DNA from: Akkermansiaceae bacterium
Lineage (GTDB): Bacteria; Verrucomicrobiota; Verrucomicrobiia; Verrucomicrobiales; Akkermansiaceae
NCBI GenBank assembly: GCA_903934285.1
Contig: CAIZNN010000250.1
Span: 1-45,130, forward strand
Direction: 5' to 3'
Length of the DNA stretch: 45,130 nucleotides
The translations under genes were made by a program, and so were the position numbers. Under the pieces are notes generated by a model. It saw nothing but the letters and a program-made list of their open reading frames with translations, did no database searches and was not told the DNA's origin. Every line of letters begins with the position of its first letter. Position 1 is the first letter of the stretch. This document shows positions 1-45,130 of the stretch, one piece after another.

Positions 1-783
1 GCCGGCCGCAAAGGTCACGGTGCCGGTGGAGGCGCTGAAGCCCGCCGCCCCGCTCTGGGCGTAGTCGGTGCCGAAGGTTGCCGAGCCGGCGACGGTGAAG
101 CTGGCTGTTAGGGCGGCGGCCGTGGCTCCGCTGCGGGTGAAGGTGTACACGAGATTGGCCGCCGCGTCCTCGGCGACACTGGCGGGCGATACCGCCACAC
201 TCACCGTGGTCGCCGCGACAGCGGGAGTCCACCCGACCGACAAGCTGGTGAAATTCGGGGCTTGAGTGAGCGTGCCCGATGAGTAGCTGTTGGCACCCTT
301 GGTCCAAGGGATGCCGCCGGTGGTCACCGGTCCTTGTCCGTCGACATCTTCCGCGTATTGAATCCAGACCTTGTAGTTACCGTCCGGGAGGGTGTTGCCA
401 CTGGCATCCTTGCAACTCCAAACCTGCGTGAACGGGCTGTCGGGTGCGGCGTAAGTGGTGGCGGTGGCACCGGTGAAACCATCCACGCCCGGTGTGAAGT
501 TGGTTGAACTTGTCGCCAAACTGGCGGCGGCATACCAACTGCCGCAATGGTTGTTCCAATCGGTGCCCCGGGGTTCGCTCGATTGCCTGCGAATCGTCCG
601 CACAAATGCTCCCGTGGTCGCATTGGTCACCCAAACCACCGCCCAATGATCGGGCCCGGATCCCGTGTTCTTGATCGTCGCCGTTAGGGTGAGGTTGCCC
701 GCCGTTTGCGCCATGAGCGGCGGCGTGATGAGCAATGTGGCGAGCGCCACGGCGCGGAACAGGGGAAGTAAGATGCGGTTCAT
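1..783 (-). CDS. Secreted DUF2271-like / Calx-beta repeat protein (3' end outside window)
   Basis: The frame is open from ATG at 783 to the left edge, so only the first 261 residues are visible. It starts with a signal peptide (MNRILLPLFRAVALATLLIT, cut near PLMAQ). Residues about 25-160 resemble DUF2271: a beta-rich stretch with WAVVWVTNATTGAFVRTI, then DGFTGATATTY, then VWSCKDASGNTLPDGNYKVW. Residues about 185-261 begin a Calx-beta repeat (SVAVSPASVAEDAAANLVYT, then GSATFGTDY). Calx-beta repeats often come in series in large extracellular adhesin-like proteins, so this is probably the start of a long secreted or surface protein. An AT-rich patch at 868-900 just upstream may hold its promoter. 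The exact function is unknown. Confidence 0.75.
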   Translation of the reverse strand, partial: MNRILLPLFRAVALATLLITPPLMAQTAGNLTLTATIKNTGSGPDHWAVVWVTNATTGAFVRTIRRQSSEPRGTDWNNHCGSWYAAASLATSSTNFTPGVDGFTGATATTYAAPDSPFTQVWSCKDASGNTLPDGNYKVWIQYAEDVDGQGPVTTGGIPWTKGANSYSSGTLTQAPNFTSLSVGWTPAVAATTVSVAVSPASVAEDAAANLVYTFTRSGATAAALTASFTVAGSATFGTDYAQSGAAGFSASTGTVTFAAG

Positions 784-1078
784 CGATGGTTGAGTTTTCG
801 GGGTTTCCAGCCTCCCAACCAGCCCGGTCAGGTCGCATCCGGAAATCACTATCTTCTTTTCCGCCCCTAGCAAGAAAAATATTTATTTTTTTCCGTATCG
901 ATGTGCCATGGCGGCAGGCGTCGCAGCGGGGCCACGCCTCAGACGCAAGGCGCCGAGGCGAGGAATTTGAGCTGGCGACAAGGCACGGCCGGTTGCAAGG
1001 GCTGTGGCGCCGCCGCCTGGCCGGCCCGGATCGAGACGCTGGGCGTGGGGGGATTGACCCCGGGCGCCGGTCGCACGG

Positions 1079-3376
1079 TCACCGCGACGGGGCCGCCGCT
1101 GGCCGCGCGGCGGCCCCCGGATCAGTTAGACTGCGCGCCTGCTCAAAGGTGGGCAGCGGGCGGAAATCCGGCAAGGCGGCATGGCTGAGGTTGCGGCGGC
1201 CCCAGTAGCTGCCATAGTATTGGCAGTTGGTGTCCAGCCAGGTGGTGATGCGCACGCGCTCGGCAAGGCTGAGGCGAATCTTCTGGTGGACCTCAGCGAG
1301 GTGGCGCGCCCGCTCCGCCTGCTTGGGGTCGGCGAGGTGGACCGCGCCGGGCGCCAGCATGGCCACCAGCACGCTGGCATGGGAGCCGAGGGACTTGGCC
1401 GGCAAATACGCCACATTGCCGGTCTTGGGATGGTTTTCGCCGATGACCGGCCCTAACACCCGATGTGTGTCCGGCAGCAGGTTTTCGTACGACACATTGA
1501 ACAAAGTGGTCGGGGTGCCGCTGAGATTGAGGTTGCCCTTGGGGGCGTCCCCGCCGTGGCACTCGAGGCAATGCCGGTCCCAGACCGGCTGGACATCGGC
1601 GGCATAATCCAGCGCCCGGTGGCCATCGGCCTCGCCGGGTTGCGGCCCGGGCAGCGAGGGTGGGCGCAGCATGGCGGCGCGCGCGCCTAACACGATTTTC
1701 GCGGCCGCGCTTTGTGGCACCTCGTGGCAGCCCACACACCCGCGCGCCTCGCCTGGCATGTAGTTGACAAAGGTGCGCTCGGTTTGCAGCGCCAGATGGT
1801 TTTTGTCCAACACCTGCAGCATGATGTTGGCGCCGGCCGGAACCACAAAGCTCGCCGAGCCATCGGCCTCCACCGGCACGATGCCATGTTGCACCTTGAG
1901 CGCCAGATGGGTGGCCTTGGTGATGCATGCATGTTGTTGGTCGTATTCATCGCCACCCCAGCGGCGGCGTGCCGCCCACGGCCGCGGCACCTGCTCGAGA
2001 ATGCGCAGGTAGGCCGCCTCGCCGCGCGCCACGTTCTCCAACCCGTGATAGACATCACTGACCATGCACAGCGCCTGGTTTTTCGCCGCCAACGGTTGGT
2101 TCACCGACATGGCAGTCACCGGCGGGGTCGCGCGCGGCCTCACCGGATAGGGCAGCCAGCACGAGATCGCGCCATCCCGATAGAGCGGGGTGACCTCGCC
2201 GCGGTCATTGAGCAGGCCCAGGCCATAGCCATTGGCCGCATGCCACGGCGGCCCTGCGGGCTTGTGCGCAACCAGGAACAAGCTGTCAGATAATGGATAG
2301 GGGTCCTTGAACAACGGCCCGCGGCCTTGGCCGTCATTTGCCCACGACCCGTCCGGCTGGCGGAACGCAAAGCCACCTTCGCCCTGGATGTCAATGTCCG
2401 GCGTCATGTAAGTCATCGGTTCCCGGCTGCGGATGTCGCGGTTCATGTCGAGCCGGATGACGGTGCCCAAGCCATTCTGCGGAAAATGCGGCGTGCCCAG
2501 CACCACATAATGATTGGCGGCCTGCGGAATCGGCCGGCCATAAATCAAGGTGGGCGGCAGCGCGATGTTGTTGCCGAAAACCTCGGCGGAGCCAGACCCG
2601 TCCGGCCGCATCGCCCAGAGGCCTTTGACGCTGACGGCCCCCTTGTCCACGTACTCCCAGCGCGTGTAGAGGAGCCGTCCGTCGGGCAGCACCACGGGTG
2701 CCGCCTCGCTCACGGCACTGTTGCTCAACTTGCACAGCTGGCCGCCGTCCTTATCCATCCGATAGAGCACGGTCGTCGTCAGGTTGTCACTCCCGTCGCA
2801 GAGAATGCTGTATTGGCAGCGGGTGGAAATAAACGCAATGCCCCCGTCCGGAAGATAACACGGCTGCATGTCGTCGGTGCCGTGATGATACTGCCCGTCG
2901 ACGCGGAATTTCCGCGCCAACTCCGCCTCGTCGGCTTGGGGAAAGGTCAGTTGCCGCAGGCCGGTGCCATCGAGGTTCACCTCATAAATCCGGTAGCCGT
3001 CCTGCGCGCCTTGTTTCCAGGCAAACACCACCCGCCGCGCGTCAAACGACAGGTCGAAGCGCTCAAACACCCCGCCCTTCAGAGCGGGAAGCAGTTCCCT
3101 AACCGATCCGTCGTGCAGGTTCAGCAGGCAAAGGTTGCCGCCCGGCAGCCAGGCACTGTTGATGAATTCGGTGTAATAGTGATTGGCATTGTAGGTGTGC
3201 CGCTTGACGAAGAGCAGCTGCTCAAAGCCCAGCTTGCCGCCCGCGCCCACGCCCGCGCCGGGCTCGGCGGCCGCGCCGGGCTCGGCGGCCGCGGCGCGCT
3301 GCGCCGCAACCAGCGCGAGCACACCCAGCACCCAACCTAACAACCACTGGCAGCGCCATGTTGTGAATCCGTTCAT
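1079..3376 (-). CDS. HzsA-related secreted di-haem cytochrome c with beta-propeller
   Basis: 765 residues from the ATG at 3376, chosen because it starts a clean signal peptide (MNGFTTWRCQWLLGWVLGVL). The first two thirds hold propeller-like repeats (DGSVRELLPALKGG, GRLLYTRWEYVDKG, LWAMRPDGSGS). Two c-type haem motifs follow: CVGCH near residue 545 and CLECH near residue 602. This layout matches proteins called HzsA-related, which resemble the alpha subunit of anammox hydrazine synthase and are common in Verrucomicrobiota and Planctomycetes. True hydrazine synthase is known only from anammox bacteria with its partner subunits. None is nearby, so hydrazine synthesis should not be inferred. A periplasmic redox role is likely, substrate unknown. 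It is the last gene of a minus-strand block, 26 bp after the propeller gene at 3403. Confidence 0.8.
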   Translation of the reverse strand: MNGFTTWRCQWLLGWVLGVLALVAAQRAAAAEPGAAAEPGAGVGAGGKLGFEQLLFVKRHTYNANHYYTEFINSAWLPGGNLCLLNLHDGSVRELLPALKGGVFERFDLSFDARRVVFAWKQGAQDGYRIYEVNLDGTGLRQLTFPQADEAELARKFRVDGQYHHGTDDMQPCYLPDGGIAFISTRCQYSILCDGSDNLTTTVLYRMDKDGGQLCKLSNSAVSEAAPVVLPDGRLLYTRWEYVDKGAVSVKGLWAMRPDGSGSAEVFGNNIALPPTLIYGRPIPQAANHYVVLGTPHFPQNGLGTVIRLDMNRDIRSREPMTYMTPDIDIQGEGGFAFRQPDGSWANDGQGRGPLFKDPYPLSDSLFLVAHKPAGPPWHAANGYGLGLLNDRGEVTPLYRDGAISCWLPYPVRPRATPPVTAMSVNQPLAAKNQALCMVSDVYHGLENVARGEAAYLRILEQVPRPWAARRRWGGDEYDQQHACITKATHLALKVQHGIVPVEADGSASFVVPAGANIMLQVLDKNHLALQTERTFVNYMPGEARGCVGCHEVPQSAAAKIVLGARAAMLRPPSLPGPQPGEADGHRALDYAADVQPVWDRHCLECHGGDAPKGNLNLSGTPTTLFNVSYENLLPDTHRVLGPVIGENHPKTGNVAYLPAKSLGSHASVLVAMLAPGAVHLADPKQAERARHLAEVHQKIRLSLAERVRITTWLDTNCQYYGSYWGRRNLSHAALPDFRPLPTFEQARSLTDPGAAARPAAAPSR

Positions 3377-3402
3377 CTGCCTGGACGGGCCGGGGTGGGC
3401 GT

Positions 3403-4353
3403 TTATTGGGCGGGCGCCAGCACGGAGGAGGTGTCGGTATGCAGCACGTTGGTGTCGAGGCCGTCGAGCACGATGACCCCGTGGAGGGTGCCGGCGCGCT
3501 GCGGGTCGTGCCATTGCCAGACGATCTTGCCGGCCGTGTCGAACTCTAGCAGCTGCGGCGCCTTGTCGCTATCGGTGGCACCGTGGCCGGTCCAATTGCA
3601 GACCACGAGGTTGCCGGTCTTGAGCACCTGCATGCCGGCGAAAAAATTCAGCAACAGCCCGGGCGGCCCGGGCTGGCCGCCGAGTTTGCGCAGCAGCTTG
3701 CCGGTGCCGTCGAGTTCTTCGATGGCGGCGCCGTAGCCGTCGGCCACCAGCAAATTCTTGTTGGGAAGTTCCAGCACCTGATAGTTGTGGCGCGCGGCGG
3801 GCAGGGACAAGTTGCGCAGGATGGAGCCGTGCAGGTCGGCTTCGATGACCTTGCTGGCATTGCCCTCCATGGCGCCGAAGAGCAGGGTGCCGCGCGGTGA
3901 CAGGCGCAACAGCCGCAAGCTGTTGAGCTGCGGAAACGTGCAGGTGCGGAGCTGCTTGTCAGACGCGTCGAGTTCGTAAAACGTGATGGCGTTGTTCTGG
4001 TTGCAGCCGATGACGGTGCGGCCGTCGGCGAGCCGCCGCACTGAGGTGGCGCCGCCCAGACAATCCCGTTTGACTTCCTTGACCCCGAGGCGGGTTTTGA
4101 GGTCATATTCGCGGTAGCCGCTGTCGGTGTTGGTGAGCAGCTTGCCGCCGCCGATCAATTGCAGGTCGCGGTGTTTTTCCGGGGTCTTGAGCGTCCAGTC
4201 CTGCGACGGGTCGAACTGGTCCACATAGAGCAATTGGCCGCGCGACTCGTCGGCCGCTAGAAAGCGATGTTGGATCGGGTCCGCCGCGCGCAGGGCAGGG
4301 GACAACAGGCAGCAGGCGAGCAGGATGGTGGTGATAACTTGGGGACGTTTCAT
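3403..4353 (-). CDS. Secreted beta-propeller (PQQ-like repeat) protein
   Basis: 316 residues with a signal peptide (MKRPQVITTILLACCLLSPA, cut near LRAAD). Short repeats of about 45 residues end in patterns such as GGKLLTNTDSGYREYD, DGRTVIGCNQNNAITFYELD and NKNLLVADGYGAAIEELDGT. This is typical of PQQ-like or NHL-like propellers in which each blade ends with a hydrophobic strand and a D/G turn. There is no haem motif or visible catalytic signature. It lies 26 bp upstream of the HzsA-related gene and 21 bp downstream of the Ldh2-type oxidoreductase, so it probably belongs to the same transcript. It may bind a substrate or cofactor or scaffold the di-haem protein; that is inference. Confidence 0.75.
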   Translation of the reverse strand: MKRPQVITTILLACCLLSPALRAADPIQHRFLAADESRGQLLYVDQFDPSQDWTLKTPEKHRDLQLIGGGKLLTNTDSGYREYDLKTRLGVKEVKRDCLGGATSVRRLADGRTVIGCNQNNAITFYELDASDKQLRTCTFPQLNSLRLLRLSPRGTLLFGAMEGNASKVIEADLHGSILRNLSLPAARHNYQVLELPNKNLLVADGYGAAIEELDGTGKLLRKLGGQPGPPGLLLNFFAGMQVLKTGNLVVCNWTGHGATDSDKAPQLLEFDTAGKIVWQWHDPQRAGTLHGVIVLDGLDTNVLHTDTSSVLAPAQ

Positions 4354-4374
4354 GGCGGGTGGTTTGCTGGGATG

Positions 4375-5472
4375 TTAGGCGTGCGGTGCGGCCGCGAGGG
4401 TGGCGAGCTCCCAGGGCGGGAGCCCGAGCCCGGCAGCTAGTTCATTGAACTCGGCGATTTCCGCCGCGGTGAACAACAGGCCGCCGGCCGCATCGGAGCG
4501 CTGGCGCGCGGCGGCTTCCAGTTGGCCCGGCAGCATGGCGCCGGCGTTGCCGTGGCCGAGGATGTCGGCGAGGACGGCGGCGAGATTGTCGGCCTGGCTG
4601 CGGCCACAGGCGAAGTTGGCGCCGGACAGGGCGTCGGGATGGATGACTTGGAAATAGAACACCGGGGTGTTTTTCTCGCCGGGGGCCGGGATGGGGCGGC
4701 CGCGCAGGGTGGGCAGCGAGCCGCCGATGAGGCCGCCGAAAATCTCGTTGAGGAGCGACAGCCCGTAGCCCTTGTGGCCGCCGAAGGGCAGCAGCGACGC
4801 CACCAGATTGGGATCGGTGGTGGGGTTGCCCGCGGCATCCACCGCGGCCCCCGGCGGCAGCGATTTGCCTTCGCGCTGGAGCGCCTGGACCCGCCCCATG
4901 GCCACCGTGGAGGTGGCCCAATCAATGACAATGGGAAACCCGTTAGCCTGCGGGGCGGGAATGCCCCACGAGTGCGGGTTGGTGCCGAGGGTGGGAAATT
5001 TGCCGCCGAAGGGCACCACTTCCGCCAGCGCGGAGGTGCAGTTGGTGTAGGCGAAATAGCCGCGCTCAGCGGCGGCCATGACGTAGCCGCCGCCCCACAG
5101 ATAGTGGAAGGCATTGTCCACGGCAATTTGCGCAATGCCGAACTGGTCGGCCAGTTCGATGGCGCGCTCGATCGCCCGATAGGCCACCGACTGGCCGAGT
5201 TTTTTGTTAGCATTCCAGCGTTCCGAGGCGGCGAAGCGGCTGGGCAGCACGGTGATTTGCGCGGCGGGGACGCAGCCGCCGACGCCCGACCCGAACAAGT
5301 CGTCGAGGTGCAGCGCCTTGAGGGCGTGGTGGGTGCGGATGCCGTGGCGGGCCGCTTCGGCGGCGAGTTGGGTGCCTTCGGCCGCTTCCGCGGCGGTGAA
5401 GCCGCGGGCTTGATAGGCCCGGCTCACAAGCAGGTCGTGGGCGGCGCGGGGGATGACGAAGAAGGCGCTCAT
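4375..5472 (-). CDS. Ldh2-type (malate/L-lactate dehydrogenase family) oxidoreductase
   Basis: 365 residues, the usual length for this family of NAD(P)H-dependent 2-oxoacid/ketoacid reductases (malate, L-lactate, ureidoglycolate, 2,3-diketo-gulonate). Family features are the N-terminal helical domain with GIRTHHALKALHL, the cofactor region AVDNAFHYLWGGGYVMAAAE, GTNPHSWGIPAP, and LLPFGGHKGYGLSLLNEI near the C-terminus. There is no signal peptide, so it should be cytoplasmic. Substrate cannot be read from sequence. The start ATG at 5472 sits only 8 nt after seven copies of a 5-bp tandem repeat and has no Shine-Dalgarno site. It lies between a LolA-like gene (107 bp upstream) and a secreted propeller (21 bp downstream). 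Confidence 0.85.
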   Translation of the reverse strand: MSAFFVIPRAAHDLLVSRAYQARGFTAAEAAEGTQLAAEAARHGIRTHHALKALHLDDLFGSGVGGCVPAAQITVLPSRFAASERWNANKKLGQSVAYRAIERAIELADQFGIAQIAVDNAFHYLWGGGYVMAAAERGYFAYTNCTSALAEVVPFGGKFPTLGTNPHSWGIPAPQANGFPIVIDWATSTVAMGRVQALQREGKSLPPGAAVDAAGNPTTDPNLVASLLPFGGHKGYGLSLLNEIFGGLIGGSLPTLRGRPIPAPGEKNTPVFYFQVIHPDALSGANFACGRSQADNLAAVLADILGHGNAGAMLPGQLEAAARQRSDAAGGLLFTAAEIAEFNELAAGLGLPPWELATLAAAPHA

Positions 5473-5480
5473 GGGTGAGG

Positions 5481-5515
5481 GCAGGGCAGGGCAGGGCAGG
5501 GCAGGGCAGGGCAGG
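5481..5515. repeat. Pentanucleotide tandem repeat (GCAGG x7) in the leader of the Ldh2-type gene
   Basis: Seven exact copies of GCAGG on the plus strand, ending 8 nt before the start codon of the minus-strand oxidoreductase. As transcribed, the leader therefore reads (CCTGC)7. A 5-bp unit is not a multiple of 3, so slippage would change leader length and ribosome-site spacing without altering the protein. It could be a contingency locus or simply a neutral microsatellite. Confidence 0.9.
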
Positions 5516-5579
5516 GGCGCAAGAATGAGGGCAGGCGCGCCGCTGTCGAGGCCGGAGCAAGCCCGCGGGCGGATTGGCT

Positions 5580-6302
5580 CTAACGCAAGCCCTGCGGCTT
5601 GGTTTTCTTGGGCTTGGCAAAGACCAGATTGGTGATGGATAGGCGGCGGCCGCTGGCGGGGTCGTGGGTGGCCACCTGCATTTTTTCCAAGGTCCAGACC
5701 TTGTCGCTGACCTGCATGACATCCTGCACCTGGAATTCTTTGGCGAGGCCGCCGTTTTTGTCGTAGCCCTGGATGCGCATGAAGGCGCCGTATTTCTTGT
5801 GCACCCAGACATAAACGGCGACGTAGCGCCCGGCACTGTCTAGCGGCTTGTCGAGCCGCAGTTTATAACACGGCTCGCCGTTGATGGACTCCTCGGCCTC
5901 GAGCTTCGGGTTCGGCCAATAGAAAAACCGCAGCGCCAGGTCCTCGTAGGTCACGTCGGTGCCGGCGATGGGCTGGACCAGTTTGGCATCGGGGAAACGC
6001 ACCGTCTTGCCGTCGATGATCTCAAACAAATCAAACGAATTGTCATTGAGCCGCAGGTGATAGATCTGCGGCGCGCCCTGGCCATCCTCGAATTGGAACT
6101 GGATGTCCTTGCCTTTCAAAAACAGGGTGACGGGGATGGATCGGCCGTCTTTTTTCAAATTGCCACTCAGCCCGGCGTCGAGCTTGGTGAGGCTCGCCGC
6201 CATCCGCGCCCCCTCGAGAATGGCTTTCGCGTCAGGGGCCTGCCCGCGCACGACTCCGGTGGCAAGCAAGGCGATGGCAAGCACGGTGAATGGCAAATGC
6301 AT
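5580..6302 (-). CDS. LolA-like outer-membrane lipoprotein-sorting family protein
   Basis: 240 residues from the ATG at 6302, preferred over a longer frame because it gives a good signal peptide (MHLPFTVLAIALLATGVVRG). The mature part starts APDAKAILEGARMAASLTKL and continues with alternating strands, YEDLALRFFYWPNP, INGEPCYKLRLDKP, YVWVHKKYGAFMRIQGYDKN and KVWTLEKMQVATHD. This pattern fits the periplasmic family annotated as outer membrane lipoprotein-sorting protein, which shares the LolA/LolB half-barrel fold. It is the first gene of the minus-strand block 6302-1079 and is divergent from the gene at 6476. Possible roles are chaperoning a lipid or lipoprotein, or serving the secreted neighbours; the ligand is not predictable. 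Confidence 0.75.
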   Translation of the reverse strand: MHLPFTVLAIALLATGVVRGQAPDAKAILEGARMAASLTKLDAGLSGNLKKDGRSIPVTLFLKGKDIQFQFEDGQGAPQIYHLRLNDNSFDLFEIIDGKTVRFPDAKLVQPIAGTDVTYEDLALRFFYWPNPKLEAEESINGEPCYKLRLDKPLDSAGRYVAVYVWVHKKYGAFMRIQGYDKNGGLAKEFQVQDVMQVSDKVWTLEKMQVATHDPASGRRLSITNLVFAKPKKTKPQGLR

Positions 6303-6397
6303 GGCCGCAGGGTGGCCGGTCAGCGCGCCGTGGACAAGCCCCGAGCGCGGGATGTTGCAAAATTTTGGTGGGGGGCGGCCGGGATTTTTTTCAAATC

Positions 6398-6428
6398 TTG
6401 CATTTTGGAGCTTGCTGCCTGGTAAAAT
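6398..6428 (+). promoter_or_regulatory. Possible sigma70-type promoter
   Basis: TTGCAT at 6398-6403 and TAAAAT at 6423-6428, separated by 19 bp. They lie in the 173-bp divergent gap and point at the gene starting at 6476. The spacing is longer than the ideal 17 bp, so this is tentative. Confidence 0.35.
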
Positions 6429-6475
6429 GCGGCCTTGGATGCAGCGCAGCAACCCCCGAGCCGTTTTGTATTCCC

Positions 6476-7465
6476 ATGAGTCTTCGCACGCAGCTAACGG
6501 ATATTTTGCCATCATTGCTTCCCAGCAATCCCGTTGATTCCATCAAGGGGACGGAACTGATACGCGTCACCCGCCTGCAACTGGTAGGCAACTATTCGGA
6601 TGCGTCGCTGCGGTATCATTTCTCGATCATGTCGTGTGATCCGGGTTCGCCCATCGCCAAGGTGGAAAAGGGCCAGGGCTACTATCGGCGCAGCGCGCCG
6701 CTGCCGGCCCTCTCGGGGGCGCAGGAATTGCTCTCGCTGATCCAAGGCCGGCTCGACGACCTGTCAACCGACCCGGCGGAGATGGACAACGCGATGTTGC
6801 GCAATCGCAAGTTCCGGGCGGTGGTGACGCGCTACTTTGAAATCAACGGGCGCTTTCCGTTTGTTTTCCGCCAGGCCTTTGCCAAGGATTCGCCCTTGGG
6901 CAATTTGTGGAAATATCCCGAACTGGTGCTCGTCGATTGGGAGACCGGAGGCTCGCCGGATGAGGAGATGACGCTGGATGAAACCATGCTCGCGCTCAAG
7001 CAACGGTTGGGCATTCCGCCGTTCCGCTTGCACGCGGCACGCTTGCGCATCCAACCGTCGCTGCAAACCTATCGCGAGGATTTTTTCCAAACCCTGGCCG
7101 TGTCAATGTGGGCACAGGGCGGCGAGTTGGTCTATGCCGCGCCTATCCAGGATGAGGCGCTGGCCGATGGCTTGCGCCGCCTCGGCGCCAACTTCGGCGT
7201 GGGCGTCACCTCGTTCGGCCTCACTGCCGAGGCGTTGGATGAACTGCCGCGGCCGGAGAATATTCTCAATGCCCATCCCGTCGAGAGCGATGCCATCATG
7301 GCCAAACTCGATATCAACCGCATCTCCGCTCCCAAGTCGCGTCCGCATCTGGATTGGGCGGCCCTCACCACGATGCGCAACGAATCCGGCGAAGCGGAAA
7401 AACTCATCCAATGGCTCACCCGTTGCATTGACGGGCGGTGCGCCGAAGCGTTCAAGGACGAGTGA
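6476..7465 (+). CDS. HARE-HTH/COG2958-like protein of unknown function
   Basis: 329 residues from ATG at 6476; the frame is open further upstream, but that extension is low-quality sequence reaching into the divergent gene. The N-terminus (LTDILPSLLPSNPVDSIKGT, then ELIRVTRLQLVGNYSDASLR, YHFSIMSCDPGSPIAKVEKG and QGYYRR) looks like a small winged-helix (HARE-type) module, as in the COG2958/HrgA-like family. The C-terminal half includes ELVLVDWETG, RLRIQPSLQTYREDFFQTLA and a long C-terminal helix. The ELVLVDWE segment recalls nuclease-like folds, but no full PD-(D/E)xK signature is visible. No signal peptide, so cytoplasmic. Its stop codon overlaps the next gene's GTG start by 4 bp, implying translational coupling to a PanE-type reductase. 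Confidence 0.6.
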   Translation: MSLRTQLTDILPSLLPSNPVDSIKGTELIRVTRLQLVGNYSDASLRYHFSIMSCDPGSPIAKVEKGQGYYRRSAPLPALSGAQELLSLIQGRLDDLSTDPAEMDNAMLRNRKFRAVVTRYFEINGRFPFVFRQAFAKDSPLGNLWKYPELVLVDWETGGSPDEEMTLDETMLALKQRLGIPPFRLHAARLRIQPSLQTYREDFFQTLAVSMWAQGGELVYAAPIQDEALADGLRRLGANFGVGVTSFGLTAEALDELPRPENILNAHPVESDAIMAKLDINRISAPKSRPHLDWAALTTMRNESGEAEKLIQWLTRCIDGRCAEAFKDE

Positions 7466-8427
7466 GCTGGCATTATCACAGCGTGGCCGTGGTCGGCGCC
7501 GGGGCTATCGGCTTGTATTATGGCGGCCGCCTCGCCCACGCCGGCGCAGACGTGCGCTTCCTGCTGCGCGCCGATGGCGAGGCCATCGCCCGCCATGGCT
7601 TGCGCGTCGAGAGCGTGCACGGCGATTTCGTGTTGCCACATGTGGCGGGATTCCGCGCGGCGGCGGATATCGGCCCGGTCGACTTGGTCATCGTGGCGTG
7701 GAAGGCCACTGCCAACGCCCACCTTGCCAGCGTGCTGCCGCCGCTGCTCCATGCTAACACCCAGGTGCTCACCCTGCAAAACGGCCTGGGCAATTGTGAG
7801 GCCCTAGCCGCTATCGTCGGCCCGCAGCGGGTGCTCGGCGGCTTGTGTTTTGTCTGCATCAACCGGGCGGCCCCCGGACATGTTAGGCACACCGCCGGCG
7901 GGCGGGTGGCGCTGGGCGAATTGCAGCCCGATGCGCGCGGCCGCGCGTCGGAGGTGGCCCGGCGCTTCAAGGCGGCCGGCATACCGGCCGAGGCGGTGGC
8001 CGATCTGGCCGACGCGCAGTGGCAGAAGTTGGTGTGGAATATCCCGTTCAACGGGCTGGCGGTGGCCGAGGGCGGGGTGACCACCGATGTGCTGTTAGCC
8101 TCGCCGCAGACCGAAGCTGAAATCCGCGCCCTGATGGCCGAAGTGATCAGCGCGGCGCGGGCGCTCGGGCTCAACCTCAGCGACGAGTTGATCGAGTTCA
8201 ACGTCGCGCGCACCCGCCCGATGGGCCCCTACCGGCCATCCAGCATGATCGATTTCCTCGCCGGCCATGAGGTGGAGGTCGGCTCGATCTGGGAAGAACC
8301 GCTGCGCCGCGCCCAGCAGGCGGGGGTGGCCATGCCGCATCTCGAGCATCTGCTAGACCGCATCCGCGCGCGGCTCGCCTCCAGAGCGGATGCCACCACA
8401 AGGAGCGCGGACTTTAGTCCGCATTGA
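7462..8427 (+). CDS. panE: 2-dehydropantoate 2-reductase (PanE/ApbA family)
   Basis: Reduces 2-dehydropantoate to pantoate with NADPH in pantothenate/CoA synthesis, if the family assignment holds at substrate level. Evidence: N-terminal Rossmann motif VAVVGAGAIGLYYGG, the LQNGLGN turn, the catalytic segment WQKLVWNIPFNGLAVAEGG with the family Lys and Asn residues, and PSSMIDFLAGHEVEVGSI near the C-terminus. 321 residues from GTG 7462, chosen because GTG overlaps the previous TGA stop (GTGA); a GTG/ATG-type start at 7438 would overlap by 28 bp. The last residues are encoded by a short palindrome (8407-8422), so the C-terminus looks extended by repeat sequence. Paralogues with other ketoacid substrates exist, so panE is probable rather than certain. 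Confidence 0.8.
   Translation: MSWHYHSVAVVGAGAIGLYYGGRLAHAGADVRFLLRADGEAIARHGLRVESVHGDFVLPHVAGFRAAADIGPVDLVIVAWKATANAHLASVLPPLLHANTQVLTLQNGLGNCEALAAIVGPQRVLGGLCFVCINRAAPGHVRHTAGGRVALGELQPDARGRASEVARRFKAAGIPAEAVADLADAQWQKLVWNIPFNGLAVAEGGVTTDVLLASPQTEAEIRALMAEVISAARALGLNLSDELIEFNVARTRPMGPYRPSSMIDFLAGHEVEVGSIWEEPLRRAQQAGVAMPHLEHLLDRIRARLASRADATTRSADFSPH
8407..8422. repeat. Short REP-like palindrome at the 3' end of the PanE gene
   Basis: GCGGACTTTAGTCCGC: two perfect 7-bp arms around TT. It overlaps the last codons and lies just before the stop at 8425-8427. There is no T run after it, so it is not an obvious intrinsic terminator. It resembles short dispersed palindromes of the GCGGGCAT..ATGCCCGC type seen at 16961-17212. 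Confidence 0.6.
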
Positions 8428-8588
8428 CAAGGGCGGTTGCTCCGTGGCGGCCCCGGGCTGTATGCCATCAGTGGCGGCACGACTCATGGCGTGGTTCCTC
8501 AGCGGTTGTCTGAAGATGCGCACATCGAGAACTGGTGGTCACGCTGGTGCGCTCTGTTGCTTGCATCCGCGCTGCCTGCCCAAGGTCC

Positions 8589-8828
8589 TCAATGCTGGCA
8601 GACCTTCGACGCGTCGATGGTGAGAGTGCTGTCGCTGGCGGAAAACTTGCCGCGCGCGATCAGGAAATCTATCAGGCCGTCCGCCGTCAGGCCGGCGGCC
8701 GCACAGGTGTGAAACCGGGCCCCGGCGCCGAATTTTGCCGCAATGGCCGTCACCAACTCGGCGCGCGAATAGGCGTGCCCCGCTTGTTGAATCATGTCTA
8801 TGACGTCGTGCCCGTGAATGCTTTCCAT
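8589..8828 (-). CDS. YecH family (DUF2492) small metal-binding protein
   Basis: 79 residues, closely matching the enterobacterial YecH pattern along its whole length: starts MESIHGHDVIDMI, then YSRAELVTAIAAKFGAGARF, HTCAAAGLTADGLIDFLIAR, GKF, and ends DASKVCQH. Conserved His and Cys residues (IHGH, FHTC, VCQH) are the proposed metal ligands. Function is unproven in any organism I know of. It stands alone: a 161-bp gap with nothing recognised separates it from the PanE gene, and the caspase-like gene begins in the 8951 region with the same strand. It is unusual to find this family outside proteobacteria-like genomes, but the match is clear. Confidence 0.85.
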   Translation of the reverse strand: MESIHGHDVIDMIQQAGHAYSRAELVTAIAAKFGAGARFHTCAAAGLTADGLIDFLIARGKFSASDSTLTIDASKVCQH

Positions 8829-8950
8829 GCGCCAAGCCTAATGGGGCCCCGCCGGAAATCAAGAATAAATATTCCACATTTCGCCGCTGGCTTGCCTATC
8901 GGAAGTGCGCGCCGCTGCGGCTGGCCGGGCCTTGCGGCGGTGGCGCCTGT

Positions 8951-10324
8951 TCACAACTTGGCGCGGAACCGGATCACGATCTCGGCGGGCGGCGCGTTCT
9001 TGGTGCCGGGGTTAGGCAGCAGCACGAAGTCGTCGGCCAGCACCGGTTGCCAACGCTCGCCTTCCACCAATTCGAGCGCGGCGAGGCGGCGCGGCAGCAA
9101 GGCAATCAGCGGCCGTCCGCCACGGGTCGACCCGTTGCTGTCGACCGCGGCAAAAGTCTCGCGGCCGGCCTGCGGGACGATCTTCCAGGTGAACTGACCC
9201 GGCGCTGTTTCCGTTAGGCTTTCGGTCCAGCGCAGCGGCCCCGGCGCCATCCGTGCCGTCCATTTCGGGTCGCCATAAAACGCTGTCACGTCGCGGTCGT
9301 GAAGCAGGCCGGCAGCCTCGCCATTGCCGATGGTGGTGCCGGGCGCCACCTCCTTGGCCAGCAAGGATTGGTCCAATTGGCCGAGTTGCCAGACCAGCGC
9401 GTGGTGATTGGCGAGCCAGGCTTCGGTTAGCGTGAAGCGGCCGGGTTGTTCGAGGAAGTAATCCAGCACGCCCCAGCCGGCGTAGCCAAACCACGTGTTC
9501 ACGGTGTAGCCGATCGCCTGGCGGGCACCGGCCGAGCCGATCCATGCCAACATCATGCAGCTGTCACTGCCCGGAATGTTGCCGAGCCGGCAGTTGCCCA
9601 CTGCCAGATAGATCTTCGGATTCGGCGACTTCACCCGGTGCGTGCTGCCATCGAGCGCGCGGCCCGTCAACTCGCCGTTAGAGTCGGCGAAAGTGCCGTT
9701 GCGGAAGCCGTAGCCGGGTTGCCAATCGTGTTCGCTGGCGTGGCCGGAGGTGATGAAACAATCGGGTTTGCCCTCATTGAGATAGCGCACGATGGCAGGC
9801 ACGGAGTCGGCGTCGCCGGCCGTCTGCCGGGCCTTGCCGCCAGACTCCTTGACCCACCGCTCGCCGGCTTTGAATTCAGAAAACCAGCGCCCGCTGGTCA
9901 CGCATTCGCTGGCAAAGGAAGTGCCGCCCCCGACTTCGCGCACCTCCAACGGCTGGTCTTCCGCCACCACTTGGGCGGCCACGGCGGCGCTGCCACCGGT
10001 CACGATTCCCCAGCGGCAGTCGGCGTACGGGTCGGCATCCAGCCCGCGGGCGAGCCGGTGCATGGCGGCCACCTGGGCCGGCCCCAACTCGCGCGGCCGC
10101 GCCACCCACGCGAGCCAGCGCGGGGCGTGTTCACCGGCCAGGCGTGCGCGCAGTTCCAACGGCGAGAGTTTGCACTCCATCACCTCGCCGCCGTGTTTTT
10201 TCGCCAGGCTGTCGGCCACCGCCCGCCACGGTGCATCCGCGGATGTCGCCGCCGAAACAATCACCACATAGTCCGCCGCGCATGCGGGGACCACCAACGC
10301 CAGCCATGCCAAGGTGCGAATCAT
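8951..10324 (-). CDS. Secreted caspase-like (clan CD, gingipain-type) protein
   Basis: 457 residues with a signal peptide (MIRTLAWLALVVPACA, cut near ADY). The core looks like a caspase/gingipain fold: hydrophobic strand CFITSGHAS with a candidate catalytic His at 195, followed about 50 residues later by strand KIYLAVGNCRLGNI with a candidate Cys at 245, and SDSCMMLAWIGSAGARQAIG after it, as in C25-like peptidases where the segment after the Cys closes the active site. The C-terminal third is beta-rich (LTETAPGQFTWKIVPQAG), possibly an Ig-like module. It may be an extracellular peptidase or an inactive homologue. It lies 38 bp after trpB on the same strand, probably by chance. Confidence 0.6.
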   Translation of the reverse strand: MIRTLAWLALVVPACAADYVVIVSAATSADAPWRAVADSLAKKHGGEVMECKLSPLELRARLAGEHAPRWLAWVARPRELGPAQVAAMHRLARGLDADPYADCRWGIVTGGSAAVAAQVVAEDQPLEVREVGGGTSFASECVTSGRWFSEFKAGERWVKESGGKARQTAGDADSVPAIVRYLNEGKPDCFITSGHASEHDWQPGYGFRNGTFADSNGELTGRALDGSTHRVKSPNPKIYLAVGNCRLGNIPGSDSCMMLAWIGSAGARQAIGYTVNTWFGYAGWGVLDYFLEQPGRFTLTEAWLANHHALVWQLGQLDQSLLAKEVAPGTTIGNGEAAGLLHDRDVTAFYGDPKWTARMAPGPLRWTESLTETAPGQFTWKIVPQAGRETFAAVDSNGSTRGGRPLIALLPRRLAALELVEGERWQPVLADDFVLLPNPGTKNAPPAEIVIRFRAKL

Positions 10325-10362
10325 CCGCGCACCATAGCGCCGCCCGCCCCGCTGACAAGCGC

Positions 10363-11571
10363 TTATACTAACAAATATTTCGCCGCCTGCTCGACGTCCT
10401 TGTCGCCGCGGCCTGACAGATTGGCGATGATGATGGCGTCGCGCGGCAGGGTGGGGGCGAGTTTGATCACCCCGGCCATGGCGTGGGCGCTTTCCAGCGC
10501 CGGCAAAATCCCTTCGGTGTGCGCCAGTTCCTTGAACGCGGCGAGCGCCTCGGCGTCGGTGGCGTAGGTGTATTCCACGCGGCCGGCTTCTTGCAGATAC
10601 GCGTGCTCGGGGCCGACCGCGGCGTAGTCCAGCCCGGCGGAAATCGAGTGGGTCAATTCGATCTGGCCATCGGCATCGGCCAGCAGCCAGGTTTTGGTGC
10701 CTTGGAGCACGCCGAGTTTGCCGCCTTGGAAGCGGGCGGCGTGGCGTGCCGGGAAAATCCCGTCGCCGCCGGCCTCCACGCCCACCATGCGCACGCCCGC
10801 ATCGTCGAGGAACGGATGAAACAAGCCGATGGCATTCGAGCCGCCGCCGACGCAGGCGATCAGGAGGTCCGGCAGGCGGCCTTCCTTTTCCATAATCTGG
10901 CGCCGCGCCTCGACGCCGATCACCCGCTGGAAATCCCGCACGATCATCGGAAAGGGATGCGCGCCGAGCGCCGAACCGAGAATGTAATGGGTGTCATCGA
11001 CACTGGCCACCCAATCGCGCATCGCTTCGTTGACCGCCTCCTTGAGGGTGGCCTGGCCGGCTGTCACGGCGCGCACTTCCGCGCCCATCAGGCGCATCCG
11101 CACCACGTTGAGCGCCTGCCGCTCCATATCGACCTGCCCCATATAGATGACGCACTCCATGCCGAAGCGCGCGCAGACCGTGGCGGTGGCCACGCCGTGT
11201 TGACCCGCCCCGGTTTCCGCGATGATGCGCTTTTTGCCCAGGCGTTTGGCGAGCAGGATCTGGCCGATGGCATTGTTGATCTTATGCGCGCCGGTGTGCA
11301 GCAAATCCTCGCGTTTCAGATAGATTTTGGCCCCGCCGAGCGTCTCGGTCCAGCGCTTGGCGAAATACAGCGGGGTCGGGCGTCCGGCGAAGTTGCCGAG
11401 CAAATCCTCCAGTTCCGCCTGGAAGGTTGGGTCGGCCTGGGCCTGGGCGTAGGCGGCGGCGAGTTGCTGCAACGGAGCCATCAAGGTTTCCGGCACAAAC
11501 ATGCCGCCAAACCGGCCAAAATGACCGGCGGCGTCGGGTACAAGCGGTCGGGTGGGATGAACTGGGGCCAT
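10363..11571 (-). CDS. trpB: Tryptophan synthase beta chain
   Basis: Condenses indole and L-serine to L-tryptophan using PLP. 402 residues from the ATG at 11571 ([20 protein letters not shown]), the usual family length; the frame extends upstream but without homology. Key motifs are [28 protein letters not shown] with the PLP lysine at residue 97, [12 protein letters not shown], the serine/PLP phosphate loop [10 protein letters not shown], and the C-terminal NLSGRGDKD. This is the trpB1 type that normally works with TrpA, yet no trpA, trpF or trpC is in the window. The gene ends with TTA-GTA-TAA just before the caspase-like gene. Confidence 0.95.
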
Positions 11572-11781
11572 GGACGGCCTGACTCTCCGCCGCGATGCGC
11601 CAAGATTCAAGGCGCGAATGCGGCCCGGGCAAAATTCGCCGCTGGCGCTACCTCGGCACGCGCGGACGAGGCCGCAGCAGAGCGGAGCGCCGGCCGCCAT
11701 ACCTCCGCGGAATCGGCGATTCCGGTTCACGATTCAGTCGGACCGTGAACCAGGAGTCTCCGACAGGGAACACAAAAATCC

Positions 11782-11810
11782 TTGACAAAGATTCCGTATT
11801 GGAATAACCA
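11782..11810 (+). promoter_or_regulatory. Possible promoter of the toxin-antitoxin pair
   Basis: TTGACA at 11782-11787, 17-bp spacer, then TAACCA at 11805-11810. The -35 is perfect, the -10 is weak. Transcription would begin within a few bases of the ATG at 11819, so the message may be leaderless. No Shine-Dalgarno site is present before that ATG. Confidence 0.4.
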
Positions 11811-11818
11811 GTGGCTCC

Positions 11819-12193
11819 ATGAATTGGCAACTTGAACCAACCGAACAGTTCGAGCGGGATGCGAAACGCTATGCGAAAAAGCAACCCGGCGAATATCTCG
11901 CCGTAATGGAGAACCTTGAGAAATACGTGATAGCCATTGAATCTTCAAGCCATCCTGGGCTTGTCCAGTTCGGATTTCTCCACGAGGAACCAAAGGGGAT
12001 GCGCGCCATTGATCAGTCGGGTGGGGCACTCGCCAGTGGCGGAAAAAGAGGCGAATTGAATCAGACAAGACTTTACACTTATGCCGCTTTGGAATCAAAG
12101 GTCCTCCACCTTCTCTGCCTTGGTTCCAAAACTACCCAGGCGAAGGACATCCGCTACGCCGCGAGTGCGGTGGACGCCCTCTGCAACGAGTAG
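11819..12193 (+). CDS. RelE/HigB-like toxin of a type II toxin-antitoxin system
   Basis: 124 residues. The N-terminus WQLEPTEQFERDAKRYAKKQ has the helix typical of RelE/ParE/HigB toxins, and the C-terminal part LYTYAALESKVLHLLCLGSK followed by TTQAKDIRYA carries the usual strand and final helix. The partner at 12229 is a Xre-type HTH protein. Toxin-first order is the HigBA-like arrangement. Such toxins usually cleave mRNA on the ribosome, and the partner binds both toxin and promoter DNA; here this is inference. GC content is visibly lower in the first 300 bases than in neighbouring core genes, suggesting acquisition. It marks the left end of the accessory stretch. Confidence 0.7.
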   Translation: MNWQLEPTEQFERDAKRYAKKQPGEYLAVMENLEKYVIAIESSSHPGLVQFGFLHEEPKGMRAIDQSGGALASGGKRGELNQTRLYTYAALESKVLHLLCLGSKTTQAKDIRYAASAVDALCNE

Positions 12194-12228
12194 GGGAGTC
12201 ACTGTCCCCCCCCACCACCACACATCCC

Positions 12229-12825
12229 ATGAAAACAGCCACCATCCCATCCACCACCACCCGGCCGAAGCGCTTTGCCTCGGTGCGGGATCTCGTCAAG
12301 GCCACAGCGGCCAATGATGAACAAGTCCGTGAATTCGACCGCCGGAGCAACGGGGCGGTCATCGTCAATGCGCTCATCCGCACCCGTGCCGCCGCCGGAA
12401 TAACTCAAGCCGATGTCGCGGGAAAAATGGACCGCACTCAGAGCGCCGTGTCCAAACTGGAACACGCGACCGATGCCTCACTCACCCTCCAAGACATCGC
12501 CAGCTACCTGCACGCCACCGGCGGGCGGCTGAATCTCGGTATCGGCAAACAACCCAACCGCGTCCAGCGCATCAAGGAACTGGCCATCTGCCTCAAAGGT
12601 GAACTCGAAGCCTTGGCCGACCTGTCTTCCAACAGCGATGACCCATCCATCCGCCAGAGTATCAACGGATTCTTTGGCGAGGCTTGGTTCAACCTCTTCG
12701 AGATTCTCTGTGCCACAAGCTCCCGCCTCCCGCAAGAACCCGAGGATACCTCACCGGTGAAGTTGCTCGGGCCGCAATCCGCCTGTGTGCTTGGCGGTCG
12801 GAAAGCGGCAAAGGCGTTTTGCTGA
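12229..12825 (+). CDS. Xre-family HTH antitoxin with extended C-terminal domain
   Basis: 198 residues. The HTH_3 domain spans about residues 45-105: IRTRAAAGITQADVAGKMDR, TQSAVSKLEHATDASLTLQD, IASYLHATGGRLNLGI. The order and 35-bp spacing after the toxin identify it as the likely antitoxin and autorepressor. It continues for about 90 residues with NRVQRIKELAICLKGELEAL and FFGEAWFNLFEILCATSS, longer than most HigA proteins (about 100 residues). That tail may be another dimerisation or sensor module. The gap between the genes contains a C-rich run. The stop is followed by a 212-bp gap holding a terminator of the next, opposite gene. Confidence 0.75.
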   Translation: MKTATIPSTTTRPKRFASVRDLVKATAANDEQVREFDRRSNGAVIVNALIRTRAAAGITQADVAGKMDRTQSAVSKLEHATDASLTLQDIASYLHATGGRLNLGIGKQPNRVQRIKELAICLKGELEALADLSSNSDDPSIRQSINGFFGEAWFNLFEILCATSSRLPQEPEDTSPVKLLGPQSACVLGGRKAAKAFC

Positions 12826-12986
12826 CCACTCCGGCTAGCCCTTGAAGGCGTGATCGCGACCGGATCGGTGATGGCGGCGACGGCCGCCGCCATCGAGCGC
12901 AGGGCCGCAGGCTGGATGAGCCACTCGCTATTTTGAAGAACCGGATTCACGCCCGGTCTGCGGTGTCAACGCGGGGACACAAAGAA

Positions 12987-13015
12987 GCCGGATGAGGCAG
13001 CAAACCTCATCCGGC
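12987..13015 (-). terminator. Intrinsic terminator of the PEP-CTERM SUMF1-fold gene
   Basis: Perfect 11-bp stem (GCCGGATGAGG / CCTCATCCGGC) with a 7-nt loop, lying 22 bp beyond the stop of the minus-strand gene at 13038. In the direction of that gene the stem is followed by TTCTTTGTG, a short T-rich tail. The other 180 bp of the gap from 12826 show nothing recognised. Confidence 0.75.
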
Positions 13016-13037
13016 ATATTGAGTGAGATGTTAGATA

Positions 13038-14054
13038 TCAGCGCGGATTCTTCGTGCGCCGACGCAACATCAAGCCGCTGGAGATCAACCCGAGCAGGGT
13101 GAACGACGAGGTGACCTCAGGGACCGCAGCGAGTTCGCTGCTGGCAACGCGGAAGCCCGCGAGGTTGTACTCGAGCGACGGGCCGCCGTAGTCGCGGTAA
13201 GAGGAGGCCAGAAAGTTGACGACGTCGTACCAGGAGCCCCCGCGCGCCACGCGCGACGAACCGGACGCATCGTTGGTCCCGGAAAGGTTGGTTTCCATCC
13301 ATTCCCAGGCGTTGCCGCCCTGTCCCATCGTGCCGTAGGGGCTCAGACCACCCGCGCTGGTGATGTCGGCAGGGCCGGATTGTCTGTTATAGACGTTTGT
13401 TCCCGAAGCAGTCCCGCTGGCCACCGCGCTAGGTGCCGTGTCGCTACCGGTCGCATAATCCCAGTATCCGGCACCGCCAGTCTTGTTAGAATCATAATAC
13501 GCCGCCTTAAACCACTCGTTCTCGCTGGGCAGGAAATACTTCGCGTTGCTGTTGCGGAAGAGATTGTCGGCGTTGTAACCAGCCTCACCGCTGGTCCAGA
13601 GGGCGATGTTTGCGTTTGCGCCGTAGCCTGCTTCTCCGGGCTGAATGCTGAATTTATAGGCCGCCACCGAGCCGCTCGACACATTGAGCCAGTTCACAAA
13701 GCGTGCCGCCTCGTTCCACGAAACCGACGTGGCGGGTTTATTGTCCCCACGAATGTCTTTCGTGATGCCAAGGCCCCCATCAGCATTCGCCTTGTTAATC
13801 ATGGACTCACTCACCTCGTAGGTGCTCATCCGGTATGAGTAGGCGACAGCGCCCGCCGGATTTGGAACGCCCGTCGTGTCGGGAGCGTTTCCAGGATTGC
13901 CGATGGTCACGAAATTCATCATGAAGGCATTTCCTCCAGTGCCAAACGTGTCAGTGGTGGTGGTGGTGGTGATGATCCCGGCCAAAGCCGGTGTGACGAG
14001 CGAAGCGCCGGCCAGAACGGCCAGCCCGAGGGAGGTTATGTTGGGGTGTTTCAT
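13038..14054 (-). CDS. PEP-CTERM secreted SUMF1/FGE-fold protein
   Basis: 338 residues with signal peptide (MKHPNITSLGLAVLAGASLV, cut near ALAG), a short Thr run encoded by a trinucleotide repeat (13953-13970), an FGE-sulfatase (SUMF1) domain at about residues 45-310 and a C-terminal exosortase signal: VPEVTSSFTLLGLISSGLML then RRR. SUMF1 hallmarks include YEVSESMINKANADGG, SVSWNEAARFVNWLN, YFLPSENEWFKAAYY, PYGTMGQGGNAWEWMET and RVARGGSWYDV with GFRVASS. No cysteine occurs in the protein, so it cannot be a formylglycine-generating oxidase; it is more likely a binding or structural extracellular protein. Exosortase would sort and probably cleave it at the outer envelope. Fragments of close relatives are at 15257 and 17218. 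Confidence 0.85.
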   Translation of the reverse strand: MKHPNITSLGLAVLAGASLVTPALAGIITTTTTTDTFGTGGNAFMMNFVTIGNPGNAPDTTGVPNPAGAVAYSYRMSTYEVSESMINKANADGGLGITKDIRGDNKPATSVSWNEAARFVNWLNVSSGSVAAYKFSIQPGEAGYGANANIALWTSGEAGYNADNLFRNSNAKYFLPSENEWFKAAYYDSNKTGGAGYWDYATGSDTAPSAVASGTASGTNVYNRQSGPADITSAGGLSPYGTMGQGGNAWEWMETNLSGTNDASGSSRVARGGSWYDVVNFLASSYRDYGGPSLEYNLAGFRVASSELAAVPEVTSSFTLLGLISSGLMLRRRTKNPR

Positions 14055-14443
14055 AAGGTTTACAACAGTAAATCAACGCTTTTTAGCCCAACCCTACCCC
14101 GAGTCGAGAAAAATCAAATTATTTTTTCTAACAATTTGCCGGGCGTTTCAAGTGCCTTGGTGAGGCCGGTTTGCGGCGGCGGCGATGAGTCTAACGCCCG
14201 CGCCGCCGCTCGACCGGGCTGCAAAAGACCGCTTGCGGGAGGCCCGTTTGGTCCCGGCGAGGTGGGGCAATCGGAAGAGTTAGAGACAGGGTTCTCTATC
14301 TGGGGATCCCTCCACATTCACGGAAAAGCGCCGGCCTGGTAATCCGGGCTTGCTAAGCGTCCGTTGGCGGACACACTGAAGCGGTGCCGCAACCAGAACC
14401 ACAACGCCATCAACCCCGCCGCAGCGGCTGCGCGGACGCGGCC
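14055..14443. other. Intergenic region, mostly without recognised features
   Basis: About 390 bp between the PEP-CTERM gene and the small frame before the nucleotidyltransferase. The first 80 bases are AT-rich and probably carry the promoter of the minus-strand gene at 14054; no convincing -35/-10 pair could be fixed. The rest is GC-rich, with no gene, RNA or repeat that I can identify. Confidence 0.5.
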
Positions 14444-14560
14444 TTGCGTGCGGAAATCGAGCGTGTCCGAAGGATGACCGTCGAGGAGCGCATCAAGGCA
14501 GCGCTTTCGATGCACCAGCGGTTCTCGTGGCTCCATCCGGTCGTCAGCAAGCAAAACTAG
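14444..14560 (+). CDS. Small partner protein upstream of nucleotidyltransferase
   Basis: A 38-residue frame starting at TTG 14444 (or 28 residues from the ATG at 14474) and ending at 14560, 3 bp before the next ATG. It reads LRAEIERVRRMTVEERIKAA then LSMHQRFSWLHPV. Short helical proteins with this pattern (MTVEERI..AL..RRRFSWL) often precede nucleotidyltransferase-like genes of the AbiEii/DUF6036 kind. The frame is open back to 14357 without an ATG. The start is uncertain and the gene may be truncated at its 5' end. Confidence 0.45.
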   Translation: MRAEIERVRRMTVEERIKAALSMHQRFSWLHPVVSKQN

Positions 14561-14563
14561 GCG

Positions 14564-15118
14564 ATGTTCGATCCTGAAGCCAACCTGCAGGCAGCGGAGC
14601 GGGTCGCTTGTCTGTTAGAACGACGTGGCGTCCCGGCCGTGGTTATCGGGGCGGTGGCACTGGCCGCTTACCGCTACATTCGCCTCACCGAGGACATCGA
14701 TCTGGGAGTGGACGCGGATTTGCCGGCCATGCGAATGCTCGTGGCAGCACTGCGCGAGGAAGGTTTCACGGCTGAACTGAAGGAACCGGATGGTGACGAT
14801 CCTCTCGGCGGAGTCATCGACGTCTCCGGTCCGTTTGGCCTGGTGCAGGTGGTCAGTTTTGGGGGGCGTTTTCCGGCCGCGATTCGGGACGCCTTGGCGG
14901 GCGACGATATTCGGGTCAATCCCGGCAGCAAGCTGCGCATCGTCCCGCTCCCCCAGCTTGTAGCTCTCAAGTTGTACGCGGGCGGAAGCAAGTCCAAGGC
15001 GGATATTGTCGAATTGCTCCGCCGCAATCCCGAGGTGGATCTGGCTTCGATCCGCAAAGTGTGTCGCCGTTACCGTCTTCGCGGCTTGGATGCCATCCTG
15101 CGCGAATTGCTTGCGTGA
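14564..15118 (+). CDS. Nucleotidyltransferase-fold protein (AbiEii/DUF6036-like)
   Basis: 184 residues. The nucleotidyltransferase signature is visible: GVPAVVIGAVALAAYRYIRL then TEDIDLGVD, where the D-x-D pair follows the G[GA]xAL helix, and a later SKLRIVPLPQLVALKLYAGG that fits the third-acid and helical region. The C-terminal ELLRRNPEVDLASIRKVCRR is a typical tail. Proteins like this act as type IV toxin-like or antitoxin-like partners in AbiE or MNT/HEPN systems; the toxin here, if any, is unknown. The small frame ending 3 bp upstream may be its partner. It sits in the stretch rich in toxin-antitoxin genes. Confidence 0.65.
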   Translation: MFDPEANLQAAERVACLLERRGVPAVVIGAVALAAYRYIRLTEDIDLGVDADLPAMRMLVAALREEGFTAELKEPDGDDPLGGVIDVSGPFGLVQVVSFGGRFPAAIRDALAGDDIRVNPGSKLRIVPLPQLVALKLYAGGSKSKADIVELLRRNPEVDLASIRKVCRRYRLRGLDAILRELLA

Positions 15119-15256
15119 GCAGGGCCAGCGTTCAGATCATGGACTTTTTCTCTGTCCCTTAATCGCTCGTCAGCTCCGGGCGGCTTCATGTTCGTGAGAG
15201 AAAAAATTCGACCGCCTGCGGCGCTCCCCGAAGAAAAAGGGCAAAGGGATCAAGAA

Positions 15257-15769
15257 TTAAAGGGAACCCTTGCCACGTCTCCGCAGCAACAAGCCGCTGG
15301 AGACGAGGGCGAGGGTGGAGAGCAGTGTCGTTGGTTCAGGGACCGCTGCGAGTTCGCTACTGGCAACACGGAAGCCCACGATGTAGATCTCGTCCGACGG
15401 GCCGCTACCGTTGCGGGCCGAGGAGGCCAGGTAGCCGACATTGCCCCAGGAGCCCCCACGCAGCCCGCGCGCCGAGGCGGACGCATCGTTGGTCCCAGAA
15501 TAGTTAGTTTCCATCCAATCCCAGACGTTGCCGCCCTGTCCCATCGTGCCGTATGGGCTCAGCCCCCCCGCGCTGGTGATGTCGGCAGGACCGGATTGTC
15601 CGTTATAGACCGCACCCGATGTCCCGCTGGCCACCGCCGTAGGTGCCGTATCGCTGCCGGTCGCATAGTTGTAGTAGGTGCTGCCCGTGCCGCTGTAATA
15701 CGCCGCCTTATACCACTCGTTCTCGCTGGGCAGGAAATACTGTCCCCTAATCCAAACATTGGGTCTCAC
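15257..15769 (-). pseudogene. Truncated PEP-CTERM SUMF1-fold gene (N-terminal half missing)
   Basis: The frame encodes 170 residues, but homology to the intact gene at 13038-14054 starts only at YFLPSENEWYKAAYY (about 15741). The roughly 190 N-terminal residues, including the signal peptide, are absent. The rest is very similar at protein and DNA level: YGTMGQGGNVWDWMET, RGLRGGSWGNV, GFRVASSELAAVPEPTTLLS and the final RRR. Without a signal peptide it could not be exported, so I call it a remnant despite an intact frame with a start codon at 15769. Its missing 5' end may be the fragment at 17218-17257. Confidence 0.75.
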
Positions 15770-15787
15770 CTCGAAGCAAGGCCGTTT

Positions 15788-15919
15788 TTAGACTCCATGG
15801 AGCGCACTGAGAATGCGCTGGGATTCCTCTGCCGTGAAGCGGGTACCCCGGCGCAATTTGGTCGCGAGGGTGTGGGCGTTGACCCCGGAGAGACGGGCGA
15901 GCTTGGAGACATTGAGCAT
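15788..15919 (-). CDS. 43-residue HTH protein
   Basis: ATG at 15919 to TAA at 15788-15790. It reads MLNVSKLARLSGVNAHTLAT then KLRRGTRFTAEESQRILSAL and HGV. This is a compact HTH in the Cro/Xre style (SKLARLSGVNAHTLATKLRR is helix-turn-helix, FTAEESQRIL the following helix). Tiny HTH proteins like this often lie in toxin-antitoxin loci as repressors or antitoxins. It is just downstream of the truncated vapC and upstream of the truncated SUMF1-fold gene, all on the minus strand. Confidence 0.55.
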   Translation of the reverse strand: MLNVSKLARLSGVNAHTLATKLRRGTRFTAEESQRILSALHGV

Positions 15920-15931
15920 TCTTTTTATCTG

Positions 15932-16090
15932 TCACCATGAAATTGCTGTTACCACCCGATGCGGGCGATACCGGGAACATGATCGAAGGGCGGGTACCGG
16001 CAGTTCCAGTGCGGATGCCGACTCCAGCACCGGGCGCAATGACTCCTCGCCGTTCCACCATGCTGAAATCGCATTGGTATCCAGGATCAT
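15932..16090 (-). pseudogene. vapC: Truncated vapC (PIN-domain toxin)
   Basis: ATG at 16090 overlaps the vapB stop in an ATGA arrangement, the standard vapBC coupling. The frame reads MILDTNAISAWWNGEESLRP then VLESASALELPVPAL and stops after 52 residues; a full PIN toxin needs about 130. It has the first catalytic Asp (ILDTN) but lacks the later acidic residues, so it cannot be an active ribonuclease. After LELPV the sequence no longer follows the PIN pattern, and the frame ends within the 15-bp direct repeat at 15924-15938, suggesting loss of the 3' part by recombination. Confidence 0.7.
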
Positions 16091-16374
16091 TGCGCCCATT
16101 CCTGCGCTTCGATTTGCCCGAAGTTTTCCGCGACGATTTGGTCAATCTGATGGAGTTCAGCCACCATTTCCGGGTCATTGGCCGCGATGCCGAAGAACTT
16201 CATCCAGGGTTTTTCAGCGGCAGGCTGGGGCATGGTCAACTTGTCTTGGAGTGCTGCTGCGATGTAGTCTTTGAGACGGATGCCTTGCCGCGCTGCCGTG
16301 GCTTTCACCTCGCGGAACAGGGGATCGGAGAGTTCGATGGTCGTGCGCACGAAAGCATATTCATGCTTTTTCAC
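16087..16374 (-). CDS. vapB: VapB-like antitoxin
   Basis: 95 residues from GTG at 16374. The N-terminal ribbon-helix-helix pattern is clear (FVRTTIELSDPLFREVKATA then ARQGIRLKDYIAAALQDKL), followed by a disordered toxin-binding tail ending IVAENFGQIEAQEWAQ. The stop overlaps the start of a PIN-domain toxin gene (ATGA). Since that toxin is truncated, this antitoxin appears orphaned. It may still bind DNA or protect against a related toxin elsewhere. Confidence 0.7.
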   Translation of the reverse strand: MKKHEYAFVRTTIELSDPLFREVKATAARQGIRLKDYIAAALQDKLTMPQPAAEKPWMKFFGIAANDPEMVAELHQIDQIVAENFGQIEAQEWAQ

Positions 16375-16552
16375 GATCTCGCAAGCGAAAATCAGTGAAA
16401 TTCAAAGTTGCTGTGGGCAGGGCCGGGGCACCGCGCCCGGTCCTTTTGCCTTGGGTGGCAACCCCAGCCCCAAACGCGGCGGGCTTGCCCACCATCGTGC
16501 GGCGACGGCACCCGGGAGTGGAAGGTTTCCAAAGAAGATCCGCGGCGGGCGC

Positions 16553-16609
16553 TGCTCAGTTAGGACATTCTGATGTCCGTACGGACGCCAGAATGTCCTA
16601 ACGGAGCAG
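16553..16609. repeat. REP-like palindrome, copy 1
   Basis: Perfect 14-bp arms GTTAGGACATTCTG (16559-16572) and CAGAATGTCCTAAC (16589-16602), extended by CTGCTC/GAGCAG with small mismatches. The 16-nt centre contains a second, 12-bp palindrome GTCCGTACGGAC. A second copy is at 16699-16740. Each is preceded by a similar GCGGGCGCT(G/A)CTCA stretch, so the repeat unit is close to 56 bp. Confidence 0.85.
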
Positions 16610-16698
16610 TCGGATTTGTCGCGATATTGCCCATGGTTTCCCGGCACCGCCTCCAACGATTGGCGAGTCTTGATAGAATCACCGCAGCGGGCGCTACT

Positions 16699-16740
16699 CA
16701 GTTAGGACATTCCGATGTCCGAACGGACGCCAGGATGTCC
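16699..16740. repeat. REP-like palindrome, copy 2 (degenerate)
   Basis: Starts GTTAGGACATTCCGATGTCC, then GAACGGACGCCAGGATGTCC. It follows copy 1 closely, with a few substitutions that weaken the hairpin. Same orientation as copy 1, about 140 bp away. Confidence 0.75.
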
Positions 16741-16844
16741 AGGGGGGGGCGATCGCTACTCTTTATCTGTCACCATAAACGCAAGGAAAAACGCGCAGCC
16801 AAGAAATAGGCTAACAACTAACGGAACAATCCATTCCGCTCCCC

Positions 16845-16873
16845 AAGCCGCCCCGGACCCCCCGGGGCGGCTT
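16845..16873 (+). terminator. Strong GC hairpin, possible orphan terminator
   Basis: Perfect 12-bp stem AAGCCGCCCCGG / CCGGGGCGGCTT with loop ACCCC. Followed on the plus strand by TGTATGTT, a weak T-rich tail. No intact plus-strand gene ends just upstream, so it may have terminated a gene now lost. Confidence 0.5.
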
Positions 16874-16960
16874 TGTATGTTGGGCCGGTTCCACCTCAGA
16901 CATCCCGAGCCGCACCGGGAAATGGTATTGTTTTGGGAGAATGCATGAGCCCATTTGCAT

Positions 16961-17212
16961 CCGGGCAGGATGCCCGGACCACGGTGGCGCGGGCATCCTT
17001 GCCCGCTTCTAATTGTCGCCAAAGTTTTTTCTAATTGTCGCCGGACACCCGCTGCCATCGTCGAGGAGAATGGCCCAGAGGATGCCTCTATACTGGCCGA
17101 TGCCAGCCACGTGGCGCGGGCATCCTGCCCGCAGTGCCCATGCAAAGCGAATGAACCCGTGCCAAGCCCGGCCCATTCTCCGAGCATGGGCACCCGGGCA
17201 AGGATGCCCGGG
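16961..17212. repeat. Cluster of four short GCGGGCAT-type palindromes
   Basis: CCGGGCAGGATGCCCGG at 16961-16977, GCGGGCATCCTTGCCCGC at 16989-17006, GCGGGCATCCTGCCCGC at 17116-17132, and CCCGGGCAAGGATGCCCGGG at 17193-17212. Each has 7-8-bp arms; the first and last are in inverse orientation to the middle two. They look like one dispersed family of REP-type elements. The last unit abuts the remnant signal-peptide sequence at 17218. Confidence 0.75.
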
Positions 17213-17217
17213 CCACA

Positions 17218-17257
17218 TGGTGCTACGGCCAGCCCGAGGGAGGTGATGATGGGATGA
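17218..17257 (-). pseudogene. 5' fragment of a PEP-CTERM SUMF1-fold gene
   Basis: The minus strand encodes MNHPIITSLGLAV from ATG 17257, nearly identical to MKHPNITSLGLAV at the start of the intact gene at 14054. At DNA level, CCTCCCTCGGGCTGGCCGT is shared. Similarity stops where the short palindrome cluster begins. Together with the 3' half at 15257-15741 it fits one paralogue split apart, with the middle lost. Confidence 0.6.
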
Positions 17258-17319
17258 TTCATGGGCCTTTTGATTGACGATTGCTGAGTGATGAATTTTG
17301 ATTTTTGATGGGACGCGTG

Positions 17320-17734
17320 ATGACACCTCAAATACTCGAAGGAAGACTGATTGATTTCGCAGTCACCATTGTCAGCGTTGTGGAGGCTTTGCCAAACTCC
17401 AAGGCTGGCAACCACGTGCACCTGCTGCTGGAGGTGCCACCGCTGCCGGGCGAAGGCCTGGCGGATGAAGCATTGCTGCAACGACTGAGAGCGATTTATG
17501 ACGAGGCGGCAGTGGCAATGGTGGCACAAGAGCTGGCGGAGGCGCGGCGACAAGTGAAGGCAGGTTTGTCAGATGCAGACTTCCTGATCTCGGCTTTGAA
17601 TCGACGCGGAAGTGACCGACCATGCTGCAAAATGACATGGCACTCTTCCTGCCAGCGAATTCATGATGGGGTTCACGCAGGGGGTGGAAAAATTTTCCGA
17701 TTCGAGAGGTGCCAGCGCGCGGAGGATGGGGTAA
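17320..17734 (+). pseudogene. Four-helix-bundle protein 5' end fused to decayed REP-associated transposase
   Basis: From ATG 17320 the frame reads MTPQILEGRLIDFAVTIVSV then VEALPNSKAGNHV, the start of a four-helix-bundle (23S intervening-sequence type) protein. After the shared NHV it continues HLLLEVPPLPGEGLADEALL, then RAIYDEAAVAMVAQELAEAR, which matches the middle of a TnpA_REP (RAYT) transposase, where the family motif is NHxHLLLEVPP. From about 17657 homology moves to another frame (EFMMGFTQGVEKFS, compare EFMKGLLQRF) and ends at a stop at 17734. The first catalytic part of the transposase and its Tyr region are missing. Inactive relic of two genes joined at a short shared sequence. Confidence 0.65.
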
Positions 17735-17743
17735 GATGGCGCC

Positions 17744-18772
17744 ATGAGCGACCCTGGAGAACGACCGCCGCGCCGCCCGCGTTACAGCGGCAAGCATCCG
17801 CGCGGTTTTGCGCAGAAATACAAGGAGCGGGACCCGGAGCGCTACCCGGACACGGTGGCCAAGGTGCTCGCCTCGGGCAAAACCCCGGCCGGGGCGCACC
17901 TGCCGATTCTGATGGAGGAATGTCTCGCAGCGCTGGACCTGCGGGATGGCGACCTCGGCGTCGATGCCACGCTCGGCTACGGTGGCCACGCGGCACGGAT
18001 ATTGGCGCAGATCAGCCCCGCGGGAAAATTGTTAGGTCTGGATATTGATCCGCTGGAACAACCGAAGACCGTGGCGCGACTGCGCGCGTTGGGCTACCCT
18101 GAGTCCGCGTTTGAAGCGGTGCAGGCGAATTATGCCGGGCTCGCCAAGGTGTTGGCCGGCCGCGGCCTCGCCGGGGTGGATTTTGTGTTAGCCGATCTCG
18201 GCTGTTCATCGATGCAATTGGATGATCCGGCGCGGGGTTTCAGCTTCAAGACCGCCGGACCGCTCGACATGCGGATGAACCCGGCCCGCGGCGTCACCGC
18301 CGCGGAATGGTTGCTGAAAGTTCCGGCGGCCAAGCTGGCAGTGGCACTGCGCGAGCATGCCGATGAGCCGCAGGCAGAACGGTTGGCGGAGGCGCTGGCC
18401 GGGCGCGGCTTTCCTAACACCCTGGGGTTGGCGCGGGCGGTGCGGGAGTGCGTCGGCGGGCGCGACGAGGACTTGGTGGAACTGACGGTGCGGCGGGTGT
18501 TTCAGGCGCTGCGCATTGCGGTGAACGAGGAGTTTTCGGCGTTGGACGCCTTCTTGCGGGTGCTGCCGGATTGTTTGAAAGCAGGTGGGCGGGCGGTGGT
18601 GCTGACCTTTCATTCGGGCGAGGACCGGCGGGTCAAGAAGGCGTTGCAGGCCGCCCATCGCAGCGGAGCGTTTGCCAGCATCAGCGATGGGGTCGTCACC
18701 GCCAGCCCGGAAGAACGCCGGCGCAACCCGCGCAGCAGCGCCGCGAAGTTGCGCTGGGCCATCAAGGCCTAG
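17744..18772 (+). CDS. rsmH: 16S rRNA (cytosine-1402-N4)-methyltransferase RsmH
   Basis: Methylates N4 of C1402 in 16S rRNA using SAM, tuning decoding. 342 residues. SAM-binding motif VDATLGYGGHAARIL at about residue 67, acidic loop GLDIDPLEQP, and the substrate motif ADLGCSSMQLDDPARGFSFK followed by PLDMRM. The C-terminal FHSGEDRRVKKALQ matches the usual SFHSLEDRIVK. The first 50 residues (RYSGKHPRGFAQKYKERDPE, RYPDTVAKVLASGKTPAG) are an extension absent from proteobacterial RsmH. In most bacteria rsmH opens the division cluster (mraZ-rsmH-ftsL); here it stands alone right after the transposase relic, so rearrangement is likely. Confidence 0.92.
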   Translation: MSDPGERPPRRPRYSGKHPRGFAQKYKERDPERYPDTVAKVLASGKTPAGAHLPILMEECLAALDLRDGDLGVDATLGYGGHAARILAQISPAGKLLGLDIDPLEQPKTVARLRALGYPESAFEAVQANYAGLAKVLAGRGLAGVDFVLADLGCSSMQLDDPARGFSFKTAGPLDMRMNPARGVTAAEWLLKVPAAKLAVALREHADEPQAERLAEALAGRGFPNTLGLARAVRECVGGRDEDLVELTVRRVFQALRIAVNEEFSALDAFLRVLPDCLKAGGRAVVLTFHSGEDRRVKKALQAAHRSGAFASISDGVVTASPEERRRNPRSSAAKLRWAIKA

Positions 18773-18862
18773 CGAGGCTTCGCCTCAGACCCAAGACGCA
18801 AGACGCAAGACGAAGAATTCGCCCTAACGACATCACCTTGCCGGTTTCAAGGCCCGTGGTGC

Positions 18863-19075
18863 TCAGCACTGGTCGGCCAGCAATTTGGCGGTGAGGGCGA
18901 AGACGACGATGAGAAACACCACACGCACCAATGGCGCGCCGTGTTTGAGCACCAGGCCCGAGCCGAGTCGCGCGCCGATGAGTTGCCCGGCGATCATCAC
19001 CAGCGCAACTTTGCACACCACGCTGCCGACCCATGGCCCCTCCTCGAGCGCAATTGCGACATTGCGGATTGTGAG
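18863..19075 (-). pseudogene. C-terminal fragment of a TauE/SafE (YfcA-type) transporter
   Basis: The minus strand encodes RNVAIALEEGPWVGSVVCKV then ALVMIAGQLIGARLGSGLVL, KHGAPLVRVVFLIVVFALTA and KLLADQ before TGA at 18863. This is the last quarter of a YfcA-like sulfite/anion permease (family pattern MIAGQxxGARLGSRLVL..G..LIRP). A stop lies upstream at 19091-19093 and no start or earlier helices are present. The fragment faces the lipoate-ligase-like gene, whose start is 28 bp away. The rest of the 330-bp gap after rsmH begins with a CAAGACG-type repeat (18790-18812). Confidence 0.65.
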
Positions 19076-19102
19076 ACGGGCAGCCGCAAGCTAGAAAGCG
19101 GC

Positions 19103-19774
19103 GTGATTTTCGAGCAACTGCAGGTGTGGATGGATCCGGTGCAACGTTCCGGGCCGGAGGCGATGGCGGTGGACGAATGGTTGTTAGACGTGGCGGCGGC
19201 ACCGGTGTTGCGGGTCTACCGCTGGCTCGGCGAGTGGGCGACGGTGGGGTATTTCGGCAATTTGGCGCTGGCACAAGACGCGCTTCCCGGGGTCCGGTGG
19301 GTGCGCCGCTGGACCGGCGGCGGGGTGGTCGATCACCGCGCCGATTGGACCTACACCGTGGTGGCCCGCAGTGGCGAGGCACTGGCGGATAGGCGGGGTG
19401 CGGAAAGCTACCGGCACATTCACCAGGCGCTGGTGGCGGCGCTGGCGGCCGAGCGCAGTGGCGTGCGCCTGAGCCTGGGTGACGAGCAGACCGGAGCCGC
19501 GTTGTGTTTTGAAAACCCGGTGAGCCACGATCTGGTCGGCGGCGATGGCCGGAAACTCGCCGGTGCGGGGCAACGGCGGACGCGGCGGGGCTTGTTGCAT
19601 CAGGGGTCGGTGGCGGCCGCGTGCGATGCGGCGGTGTCGCAACAACGCGCCGCAACCCTCGCCACAGGCATGGCGAGGGCATGGCAATTTTTTGATTTCG
19701 AGGTGCCGGATGAGGCCATTGCGCGCTTGGTCAGGGGGCGTTATGCCGACCCGGCGTGGACTTGGCGCCGCTGA
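19103..19774 (+). CDS. Lipoate/biotin-ligase-fold protein (LplA/LipB-like)
   Basis: 223 residues from GTG 19103; the longer frame upstream overlaps the antisense transporter fragment and lacks homology. The BPL/LPL fold is seen in QRSGPEAMAVDEWLL, RWLGEWATVGYFG, VRWVRRWTGGGVVDHRADWT and RKLAGAGQRRTRRGLLHQGS, where the RKLAG lysine is the family's active-site residue in lipoyl/octanoyl transferases. It probably transfers lipoate or octanoate to a carrier protein, but the short length and lack of neighbours such as lipA or odhB leave substrate open. It ends 117 bp before the convergent S10 peptidase gene. Confidence 0.7.
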   Translation: MIFEQLQVWMDPVQRSGPEAMAVDEWLLDVAAAPVLRVYRWLGEWATVGYFGNLALAQDALPGVRWVRRWTGGGVVDHRADWTYTVVARSGEALADRRGAESYRHIHQALVAALAAERSGVRLSLGDEQTGAALCFENPVSHDLVGGDGRKLAGAGQRRTRRGLLHQGSVAAACDAAVSQQRAATLATGMARAWQFFDFEVPDEAIARLVRGRYADPAWTWRR

Positions 19775-19890
19775 CCCGCGGTTCTAACATATCAGGCGGC
19801 GCGCGGCGGGGTGGGGGAGTTGTCACGCACCGGCGTCGGGCCCCGCCACCGGAGGTCAATCGTGTGCTTGGGCCAAACCGACCACGGATT

Positions 19891-21381
19891 TCACCGGTTG
19901 CCGGCTTGGATGAACTGCACCAGATCGGCGCGGGTTTTGACCAGATCGGGCGGATTGAGATAGAACATGTGGCCGCCATCATAGCGCGTGGTTTGTATGT
20001 TGGCGCGGGCCGCGGCCGGCATGTCTAACAAATGGCGCAGGGACAACGCGACCCCTTCAGGCGGCGTGGCGAGGTCGGTGTATCCGGCCATCACCAGCAC
20101 CCGCAGATGGGGATTATCGCGCATGGCGTCGCCGAGGCGTCCGCTGACGTTGACGATGGCATTGGAGGCATCCCAGCGCCAGGGATTGACCTTGCCGGTG
20201 AGCACTTCATACGGGCGGTCCTCCTTGTAGCCGAGATCGCGGCCCAGATAATCGAGCAGCGCAGTGGCGAAGGCCCCATAGGCGAGTTCATAGGACGGGT
20301 CGCACGCGGGGGCCTGCGCGGCTTGGTCGGCGGCGTCCCAAGCGACGCGGGCGTCGAAGCGGCCGAGCACCTTGCCTTCCTTGCGGAGCAATTCGGCGCG
20401 GAAAAACCCGGCGTCGAGGCGCAAATCGTGGGCCAGCCAGACGGCGGCATCGATGCCGGTGAAACCGGCGAGTTTGGCTGCGAGTTCGCGCCGGGATTTG
20501 TCGTCGAGGGTGTTGCCCTTGAGCAAAGCGCTGGCGTATGCGCCAAAGGCGAAGTCGGTGCACTCGCGCACCAGCGCATCGCGGTCGCCACTGATTTTCT
20601 TGTGGAAATGCGCCACCCCGGTGAACGACGGCAGATAGACCTGGTACCCGAGGTCATTGGACCCGGACGTTTGAAGGGTTGCAAAATCCAACAGCGTGGA
20701 AAGCAGCACCACGCCGTTGAGGCTCATGCCGAAGCGTGATTGCAGGTGGTTGGCCAACCCGGCGGCGCGGATGCCGCCGTACGACTCGCCTAACAAATAC
20801 TTGGGTGATGACCAGCGCTCATGTTCGGTGATCCAGCGCCGGATGAAATCGCCCACCGATTCCACGTCCTCATTCAATCCATGGAATTCTTCCGGCTTGA
20901 TGTCTTTTTCGGCGCGGCTGTAGCCGGTTGACACCGGATCGATGAACACCAGATCGCAGACATCCAGGATGCTTAACGGGTTGTCCACGACGCGGGCCGG
21001 CGGGCAAGGCGCCTGGGTGCCGTCGCCGGGCAACGCGACCCGCTTGGGCCCCAGCACGCCCAAATGCAACCACACCGCCGAGGAGCCCGGTCCGCCATTG
21101 AAAGCAAACATCACCGGCCGGGTGGAGGGATCCGTCACGTCGCTGCGCTCATAGCTGACGTGGAAAATCGATGCCCGCGGCTTGCCGTCATCTTGATCAA
21201 GCCGGATTTTTGCGGTGGTGACCTTGTACGGGACTTTTTGGCCGGCGATGAGAATCGACGATTCGCGCAGCTGGGGTGCCGCCGGCTTCGGGGGGTCGAC
21301 GGGTGGGTCGCCCGCCGAGGCGGCTGTGGCGGACAAAGCAAGACAGAGGGCGAAGGGTGGAAAAAATCGCATGGCCGCCAT
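19891..21381 (-). CDS. Secreted S10 family serine carboxypeptidase
   Basis: 496 residues with signal peptide (MRFFPPFALCLALSATAASA; start could be 21381 or 21372). The alpha/beta-hydrolase fold and S10 catalytic residues are visible: oxyanion FNGGPGSSAVWLH, nucleophile LLGESYGGIRAAGL, Asp in MAGYTDLATPP and His in RYDGGHMFYL. These enzymes remove C-terminal residues from peptides at acidic to neutral pH. Exported to periplasm or outside, likely nutritional. Proline-rich linker DPPVDPPKPAAPQ follows the signal. Upstream is a 277-bp gap shared with the divergent phosphofructokinase gene. Confidence 0.9.
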   Translation of the reverse strand: MAAMRFFPPFALCLALSATAASAGDPPVDPPKPAAPQLRESSILIAGQKVPYKVTTAKIRLDQDDGKPRASIFHVSYERSDVTDPSTRPVMFAFNGGPGSSAVWLHLGVLGPKRVALPGDGTQAPCPPARVVDNPLSILDVCDLVFIDPVSTGYSRAEKDIKPEEFHGLNEDVESVGDFIRRWITEHERWSSPKYLLGESYGGIRAAGLANHLQSRFGMSLNGVVLLSTLLDFATLQTSGSNDLGYQVYLPSFTGVAHFHKKISGDRDALVRECTDFAFGAYASALLKGNTLDDKSRRELAAKLAGFTGIDAAVWLAHDLRLDAGFFRAELLRKEGKVLGRFDARVAWDAADQAAQAPACDPSYELAYGAFATALLDYLGRDLGYKEDRPYEVLTGKVNPWRWDASNAIVNVSGRLGDAMRDNPHLRVLVMAGYTDLATPPEGVALSLRHLLDMPAAARANIQTTRYDGGHMFYLNPPDLVKTRADLVQFIQAGNR

Positions 21382-21484
21382 TGTAGCCGGCTTGCCGCAC
21401 TTGTCGAGTCGGGCGAGCGCGGCGACTGAGTTAGCGGCCTGACTGGACCCACGCCGGGTGGAGTCGGCGCTGCCTTAGGCGCCA

Positions 21485-21513
21485 TTCACAACTTGTGACA
21501 ATGTATGTAATGC
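21485..21513 (+). promoter_or_regulatory. Possible promoter upstream of PPi-phosphofructokinase
   Basis: TTCACA at 21485-21490, 17-bp spacer, TAATGC at 21508-21513, in the local AT-rich patch about 150 bp before the ATG at 21659. Weak match, tentative. Confidence 0.25.
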
Positions 21514-21658
21514 GGAATCGAAACCAAGGACAGCCGCGCGCCGTGTTGCCCCGAAGAAGAGAATCCTGCTAAAAACGCCTTGCCAGTGAGGCGGTCAGCC
21601 GCTACTTCGGGCGCGTTTTCCAGCCCACCATTGGACCTCCCCCAACCTGTTTCCCACC

Positions 21659-22888
<1,230 letters not shown>

Positions 22889-22955
22889 GCCCGGCATTCG
22901 GTTAGACCGGCCGCCGCTTGCGGATGACTCTGCCGCAGCAGCGGAGCCTGATAGC

Positions 22956-23555
22956 TTAGCGCGGGCCAGCGGCCCGGGGATTGGGGCGGTGGCTGGCCGG
23001 GGCGGCCGATTTGGTCAATTCGATGACGTTGAGCGGCGGCACGTTGAAGAGGCAGTGTTCGCTGCGTTTGAGGTCGAACAGCGCGTGCTCGGAGAGCTGC
23101 AGGGAGAATTGATAGGTGATGAACACGCTGTGCGGGCCCATCGCGCGGGCGATGCTGGCGAGCAACTGCTCCCGGAGTTGGCGCTCCATGATGGTGAAGG
23201 GAATGCCGGAAACAATGTAGTCCGGATGGGTGCAGCCAAGCCCTTCGAGCGTTTCGGGCAGGTACAAGGCATCGCCCTGCACCACGGTCACCCGCGCATC
23301 GTGGGCGAATTGTTTTTCCAGATGCTCGGCGAAGTGGCTGTCCAATTCGATGAGAATGAGCTTGGAGGCCGGGTCCATCCGGCGGGCGATCTGGCGGGTG
23401 TGGCAGCCTTCGCCAGGCCCCAGTTCGACGACGACCCGGGGTTGGGAAAAATCGATGCGGCGTGCGGTTTGTCGCGTCAGGAACGGGGAACTTGGCACGA
23501 GGTAGCCCACTTGGATGGGGTTTGCCAGCAATCGTTTGAAAAACAGGAGACTCAT
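22956..23555 (-). CDS. SAM-dependent methyltransferase (phospholipid N-methyltransferase-like)
   Basis: 199 residues. SAM-binding motif I VVELGPGEGCHTRQIARRM (about residues 41-60), acidic loop LILIELDSHF, motif IV-like YIVSGIPFTIMERQLREQLL. The leading PIQVGYLVPSSPFLTRQTAR matches the start of PmtA-like phospholipid methyltransferases and of rRNA adenine dimethylase relatives. The SGIPF loop instead of NxPY argues against an RNA dimethylase and supports lipid methylation. The C-terminal basic tail SHRPNPRAAGPR may touch the membrane. Convergent with pfp (67-bp gap) and divergent from hisC. Confidence 0.7.
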   Translation of the reverse strand: MSLLFFKRLLANPIQVGYLVPSSPFLTRQTARRIDFSQPRVVVELGPGEGCHTRQIARRMDPASKLILIELDSHFAEHLEKQFAHDARVTVVQGDALYLPETLEGLGCTHPDYIVSGIPFTIMERQLREQLLASIARAMGPHSVFITYQFSLQLSEHALFDLKRSEHCLFNVPPLNVIELTKSAAPASHRPNPRAAGPR

Positions 23556-23643
23556 GGGAGGTGCTCACTGAGCGTAGCGGGCTATGGCCGGAGGGTCGAG
23601 CACTAGTTCGGATTTCCGCATGATTTTGCGCGTCTCGCTGGCC

Positions 23644-23671
23644 TTGACACCGCTGGCGGGGCGCCTACCCT
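23644..23671 (+). promoter_or_regulatory. Promoter of hisC, probably giving a leaderless message
   Basis: Perfect -35 TTGACA at 23644-23649, 16-bp spacer, TACCCT at 23666-23671. The start codon ATG is at 23682, so transcription would begin within about 4 bases of it. No ribosome site would fit. Confidence 0.5.
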
Positions 23672-23681
23672 GCCGCCTCAC

Positions 23682-24785
23682 ATGACCATTGATCAATACG
23701 CCAACCGCTTTGTGTGCGATCTCGTGGCTTACGAGCCGGGAAAGCCGATTGATGAAACCGCGCGCGAACTCGGCCTGGATCCGGCCGCCATTATCAAGCT
23801 CGCATCCAACGAAAACCCGCTGGGCCCCTCGCCCATGGCCAAACTGGCGATGCAGGCGGCGCTCGACGAGGCCCACATTTATCCGGATGGGGCCGGCTAC
23901 CGGTTGCGCCACGCCATCGCGCAAGGCCTCGACGTGGAGTTGGAGCAGGTGGTGCTGGGCAATGGCTCGAGTGAAATCATCGAACTGCTGTGCCACACGT
24001 TTCTGAATCGCGACGCGGAATTGATCGCCGCCGAACACGCCTTTGTGGTGTACAAGCTGATGGCCACGTTATTCGGGGCGAGCTATGTGCAAGTGCCCGA
24101 CCCGGGGTTTGTGCATGACCTGCCGGCCATGGCCGCGGCGATCACGCCGCGGACGCGGCTGCTGTTCATCGCCAATCCGAACAACCCGACCGGGACGATG
24201 GTGGGGCAAGAGGCGATTGACCGGTTCATGGAGCAGGTGCCGGAACACGTGGTGGTGGTGTTCGACGAGGCCTATTTCGAATTTGTCGACGTGCCGTTCG
24301 ACACCTTGAAGTTCGTCCGCCAAGGCCGCAATGTCTGCGTGCTGCGAACCTGCTCGAAAATCCACGGCCTGGCGGCGCTGCGGGTCGGCTACGGCCTGGC
24401 CTCCACGCGGGTCGCCGCGTTGCTGCAAAGGGCCCGCCAGCCGTTCAATGTCAATGCCATCGGCCAAGCCGGCGCGCTCGCCGCGCTGGCCGACACCGCC
24501 CACATCGAACGCACCCGCGCGGTGAATCGCGAGGGCCTCGCGTTCTATCAGGCAGCCCTGCAGGCCCGCGCCATCCACTACGTGCCGAGCGTGGCGAATT
24601 TTCTGCTCATCGAGGTGGGCGACGGCGACCGCGTGTTCGCGGCGATGCTCAAACAAGGCGTGATCGTGCGCGCGATGCGCAGCTACCAACTGCCCGGCTG
24701 GGTGCGCATCTCCATCGGCACCCCGGCGCAGAACGCACGCTGCCTGGCCGTGTTGGACTCGGTGCTGGCAGGCACCCCAGCCTAA
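23682..24785 (+). CDS. hisC: Histidinol-phosphate aminotransferase
   Basis: Transfers an amino group between glutamate and imidazole-acetol phosphate in histidine synthesis; PLP-dependent fold type I. 367 residues. Markers: KLASNENPLGPSPMA, YPDGAGYRLRHAIA, NGSSEIIELL, the PLP-binding NPNNPTGTMV, FDEAYFEF and the Schiff-base lysine K226 in CSKIHGLAALRVGYG. C-terminal YQLPGWVRISIGTPAQN is the substrate-phosphate binding tail. It is followed after 8 bp by mnmE, presumably co-transcribed. A promoter ends 10 bp before the start. Confidence 0.93.
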   Translation: MTIDQYANRFVCDLVAYEPGKPIDETARELGLDPAAIIKLASNENPLGPSPMAKLAMQAALDEAHIYPDGAGYRLRHAIAQGLDVELEQVVLGNGSSEIIELLCHTFLNRDAELIAAEHAFVVYKLMATLFGASYVQVPDPGFVHDLPAMAAAITPRTRLLFIANPNNPTGTMVGQEAIDRFMEQVPEHVVVVFDEAYFEFVDVPFDTLKFVRQGRNVCVLRTCSKIHGLAALRVGYGLASTRVAALLQRARQPFNVNAIGQAGALAALADTAHIERTRAVNREGLAFYQAALQARAIHYVPSVANFLLIEVGDGDRVFAAMLKQGVIVRAMRSYQLPGWVRISIGTPAQNARCLAVLDSVLAGTPA

Positions 24786-24793
24786 ATTCCGGC

Positions 24794-26161
24794 ATGCAAT
24801 CAATCGCCGGACAGCCCGCCACCGCCACCACCACCATCGCCGCTGTCGCCACGCCGCCGGGCGTCGGCGCCGTGTCGTTGGTGCGCCTTTCCGGGCCGGC
24901 GGCGGTGGCGGTGGCCGATCTGGCCAGCGCCGGCCAAGCGTCGCGGTTGGTGCCGCGCAGCGCGCAGCGCTGCCGCATTCTGGACGCGGCGGCCAACGTG
25001 TTAGATGACGGCTTGATGGTGGTTTTCCGCGCGCCTAACAGCTACACCGGTGAAGACTGCGTCGAGTTCAGCGGCCACGGCGGGATGCTGGTGACGCGCG
25101 ACGTGCTGGCCCGGCTGCTCGCCTGTGGGGCGGTGGCCGCCGGGCCGGGCGAATTCACCCAGCGCGCGTTTGTCAATGGCAAGCTGGATCTGACCCAGGC
25201 GGAAGGAGTGATGGATCTGATAGCCGCGCAATCCCGGCTGGCGCTGCGCGCCGCGCGCTGCCAACTGGAGGGCGCGCTGGGCCGCCGCATTGCCGCCGCC
25301 CGCGATGAAGTGCTCGAGACGCTGGCCCATCTCGAGGCGTGGATCGATTTTCCCGAAGAGGACATCCACCCGCAAACCGGCGAAAGCCTGCGCGCCGGCG
25401 TCCGCACGGTGCTCGCCACCCTCGATGCGCTGCTGGCCACCGCCGACCAAGGCCGGGTCCTGCGCGAGGGGGCGCGCAGCGTGATTTTCGGCGCGCCTAA
25501 CGTCGGCAAGTCGAGCCTGCTCAACCGTCTGCTCGGCTTTGAGCGTGCGATTGTGAGTGAGGTGCCCGGCACCACCCGCGATACCATCGAGGAAACCGTC
25601 ACTCTCCACGGCATCCCGCTGCGCCTCGTCGATACCGCCGGGGTCCGGTTGGCTGGCGACTGTCTCGAAGCGGCGGGCATCCAGCGCACCGAGCGGCAGA
25701 TCGAGGCCGCCGACTTGCTGTTAGAAGTGGTTGACGCGAGCACGCCGCGAGGTGCCGCGAGCGGGTTGCCCGCCACGGGCGCGATGCGCCTGCTCATTTT
25801 GAACAAGAGCGACCTTGGCGAGCATCCCTCATGGCGCGGTGCCGTCGCGGTGCGGCTGTCATGCGCCAGCGGCACGGGTTTCGACGCACTCGCCGATGCC
25901 ATCCGCGACGCACTGCATTTCAATGACGCGGAATGGGGAGACCAGGCCATCGCCATCAACACCCGGCATCAGGCCAGCTTGCAGAGCGCCCGCAGCGCCC
26001 TGCGCGCCGCCCTTGCGTTGCTCGCATGCCCCGACCAACACCCCGAACTCGCCGCCATCGACCTCCGCGACGCGCTCGACGCCCTCGGCGAAATCCTCGG
26101 CCGCGTCGACACCGAGGATCTGTTAGGCGTGATTTTCAGCCGTTTCTGCATTGGCAAATGA
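24794..26161 (+). CDS. mnmE: tRNA modification GTPase MnmE
   Basis: With MnmG, adds the carboxymethylaminomethyl group to U34 of tRNAs. 455 residues. The N-terminal folate-binding domain has TIAAVATPPGVGAVSLVRLS, SYTGEDCVEFSGHGG and PGEFTQRAFVNGKLDLTQAE. The G domain carries G1 GAPNVGKSSLL (about residue 233), the switch loop PGTTRDTIEE, DTAG and NKSD. The C-terminus ends SRFCIGK, with the conserved catalytic Cys of the C-x-G-K motif. Mutual order with hisC is not usual; it probably follows local shuffling. Convergent with infA 46 bp away. Confidence 0.95.
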   Translation: MQSIAGQPATATTTIAAVATPPGVGAVSLVRLSGPAAVAVADLASAGQASRLVPRSAQRCRILDAAANVLDDGLMVVFRAPNSYTGEDCVEFSGHGGMLVTRDVLARLLACGAVAAGPGEFTQRAFVNGKLDLTQAEGVMDLIAAQSRLALRAARCQLEGALGRRIAAARDEVLETLAHLEAWIDFPEEDIHPQTGESLRAGVRTVLATLDALLATADQGRVLREGARSVIFGAPNVGKSSLLNRLLGFERAIVSEVPGTTRDTIEETVTLHGIPLRLVDTAGVRLAGDCLEAAGIQRTERQIEAADLLLEVVDASTPRGAASGLPATGAMRLLILNKSDLGEHPSWRGAVAVRLSCASGTGFDALADAIRDALHFNDAEWGDQAIAINTRHQASLQSARSALRAALALLACPDQHPELAAIDLRDALDALGEILGRVDTEDLLGVIFSRFCIGK

Positions 26162-26207
26162 CCGGCCCGGTTAGCCGCATGGGGACCTCCCAAGGGTTGG
26201 GCAGGGG

Positions 26208-26438
26208 TCAACAACCCGGCGCGTCCCCTGCCCCGCCGAGAATTCGCGCCTGCTCGAAATCATACGGCGTGAGTTCCATCACCACCTGCTGGCCCGGCGC
26301 AAAGCGGGTGCCGGCATCCGCCAGGCGCTTCGAGAGATGGGCCAGGATGATTTTGCCGTTGGGCAGTTCGGTTCGATAGAGCACCGGCCCGAGTTGTTCA
26401 AGCACTGGGCCGGCGGTGTGAATGGTGGCGTCTGGCAT
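26208..26438 (-). CDS. infA: Translation initiation factor IF-1
   Basis: 76 residues from ATG 26438 (MPDATIHTAGPVLEQLGPVL). The S1/OB-fold pattern of IF-1 is present: YRTELPNGKIILAHLSKRLA, APGQQVVMELTPYDFEQARI. The usual GKxRxxxIRI region is replaced by LADAGTRFAPGQQ, so it is a divergent member, and it ends with an extra LGGAGDAPGC tail. It could be an extra IF-1 paralogue. It binds the 30S A site in the known family. It stands alone, not beside rpmJ or secY. Confidence 0.7.
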   Translation of the reverse strand: MPDATIHTAGPVLEQLGPVLYRTELPNGKIILAHLSKRLADAGTRFAPGQQVVMELTPYDFEQARILGGAGDAPGC

Positions 26439-26561
26439 CGTCGATGGGGCGGAGGGTAGCAGGGATTCCCGCGCCGGCAAGTCTGGTGAGCGCCACGTCG
26501 CCGGCGAAATGCCGGGGGCCTGCCACGCCTCCCCGCGCCGGCCAGAATTTTCAATCGATTC

Positions 26562-26589
26562 TTGACATTCAGGTAGCTGCGGCTAATTT
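26562..26589 (+). promoter_or_regulatory. Promoter of the first small lipoprotein gene
   Basis: Perfect TTGACA at 26562-26567, 16-bp spacer, TAATTT at 26584-26589. About 70 bp before the ATG at 26662, in an AT-rich patch. Confidence 0.5.
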
Positions 26590-26661
26590 CGCGCTTGTTT
26601 GCGACCGTCGTGTCCGACTTGATTCCTGCCACCACCTACCACCCTGTACCCCTTCGTCGTC

Positions 26662-27123
26662 ATGATCCCCCGCCTTCTCACCGGCCTTGTAGTAGTCGCC
26701 AGCGTGTTGTTTGTTGCTTGCGCTCCCTATCCGGAGCATCGGCCGCACAAGGCAAAGCCCGGTGCCAAGCCCAACCCGGCGGCCGTTGCGCCAGCCGAGC
26801 AGGCGCAACGCGACGCGGAGCAAGCGGCCCTGAAAAAGACCGAGGAAGCAAACCAAACCCAAGTCGACCCAGCGGCACAAGCCCCCGCGCTGCCCGGCGA
26901 ACCCCCTGCGGCTCCGCCCAGCAATGTGACAAAGCCCGAGCCCAAGCGCGTGGATTATCCTACCGCCAAACGGGTTCCAGGCCGGGAAGGCATCGTTCTG
27001 AGCCCCTACAACAACAAGGAGGTCAGTGTCCGCAATGAAGATGGCACGCTCATTCCCAGCGGCAAACTTGTGAACGACCCGACCTATCAACCATCGGAGA
27101 AAAAGTATTTCCGGGTCCCCTGA
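26662..27123 (+). CDS. Small lipoprotein, paralogue A, conserved C-terminal YNNK/YFRVP motif
   Basis: 153 residues. Signal peptide MIPRLLTGLVVVASVLFVAC ends in a lipobox (FVAC) with Cys 20 as the lipidation site. A Pro/Ala/Gln-rich, probably disordered linker runs to about residue 100. The conserved C-terminal part reads REGIVLSPYNNKEVSVR, then LIPSGKLVNDPTYQPS, and ends EKKYFRVP. The same frame occurs in the next gene, so they are tandem paralogues, likely outer-membrane or periplasmic anchored. No known family is recognised; it may be a Verrucomicrobiota-specific lipoprotein. No Shine-Dalgarno site before the ATG. Confidence 0.7.
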   Translation: MIPRLLTGLVVVASVLFVACAPYPEHRPHKAKPGAKPNPAAVAPAEQAQRDAEQAALKKTEEANQTQVDPAAQAPALPGEPPAAPPSNVTKPEPKRVDYPTAKRVPGREGIVLSPYNNKEVSVRNEDGTLIPSGKLVNDPTYQPSEKKYFRVP

Positions 27124-27313
27124 GTGCGGCTGGCGCGCGGCCACTCCAGCGCGAGAAGTCTGCCCGGGTCCGGTCTCATGGACGCGGTCGGTGGTGGCCG
27201 GTGGCCGGCAGCCCTCGCTTGACGGGGTGGCGGTTTTGGTCAAAGTGGCGCCCGTTTCCCGGCCTGGTCGTCGTTTGGCCCCTGTCACCGCAATGTTTCC
27301 ATCACTATCCGCC

Positions 27314-27751
27314 ATGATCCCGCGATTCCTCCCGTGCCTTGCCGCATGCGCCGGTGTGCTGCTGGTTGCCTGTTCTCCCTATCCGGAAATCCAACCGCGC
27401 AGCGCCAGGCCCGGCCCGCCACCCACGCCAGTTGCTGCCAGCGCTGCAATCGGGCCGGCCACGGTCGCGGCGCCAAGCGGTGCCGTCACCCCCGGTGGCG
27501 GCGCGCCACCGGCCCCGGCGGCGGTCAATCAACCACCCCCCGCACCGCCACACCCCCACCCCGCGCCCCAACAACCGGCAGAGGCTGCCAAGCCGGACCT
27601 ACCCACCGCCCGCAAAGCCCCCGGCAAGGAGGGCTATGTCTTGAGTCCCTATAACAACAAACTCATCCTGGTGCGCGGCATTCCCAGCGGCACCGTCGTG
27701 CCCGACCCCGCCTTCCCGGGCGCGGCCAAAAAATATTTCCGGGTCCCCTGA
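27314..27751 (+). CDS. Small lipoprotein, paralogue B, conserved C-terminal YNNK/YFRVP motif
   Basis: 145 residues from ATG 27314 (chosen because MIPRFLPCLAACAGVLLVAC matches paralogue A's lipoprotein signal). Lipobox LVAC with lipid-modified Cys 20, followed by a YPE like paralogue A, a long Pro/Ala linker with PAPAAVNQPPPAPPHPHPAP, and the conserved end KEGYVLSPYNNKLILVRG, IPSGTVVPDP and AKKYFRVP. The gene order (A, 190 bp, B) and shared ends show recent tandem duplication with the linker diverging. Function unknown; the disordered linker suits reaching through peptidoglycan. Confidence 0.7.
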   Translation: MIPRFLPCLAACAGVLLVACSPYPEIQPRSARPGPPPTPVAASAAIGPATVAAPSGAVTPGGGAPPAPAAVNQPPPAPPHPHPAPQQPAEAAKPDLPTARKAPGKEGYVLSPYNNKLILVRGIPSGTVVPDPAFPGAAKKYFRVP

Positions 27752-27756
27752 TGTTA

Positions 27757-27775
27757 GGGCGGGCGGGCGGGCGGG
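27757..27775. repeat. Short (GGGC)n tandem repeat upstream of tyrA
   Basis: Nearly five copies of GGGC, right after the second lipoprotein's stop and about 60 bp before tyrA. Probably a neutral GC microsatellite. Confidence 0.7.
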
Positions 27776-27836
27776 ATTTTCCAGCCCACCATGAGCCGCC
27801 CGGGCCGCATGCTTCAATTCCGGTTGTTTTCATCGA

Positions 27837-28700
27837 ATGACAGACCAATTTCCACACATTGCGATTCTCGGCGGCGGGCTGTTGGGCGGCTCGCTGGCGC
27901 TGGCGCTCGCTGCCTTGGAGCCGCGTCCGCAGGTGCGCCTCTGGGCGCGCCGGGCCGCCACCGTGGAGGACGCCAAGCGCCGCGGCATTGCCAATGCCAC
28001 CACCCACCTTGACGAGGCACTCGCCGCCGCGGACCTCGTGATCCTCGCCGTGCCGGTGGGCAGCATGCCAGAGTTGGTGAGTGCCGCGCTGGCGGCCGGG
28101 TTACCGCCCAACTGCCTGCTCACCGACGTGGGCAGCGTGAAACAAGCGCCGCATCAGACTCTCGCACCGCTGTTGGCACAACATGCCGGCGCCTTCATCG
28201 GCAGCCACCCGATGGCCGGCTCCGAGCAGGTCGGCATCGCCGCCGCCGACGCCCGCTTGTTCGACGGCGCCGCCTGCCTCCTCACCAATGACGACGCCGC
28301 GCCCGCCGCACTGGCCACCGCGCTGGAACGCTTCTGGCAGGCAATCGGCTGCCACACCAGCTGGCTGAGCGCGGCCGCCCACGATGCCTTGGTGGCCCGC
28401 ATCAGCCACCTGCCACACATTCTGGCGGCCTCCGGCGCCCGCATTTGCTTGGGCCAGCCCGCACTCGGCCGCTTTGGTGGCGGCGGGTTGCGCGATACCA
28501 CGCGGGTGGCGTCCGGCAATCCGGAGATGTGGGCGGAAATTCTCATCGAAAACCGCCACGCCATCGTCGGGCCCTTGCGGGAATCGCTGGCCGACCTGGC
28601 CGCCCTCCTAACCATCCTGGAAGCCGGCGAGCAGGAACCAGCCCGGCGCTGGCTCGCCACCGCCAAACACCTGCGCGACTCCCTCACCCCCCCGCTCTAA
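27837..28700 (+). CDS. tyrA: Prephenate/arogenate dehydrogenase
   Basis: Oxidises and decarboxylates prephenate (or arogenate) with NAD(P) towards tyrosine. 287 residues, the short TyrA form without a chorismate mutase or ACT domain. N-terminal Rossmann motif ILGGGLLGGSLALAL (about residues 9-23); LILAVPVGSMPELV, TDVGSVK and the substrate loop IGSHPMAGSEQVGI follow. Later RISHLPHILAASGA and GLRDTTRVASGNPEMWAEIL are typical. Whether it uses prephenate or arogenate cannot be told. It opens the tyrA-aroA-cmk-plsC cluster, all co-directed within 40 bp of each other. Confidence 0.9.
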   Translation: MTDQFPHIAILGGGLLGGSLALALAALEPRPQVRLWARRAATVEDAKRRGIANATTHLDEALAAADLVILAVPVGSMPELVSAALAAGLPPNCLLTDVGSVKQAPHQTLAPLLAQHAGAFIGSHPMAGSEQVGIAAADARLFDGAACLLTNDDAAPAALATALERFWQAIGCHTSWLSAAAHDALVARISHLPHILAASGARICLGQPALGRFGGGGLRDTTRVASGNPEMWAEILIENRHAIVGPLRESLADLAALLTILEAGEQEPARRWLATAKHLRDSLTPPL

Positions 28701-28718
28701 CACCTCCACGTGCCTCCC

Positions 28719-30071
28719 ATGTCAGAACTCCGCGTCCAAGCCATCAGCTCGCTCCGTGCCGAATTCAGTGTCCCAGGGGACAAGAGCATCTCCCACCGTG
28801 CCGCCATTTTCAGCGCGCTGGCCAATGGCGTCTGCACCATCCGCAATTTCCTCCCTAGCGAAGATTGCCTCAACACCCTCAACGCCATGCAGGCCCTCGG
28901 CGCCCGCCACGAGGTGCTGGCAGAACTCACCGGCTACGGCCCCACCCATCTGGTCATCCACGGCCAGGCGATGAAGTTGCACGCCCCGGCCGCAGCGCTG
29001 GACTGCGGCAATTCCGGCACCGGCATGCGGCTGCTGGCTGGTTTGTTAGCCGGGCAACCGTTCAGCTCCGAGCTCTTTGGCGATGCCTCACTGTCATGCC
29101 GGCCGATGGGCCGCATCACCACGCCACTGGGCCTGATGGGCGCGCGCATTGAAACCCGTGGCTCACAACCCGGCTGCGCCCCACTCGTCATCCACGGCAC
29201 GCCGCTGACCCCCATCACCTATCAAATGCCGGTGGCCAGCGCCCAAGTCAAAAGCGCGGTCCTGCTCGCCGGGCTCTTCGCCAACGGCACCACCACCGTG
29301 GTCCAGCCCGCGGAAACCCGCGACCATACCGAGCGGATGCTGGCCTCGTTCGGCGTCGCCACCCACCACGAGGGCAACGCGATCGCCCTCGCCGGCGGCC
29401 AGATGCCGGTGGCCTGCGAGTTCACCGTGCCGGGCGACATCTCGAGCGCCGCGTTTTGGTTAGTGGCCGCCGCCGCCCTGCCCGGGTCGCGCCTGCTGCT
29501 CCAGAACGTCGGGCTCAATCCGACCCGCACGGCCATTCTCAAGGTGCTCACGCGGATGGGCGCGCACATGATCGACATTGTCCACCACTCGGCCGGCGAG
29601 CCGATCGGTGATATTGAAATCCATGGTGCGCCGCTCACCGGCACCACCATTCTGGCCGAGGAAGTGCCCAATCTCATCGATGAAATCCCGGTGCTGGCGG
29701 TGGCCGCCGCGCTGGCCAGCGGCCGCACCTCGATTCGCCACGCCCGCGAACTGCGCGTCAAGGAAACCGACCGCATCACCACCGTGGTCAACAACCTCCG
29801 GGCCATGGGCGCGCATGTCGTCGAATTCGACGACGGCATGGAAATCGAGGGTGGCCAACCGCTGCACGGTGCCGAACTTGATAGTTTTGGTGACCACCGC
29901 ATCGCGATGGCCTTTGCCATAGCGGGGTTGTTTGCCGAGGGCGAGACGCTCATCCGCAACACCGCTTGCGTCAACACCTCTTACCCCGGTTTCGCTCATC
30001 ACTTGCAAGCCATTCTCGACCATCGCTCCTCGCCGGAGGATTTCACCCTGCCCACCCTTTGCCACCTGTGA
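28719..30071 (+). CDS. aroA: 3-phosphoshikimate 1-carboxyvinyltransferase (EPSP synthase)
   Basis: Joins phosphoenolpyruvate to shikimate 3-phosphate in the shikimate pathway. 450 residues from ATG 28719; a GTG at 28710 is the alternative. Motifs: VPGDKSISHRAAIFSALA with Lys 22, LDCGNSGTGMRLLAGLL, the SCRPMGRI loop, VPGDISSAAFWLVAAAAL, and RVKETDRI with the catalytic Glu/Lys region near the C-terminus. DSFGDHRIAMAFAI closes the second domain. The sequence NSGTGMRL has the class II flavour with Ala/Gly-rich binding loops, but herbicide class cannot be assigned. Its stop codon TGA overlaps the GTG start of cmk (GTGA). Confidence 0.95.
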   Translation: MSELRVQAISSLRAEFSVPGDKSISHRAAIFSALANGVCTIRNFLPSEDCLNTLNAMQALGARHEVLAELTGYGPTHLVIHGQAMKLHAPAAALDCGNSGTGMRLLAGLLAGQPFSSELFGDASLSCRPMGRITTPLGLMGARIETRGSQPGCAPLVIHGTPLTPITYQMPVASAQVKSAVLLAGLFANGTTTVVQPAETRDHTERMLASFGVATHHEGNAIALAGGQMPVACEFTVPGDISSAAFWLVAAAALPGSRLLLQNVGLNPTRTAILKVLTRMGAHMIDIVHHSAGEPIGDIEIHGAPLTGTTILAEEVPNLIDEIPVLAVAAALASGRTSIRHARELRVKETDRITTVVNNLRAMGAHVVEFDDGMEIEGGQPLHGAELDSFGDHRIAMAFAIAGLFAEGETLIRNTACVNTSYPGFAHHLQAILDHRSSPEDFTLPTLCHL

Positions 30072-30730
30072 CCACCCCCTGCCCCACCCCCCATTTCGCC
30101 ATCGCCATCGACGGCCCCGCCGCCTCCGGCAAGAGCACCCTCGCCCACCAACTCGCCAAACGCCTCGGCTTGGTCATGGTCAATTCCGGGGCCATGTATC
30201 GCGCCGTCACCTGGCAGGTCTTGCAACACAACATCGATCCTAACGACCACGCCGCCGTGCTCGCCCTGCTCGGCCGGCTCCACCTCGAATGCGGGGATGA
30301 CGGCCTGAGCTCCACCATCACCATCAATGGCCACGACCCCGGCGACGCGCTGCGCAGCGAGGCGGTCAATGCCAACGTCTCCACCATCGCCGCCATCCCG
30401 GAAGTCCGCGCCAAACTCGTCGCCCTGCAACGCGAGTACCTCACGCGCACCAACGTCGTGATGGAAGGCCGCGATATCGGATCGGTCGTGTTCCCCGACA
30501 CGCCCTTTAAGATCTACATCGATGCCGCCGCGCACGTCCGCGCCGCGCGCCGCACCAACATGGGTGAAATCGATTCGGTGGCCCAGCGCGATGCCGCCGA
30601 TAGCCAGCGCGCCACCGCGCCGCTGGTGATAGCCGCCGGCGCCGCCATCCTCGACAACTCCGACCACACCATCGAAGGCAGCGTAAGCGCCGCCCTCGAT
30701 ATCCTCAAGCGGCAAGGTCTCCCGATCTGA
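30068..30730 (+). CDS. cmk: Cytidylate kinase
   Basis: Phosphorylates CMP/dCMP with ATP. 220 residues from GTG 30068, chosen because it overlaps the aroA stop by 4 bp; the frame is open upstream inside aroA. P-loop AIDGPAASGKSTLAHQLAKR at residues 12-31, then VMVNSGAMYRAVTW, the CMP-binding EGRDIGSVVFPD and YIDAAAHVRAARR. Coupling to aroA is a common arrangement (aroA-cmk-rpsA in many bacteria); here plsC follows instead of rpsA. Confidence 0.93.
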   Translation: MTTPCPTPHFAIAIDGPAASGKSTLAHQLAKRLGLVMVNSGAMYRAVTWQVLQHNIDPNDHAAVLALLGRLHLECGDDGLSSTITINGHDPGDALRSEAVNANVSTIAAIPEVRAKLVALQREYLTRTNVVMEGRDIGSVVFPDTPFKIYIDAAAHVRAARRTNMGEIDSVAQRDAADSQRATAPLVIAAGAAILDNSDHTIEGSVSAALDILKRQGLPI

Positions 30731-30767
30731 GCGCCGCCATCCAACATCTAACATCTTCTATCTCCCC

Positions 30768-31373
30768 ATGACATGGATCTACTGGTTAGGCTGGATGGCG
30801 TTAGGCTCGGCATTCCGGGCCTTTTACGGTCTGCGCATTGAGGGCCGCGAACATCTTGTGACCGAGGGCGCGGTGTTGGTGGCGGCCAATCACCAGAGTT
30901 ACCTGGATCCGCCACTGCTGGCCAACCTTTACGACACCCCGATGTATTTCCTGGCGCGCAAGAGCCTGTTCCGCGGGTTTTGCAATTGGCTCTACCGCCA
31001 GTGGAACGCCTTCCCGCTGGACCAGGAAAAACCCGACTTGGCCGGCCTCAAGCACATCATCCGCCTGCTCAAGGCCGGCCAGCGCGTCGCGATCTTCCCG
31101 GAGGGTGCGCGCACTTGGGATGGATGCATCGCGGAGGCCGCGCCGGGCGTGGGTTTTGTCGCCGCGAAGTCCGGCGCGCTGATCCAACCGGTGCGCATCC
31201 GCGGCGCGTTTGAGGCGCTGCCCCGTGGCACCTCGTTTCTGCGCGCGTCGCGCATCAGCATCACCGTCGGCCCGGCCATCCGCCTCACCCCGCAGGAGCT
31301 CAAGCAAGCCGCAGCCAAGGGTGGGTACGATCTGCTGGCCAAACGCATCATGCACGCGATCGCCGCACTCTGA
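30768..31373 (+). CDS. plsC: 1-acyl-sn-glycerol-3-phosphate acyltransferase
   Basis: Acylates lysophosphatidic acid to phosphatidic acid at the inner membrane. 201 residues. Acyltransferase motif I NHQSYLD (H42, D47), motif II RKSLFRGFCNWLYRQWNAFP, motif III IFPEGARTWDG and motif IV AKSGALIQPVRIRG. The N-terminal MTWIYWLGWMALGSAFRAFY is the hydrophobic membrane segment. Start follows cmk by 37 bp. It ends 19 bp before the convergent giant secreted-protein gene, with no clear terminator between them. Confidence 0.9.
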   Translation: MTWIYWLGWMALGSAFRAFYGLRIEGREHLVTEGAVLVAANHQSYLDPPLLANLYDTPMYFLARKSLFRGFCNWLYRQWNAFPLDQEKPDLAGLKHIIRLLKAGQRVAIFPEGARTWDGCIAEAAPGVGFVAAKSGALIQPVRIRGAFEALPRGTSFLRASRISITVGPAIRLTPQELKQAAAKGGYDLLAKRIMHAIAAL

Positions 31374-31392
31374 TAGATCAAGGCCCGCCGGC

Positions 31393-34300
31393 TCAGGGAC
31401 GGCCAGACAAGCGGGTGCTGAGGCGGTAGAAGCGCTGCGGGGTGGTGGCGGTTTCCCTGACCACGCGGGTTTGGCTGGTGGCGGATAGGGCCACCGGGGT
31501 GGATTCCAAGCGTGTCCAAGTCGTCAAGTCAGTGGACCCTTCCACCTCAAACGCCACGTCGGGAGTTTGCAGGTTGACCCCGAACGCAAGCGCGAGTTGG
31601 TTGCCCTCACGGGTAACGCTGAGCGGCGCCGCGGTGTTCGCCGCGGTGGGATTGGTGCCCAAGGCATATTCTAACAAGTTGGTGAGGCCGTCCTGATCGG
31701 CATCGGCATCGGCGGCGGCGGCCACACCTTTGGCCGCCGCCCAACCGGCATAGCTCGAGCCAAGAGCCACCGCGCCCGGCGAGGCGGTGGCGGCGCGCCA
31801 GTTGATGAAGTCGTTGCCGTAATCCGCCTCGGAGATTTTCGTCAGTGAGGGGCCCGCGCCGTCCGGCGCCGTGGGCCACGGGGCCGTGTCGTCATAATTG
31901 ACCCGGTCGACGCGGATGTACTGGGTCACATTGAGAGCGTCGACGCCGCCGGGTTTGGCGAGTTGGAGGGTTTCGCCGCCATTGTCGAGGATGCCGGCGC
32001 GCCACTGGAACTTGCGGGGGGTGCCCGCCCCGAAGCCCGCGCCGAAGCTGGTGAGGCTGCGCACGAGCAGGATGCGTTCCCCGGCGGCCAGGGTGACGGG
32101 GGGATTGGTGGGGAAATCGAAGTCGATGCCGTCGCTCATGCGCCAGGGTTGTTGTTTGACGGCATCGAAGAGGGTGACCGGGGCAGAGGTGACGTTGAGC
32201 AATTCGACAAATTCCTCGCCATCGAGGCTGCCGGGTGGGTTGTACATGATTTCCGAAATCACCACCGGGCCGACCCGGGGCCCGCTGTTGGGCGCGGCCG
32301 GGGTGGGCCGGGCCATCGCCACGAAATTGTAGGAATTACTACTAGGCTTATAGTAGCAGCCGAGCGACTCGCCCTCCGCAGAGGCGCCGAAATCCTCGCG
32401 GTTCTGGTAGTCAGTGATTTCGTTGTTGAGCGCGGAGCTCAGATAAACGCTCTCCCCGAGGTCGCTGAGGGCGAACGGGATGAATTTGGCAGGGTCGATG
32501 CTGGCGGCGCCGAAGTGGCGATCCTCGGTGAAGACCACATAGCCGTCGGCGGGCAGGATGGTGCCGGCGGGAATGCGGTATTTGGCGGGATTGGTGCCAT
32601 CGTCGCTGAGGAACCAGCCGCTGATATCCACCGGCCCCTGGGTGCGGTTGTGCAGCTCGATCCAATCCGGCGCGGTGCCGGAGTTGGCGAGGATTTCATT
32701 GATCACGACGGTCTGGCCGATGGTGAAGGGGTAGTCCGACGCCTGATAGAGGCTGGCCCAGCCGCGGTCCGCCATGGTGCCATCCGGGTCGAGCGGGTGG
32801 GCGGGATCGCCGGTGTTGATGGCGGGGGAACTTGGCTGGAGTTGGAAGTTCAGCAGGACCGGATCGATGAAGCGCGGGTCGGTCAGCAAATTGGTGGTGC
32901 CGCTCAGGGCGGTGGTGTCGCTCAGGCAATAGGCGATGGTGGCGGTGGACATGGCATCGAGGGTGACCGGCGCGACGGTGGCCTTGGAGATGATGGTGTT
33001 GGTGATGACGGCATTGCCACCGCCGCCGCCGAAGTGTTTCTCATAGATGGCCACGCCCTCGCCGCAATTGACGATGGAGTTCTGGTCGATGATGGCATTG
33101 GACCCGGCGTCCTTGATGCCGACGCCGATGGCGCAGCCGACGATGAGATTCTGGCGGATAGTGGCGGTGGAACCCGCGCCCATCGAAACGCCCTTGTCCC
33201 CATTGTAATAGATCTGATTGCGCTGGATGAGCATGTTGACGCTGGCTTCGCCGAGGTCCACGCCGTCGCTGTTGCCGGCCTGGAACCGGTAGATGCGGCA
33301 GTCTTCGACCACGCCGTTGCTCATGTCGCCCAAGTCGATGGCGTCGGAGTCCATCTGGTTGTTGCCATAGAACGTGCAGCGCTGGATGATGGTGCCGCAT
33401 TCCTTGAGGTTCACGCAATCGCCGGTGTAGGGGTTGCTGAAGAGGCAGTCGCGCAACGTCATGCTGCCGCCGACACCGGCGACGGGACTCGCGCATTCGC
33501 GGATGTCCACAAAGTCCAGGGTGAGCTCGCCATTGAGATTGGATACCGCCGAGCCATACACCGTCCGGTCATAGCCGAAAGTGGCACCGCGGATGATGAC
33601 GTGGGCCAGGCTGGACGGCCCGGTCGGATTTTCAAAACTCACCCCGCCCCAGTGCGCACCGCCGCGCCCGCTCACTGTGACGGGTTGGGCGGCGGTGCCG
33701 TTGATGATGAGCGCGCCTTGGACGCGGAGGCTCCGCCCGTCGGTTAGATAGAGGGCGACCCCCGCCTGAATGGTTAGAGTGACCCCTGGCGGCACGATGA
33801 GGTCGGTGGCGATGGCATAGGGCGAGTTGGCGGTGTTGAGGGTGGTGTCGGCCGCCAGGGTGCCGCCGATGACCGTCTCGGAGGAAGCCACGAAATTGGC
33901 GGTGAGCGTCTGCGCGCCGGTGAGGGTGAGGCTGGTGGATTCGCCGCCGCTGGCGCCGGTCCACCCGCTGAAGGCAAAGCCGGGAGCGGCCACGGCCTGG
34001 AGGGCGATCGGGATGTTAGGGAACATCTTGAAGGTGGATGGGGCCACCGGAATGCCTTCGACGAGCACGCTGCCGGAGCCGGTGGTGGCGAGGGTCAGGG
34101 GCACGGCGGTGGCAACCCCGAGTTGGGCGACGAGTTCCGCGTGGACGTTGCCGGCGCGGGTGGTGGCGTAGGTCAAGGTGCCCGCGATCCCCGCGGCGCG
34201 GGTGGCGGCGGTCATGCCATTGGGTGCCCAGCGGGCTTGGTGGCGGGCGACCTCGGCGGGGGAAATCTCGGTGTCAAGCTGGGTCATGAGCGCCTGCACG

Positions 34301-36669
34301 CGGGCGGTAGTGAAGGTGGCGGCCATGTGGGCGGAGTAGCGCTGGGCGAGGCGTTGCTTGAAGCCGGCGTTGAGCTTGAGGCGTTTGAGCACATCCTCGT
34401 CGGCGAGCAAGCCGCCGAGGGTGCCGGAGGTGGTGCCGGTGGAGAGCGTGCGGTCCATATCGGGGAGGAACCATCTCCATTTGGCGCCCGGTTTTTTCTC
34501 TTTCCAGAATTCACGGTTGCTCACCCACGAGGTATTGTTGCCGTACGACTCGGCAATGATGAAATCCATGAAACTTTCCATCTCAATTCTGGACTCGACG
34601 TAGGTCCAGTTGGCCGCATTGGTTAGATCGGCGGTGTTGATGAAGTTCATGAAATCCACCCAGTCGATGGTATCGCCCTTGTCCGCCCCGAGGGTGGTGG
34701 TGCTGCTGGTGATGTGGCCATAGAGGAGGTGATCGACCCGGGGCAGCGGATTATCCTGTGACAACGGGATGTTGTACTTCTCGGCGAACCAGGTGTCGTC
34801 CCAGCGTTCGCGGATGTCGTGGAGGCCGAAATAGACGCCATTGATGAAGACCACGCTGGGGCGGTAGTCGGAGGTTTCCACCTTCAAGTAGCCGTGGGCG
34901 AGTTTCGGCCACATGCCATCGCGCAGCATTTCGTTGGCCCAGCGGTCGCCGCCTTCGCGCAGCGTCAGGCCGGTGTGGAGCGAGGTACCCTCGCCGGGGA
35001 AGAGATTGTATTTGATGTTGCTATCGCCGTATTTGCCGCGCACGGCGAGGTTGAGTGCTTTCTGTGCGTGGGGCCAATTGTTTTCGCCGCCGATGCGGAT
35101 GCCGCAGTTGGCGCGGAACGCCGCGGTGCCGCCGGGGGCGAAGAATTCGACGTGGCCGGGGGCGTCCTTGGCTTTATAGACATCGTTCAGGTTAGTAGTG
35201 GTGGAAGAGCCGTAATAGGTGGATGTCGGTTCGTGGGTGTTTTTGTAGATGCCGATGGTGTTGCCGAACAAGGTTTCCGGATCGGCCACCACCGAGATAT
35301 AGGGCAGGCTGCCTTGGGTTTCCCCGATGAAATACGTGCGGGTAAGGATGGGACCCGGCACCCGGCCGGCTTCGAAACATCTGGCGCGCAGCACCGTGGT
35401 GGTGGTGAGGGTGAGCGGCTCGGTGTAGATTGGCGAGGCGCTGCTGGGCTTGGCGCCGTTGAGAGTATAATGCATGGCTCCGGCGGGTCCGGTTAGGGTG
35501 AGCGTCTGCGGGCCGGTATAGAGACCGCCGGCGAGCGAGGCGGTGACGGCGCTGCCCTCGACCCGCAGGTCGGTGACAATGGCGGCGGAATTTTCCGCGC
35601 CGGCGGTGGGCTCGACGAGCTGTTTCCAAGTGGCTGGGGCGGCCGGGTCGCGGCCGTAGGAGACATCGGCGACCTGTTGGGTGTAGGTGACCGAATCGAC
35701 CGTGGTGGCGGCATAGGTGTTGCCGGTGACGGCGAGGTCGAAGCTCACGTCGGAGCTGCCGCCGGCGGATTGGTGGACCTCTGCGGCGATGAGGTTGTCG
35801 CCCGGGACGAGCAAGGAGGCGGGGATGATGTACGAGGCAAAGGTGGATTCATCGGTTCCGCCGATTGCCACGGGGGCGAGGGTTTGATAGGTGACCTCGC
35901 CGAGGGGCAGGTTGCGGCGGATGATCTCCGTCCCATTCAGATAGACAATGGCACCATCGTCAACCAGAAGCCGGAAGGTCAGCGTCTGATAGGCAGCCGG
36001 ATTCGCGACGTTGAGCGTGTGCCGGAAGTAGGTGGTGATGAATTTGTTGCTGGAACTCGGGCCGTAGGACACCACGCTGGCGGCAGCGTCTTCATTATTG
36101 GTGCTGTAGCCGAGTTCCGACGGGCCGCTGGCCCAAGCGGCATCAACGAAGGTGGGGAAGCGCCACTGGGTGCTTTGGTTGCTGCCATCGTCCTTGAATT
36201 TCCACACGCTGGCGGCGGCGGGTGTGGGGACGGCGGCATGGACTAACAGCGTGCCGGTGGCCGCGGTCACCCGGGTGAGGATCACGCTCTCGCCGCCGGC
36301 GGAGAGGGAGAAATTGGTGTGGTAGCGCTCGGTGGTGAAGTTGCGCCACGGCCAGTAGCCGCGCGGAAACACCTGGCCTGGAGCGGCATCGTTGCCATCC
36401 GCCATGAGCAGCAGGAAGCCCTTGGCGGGAATGCTGGCGGTGGCGGGAATGGGCCATTTGTATGGGTTTCCAGGATCATCGCTGAGGTAATAGTCGGCCA
36501 GACTCACGGCTGCGTCGCCGGTGTTTTTCAACTCGAGCCAATCCGGGTAATCCCCGAAATCAACTATATCCGGCGTCGCCAGGGTGTTGGAGGCAAGCAC
36601 TTCATTGAGCTGCACCTGGGCGGAGCACAGGGCGATGGAGAGCAGGCTTATTGTTAGAGTGAACTTCAT
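31393..36669 (-). CDS. Giant secreted lamin-tail / CotH / beta-helix protein
   Basis: 1758 residues from ATG 36669 (signal MKFTLTISLLSIALCSA; the longer frame upstream is rejected). Domains in order: lamin-tail (LTD) about 18-100 (VQLNEVLASNTLATPDIVDF, YPDWLELKNTGD); a lectin-like beta domain about 150-325; chitobiase-like C-terminal module near 375-445 (AMHYTLNGAKPSS); CotH kinase-like domain about 450-800 (GLTLREGGDRWANEMLRDGM, VVFINGVYFGLHDIRERWDD, WRWFLPDMDRTLS); InlB-type repeat; right-handed beta-helix about 975-1270 (ANPYTGDCVNLKECG-like turns); two more LTD domains about 1300-1560; a DADQDGLTNLLEYALGTNP linker near 1650. Likely an extracellular polysaccharide-associated protein. CotH homologues phosphorylate proteins in spores, but activity here is unknown. 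Confidence 0.85.
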   Translation of the reverse strand: MKFTLTISLLSIALCSAQVQLNEVLASNTLATPDIVDFGDYPDWLELKNTGDAAVSLADYYLSDDPGNPYKWPIPATASIPAKGFLLLMADGNDAAPGQVFPRGYWPWRNFTTERYHTNFSLSAGGESVILTRVTAATGTLLVHAAVPTPAAASVWKFKDDGSNQSTQWRFPTFVDAAWASGPSELGYSTNNEDAAASVVSYGPSSSNKFITTYFRHTLNVANPAAYQTLTFRLLVDDGAIVYLNGTEIIRRNLPLGEVTYQTLAPVAIGGTDESTFASYIIPASLLVPGDNLIAAEVHQSAGGSSDVSFDLAVTGNTYAATTVDSVTYTQQVADVSYGRDPAAPATWKQLVEPTAGAENSAAIVTDLRVEGSAVTASLAGGLYTGPQTLTLTGPAGAMHYTLNGAKPSSASPIYTEPLTLTTTTVLRARCFEAGRVPGPILTRTYFIGETQGSLPYISVVADPETLFGNTIGIYKNTHEPTSTYYGSSTTTNLNDVYKAKDAPGHVEFFAPGGTAAFRANCGIRIGGENNWPHAQKALNLAVRGKYGDSNIKYNLFPGEGTSLHTGLTLREGGDRWANEMLRDGMWPKLAHGYLKVETSDYRPSVVFINGVYFGLHDIRERWDDTWFAEKYNIPLSQDNPLPRVDHLLYGHITSSTTTLGADKGDTIDWVDFMNFINTADLTNAANWTYVESRIEMESFMDFIIAESYGNNTSWVSNREFWKEKKPGAKWRWFLPDMDRTLSTGTTSGTLGGLLADEDVLKRLKLNAGFKQRLAQRYSAHMAATFTTARVQALMTQLDTEISPAEVARHQARWAPNGMTAATRAAGIAGTLTYATTRAGNVHAELVAQLGVATAVPLTLATTGSGSVLVEGIPVAPSTFKMFPNIPIALQAVAAPGFAFSGWTGASGGESTSLTLTGAQTLTANFVASSETVIGGTLAADTTLNTANSPYAIATDLIVPPGVTLTIQAGVALYLTDGRSLRVQGALIINGTAAQPVTVSGRGGAHWGGVSFENPTGPSSLAHVIIRGATFGYDRTVYGSAVSNLNGELTLDFVDIRECASPVAGVGGSMTLRDCLFSNPYTGDCVNLKECGTIIQRCTFYGNNQMDSDAIDLGDMSNGVVEDCRIYRFQAGNSDGVDLGEASVNMLIQRNQIYYNGDKGVSMGAGSTATIRQNLIVGCAIGVGIKDAGSNAIIDQNSIVNCGEGVAIYEKHFGGGGGNAVITNTIISKATVAPVTLDAMSTATIAYCLSDTTALSGTTNLLTDPRFIDPVLLNFQLQPSSPAINTGDPAHPLDPDGTMADRGWASLYQASDYPFTIGQTVVINEILANSGTAPDWIELHNRTQGPVDISGWFLSDDGTNPAKYRIPAGTILPADGYVVFTEDRHFGAASIDPAKFIPFALSDLGESVYLSSALNNEITDYQNREDFGASAEGESLGCYYKPSSNSYNFVAMARPTPAAPNSGPRVGPVVISEIMYNPPGSLDGEEFVELLNVTSAPVTLFDAVKQQPWRMSDGIDFDFPTNPPVTLAAGERILLVRSLTSFGAGFGAGTPRKFQWRAGILDNGGETLQLAKPGGVDALNVTQYIRVDRVNYDDTAPWPTAPDGAGPSLTKISEADYGNDFINWRAATASPGAVALGSSYAGWAAAKGVAAAADADADQDGLTNLLEYALGTNPTAANTAAPLSVTREGNQLALAFGVNLQTPDVAFEVEGSTDLTTWTRLESTPVALSATSQTRVVRETATTPQRFYRLSTRLSGRP

Positions 36670-36858
36670 GGCAAGGCAGGACGCGCGGGCAAGTCGAAAT
36701 AACCCGCAGGGGCGTGACCGTAAGACCGCCCACCGGCTTTGCAAGGAGAAAAGGCAGGGGGAAAAGGCAGGCATGGGCGGGCGCCACCAGGGACCTGCAA
36801 CCACGGCCAGAAACCAGTTAGACGAGGTGTGCCTGCGGGCCGACGGCCGCCCGAATGA

Positions 36859-37809
36859 CTACTGGGGCGGTCCGGTGGGCAGGGTCACCTGCAGCACGGT
36901 GGCGTTGTGTTGGGCGGTCACGGGTTGGGCATCGCGCGGCAGCAGCAGGCATTGGCCCTTTTCGAACCGGCGGCCGGCGGCGCTCACCACGCAACCGGCG
37001 ATGACGATGAGGATGGAAAAGCGCCCGGGCTCGGGATTGCCGATGGTGTCGGCGGCGGCGAGCAGGTGGCGGGTGGTCTTGAAATACGGGCAAGCCGCCA
37101 GCGTGGTGCCATCCGGCACATCCATGGCCGGTTCGTAGTCAGCAAAATCGATGCTGGCGAGTGACTCGGCGACGTGGAGTTGGCGCGGTTTGCCATCGAG
37201 GCCGCTGCGGTTCCAATCGAACACGCGGTAGGTGGTGTCGGAGTTTTGTTGGATTTCGTGGATGAGAAAGCCCGCGCCAATGGCATGCAGCCGGCCCGAC
37301 TGGATGAAGATGGACTCGCCGGGCTGCGGCGTGAGGGCATGGACGCAGGCGGCCAGCGAGCCGTCGCGGATCGCCTGCTCGAAATCGCCCCGGGTCACTC
37401 CGGCCTTAAGCCCGCAATAGAGTTTAGCCCCCGGCGCGCAATCGGCGATGAACCACATCTCGGTCTTGGGCTCGCCGCCCAGACTCGCCGCCAGGTGCGC
37501 CGGTGGGTGGACCTGCAGCGACAGGTCATCACGGGCGTCGAGCACTTTGATGAGAATGGGAAACCGCGGCTGGTCGGCAAAACCCTCACCAAACACCGCC
37601 GCCCGCCGCTCGCTCCAGAGGTCATGCAGGGCAAGGCCGGCGAAGGGGCCCTCATCCACCACCGATTGCTCGAACTCACGGTCCACAAGTTCCCACGACT
37701 CACCGTACGGCCGGTCCGGCAGGGGCAGGGCGCGCGCATAAATCCGCTCGAGTTCCCGCCCGCCCCACACCCGTTCCATGTAGAGTGGCTGAAAAGTAAT
37801 TGGCTGCAT
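36859..37809 (-). CDS. manA: Mannose-6-phosphate isomerase (class I)
   Basis: Interconverts mannose 6-phosphate and fructose 6-phosphate; zinc enzyme of the cupin fold. 316 residues from ATG 37809 (MQPITFQPLYMERVWGGREL). Zinc-ligand region LSLQVHPPAHLAASLGGEPK then TEMWFIAD matches the class I pattern VQVHPxxxxA..xxxxGK.E.W, and the third-ligand site SGRLHAIGAGFLIHEIQQNS is present with YRVFDWNR. The C-terminal half is a second cupin. Short form (about 310-320) found in Firmicutes and Verrucomicrobiota. Divergent from tamB. Confidence 0.9.
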   Translation of the reverse strand: MQPITFQPLYMERVWGGRELERIYARALPLPDRPYGESWELVDREFEQSVVDEGPFAGLALHDLWSERRAAVFGEGFADQPRFPILIKVLDARDDLSLQVHPPAHLAASLGGEPKTEMWFIADCAPGAKLYCGLKAGVTRGDFEQAIRDGSLAACVHALTPQPGESIFIQSGRLHAIGAGFLIHEIQQNSDTTYRVFDWNRSGLDGKPRQLHVAESLASIDFADYEPAMDVPDGTTLAACPYFKTTRHLLAAADTIGNPEPGRFSILIVIAGCVVSAAGRRFEKGQCLLLPRDAQPVTAQHNATVLQVTLPTGPPQ

Positions 37810-37905
37810 AGCCGGGTCATACCCGAGGTGGCCGCCGCTGGCAATCGCAACATCCGCCAAATCTGATTTGACCTGACCGCAGCCCGCCGCCACTATGAGC
37901 ATGTT

Positions 37906-40900
37906 TTGAACCCCGCTCCGCCTGACAAATCACCCACACTGGGAATACGCCTGCGGCGGCGTGGGAGGTATCGTCGGTGGCTCGTCGCCGGCGGGCTGGC
38001 GCTCGGCCTCGGCTTGATGTGGCTCAACGGCCCGGGCCTGCGCTGGCTCGGGCCGCGCTTGGCCCAACATTTCCTCAACGGCGCCGGTGTGGCGGGCAAC
38101 TTCCGCATTGAGGGCAGCCTCAGCCACGGGCTATCCATCACCGCGGTGAAGCTGCGGGGCCCGGGCACCCTCGCCAATCTAACGGTGGAACGGATCACCC
38201 CGCACTACCAATGGTCGCGCCTGGCCAAAGGCCAACTCGACGGCATCTCGGTGGCAGGGGCCCATGCGGAGTTGCGCCTCGGCCCGGACGCCGGGCCGCC
38301 ACCCAAGGACGAGGCAAATCAGCCGCTGGATCTCGATCAACTCGTCCGCACCCTCCGCAATTTGCGCGCGCAACTCGTCCCCATGCAACTCGATTTCCAG
38401 CGCCTCAGTCTCACCGCCACCCGTGCCGGCACACCCGCATTCCAGCTGGAACCCAGCCACCTCGCGCACGCCAGCGGCAGTGACCAGTTCACCTTGCAAA
38501 TCGGCCGGATCACCGATGCCAATGGCCGCCAGTGGCCGGCCCAAACCGCCCACCTGGCGTGGGCTGCCGACCACATCACGTTAGATCGGCTCGCTCCCCT
38601 CCCCGGCCTCGGGGTCAGTGCGGTGACGTTGCATCTGCCCACCACCGGCGGACCAGCCGTGGAGGCGCTCATCCATCTGGACGATGCCGTGCTGCAACTC
38701 CAAACCAGCGCCGGCTTCACCACCGCCCACCTCGCCCTGACCGCCGGTGCTCCGGACCTGCAACAAGCGGCCAAGTGCTTCGGGTTGAACCTGCCGGCCA
38801 CCGCGACGTTGTCCGCGCTCACGCTGGAACTCGCCGACCTCATGCCCAATCCCGCCGCCGCCACCGCACGGGTCGCGCTCACCCTCGACTCCCTCACCTA
38901 TCAGGATTGGCGGATTCCCCATGCACTCGTCTCCGGCGTGCTGGCTAACGACCGCGCCACCGTCACCCTGCGCGCGCAGCCGCTGGGCGCTCCTGTTTCG
39001 TTAGATGGTCTGCAACTCATCACCCACTATGACATCAGTGCCAGGACCTACGCTGGCGAGGTTTCGCTCAACGGGTTTGCCAGCTCACGCATCGACCGCT
39101 GGCTCGCCATCGCCGGCATCAACGCCGGTGGCACCGCCGAATTAACAGGCCATTGGCAGGGCGGCGGTTCCCTATCTACCAACACGCACCATGGCGAGCT
39201 GACCCTCACTCAGGGGGCCTGGCATGCTGCGGGGAAGCCAACCGTCACCGCGGCCGGCATCGTGCGCTACACTTGGCCTAACAATGCGAGCGTGAGCAAC
39301 CTGAAGGCGCAGGCCGGGCCACAGTCCCTCACCCTGGATTGCCTCGCGGCATCATGGCGCCAACCGGAAACCGGGCCGCTCGCCACTGCTGCCGCCTTGT
39401 GGCCCGTCGCGGCGGAGATCCGCAACCTGCAACTCCACGCCGACCAACAATCCATCAGCGTATCGGCCAACCTTGAGGATGGCTTGCTCAAGATTGGCGA
39501 CTTCACCTGGCGTGACGCGGAAACCGTTATCGCTAACGGCTCCGCCAGCTTGCCGGTGCCGCAGGATTTTTCCACCTGGCGCGACACCCTCGCCAACGAC
39601 ACCCGCCCCGCCAGCATGGCCCTGCATTCGCGCCAACTCCCGCTCGCCATGCTCCAACCGTGGCTGGCCGCCGCCGCCCACCTCGATCCCCGCGCCACCG
39701 GCCAAGTCGATATCACCCTCACCGGCAACTACGTCGATCCATCCCTCGCCGCCACCCTCGAGTGCCTCAACCTCAGATCCCCCGCCAATCCAAAACTGCC
39801 GCCCGCCGCACTCAAAGTCACACTCCAATCCGGCGCTGGCCAACTCCAACTCGATGGCTCCCTCACCACGCCGGACTATGCGCCGGCGCTCCTTACCGCC
39901 TCGCTGCCATTCCGCCCGGCAGCTTGGGCGGCGGCGCCGGAATCCCTCAAACAGGAACCCCTCACAGCCAGGGCCGAGCTGCCGCGCCTCGACCTCGCGC
40001 GCTTCACCACCCTGCTGCCGATGGCCAGGCAACTCACCGGCTGGGTCACCGGCAATCTGGTGGTGGCGGGCAAACTCGCCGCGCCCGAGCTCCGCGGCAC
40101 CGTCCACCTAACCAATGGCGGGATCGTCTTCGCCGATGCCAAGCTGCCCCCGGTGCAAGCCGCCGCCGCCGCCATCGACCTAACACTCGACGCCGTCACC
40201 CTCAAGAACCTGCGCGCCACCATCGCCGGCGGCAGTCTCACCGGTGGCGGCGCGCTCAATCTAACTGCTGGCAAGCCCGCGGCGGTGGATTTCCGCCTGC
40301 GCGGCGACCACCTTCCGTTGTTGCGCAATGACATGCTCATCCTGCGCGCCAATCTCGATCTCCGCCTGCACGGGCCGTGGCAGACCGCCGCCCTAACCGG
40401 CACGGTCGGCGCCGTCGACAGTTTGTTTTTCCGCGACATCGAGTTGCTGCCCATTGGCAAGCCCTTCACGGCGCCATCGGCGGCCGCATTGCCCCGGATG
40501 GATGCCGCGCCATCCCCCGGCAGCGCGCTGCCCGCCCCTTTTGGCAACTGGGGTCTCGACCTCGCCGTGCGCACCCAGCAGCCCTTCCTGATTCGCGGCA
40601 ATCTCGCCACCGGTCGCGTCGATGCCAAACTGCGCCTCGGCGGCACTCTCGGCAACCCGCTGCCCGACGGCGTCGCCACTCTCACCGACTTTGTGGCGAC
40701 GCTGCCCTTCAGCACGCTCAAGGTGAAATCCGGGATGTTGCGCTTCACCCCCGCCACTGGCTTTGATCCGCTCTTGGAAATCCGCGGCGTAGCCGAACCG
40801 CGCCCGTATCGCATCGATGTCTATGCCTATGGCAAGCTCTCCGATCCGCAACTCGTGCTGACCTCCAACCCGCCCTTGCCGGAAAGCGAGATCATGACCC

Positions 40901-41199
40901 TGCTGGCCACCGGCACCACCAGCGCCGGCCTCGAAAACACCCAGGCCGCCGCCTCCCGCGCCATCCAGTTGTTCGCCGAGGAAGTCCGCCGCGGCCGGGT
41001 CCGCTATGTGCGGCAACTCCGCCCGTTGTTCGGTCTGCTCGACCGGGTCGATTTCAGTCTCGCCGAGAGCGACCCGTATTCAAGTGATGCCCTGTCCACC
41101 GCCACCCTCAACCTGACCGAGCACTGGTTGGTGTCCGCCGGCATGGGGGTCGACGGCAACACCCGCGTGCTGGGCATCTGGCGCATCTCGTTCCGCTAG
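37906..41199 (+). CDS. tamB: TamB-like translocation/assembly protein
   Basis: 1097 residues. N-terminal basic stretch RRRGRYRRW, then one transmembrane segment LVAGGLALGLGLMWL (about residues 25-42), and a long periplasmic beta-strand repeat region. The C-terminal DUF490/TamB domain (about 780-1097) has VFADAKLPPVQAAAAAIDLT, DYxxTLxxLRATI-like strands, LPESEIMTLLATGTTSAGL (the usual LSxxEIxxLLxxG) and ends LVSAGMGVDGNTRVLGIWRI. TamB spans the periplasm from inner membrane to the TamA barrel and moves lipids or outer-membrane proteins. Start is TTG at 37906, no ribosome site; an ATG at 37901 is out of frame. The next gene, 55 bp on, is TamA-like. Confidence 0.8.
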   Translation: MNPAPPDKSPTLGIRLRRRGRYRRWLVAGGLALGLGLMWLNGPGLRWLGPRLAQHFLNGAGVAGNFRIEGSLSHGLSITAVKLRGPGTLANLTVERITPHYQWSRLAKGQLDGISVAGAHAELRLGPDAGPPPKDEANQPLDLDQLVRTLRNLRAQLVPMQLDFQRLSLTATRAGTPAFQLEPSHLAHASGSDQFTLQIGRITDANGRQWPAQTAHLAWAADHITLDRLAPLPGLGVSAVTLHLPTTGGPAVEALIHLDDAVLQLQTSAGFTTAHLALTAGAPDLQQAAKCFGLNLPATATLSALTLELADLMPNPAAATARVALTLDSLTYQDWRIPHALVSGVLANDRATVTLRAQPLGAPVSLDGLQLITHYDISARTYAGEVSLNGFASSRIDRWLAIAGINAGGTAELTGHWQGGGSLSTNTHHGELTLTQGAWHAAGKPTVTAAGIVRYTWPNNASVSNLKAQAGPQSLTLDCLAASWRQPETGPLATAAALWPVAAEIRNLQLHADQQSISVSANLEDGLLKIGDFTWRDAETVIANGSASLPVPQDFSTWRDTLANDTRPASMALHSRQLPLAMLQPWLAAAAHLDPRATGQVDITLTGNYVDPSLAATLECLNLRSPANPKLPPAALKVTLQSGAGQLQLDGSLTTPDYAPALLTASLPFRPAAWAAAPESLKQEPLTARAELPRLDLARFTTLLPMARQLTGWVTGNLVVAGKLAAPELRGTVHLTNGGIVFADAKLPPVQAAAAAIDLTLDAVTLKNLRATIAGGSLTGGGALNLTAGKPAAVDFRLRGDHLPLLRNDMLILRANLDLRLHGPWQTAALTGTVGAVDSLFFRDIELLPIGKPFTAPSAAALPRMDAAPSPGSALPAPFGNWGLDLAVRTQQPFLIRGNLATGRVDAKLRLGGTLGNPLPDGVATLTDFVATLPFSTLKVKSGMLRFTPATGFDPLLEIRGVAEPRPYRIDVYAYGKLSDPQLVLTSNPPLPESEIMTLLATGTTSAGLENTQAAASRAIQLFAEEVRRGRVRYVRQLRPLFGLLDRVDFSLAESDPYSSDALSTATLNLTEHWLVSAGMGVDGNTRVLGIWRISFR

Positions 41200-41218
41200 A
41201 TAAAGACACAAGACGATG

Positions 41219-41324
41219 AGACAGAAGACAGAAGACAAGACAAGGAGGCGCCGGTGAGGGCGCTCTTCTGTCGTCTGTTGGCTGTTGCAGAGTGCAACGC
41301 TCTCTTGTCTTCTGTCTTCTGTCT
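41219..41324 (+). promoter_or_regulatory. Long inverted repeat enclosing the tamA ribosome site and start codon
   Basis: The left arm AGACAGAAGACAGAAGACAA plus one G (41219-41239) is the exact reverse complement of 41304-41324, 21 bp without mismatch. The 64-nt loop between them holds a strong AAGGAGG site (41242-41248) and the GTG start (41254). The arms belong to an AAGACAGAAGAC/TCTTGTGTCTTG-type repeat that continues to about 41390 and encodes part of the signal peptide. In RNA the arms could pair and hide or display the ribosome site. Confidence 0.75.
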
Positions 41325-43332
41325 TGGAGCGCAGCGGTCTTGTGTCTTGTGTCTCGTGTCTTGCGTCTGCTGTCTTGCAGCCGCCGCCGCGGCCGATACC
41401 CGCGTCCGCGTCGAGGGACTGCACGGCAAAACCGAGGCGCAGGTGCTGGATTTGATGGGCGGGCGCCTCTATCAAGTCCGCGCCAATCCCGCCTCGCCGT
41501 CGCGGGCCGACGACGCCGCGTTTCTCGTGCGCCAAGTGTTGCAGAACGACGGCTACGCCGACGTCCATGTCGACTGGAAAATCGCCGGACCTAACGAGAT
41601 TGTGCTAACCGTCGGGCCGGCCGCGCGGGTGACCTTGGGCAAGGTGAGCGTGCTGGGGGTGGACGGGCGGGAGGCCAACCGGCTGTCGCGCTTGTTTCGC
41701 CGCCCGGCAGACAAGAACCGGGCGGCGGGCGACGCGCCGCCATTCCGCGAAGACGATGTGGCCACCGGCCTGAGCTATCTCAAACAAGACCTGCAGGCCC
41801 AGGGCTATTGGGCGGCCGCTGCGGCCATCGAGAGTCGCCGCCCCGGCGGTCGTGGCGGCGCGGTGGATCTGGTCATCCGCGTCACTCGCGGGCCGCTCCA
41901 TCACCTGGCGCGCGCCAAGGTGAGCAGCAGCAATGGGCGAATCGTCGCGCTGGTGGCCGCCACGGCGGACCCCTTCAGCGGCCGCCCTGCCACCACCGCC
42001 AATCTCAACGCGATGCGCAGCGCGGTGGAGGAGGCGTTTCTGAGCCGAGGCTATGCGGAGGCGAAACTGACCATGAGCAGTTCGTTGGCCGCGGCGGCGT
42101 TCATCCCGGTGTTCACTGTCGAAGCCGGCTCCCGCGTGCGCCTCCGCCAACTCACCGCCGATGGCTTGCAACGCACCAATCCCCAGCGCATCCAACGGCG
42201 CATGCATGCCCTCGAAAACCATTGGTACAACACGGCCGCCATGCACAAACGCTTGCGCGAACTCCTCGCCACCGGCGCCTTCTCGTCCGCCCGCGTCGAG
42301 ACCCGCCCCGTCGCCGACAACCTCATCGATGCCTCCCTCCACTTTGAGGAGGCCAAGGCCCGCGAAATCACCCTCGCCGCCGGCGCCGGTTCCTATCAGG
42401 GGCCGATTGCGCGCGTCACTTATGCCGACCGCAACCTCCGCGGCGAGTTGTTAGGTTTTAGCGCCGGCTTCGAGCTGAGCGCCCGCGGGGTGTTAGGTGA
42501 AACCCGCATCACCGACCCCTGGCTGCTCGGGTCGGACTACGCGGGCAGCGCGCGCATTTACGCGCTGCTGTCCGCCCCCGAGGGCTATGATTCGTTTGAC
42601 AGCGGCCTCGATGGCAGCATCAGCCGCAAGTTTGGCGACCATTACAAAATCGAGCTGCTCGCCGGCTGGTCGATGGTCAACAACAACGAAAGCGGACTCC
42701 CCCGCGCCGCCCTGGGCGAAACCGTCTATGCCCACCCGCGCCTGCGCCTGACCCAGACCCTCGATTACCGCGACAACCCGGTGCTGGCAAAAGCCGGCTG
42801 GCACCTCGAACTGCCGCTGCAACTCGGCGCGGCAGTCGGCGACCAGACCGCGTCCTATTGCAAAGCCGGCCTCAGCGGCGGTTGGTATCATCAGCTCACC
42901 GCCAACTATCAAGTCGCCATCGGCGGCCAGTGCGGCCTGCTCATTCCCACCGGCGACGGCACTGAGTTTCCCATCGACCTGCGCTATTTCAATGGCGGCG
43001 CGCGCAGCGTGCGCAGCTTCCCCGAGCGCGAACTCGGCCCCACCGCCGGCAGCGGCCACTATGCCACCGGCGGCGAGGCGGCGTGGGCCGCCAACCTCGA
43101 ACTCATCCGCGCCCTCGGCGGCCCGGTCAAACTCGTCGGCTTCCTCGATGCCGGCACCCTCAGCCAATCCTATCAGGACCTCGGCAGCGCCGATATCGAA
43201 CTCGCCGCCGGCCTCGGCCTGCGCCTCGACCTGCCCATCGGCCCGGTGCGCCTCGAATACGGGTTCAATCTAACACAGGACTCCGGCGAGCCCGCCGGCA
43301 CCTTCCATTTCGCCATTGGCGCCGCGTTCTAA
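41254..43332 (+). CDS. tamA: TamA/BamA-like Omp85 outer-membrane protein
   Basis: 692 residues from GTG 41254, supported by AAGGAGG 5 nt upstream, the only strong Shine-Dalgarno site I found. Unusual Cys-rich signal sequence (LLSSVFCLGAQRSCVLCLVS, then CVCCLAAAAAAD) that is encoded by repeat DNA. POTRA-like domains at about 48-330 (VRVEGLHGKTEAQVLDLMGG; VTLGKVSVLGVDG; FSGRPATTANLNAMRSAVEE). The beta-barrel follows, with the Omp85 lid motif FNGGARSVRSFPERELGP, where VRSF replaces VRGF. Ends with the expected C-terminal strand and Phe (AIGAAF). Probable partner of TamB encoded 55 bp upstream; a second BamA-like role is the alternative. Confidence 0.85.
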   Translation: MRALFCRLLAVAECNALLSSVFCLGAQRSCVLCLVSCVCCLAAAAAADTRVRVEGLHGKTEAQVLDLMGGRLYQVRANPASPSRADDAAFLVRQVLQNDGYADVHVDWKIAGPNEIVLTVGPAARVTLGKVSVLGVDGREANRLSRLFRRPADKNRAAGDAPPFREDDVATGLSYLKQDLQAQGYWAAAAAIESRRPGGRGGAVDLVIRVTRGPLHHLARAKVSSSNGRIVALVAATADPFSGRPATTANLNAMRSAVEEAFLSRGYAEAKLTMSSSLAAAAFIPVFTVEAGSRVRLRQLTADGLQRTNPQRIQRRMHALENHWYNTAAMHKRLRELLATGAFSSARVETRPVADNLIDASLHFEEAKAREITLAAGAGSYQGPIARVTYADRNLRGELLGFSAGFELSARGVLGETRITDPWLLGSDYAGSARIYALLSAPEGYDSFDSGLDGSISRKFGDHYKIELLAGWSMVNNNESGLPRAALGETVYAHPRLRLTQTLDYRDNPVLAKAGWHLELPLQLGAAVGDQTASYCKAGLSGGWYHQLTANYQVAIGGQCGLLIPTGDGTEFPIDLRYFNGGARSVRSFPERELGPTAGSGHYATGGEAAWAANLELIRALGGPVKLVGFLDAGTLSQSYQDLGSADIELAAGLGLRLDLPIGPVRLEYGFNLTQDSGEPAGTFHFAIGAAF

Positions 43333-43396
43333 CGGAGCGGGGACACGCCGCCCCCCCCCGGTCCATGAGACGCGCCAGCGAGGCCGCCCTGCGCCG

Positions 43397-45130
43397 TCAC
43401 GCGCTGACGCGCACCGGTTGGCAGCGCGCGCCCCAGTGGCCTGGCTGGTGCTCGAAGTGGCCGGCGATGGGGTGGCCGCAGGCGGTGCAGCGATTGTCAT
43501 CCAGCGCGTAGGTGGCGAGTTCAAACCCCTGGCGTTCGATGAGCAAGGCCGCGCACGATGGGCACCAGGTGCTGCCGCCCTCGGGCTGGCGCACATTGCC
43601 GGTGTAGACATAGCGCAGGCCCTTGCTGCGGGCGATTTCTCTCGCCCGCAGCAGCGTGGCGGTGGGTGTGGGCGGGGTGTTGCGCATTTTGAAATCCGGG
43701 TGAAAGGCGGTGAAATGCCATGGCACGTCGGGGCCGAGATGGGCGGCAAACCATTCTGCGGCCTGATGGAGTTCCTCATCGCTGTCGTTTTGGCCGGGGA
43801 TCAACAGCGTGGTGACTTCGAGCCAAACATCGGTTGCCTGGTGCAGGTATTCCAAGGTGTCGAGCACCGGCTGGAGGCGGCCATAGCAGAGTCGTTGATA
43901 GAAGCGTTCGCTGAACCCCTTCAGGTCGACGTTGGCAGCATCCATGCCACGGAAAAATTCGGCGCGGGCCGTCTCGGTGATATAGCCTGCGGTGACGGCC
44001 ACGGTTTTGATGTTGCGGGCGTGGCACTCATGGGCGACGTCCAGCGCATATTCGGCGAAAATAACCGGATCATTGTAGGTGAAGGCCACTGAGCGGCAGG
44101 CGAGGCGTTGGGCGGCACTGGCGATCATTTCCGGCGAGGCGGCATTAGCGAGCCGGTCGAATTTCCGCGCCTTGCTGATGTGCCAATTCTGGCAGAACCG
44201 GCAGCCCAGATTGCACCCGGCGGTGCCGAAGGACAGCACACTGGTGCCAGGCAGAAAATGATTCAACGGCTTTTTTTCGATAGGGTCGATGTAGAAGCCG
44301 CTGCTGCGCCCGTAAGTGGTGAGCACCAGCTCATCGCCGAGGCGTTGCCGGACAAAGCAGAACCCGCGCTGCCCGGGTTGCAGTTTGCAGTAACGCGGAC
44401 ACAACTGGCATTCAAGCCGGCCGTCCTGCCGCATCACCCACCATCTGGCCGGATGAGTCGCAATCCGCGGGTCGGCGGCCCGCCTGTTGGTGGTCTCTTC
44501 CGGTCTGGCAGGCGATTCGGCATATCGGTGCGCCGTGAAGCGCTCAAGGCGCACCGGTTCGTCGGCGGCGATGCGGGCCTTGCGCCGCGCGATTGCCAGT
44601 TGTTGCTCCACGGAATCGATGCCGTCGATGGCCGGCAACAACACGCCCTTTCGTCCATCGTTAGACGAGACGATAACCCCGTAGACGCCCGGGTCCAGCT
44701 CGCCAGGCGAGCTGACGGCCTCCACCGGGCCGAGCACCGTGACGCTGAATCGCAGTTGCGCCAGTTCTGTCGCGGTGACTGCCGGAAATCGCGAATCGTG
44801 CAAGGCGGCGGTCACCGCGCTGTGCCAGGTTTCGCGCACGATATCCTTTTCGATCGGAGCGGTGACCCCCCGGCAACCACGCAGATCCCCCGCCGCGTTG
44901 GTCACCGTGACAAAGACCGCGCCTGGTTGCGCCAGACAGCCCTGCGCGCGGAATGGTGGCTCCGACGGCCCCCCATGCAGCTTGGCGGTGACCGCGCTGC
45001 GGGCCACTCGCGGCAATTGGGTGAAGTGTGCGATGAATTCGTCCTCGGGCCCGGCGGTGGCCGCTGGTGCCGGGTTGGAGGTGGCCGCTTCGTAAAGAAT
45101 CGCCACGCCGTAGCCCACGCCGAAGGGGCC
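43397..45130 (-). CDS. MEMO/AMMECR1/radical SAM (AmmeMemoRadiSam) fusion, 5' end outside window
   Basis: Frame open past the right edge; the first residues GPFGVGYGVAILYEAA look like the tail of a MEMO1 domain, so the true start lies beyond 45130. AMMECR1 domain follows (FVTVTNAAGDLRGCRGVTAP, HDSRFPAVTATELAQLRFSV, GVLLPAIDG), with the LRGCRG signature. Then the radical SAM protein: a leading CQLCPRYCKLQPGQRGFC cluster and the SAM motif CNLGCRFCQNW (CxxxCxxC), IDPIEKKPLNHFLPGT, NVDLKGFSERFYQ, and WHFTAFHPDFKM. A C-terminal zinc-ribbon-like pair CPSC/CTAC is added. The three domains commonly occur as separate genes and rarely in one chain. The substrate is unknown. Confidence 0.85.
   Translation of the reverse strand, partial: GPFGVGYGVAILYEAATSNPAPAATAGPEDEFIAHFTQLPRVARSAVTAKLHGGPSEPPFRAQGCLAQPGAVFVTVTNAAGDLRGCRGVTAPIEKDIVRETWHSAVTAALHDSRFPAVTATELAQLRFSVTVLGPVEAVSSPGELDPGVYGVIVSSNDGRKGVLLPAIDGIDSVEQQLAIARRKARIAADEPVRLERFTAHRYAESPARPEETTNRRAADPRIATHPARWWVMRQDGRLECQLCPRYCKLQPGQRGFCFVRQRLGDELVLTTYGRSSGFYIDPIEKKPLNHFLPGTSVLSFGTAGCNLGCRFCQNWHISKARKFDRLANAASPEMIASAAQRLACRSVAFTYNDPVIFAEYALDVAHECHARNIKTVAVTAGYITETARAEFFRGMDAANVDLKGFSERFYQRLCYGRLQPVLDTLEYLHQATDVWLEVTTLLIPGQNDSDEELHQAAEWFAAHLGPDVPWHFTAFHPDFKMRNTPPTPTATLLRAREIARSKGLRYVYTGNVRQPEGGSTWCPSCAALLIERQGFELATYALDDNRCTACGHPIAGHFEHQPGHWGARCQPVRVSA

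Follow-up and report, generated by a model that had tools for sequence, protein, structure and literature searches.

A dispersed palindromic repeat has very probably supplied the translation start and putative signal peptide of tamA in a freshwater bacterium

The junction of the tamB and tamA genes in a freshwater bacterium holds one copy of a scattered palindromic repeat. The window, by which we mean the entire 45,130-nucleotide stretch of DNA analysed, carries the two genes on its forward strand. The upstream gene, tamB (37906-41199), encodes a TamB domain protein (Pfam TamB PF04357, E-value 7.2e-28) and ends in a TAG stop codon at 41197-41199. The downstream open reading frame (41254-43332) encodes 692 amino acids, and in its product both an Omp85 barrel and a POTRA domain are matched by Pfam (E-values 9.6e-38 and 4.1e-07, respectively). 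The mature Omp85/BamA-type part, whose beginning is conserved in relatives, would correspond to 41395-43332. We use the name tamA because of the Omp85 match and the adjacency to tamB; the product falls short of the NCBIfam equivalog cut-offs for both TamA (92.5 bits compared to 625) and BamA (161.5 compared to 297).

The repeat element as a whole occupies positions 41203-41377 and, like all the parts described below, is given on the forward strand; its first AAGAC, at 41203, lies 3 nt past the tamB stop codon. An outer left arm (41203-41214) forms a perfect 12-bp pairing with 41337-41348. The main left, or purine, arm (41219-41240), made of AAGACAG heptamers, pairs with the main right, or pyrimidine, arm (41303-41324), this latter coding for LSSVFC and flanking residues. 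A preliminary description of this DNA had given these main arms as 21 bp long; they are confirmed with a length of 22 bp, 100% complementary and 62 nt apart. Downstream of the right arm come the spacer GGAGCGCAGCG (41326-41336), typical of the family as compared over 62 copies in the same genome, and an array of GTCTTGT-type heptamers (41337-41377). The array codes for SCVLCLVSCVCC, the hydrophobic core adjoining the mature protein, and so is indeed the source of the odd Cys-rich stretch already attributed to it. Between the main arms lie, again as first described, the Shine-Dalgarno-like motif AAGGAGG (41242-41248) and, 5 nt further on, GTG 41254-41256, the likely start codon of tamA. The 47 codons from this GTG (41254-41394) are coded by the loop of the element, its right arm and the heptamer array and, from comparison with relatives, form the putative signal-peptide region.

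Judged by hydropathy only, the putative signal peptide comprises an MR... start, a core VLCLVSCVCCL of hydropathy 3.0 and AAAAAA before an Asp, its length being unusual; cleavage would take place after the AAAAAA. The 47-residue N-terminus contains an internal QR and two hydrophobic stretches, and is longer than most native ones. Over the 32 codons from the start, the window and the corresponding gene of a related genome, G087, align without gaps, with 79 of 96 nucleotides identical and the ATG of G087 opposite the GTG. Past the start, 11 of 14 codon changes are nonsynonymous, so that no purifying selection is visible on the residues; since ATG and GTG nevertheless align, the frame and the start appear to have been kept while the residues vary freely.

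The predicted RNA fold of 41190-41400 has an energy of -102.8 kcal/mol (z = -5.7; none of 200 dinucleotide shuffles was as stable). Within it, an inner hairpin at 41244-41268, in which GGAGGCGCC (41244-41252) pairs with GGCGC-U-CUUC (41259-41268), places the start codon in a 6-nt loop and leaves AAGGAGG mostly paired. The ATG of G087 similarly lies in the loop of a comparable hairpin, and that of a further relative, G019, in a 16-nt loop, although this latter start is our choice among several in-frame start codons and its loop placement was seen in the local fold only. That each of the three genomes has its start codon in such a loop can be read as a possible inheritance from the element. The ribosome site had been called strong: AAGGAGG does precede the GTG by 5 nt, but caution is called for since Shine-Dalgarno cores are rarer than chance here, lying ahead of 2 of 91 ATG starts in the sampled loci of the same genome (genes called by codon-usage scorer) compared to 12% in random stretches. 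A search for 16S rRNA succeeded in five of nine genomes, the genome of the window not being one of the five; the seven loci checked, from four genomes of the genus, carry GGATCACCTCC, keeping CACCTCC.

The element belongs to a family dispersed through the genome. In its own genome of 4.8 Mb, a 206-nt region of the window gives 108 BLAST matches, distributed over at least about 40 places, a lower bound with 40 of 126 first-look candidates scored, and the sequence flanking the copies differs between places: many similar copies occupy unrelated sites. The string GTCTTSNGTCTTS yields 415 matches, compared to 120 for a reversed control. Copies share an anatomy in which a purine arm of AAGACAG or AAGACAC heptamers, often with CGCTGCGCTCC, is followed by a variable loop and a pyrimidine arm of GTCTTCT or GTCTTGT, often with the spacer seen at tamA; the heptamer arrays differ in copy number from copy to copy. 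The copies, which have inverted-repeat arms, are on average 141.5 bp long (30 copies, those below 80 bp excluded), within the MITE-like range of about 100-200 bp. With its 7-nt direct repeats in intergenic DNA the family resembles short tandem heptamers, but it is not a simple direct array without a palindrome, the arms being inverted, with a loop and a spacer.

The placement of the copies is strikingly regular. In the loci from the same genome and from named MAGs (L009-L046, L081-L089, L091), the neighbouring gene pairs number 37 tandem, 1 divergent and 0 convergent, not counting 8 elements that lie at the edge of a contig and 3 that are distant, and with genes called by our own codon-usage scorer, not by a trained gene finder. 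Within the genome of the window, 29 of 29 pairs flanking palindromes are tandem, compared to 39 of 63 repeat-free pairs (Fisher p = 2e-5) or, with only gaps of at least 60 nt considered, to 16 of 31 (p = 7e-6), the control pairs having been drawn from the DNA around the repeats and from the window, not from the whole genome. The rule is looser for pairs with other GTCTT/AAGAC repeats, of which 15 are tandem, 2 divergent and 2 convergent. The copy begins between -3 and +16 nt from the upstream stop codon in 22 of the 23 copies with a scored stop, a range of -25 to +60 nt being considered and the remaining 6 of the 29 elements, which have no scored stop there, being dropped; copies shorter than 80 bp or with fewer than four unit matches were left out both here and from the counts of latent signals below.

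The exact core occurs also in named freshwater Verrucomicrobia and Akkermansiaceae MAGs. A strict version of the core was found nowhere outside its own genome in 387 genomes sampled over the phylum, a sample with few genomes of the genus and a search that misses diverged copies. No Rfam family matched at its gathering score, two eukaryotic microRNA families scoring far below theirs. RAYT enzymes were considered as possible movers of the repeat, but among the genomes compared the number of Y1_Tnp matches does not follow that of the repeats: such matches are present in 41 of 41 genomes of the genus, repeat-bearing or not, with 42 in the genome of the window, 25 in G021, which has 0 repeat matches, and 5 in G059, which has 76. 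In a Prevotellaceae MAG of low GC content (36-37%), the heptamers and the spacer of the family lie between genes with the purine arm right after a TAG (L090, around 2657-2691; L092, around 4335-4369), and either cross-phylum transfer or convergence could account for these copies.

Two details of the copies deserve mention. An AT-rich micro-repeat resembling TAACTGATAACTAAC and a C-tract often fill the remaining gap up to the next ATG; at least four C residues occur in the last 5 nt before 22 of 31 ATG genes behind repeats, compared to 14 of 60 others. DNA mini-hairpins with GNA loops, of the GCGNAGC kind, are stable. In the spacer GSAGCGNAGCG (L009-L046, L093-L124) the N takes all four bases and is changed in 10 of 62 copies of the genome, compared to 2 changes in 248 stem bases of GCGNAGC (Fisher p = 3e-6), as a GNA mini-hairpin predicts; the A of GCGNAGC is also changed, in 6 of 62 copies.

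TamA was sought in relatives both with a loose cut-off, permissive enough to admit BamA-like paralogues and giving matches in 58 of 59 relatives, and at an E-value of 1e-100, giving matches in 51 of 73 genomes of the genus. The 30 loci listed for each search, with overlaps counted once, provided 41 TamA loci for examination, and 37 could be read for both the end of tamB and the start of tamA (L064, whose tamB end was not found, and L073, L075 and L076, in which the tamA start is missing, were dropped). In 30 of these 37 tamA has its first start codon right at the end of tamB, at -4, -1 or 0 relative to the stop codon and often as TGATGA, and the native TamA signal peptides are typically around 18-22 residues long, for example MNLLRTILILMLTALSAVA, with that of L067 about twice as long. 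A tamA start at +15 of the tamB stop is seen in L134. The separation of the tamB stop and the conserved mature part is 35-116 nt in 31 loci and 142-244 nt in the other six, namely the window, G087, G019, G077, G018 and G026.

These six genomes with long junctions form one clade (support 100/99 in a midpoint-rooted tree of 38), within which the window, G087 and G019 form a subclade, again at 100/99, G077 joining these three at only 86/74. Of the six, four (the window, G087, G019 and G026) have a signal-peptide region encoded by GTCTT repeats. In G077 the repeats are present and are followed by a native-type peptide, MPRLLATILLATVLCAGA; in G018 the micro-repeats are of another, AT-rich kind and the signal peptide is unrelated. 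The palindrome at the tamA junction is made by a different repeat pair in G026 and is absent in G077 and G018. Peak hydropathy over 11 residues reaches 3.0 in the window but only 2.2-2.25 in G087, G019 and G026, less than the 2.5-2.7 seen in five native TamA peptides. No exact empty site at the nucleotide level was found among the relatives compared. Micro-repeats upstream of tamA, AGTTATCAGTTATCAG and TTATTGGTTATTAGG, were noted at the junctions of L126 (G077) and L049 (G018).

Since the window, G087 and G019 group at 100/99, a single recruitment common to the three is likely. A second tamA recruitment, in G026, is also likely, on grounds of parsimony; two recruitments are not proven because the placement of G077 reaches only 86/74. 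The proposal of the preliminary description that a repeat element inserted at the start of the gene and was taken over, as a putative signal peptide, gains support from these junctions, in that 30 of 37 lack the element and a repeat-coded start is common to the window and the two closest relatives grouping with it.

The suitability of the repeat for a signal-peptide role lies in its frame-independent coding. The 7-nt units are free of stop codons in any frame: (GTCTTCT)n reads as SSVFCLL and (GTCTTGT)n as SCVLCLV in all three frames, with mean hydropathies of 2.2 and 2.9, respectively, other pyrimidine units being less hydrophobic (GTCTTGC 1.5, GTCTTGG 1.3, GTCTTCC 0.4). The opposite, purine strand codes for KTEDRRQ and KTQDTRH, which are strongly hydrophilic and charged. 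Since each strand of the palindrome begins with the purine arm, whichever frame is open, on one strand or the other, leads from a charged to a hydrophobic segment, which is the order found in a signal peptide; with heptamer units that lack stops and code in this way independently of frame, recruitment should be easy. This was assessed quantitatively by counting latent signal peptides, defined by a start codon, a net charge of at least +1, a hydropathy of at least 2.0 over 11 residues and a frame open to the end. There are 22 in 180 strand-frames, distributed over 18 of 30 copies, compared to 1.6 ± 1.2 in 50 shuffles (maximum 4) and 2.0 ± 1.2 in 50 sets of random pieces of the window (maximum 6).

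A search for other genes that start in the repeat, as had been suggested at the outset, yielded one more. Inspection by eye of the open frames from 107 pyrimidine clusters in loci of the same genome, a count that excludes the window, picked out L011, judged to need the repeat as its N-terminus; it encodes a presumably secreted squalene/hopene-cyclase-like protein (Pfam PF13243, E-value 5.7e-08), unrelated to TamA, with ...KSCVLCLACGLAGAA. The cyclase-like gene is present in 56 of 73 genomes of the genus. Among its 14 best loci, GTCTTG-type repeats code for the hydrophobic core in seven (G000, G029, G087, G019, G059, G091 and G074) and a repeat-coded signal peptide is lacking in the other seven (G077, G088, G076, G036, G085, G062 and G009). 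CTTGYGTCTTGYGTCTTG is carried by 35 genomes; when 30 of these were sampled at one locus per genome, inspection by eye gave a single clear case, L186, which is the cyclase-like gene in G091 and the same gene as L143; a few other long open frames were left as unclear or antisense. Recruitment thus appears to be rare per copy yet recurrent.

Translation of tamA could alternatively begin at an internal TTG or GTG in the right arm or the array, in which case the hairpin with GTG 41254 would be an untranslated leader while the peptide would still be repeat-coded. Such a start would explain why the 47-residue N-terminus is long and has two hydrophobic stretches, and why our codon scorer put the start of coding at 41347; it would also accord with the pairing of most of AAGGAGG in the fold and the rarity of Shine-Dalgarno cores before genes here. 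We nevertheless consider it unlikely, since the ATG of G087 lies opposite GTG 41254 with 32 codons alignable ungapped, and AAGGAGG is only 5 nt ahead of that GTG. An origin of the whole arrangement in an assembly error or a decayed gene has a negligible probability: the genome is a draft of 282 contigs, but G087 and G019 show the corresponding arrangement in separate assemblies, and the frame runs unbroken through 692 codons, with both Omp85 and POTRA matched in its product.

The preliminary description had further suggested that the palindrome might serve as an RNA switch. The very stable fold (z of -5.7), the start codon in a small loop beside a Shine-Dalgarno-like stem and the similar hairpin in G087 are all compatible with regulation of tamA in this way. 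However, comparable palindromes are found between the genes of many unrelated pairs. The longest unbroken helix around the start codon, of 24 pairs in the window, shrinks to 8 pairs in G087 and to 12 in G019; at tamA, G026 employs a different repeat pair and G077 and G018 lack the palindrome of the window; and Rfam offers no match at gathering score. A long hairpin comes with membership of the family, and tamA shows no particular sign of being regulated by it, so that the switch reading is not supported and its truth very improbable; a regulatory hairpin private to tamA is rejected in view of the recurrence of the palindrome at many other gene junctions. The variation in copy number of the heptamer arrays might suggest that there was no insertion and that slippage of short repeats did no more than lengthen a native signal peptide. 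The junction, though, has the full anatomy of the family (a purine arm right after the stop, a loop, a pyrimidine arm and the spacer GGAGCGCAGCG), and slippage would not alone create a 22-bp inverted repeat straddling the start, making growth of this kind highly improbable.

By comparison of sequences the signal-peptide reading is thus well supported, and we hold it very likely that a copy of the repeat took over the junction and became both start and signal peptide of tamA. It draws on the existence of the family, the differences between junctions, the start common to the window and G087, and the coding property with its excess over controls, each demonstrated at that level. In the ancestor, tamA most likely started on the tamB stop codon and had a short native signal peptide. 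A copy of the palindromic repeat would then have come to occupy the junction, parting the genes, and in the lineage of the window the native start and signal peptide would have been lost. Translation would now proceed from the GTG between the arms, with the right arm and the heptamer array coding for the signal peptide. We infer the use and cleavage of this peptide, initiation at GTG 41254, the order of events and the mode of spread of the family. Many copies appear to hold an open path leading from charged to hydrophobic residues, and in some of them the loop provides a start codon. With somewhat less than even confidence, we suggest that the family might constitute a standing supply of signal peptides, repeatedly adopted by secreted genes whose start a copy has disrupted: by tamA at least twice (in G026 and in the lineage from which the window, G087 and G019 descend) and additionally by the gene for the cyclase-like protein.

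A signal peptide given by a repeat is not new in kind, since there are precedents in enterobacteria. According to the extracts available of the papers describing them, RU-2/YPAL and RU-1f (YE2643) repeats form part of the predicted signal peptides of putative exported proteins, and in the case of RU-2 similar proteins of other genera have unrelated predicted signal sequences (PMC2759123, PMC2229807). As far as these extracts go, YPAL/RU-2 and the present case are alike in having a repeat in a predicted signal peptide and a replacement seen by comparison; they differ in that two genes are concerned here, one of them coding for an Omp85-family protein, in several genomes belonging to one genus and with intermediate states, and in that the heptamer arms provide a frame-independent coding reason. 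The Rickettsia palindromic elements, palindromes of around 105-146 bp lying in frame within conserved protein genes in the portion of text available (PMC2229807), share with the element described here the presence of a palindromic repeat in frame in a protein gene. Those elements, so described, sit within reading frames, whereas that of the window supplies a start and an export signal and has arms that are heptamer arrays.

ERIC, NEMIS and other short palindromic repeats are, in the same partial account, mostly intergenic and form long RNA stem-loops, NEMIS hairpins being targets of RNase III (PMC2229807). The present family resembles them, to that extent, in size, mostly intergenic placement and long RNA stem-loop, and differs from them in arms made of short tandem repeats and in the location of the sampled copies between tandem genes, flush with the stop codon. 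The TAACTGA heptamers of marine Beggiatoaceae, found also in Bacteroidetes and Cyanobacteria, are intergenic, with many sets just upstream of start codons and few ribosome-binding sites, as presented in the extract of their description (PMC4679880). On this showing the 7-nt period and the intergenic placement are common to both, but TAACTGA repeats form direct arrays with stops in all three forward frames whereas the family of the window is inverted and stop-free. In the open-licence papers searched, we saw neither this heptamer palindrome nor a TamA signal peptide coded by a repeat reported, and the heptamer strings matched one unrelated plant paper. Nor did we see in that literature a stop-flush placement between tandem genes, recurrent recruitment in one genus with several junction states, or a reason independent of frame and strand.

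The origin of new signal peptides is seldom seen directly, and the present case suggests a route by which repeat DNA may furnish them. Within one genus there occur what are likely the earlier state (30 relatives), other states (G077 and G018) and taken-over states (the window, G087, G019 and G026); because these coexist in a single genus and the coding property is simple, the idea that export signals arise from repeat DNA can be tested directly. The finding also points to a family of hairpins that lie between genes, flush with the stop codons of genes on the same strand.

Other arrays are present in the window. A repeat related to that at tamA had been reported past the gene ending at 18772; an AGACGCA array does lie there, at 18787-18816, but it is of a related yet different class. 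This second class, GAGGCTTCGCCTCAGACCCAAGACGC..., extends over 18770-18816, directly after the stop codon at 18772, and similar copies are seen in L018 and L028. Finally, a perfect array of AGGGC pentamers, with 7.8 copies, is located at 5478-5516, just upstream of a minus-strand gene at 4375-5472.
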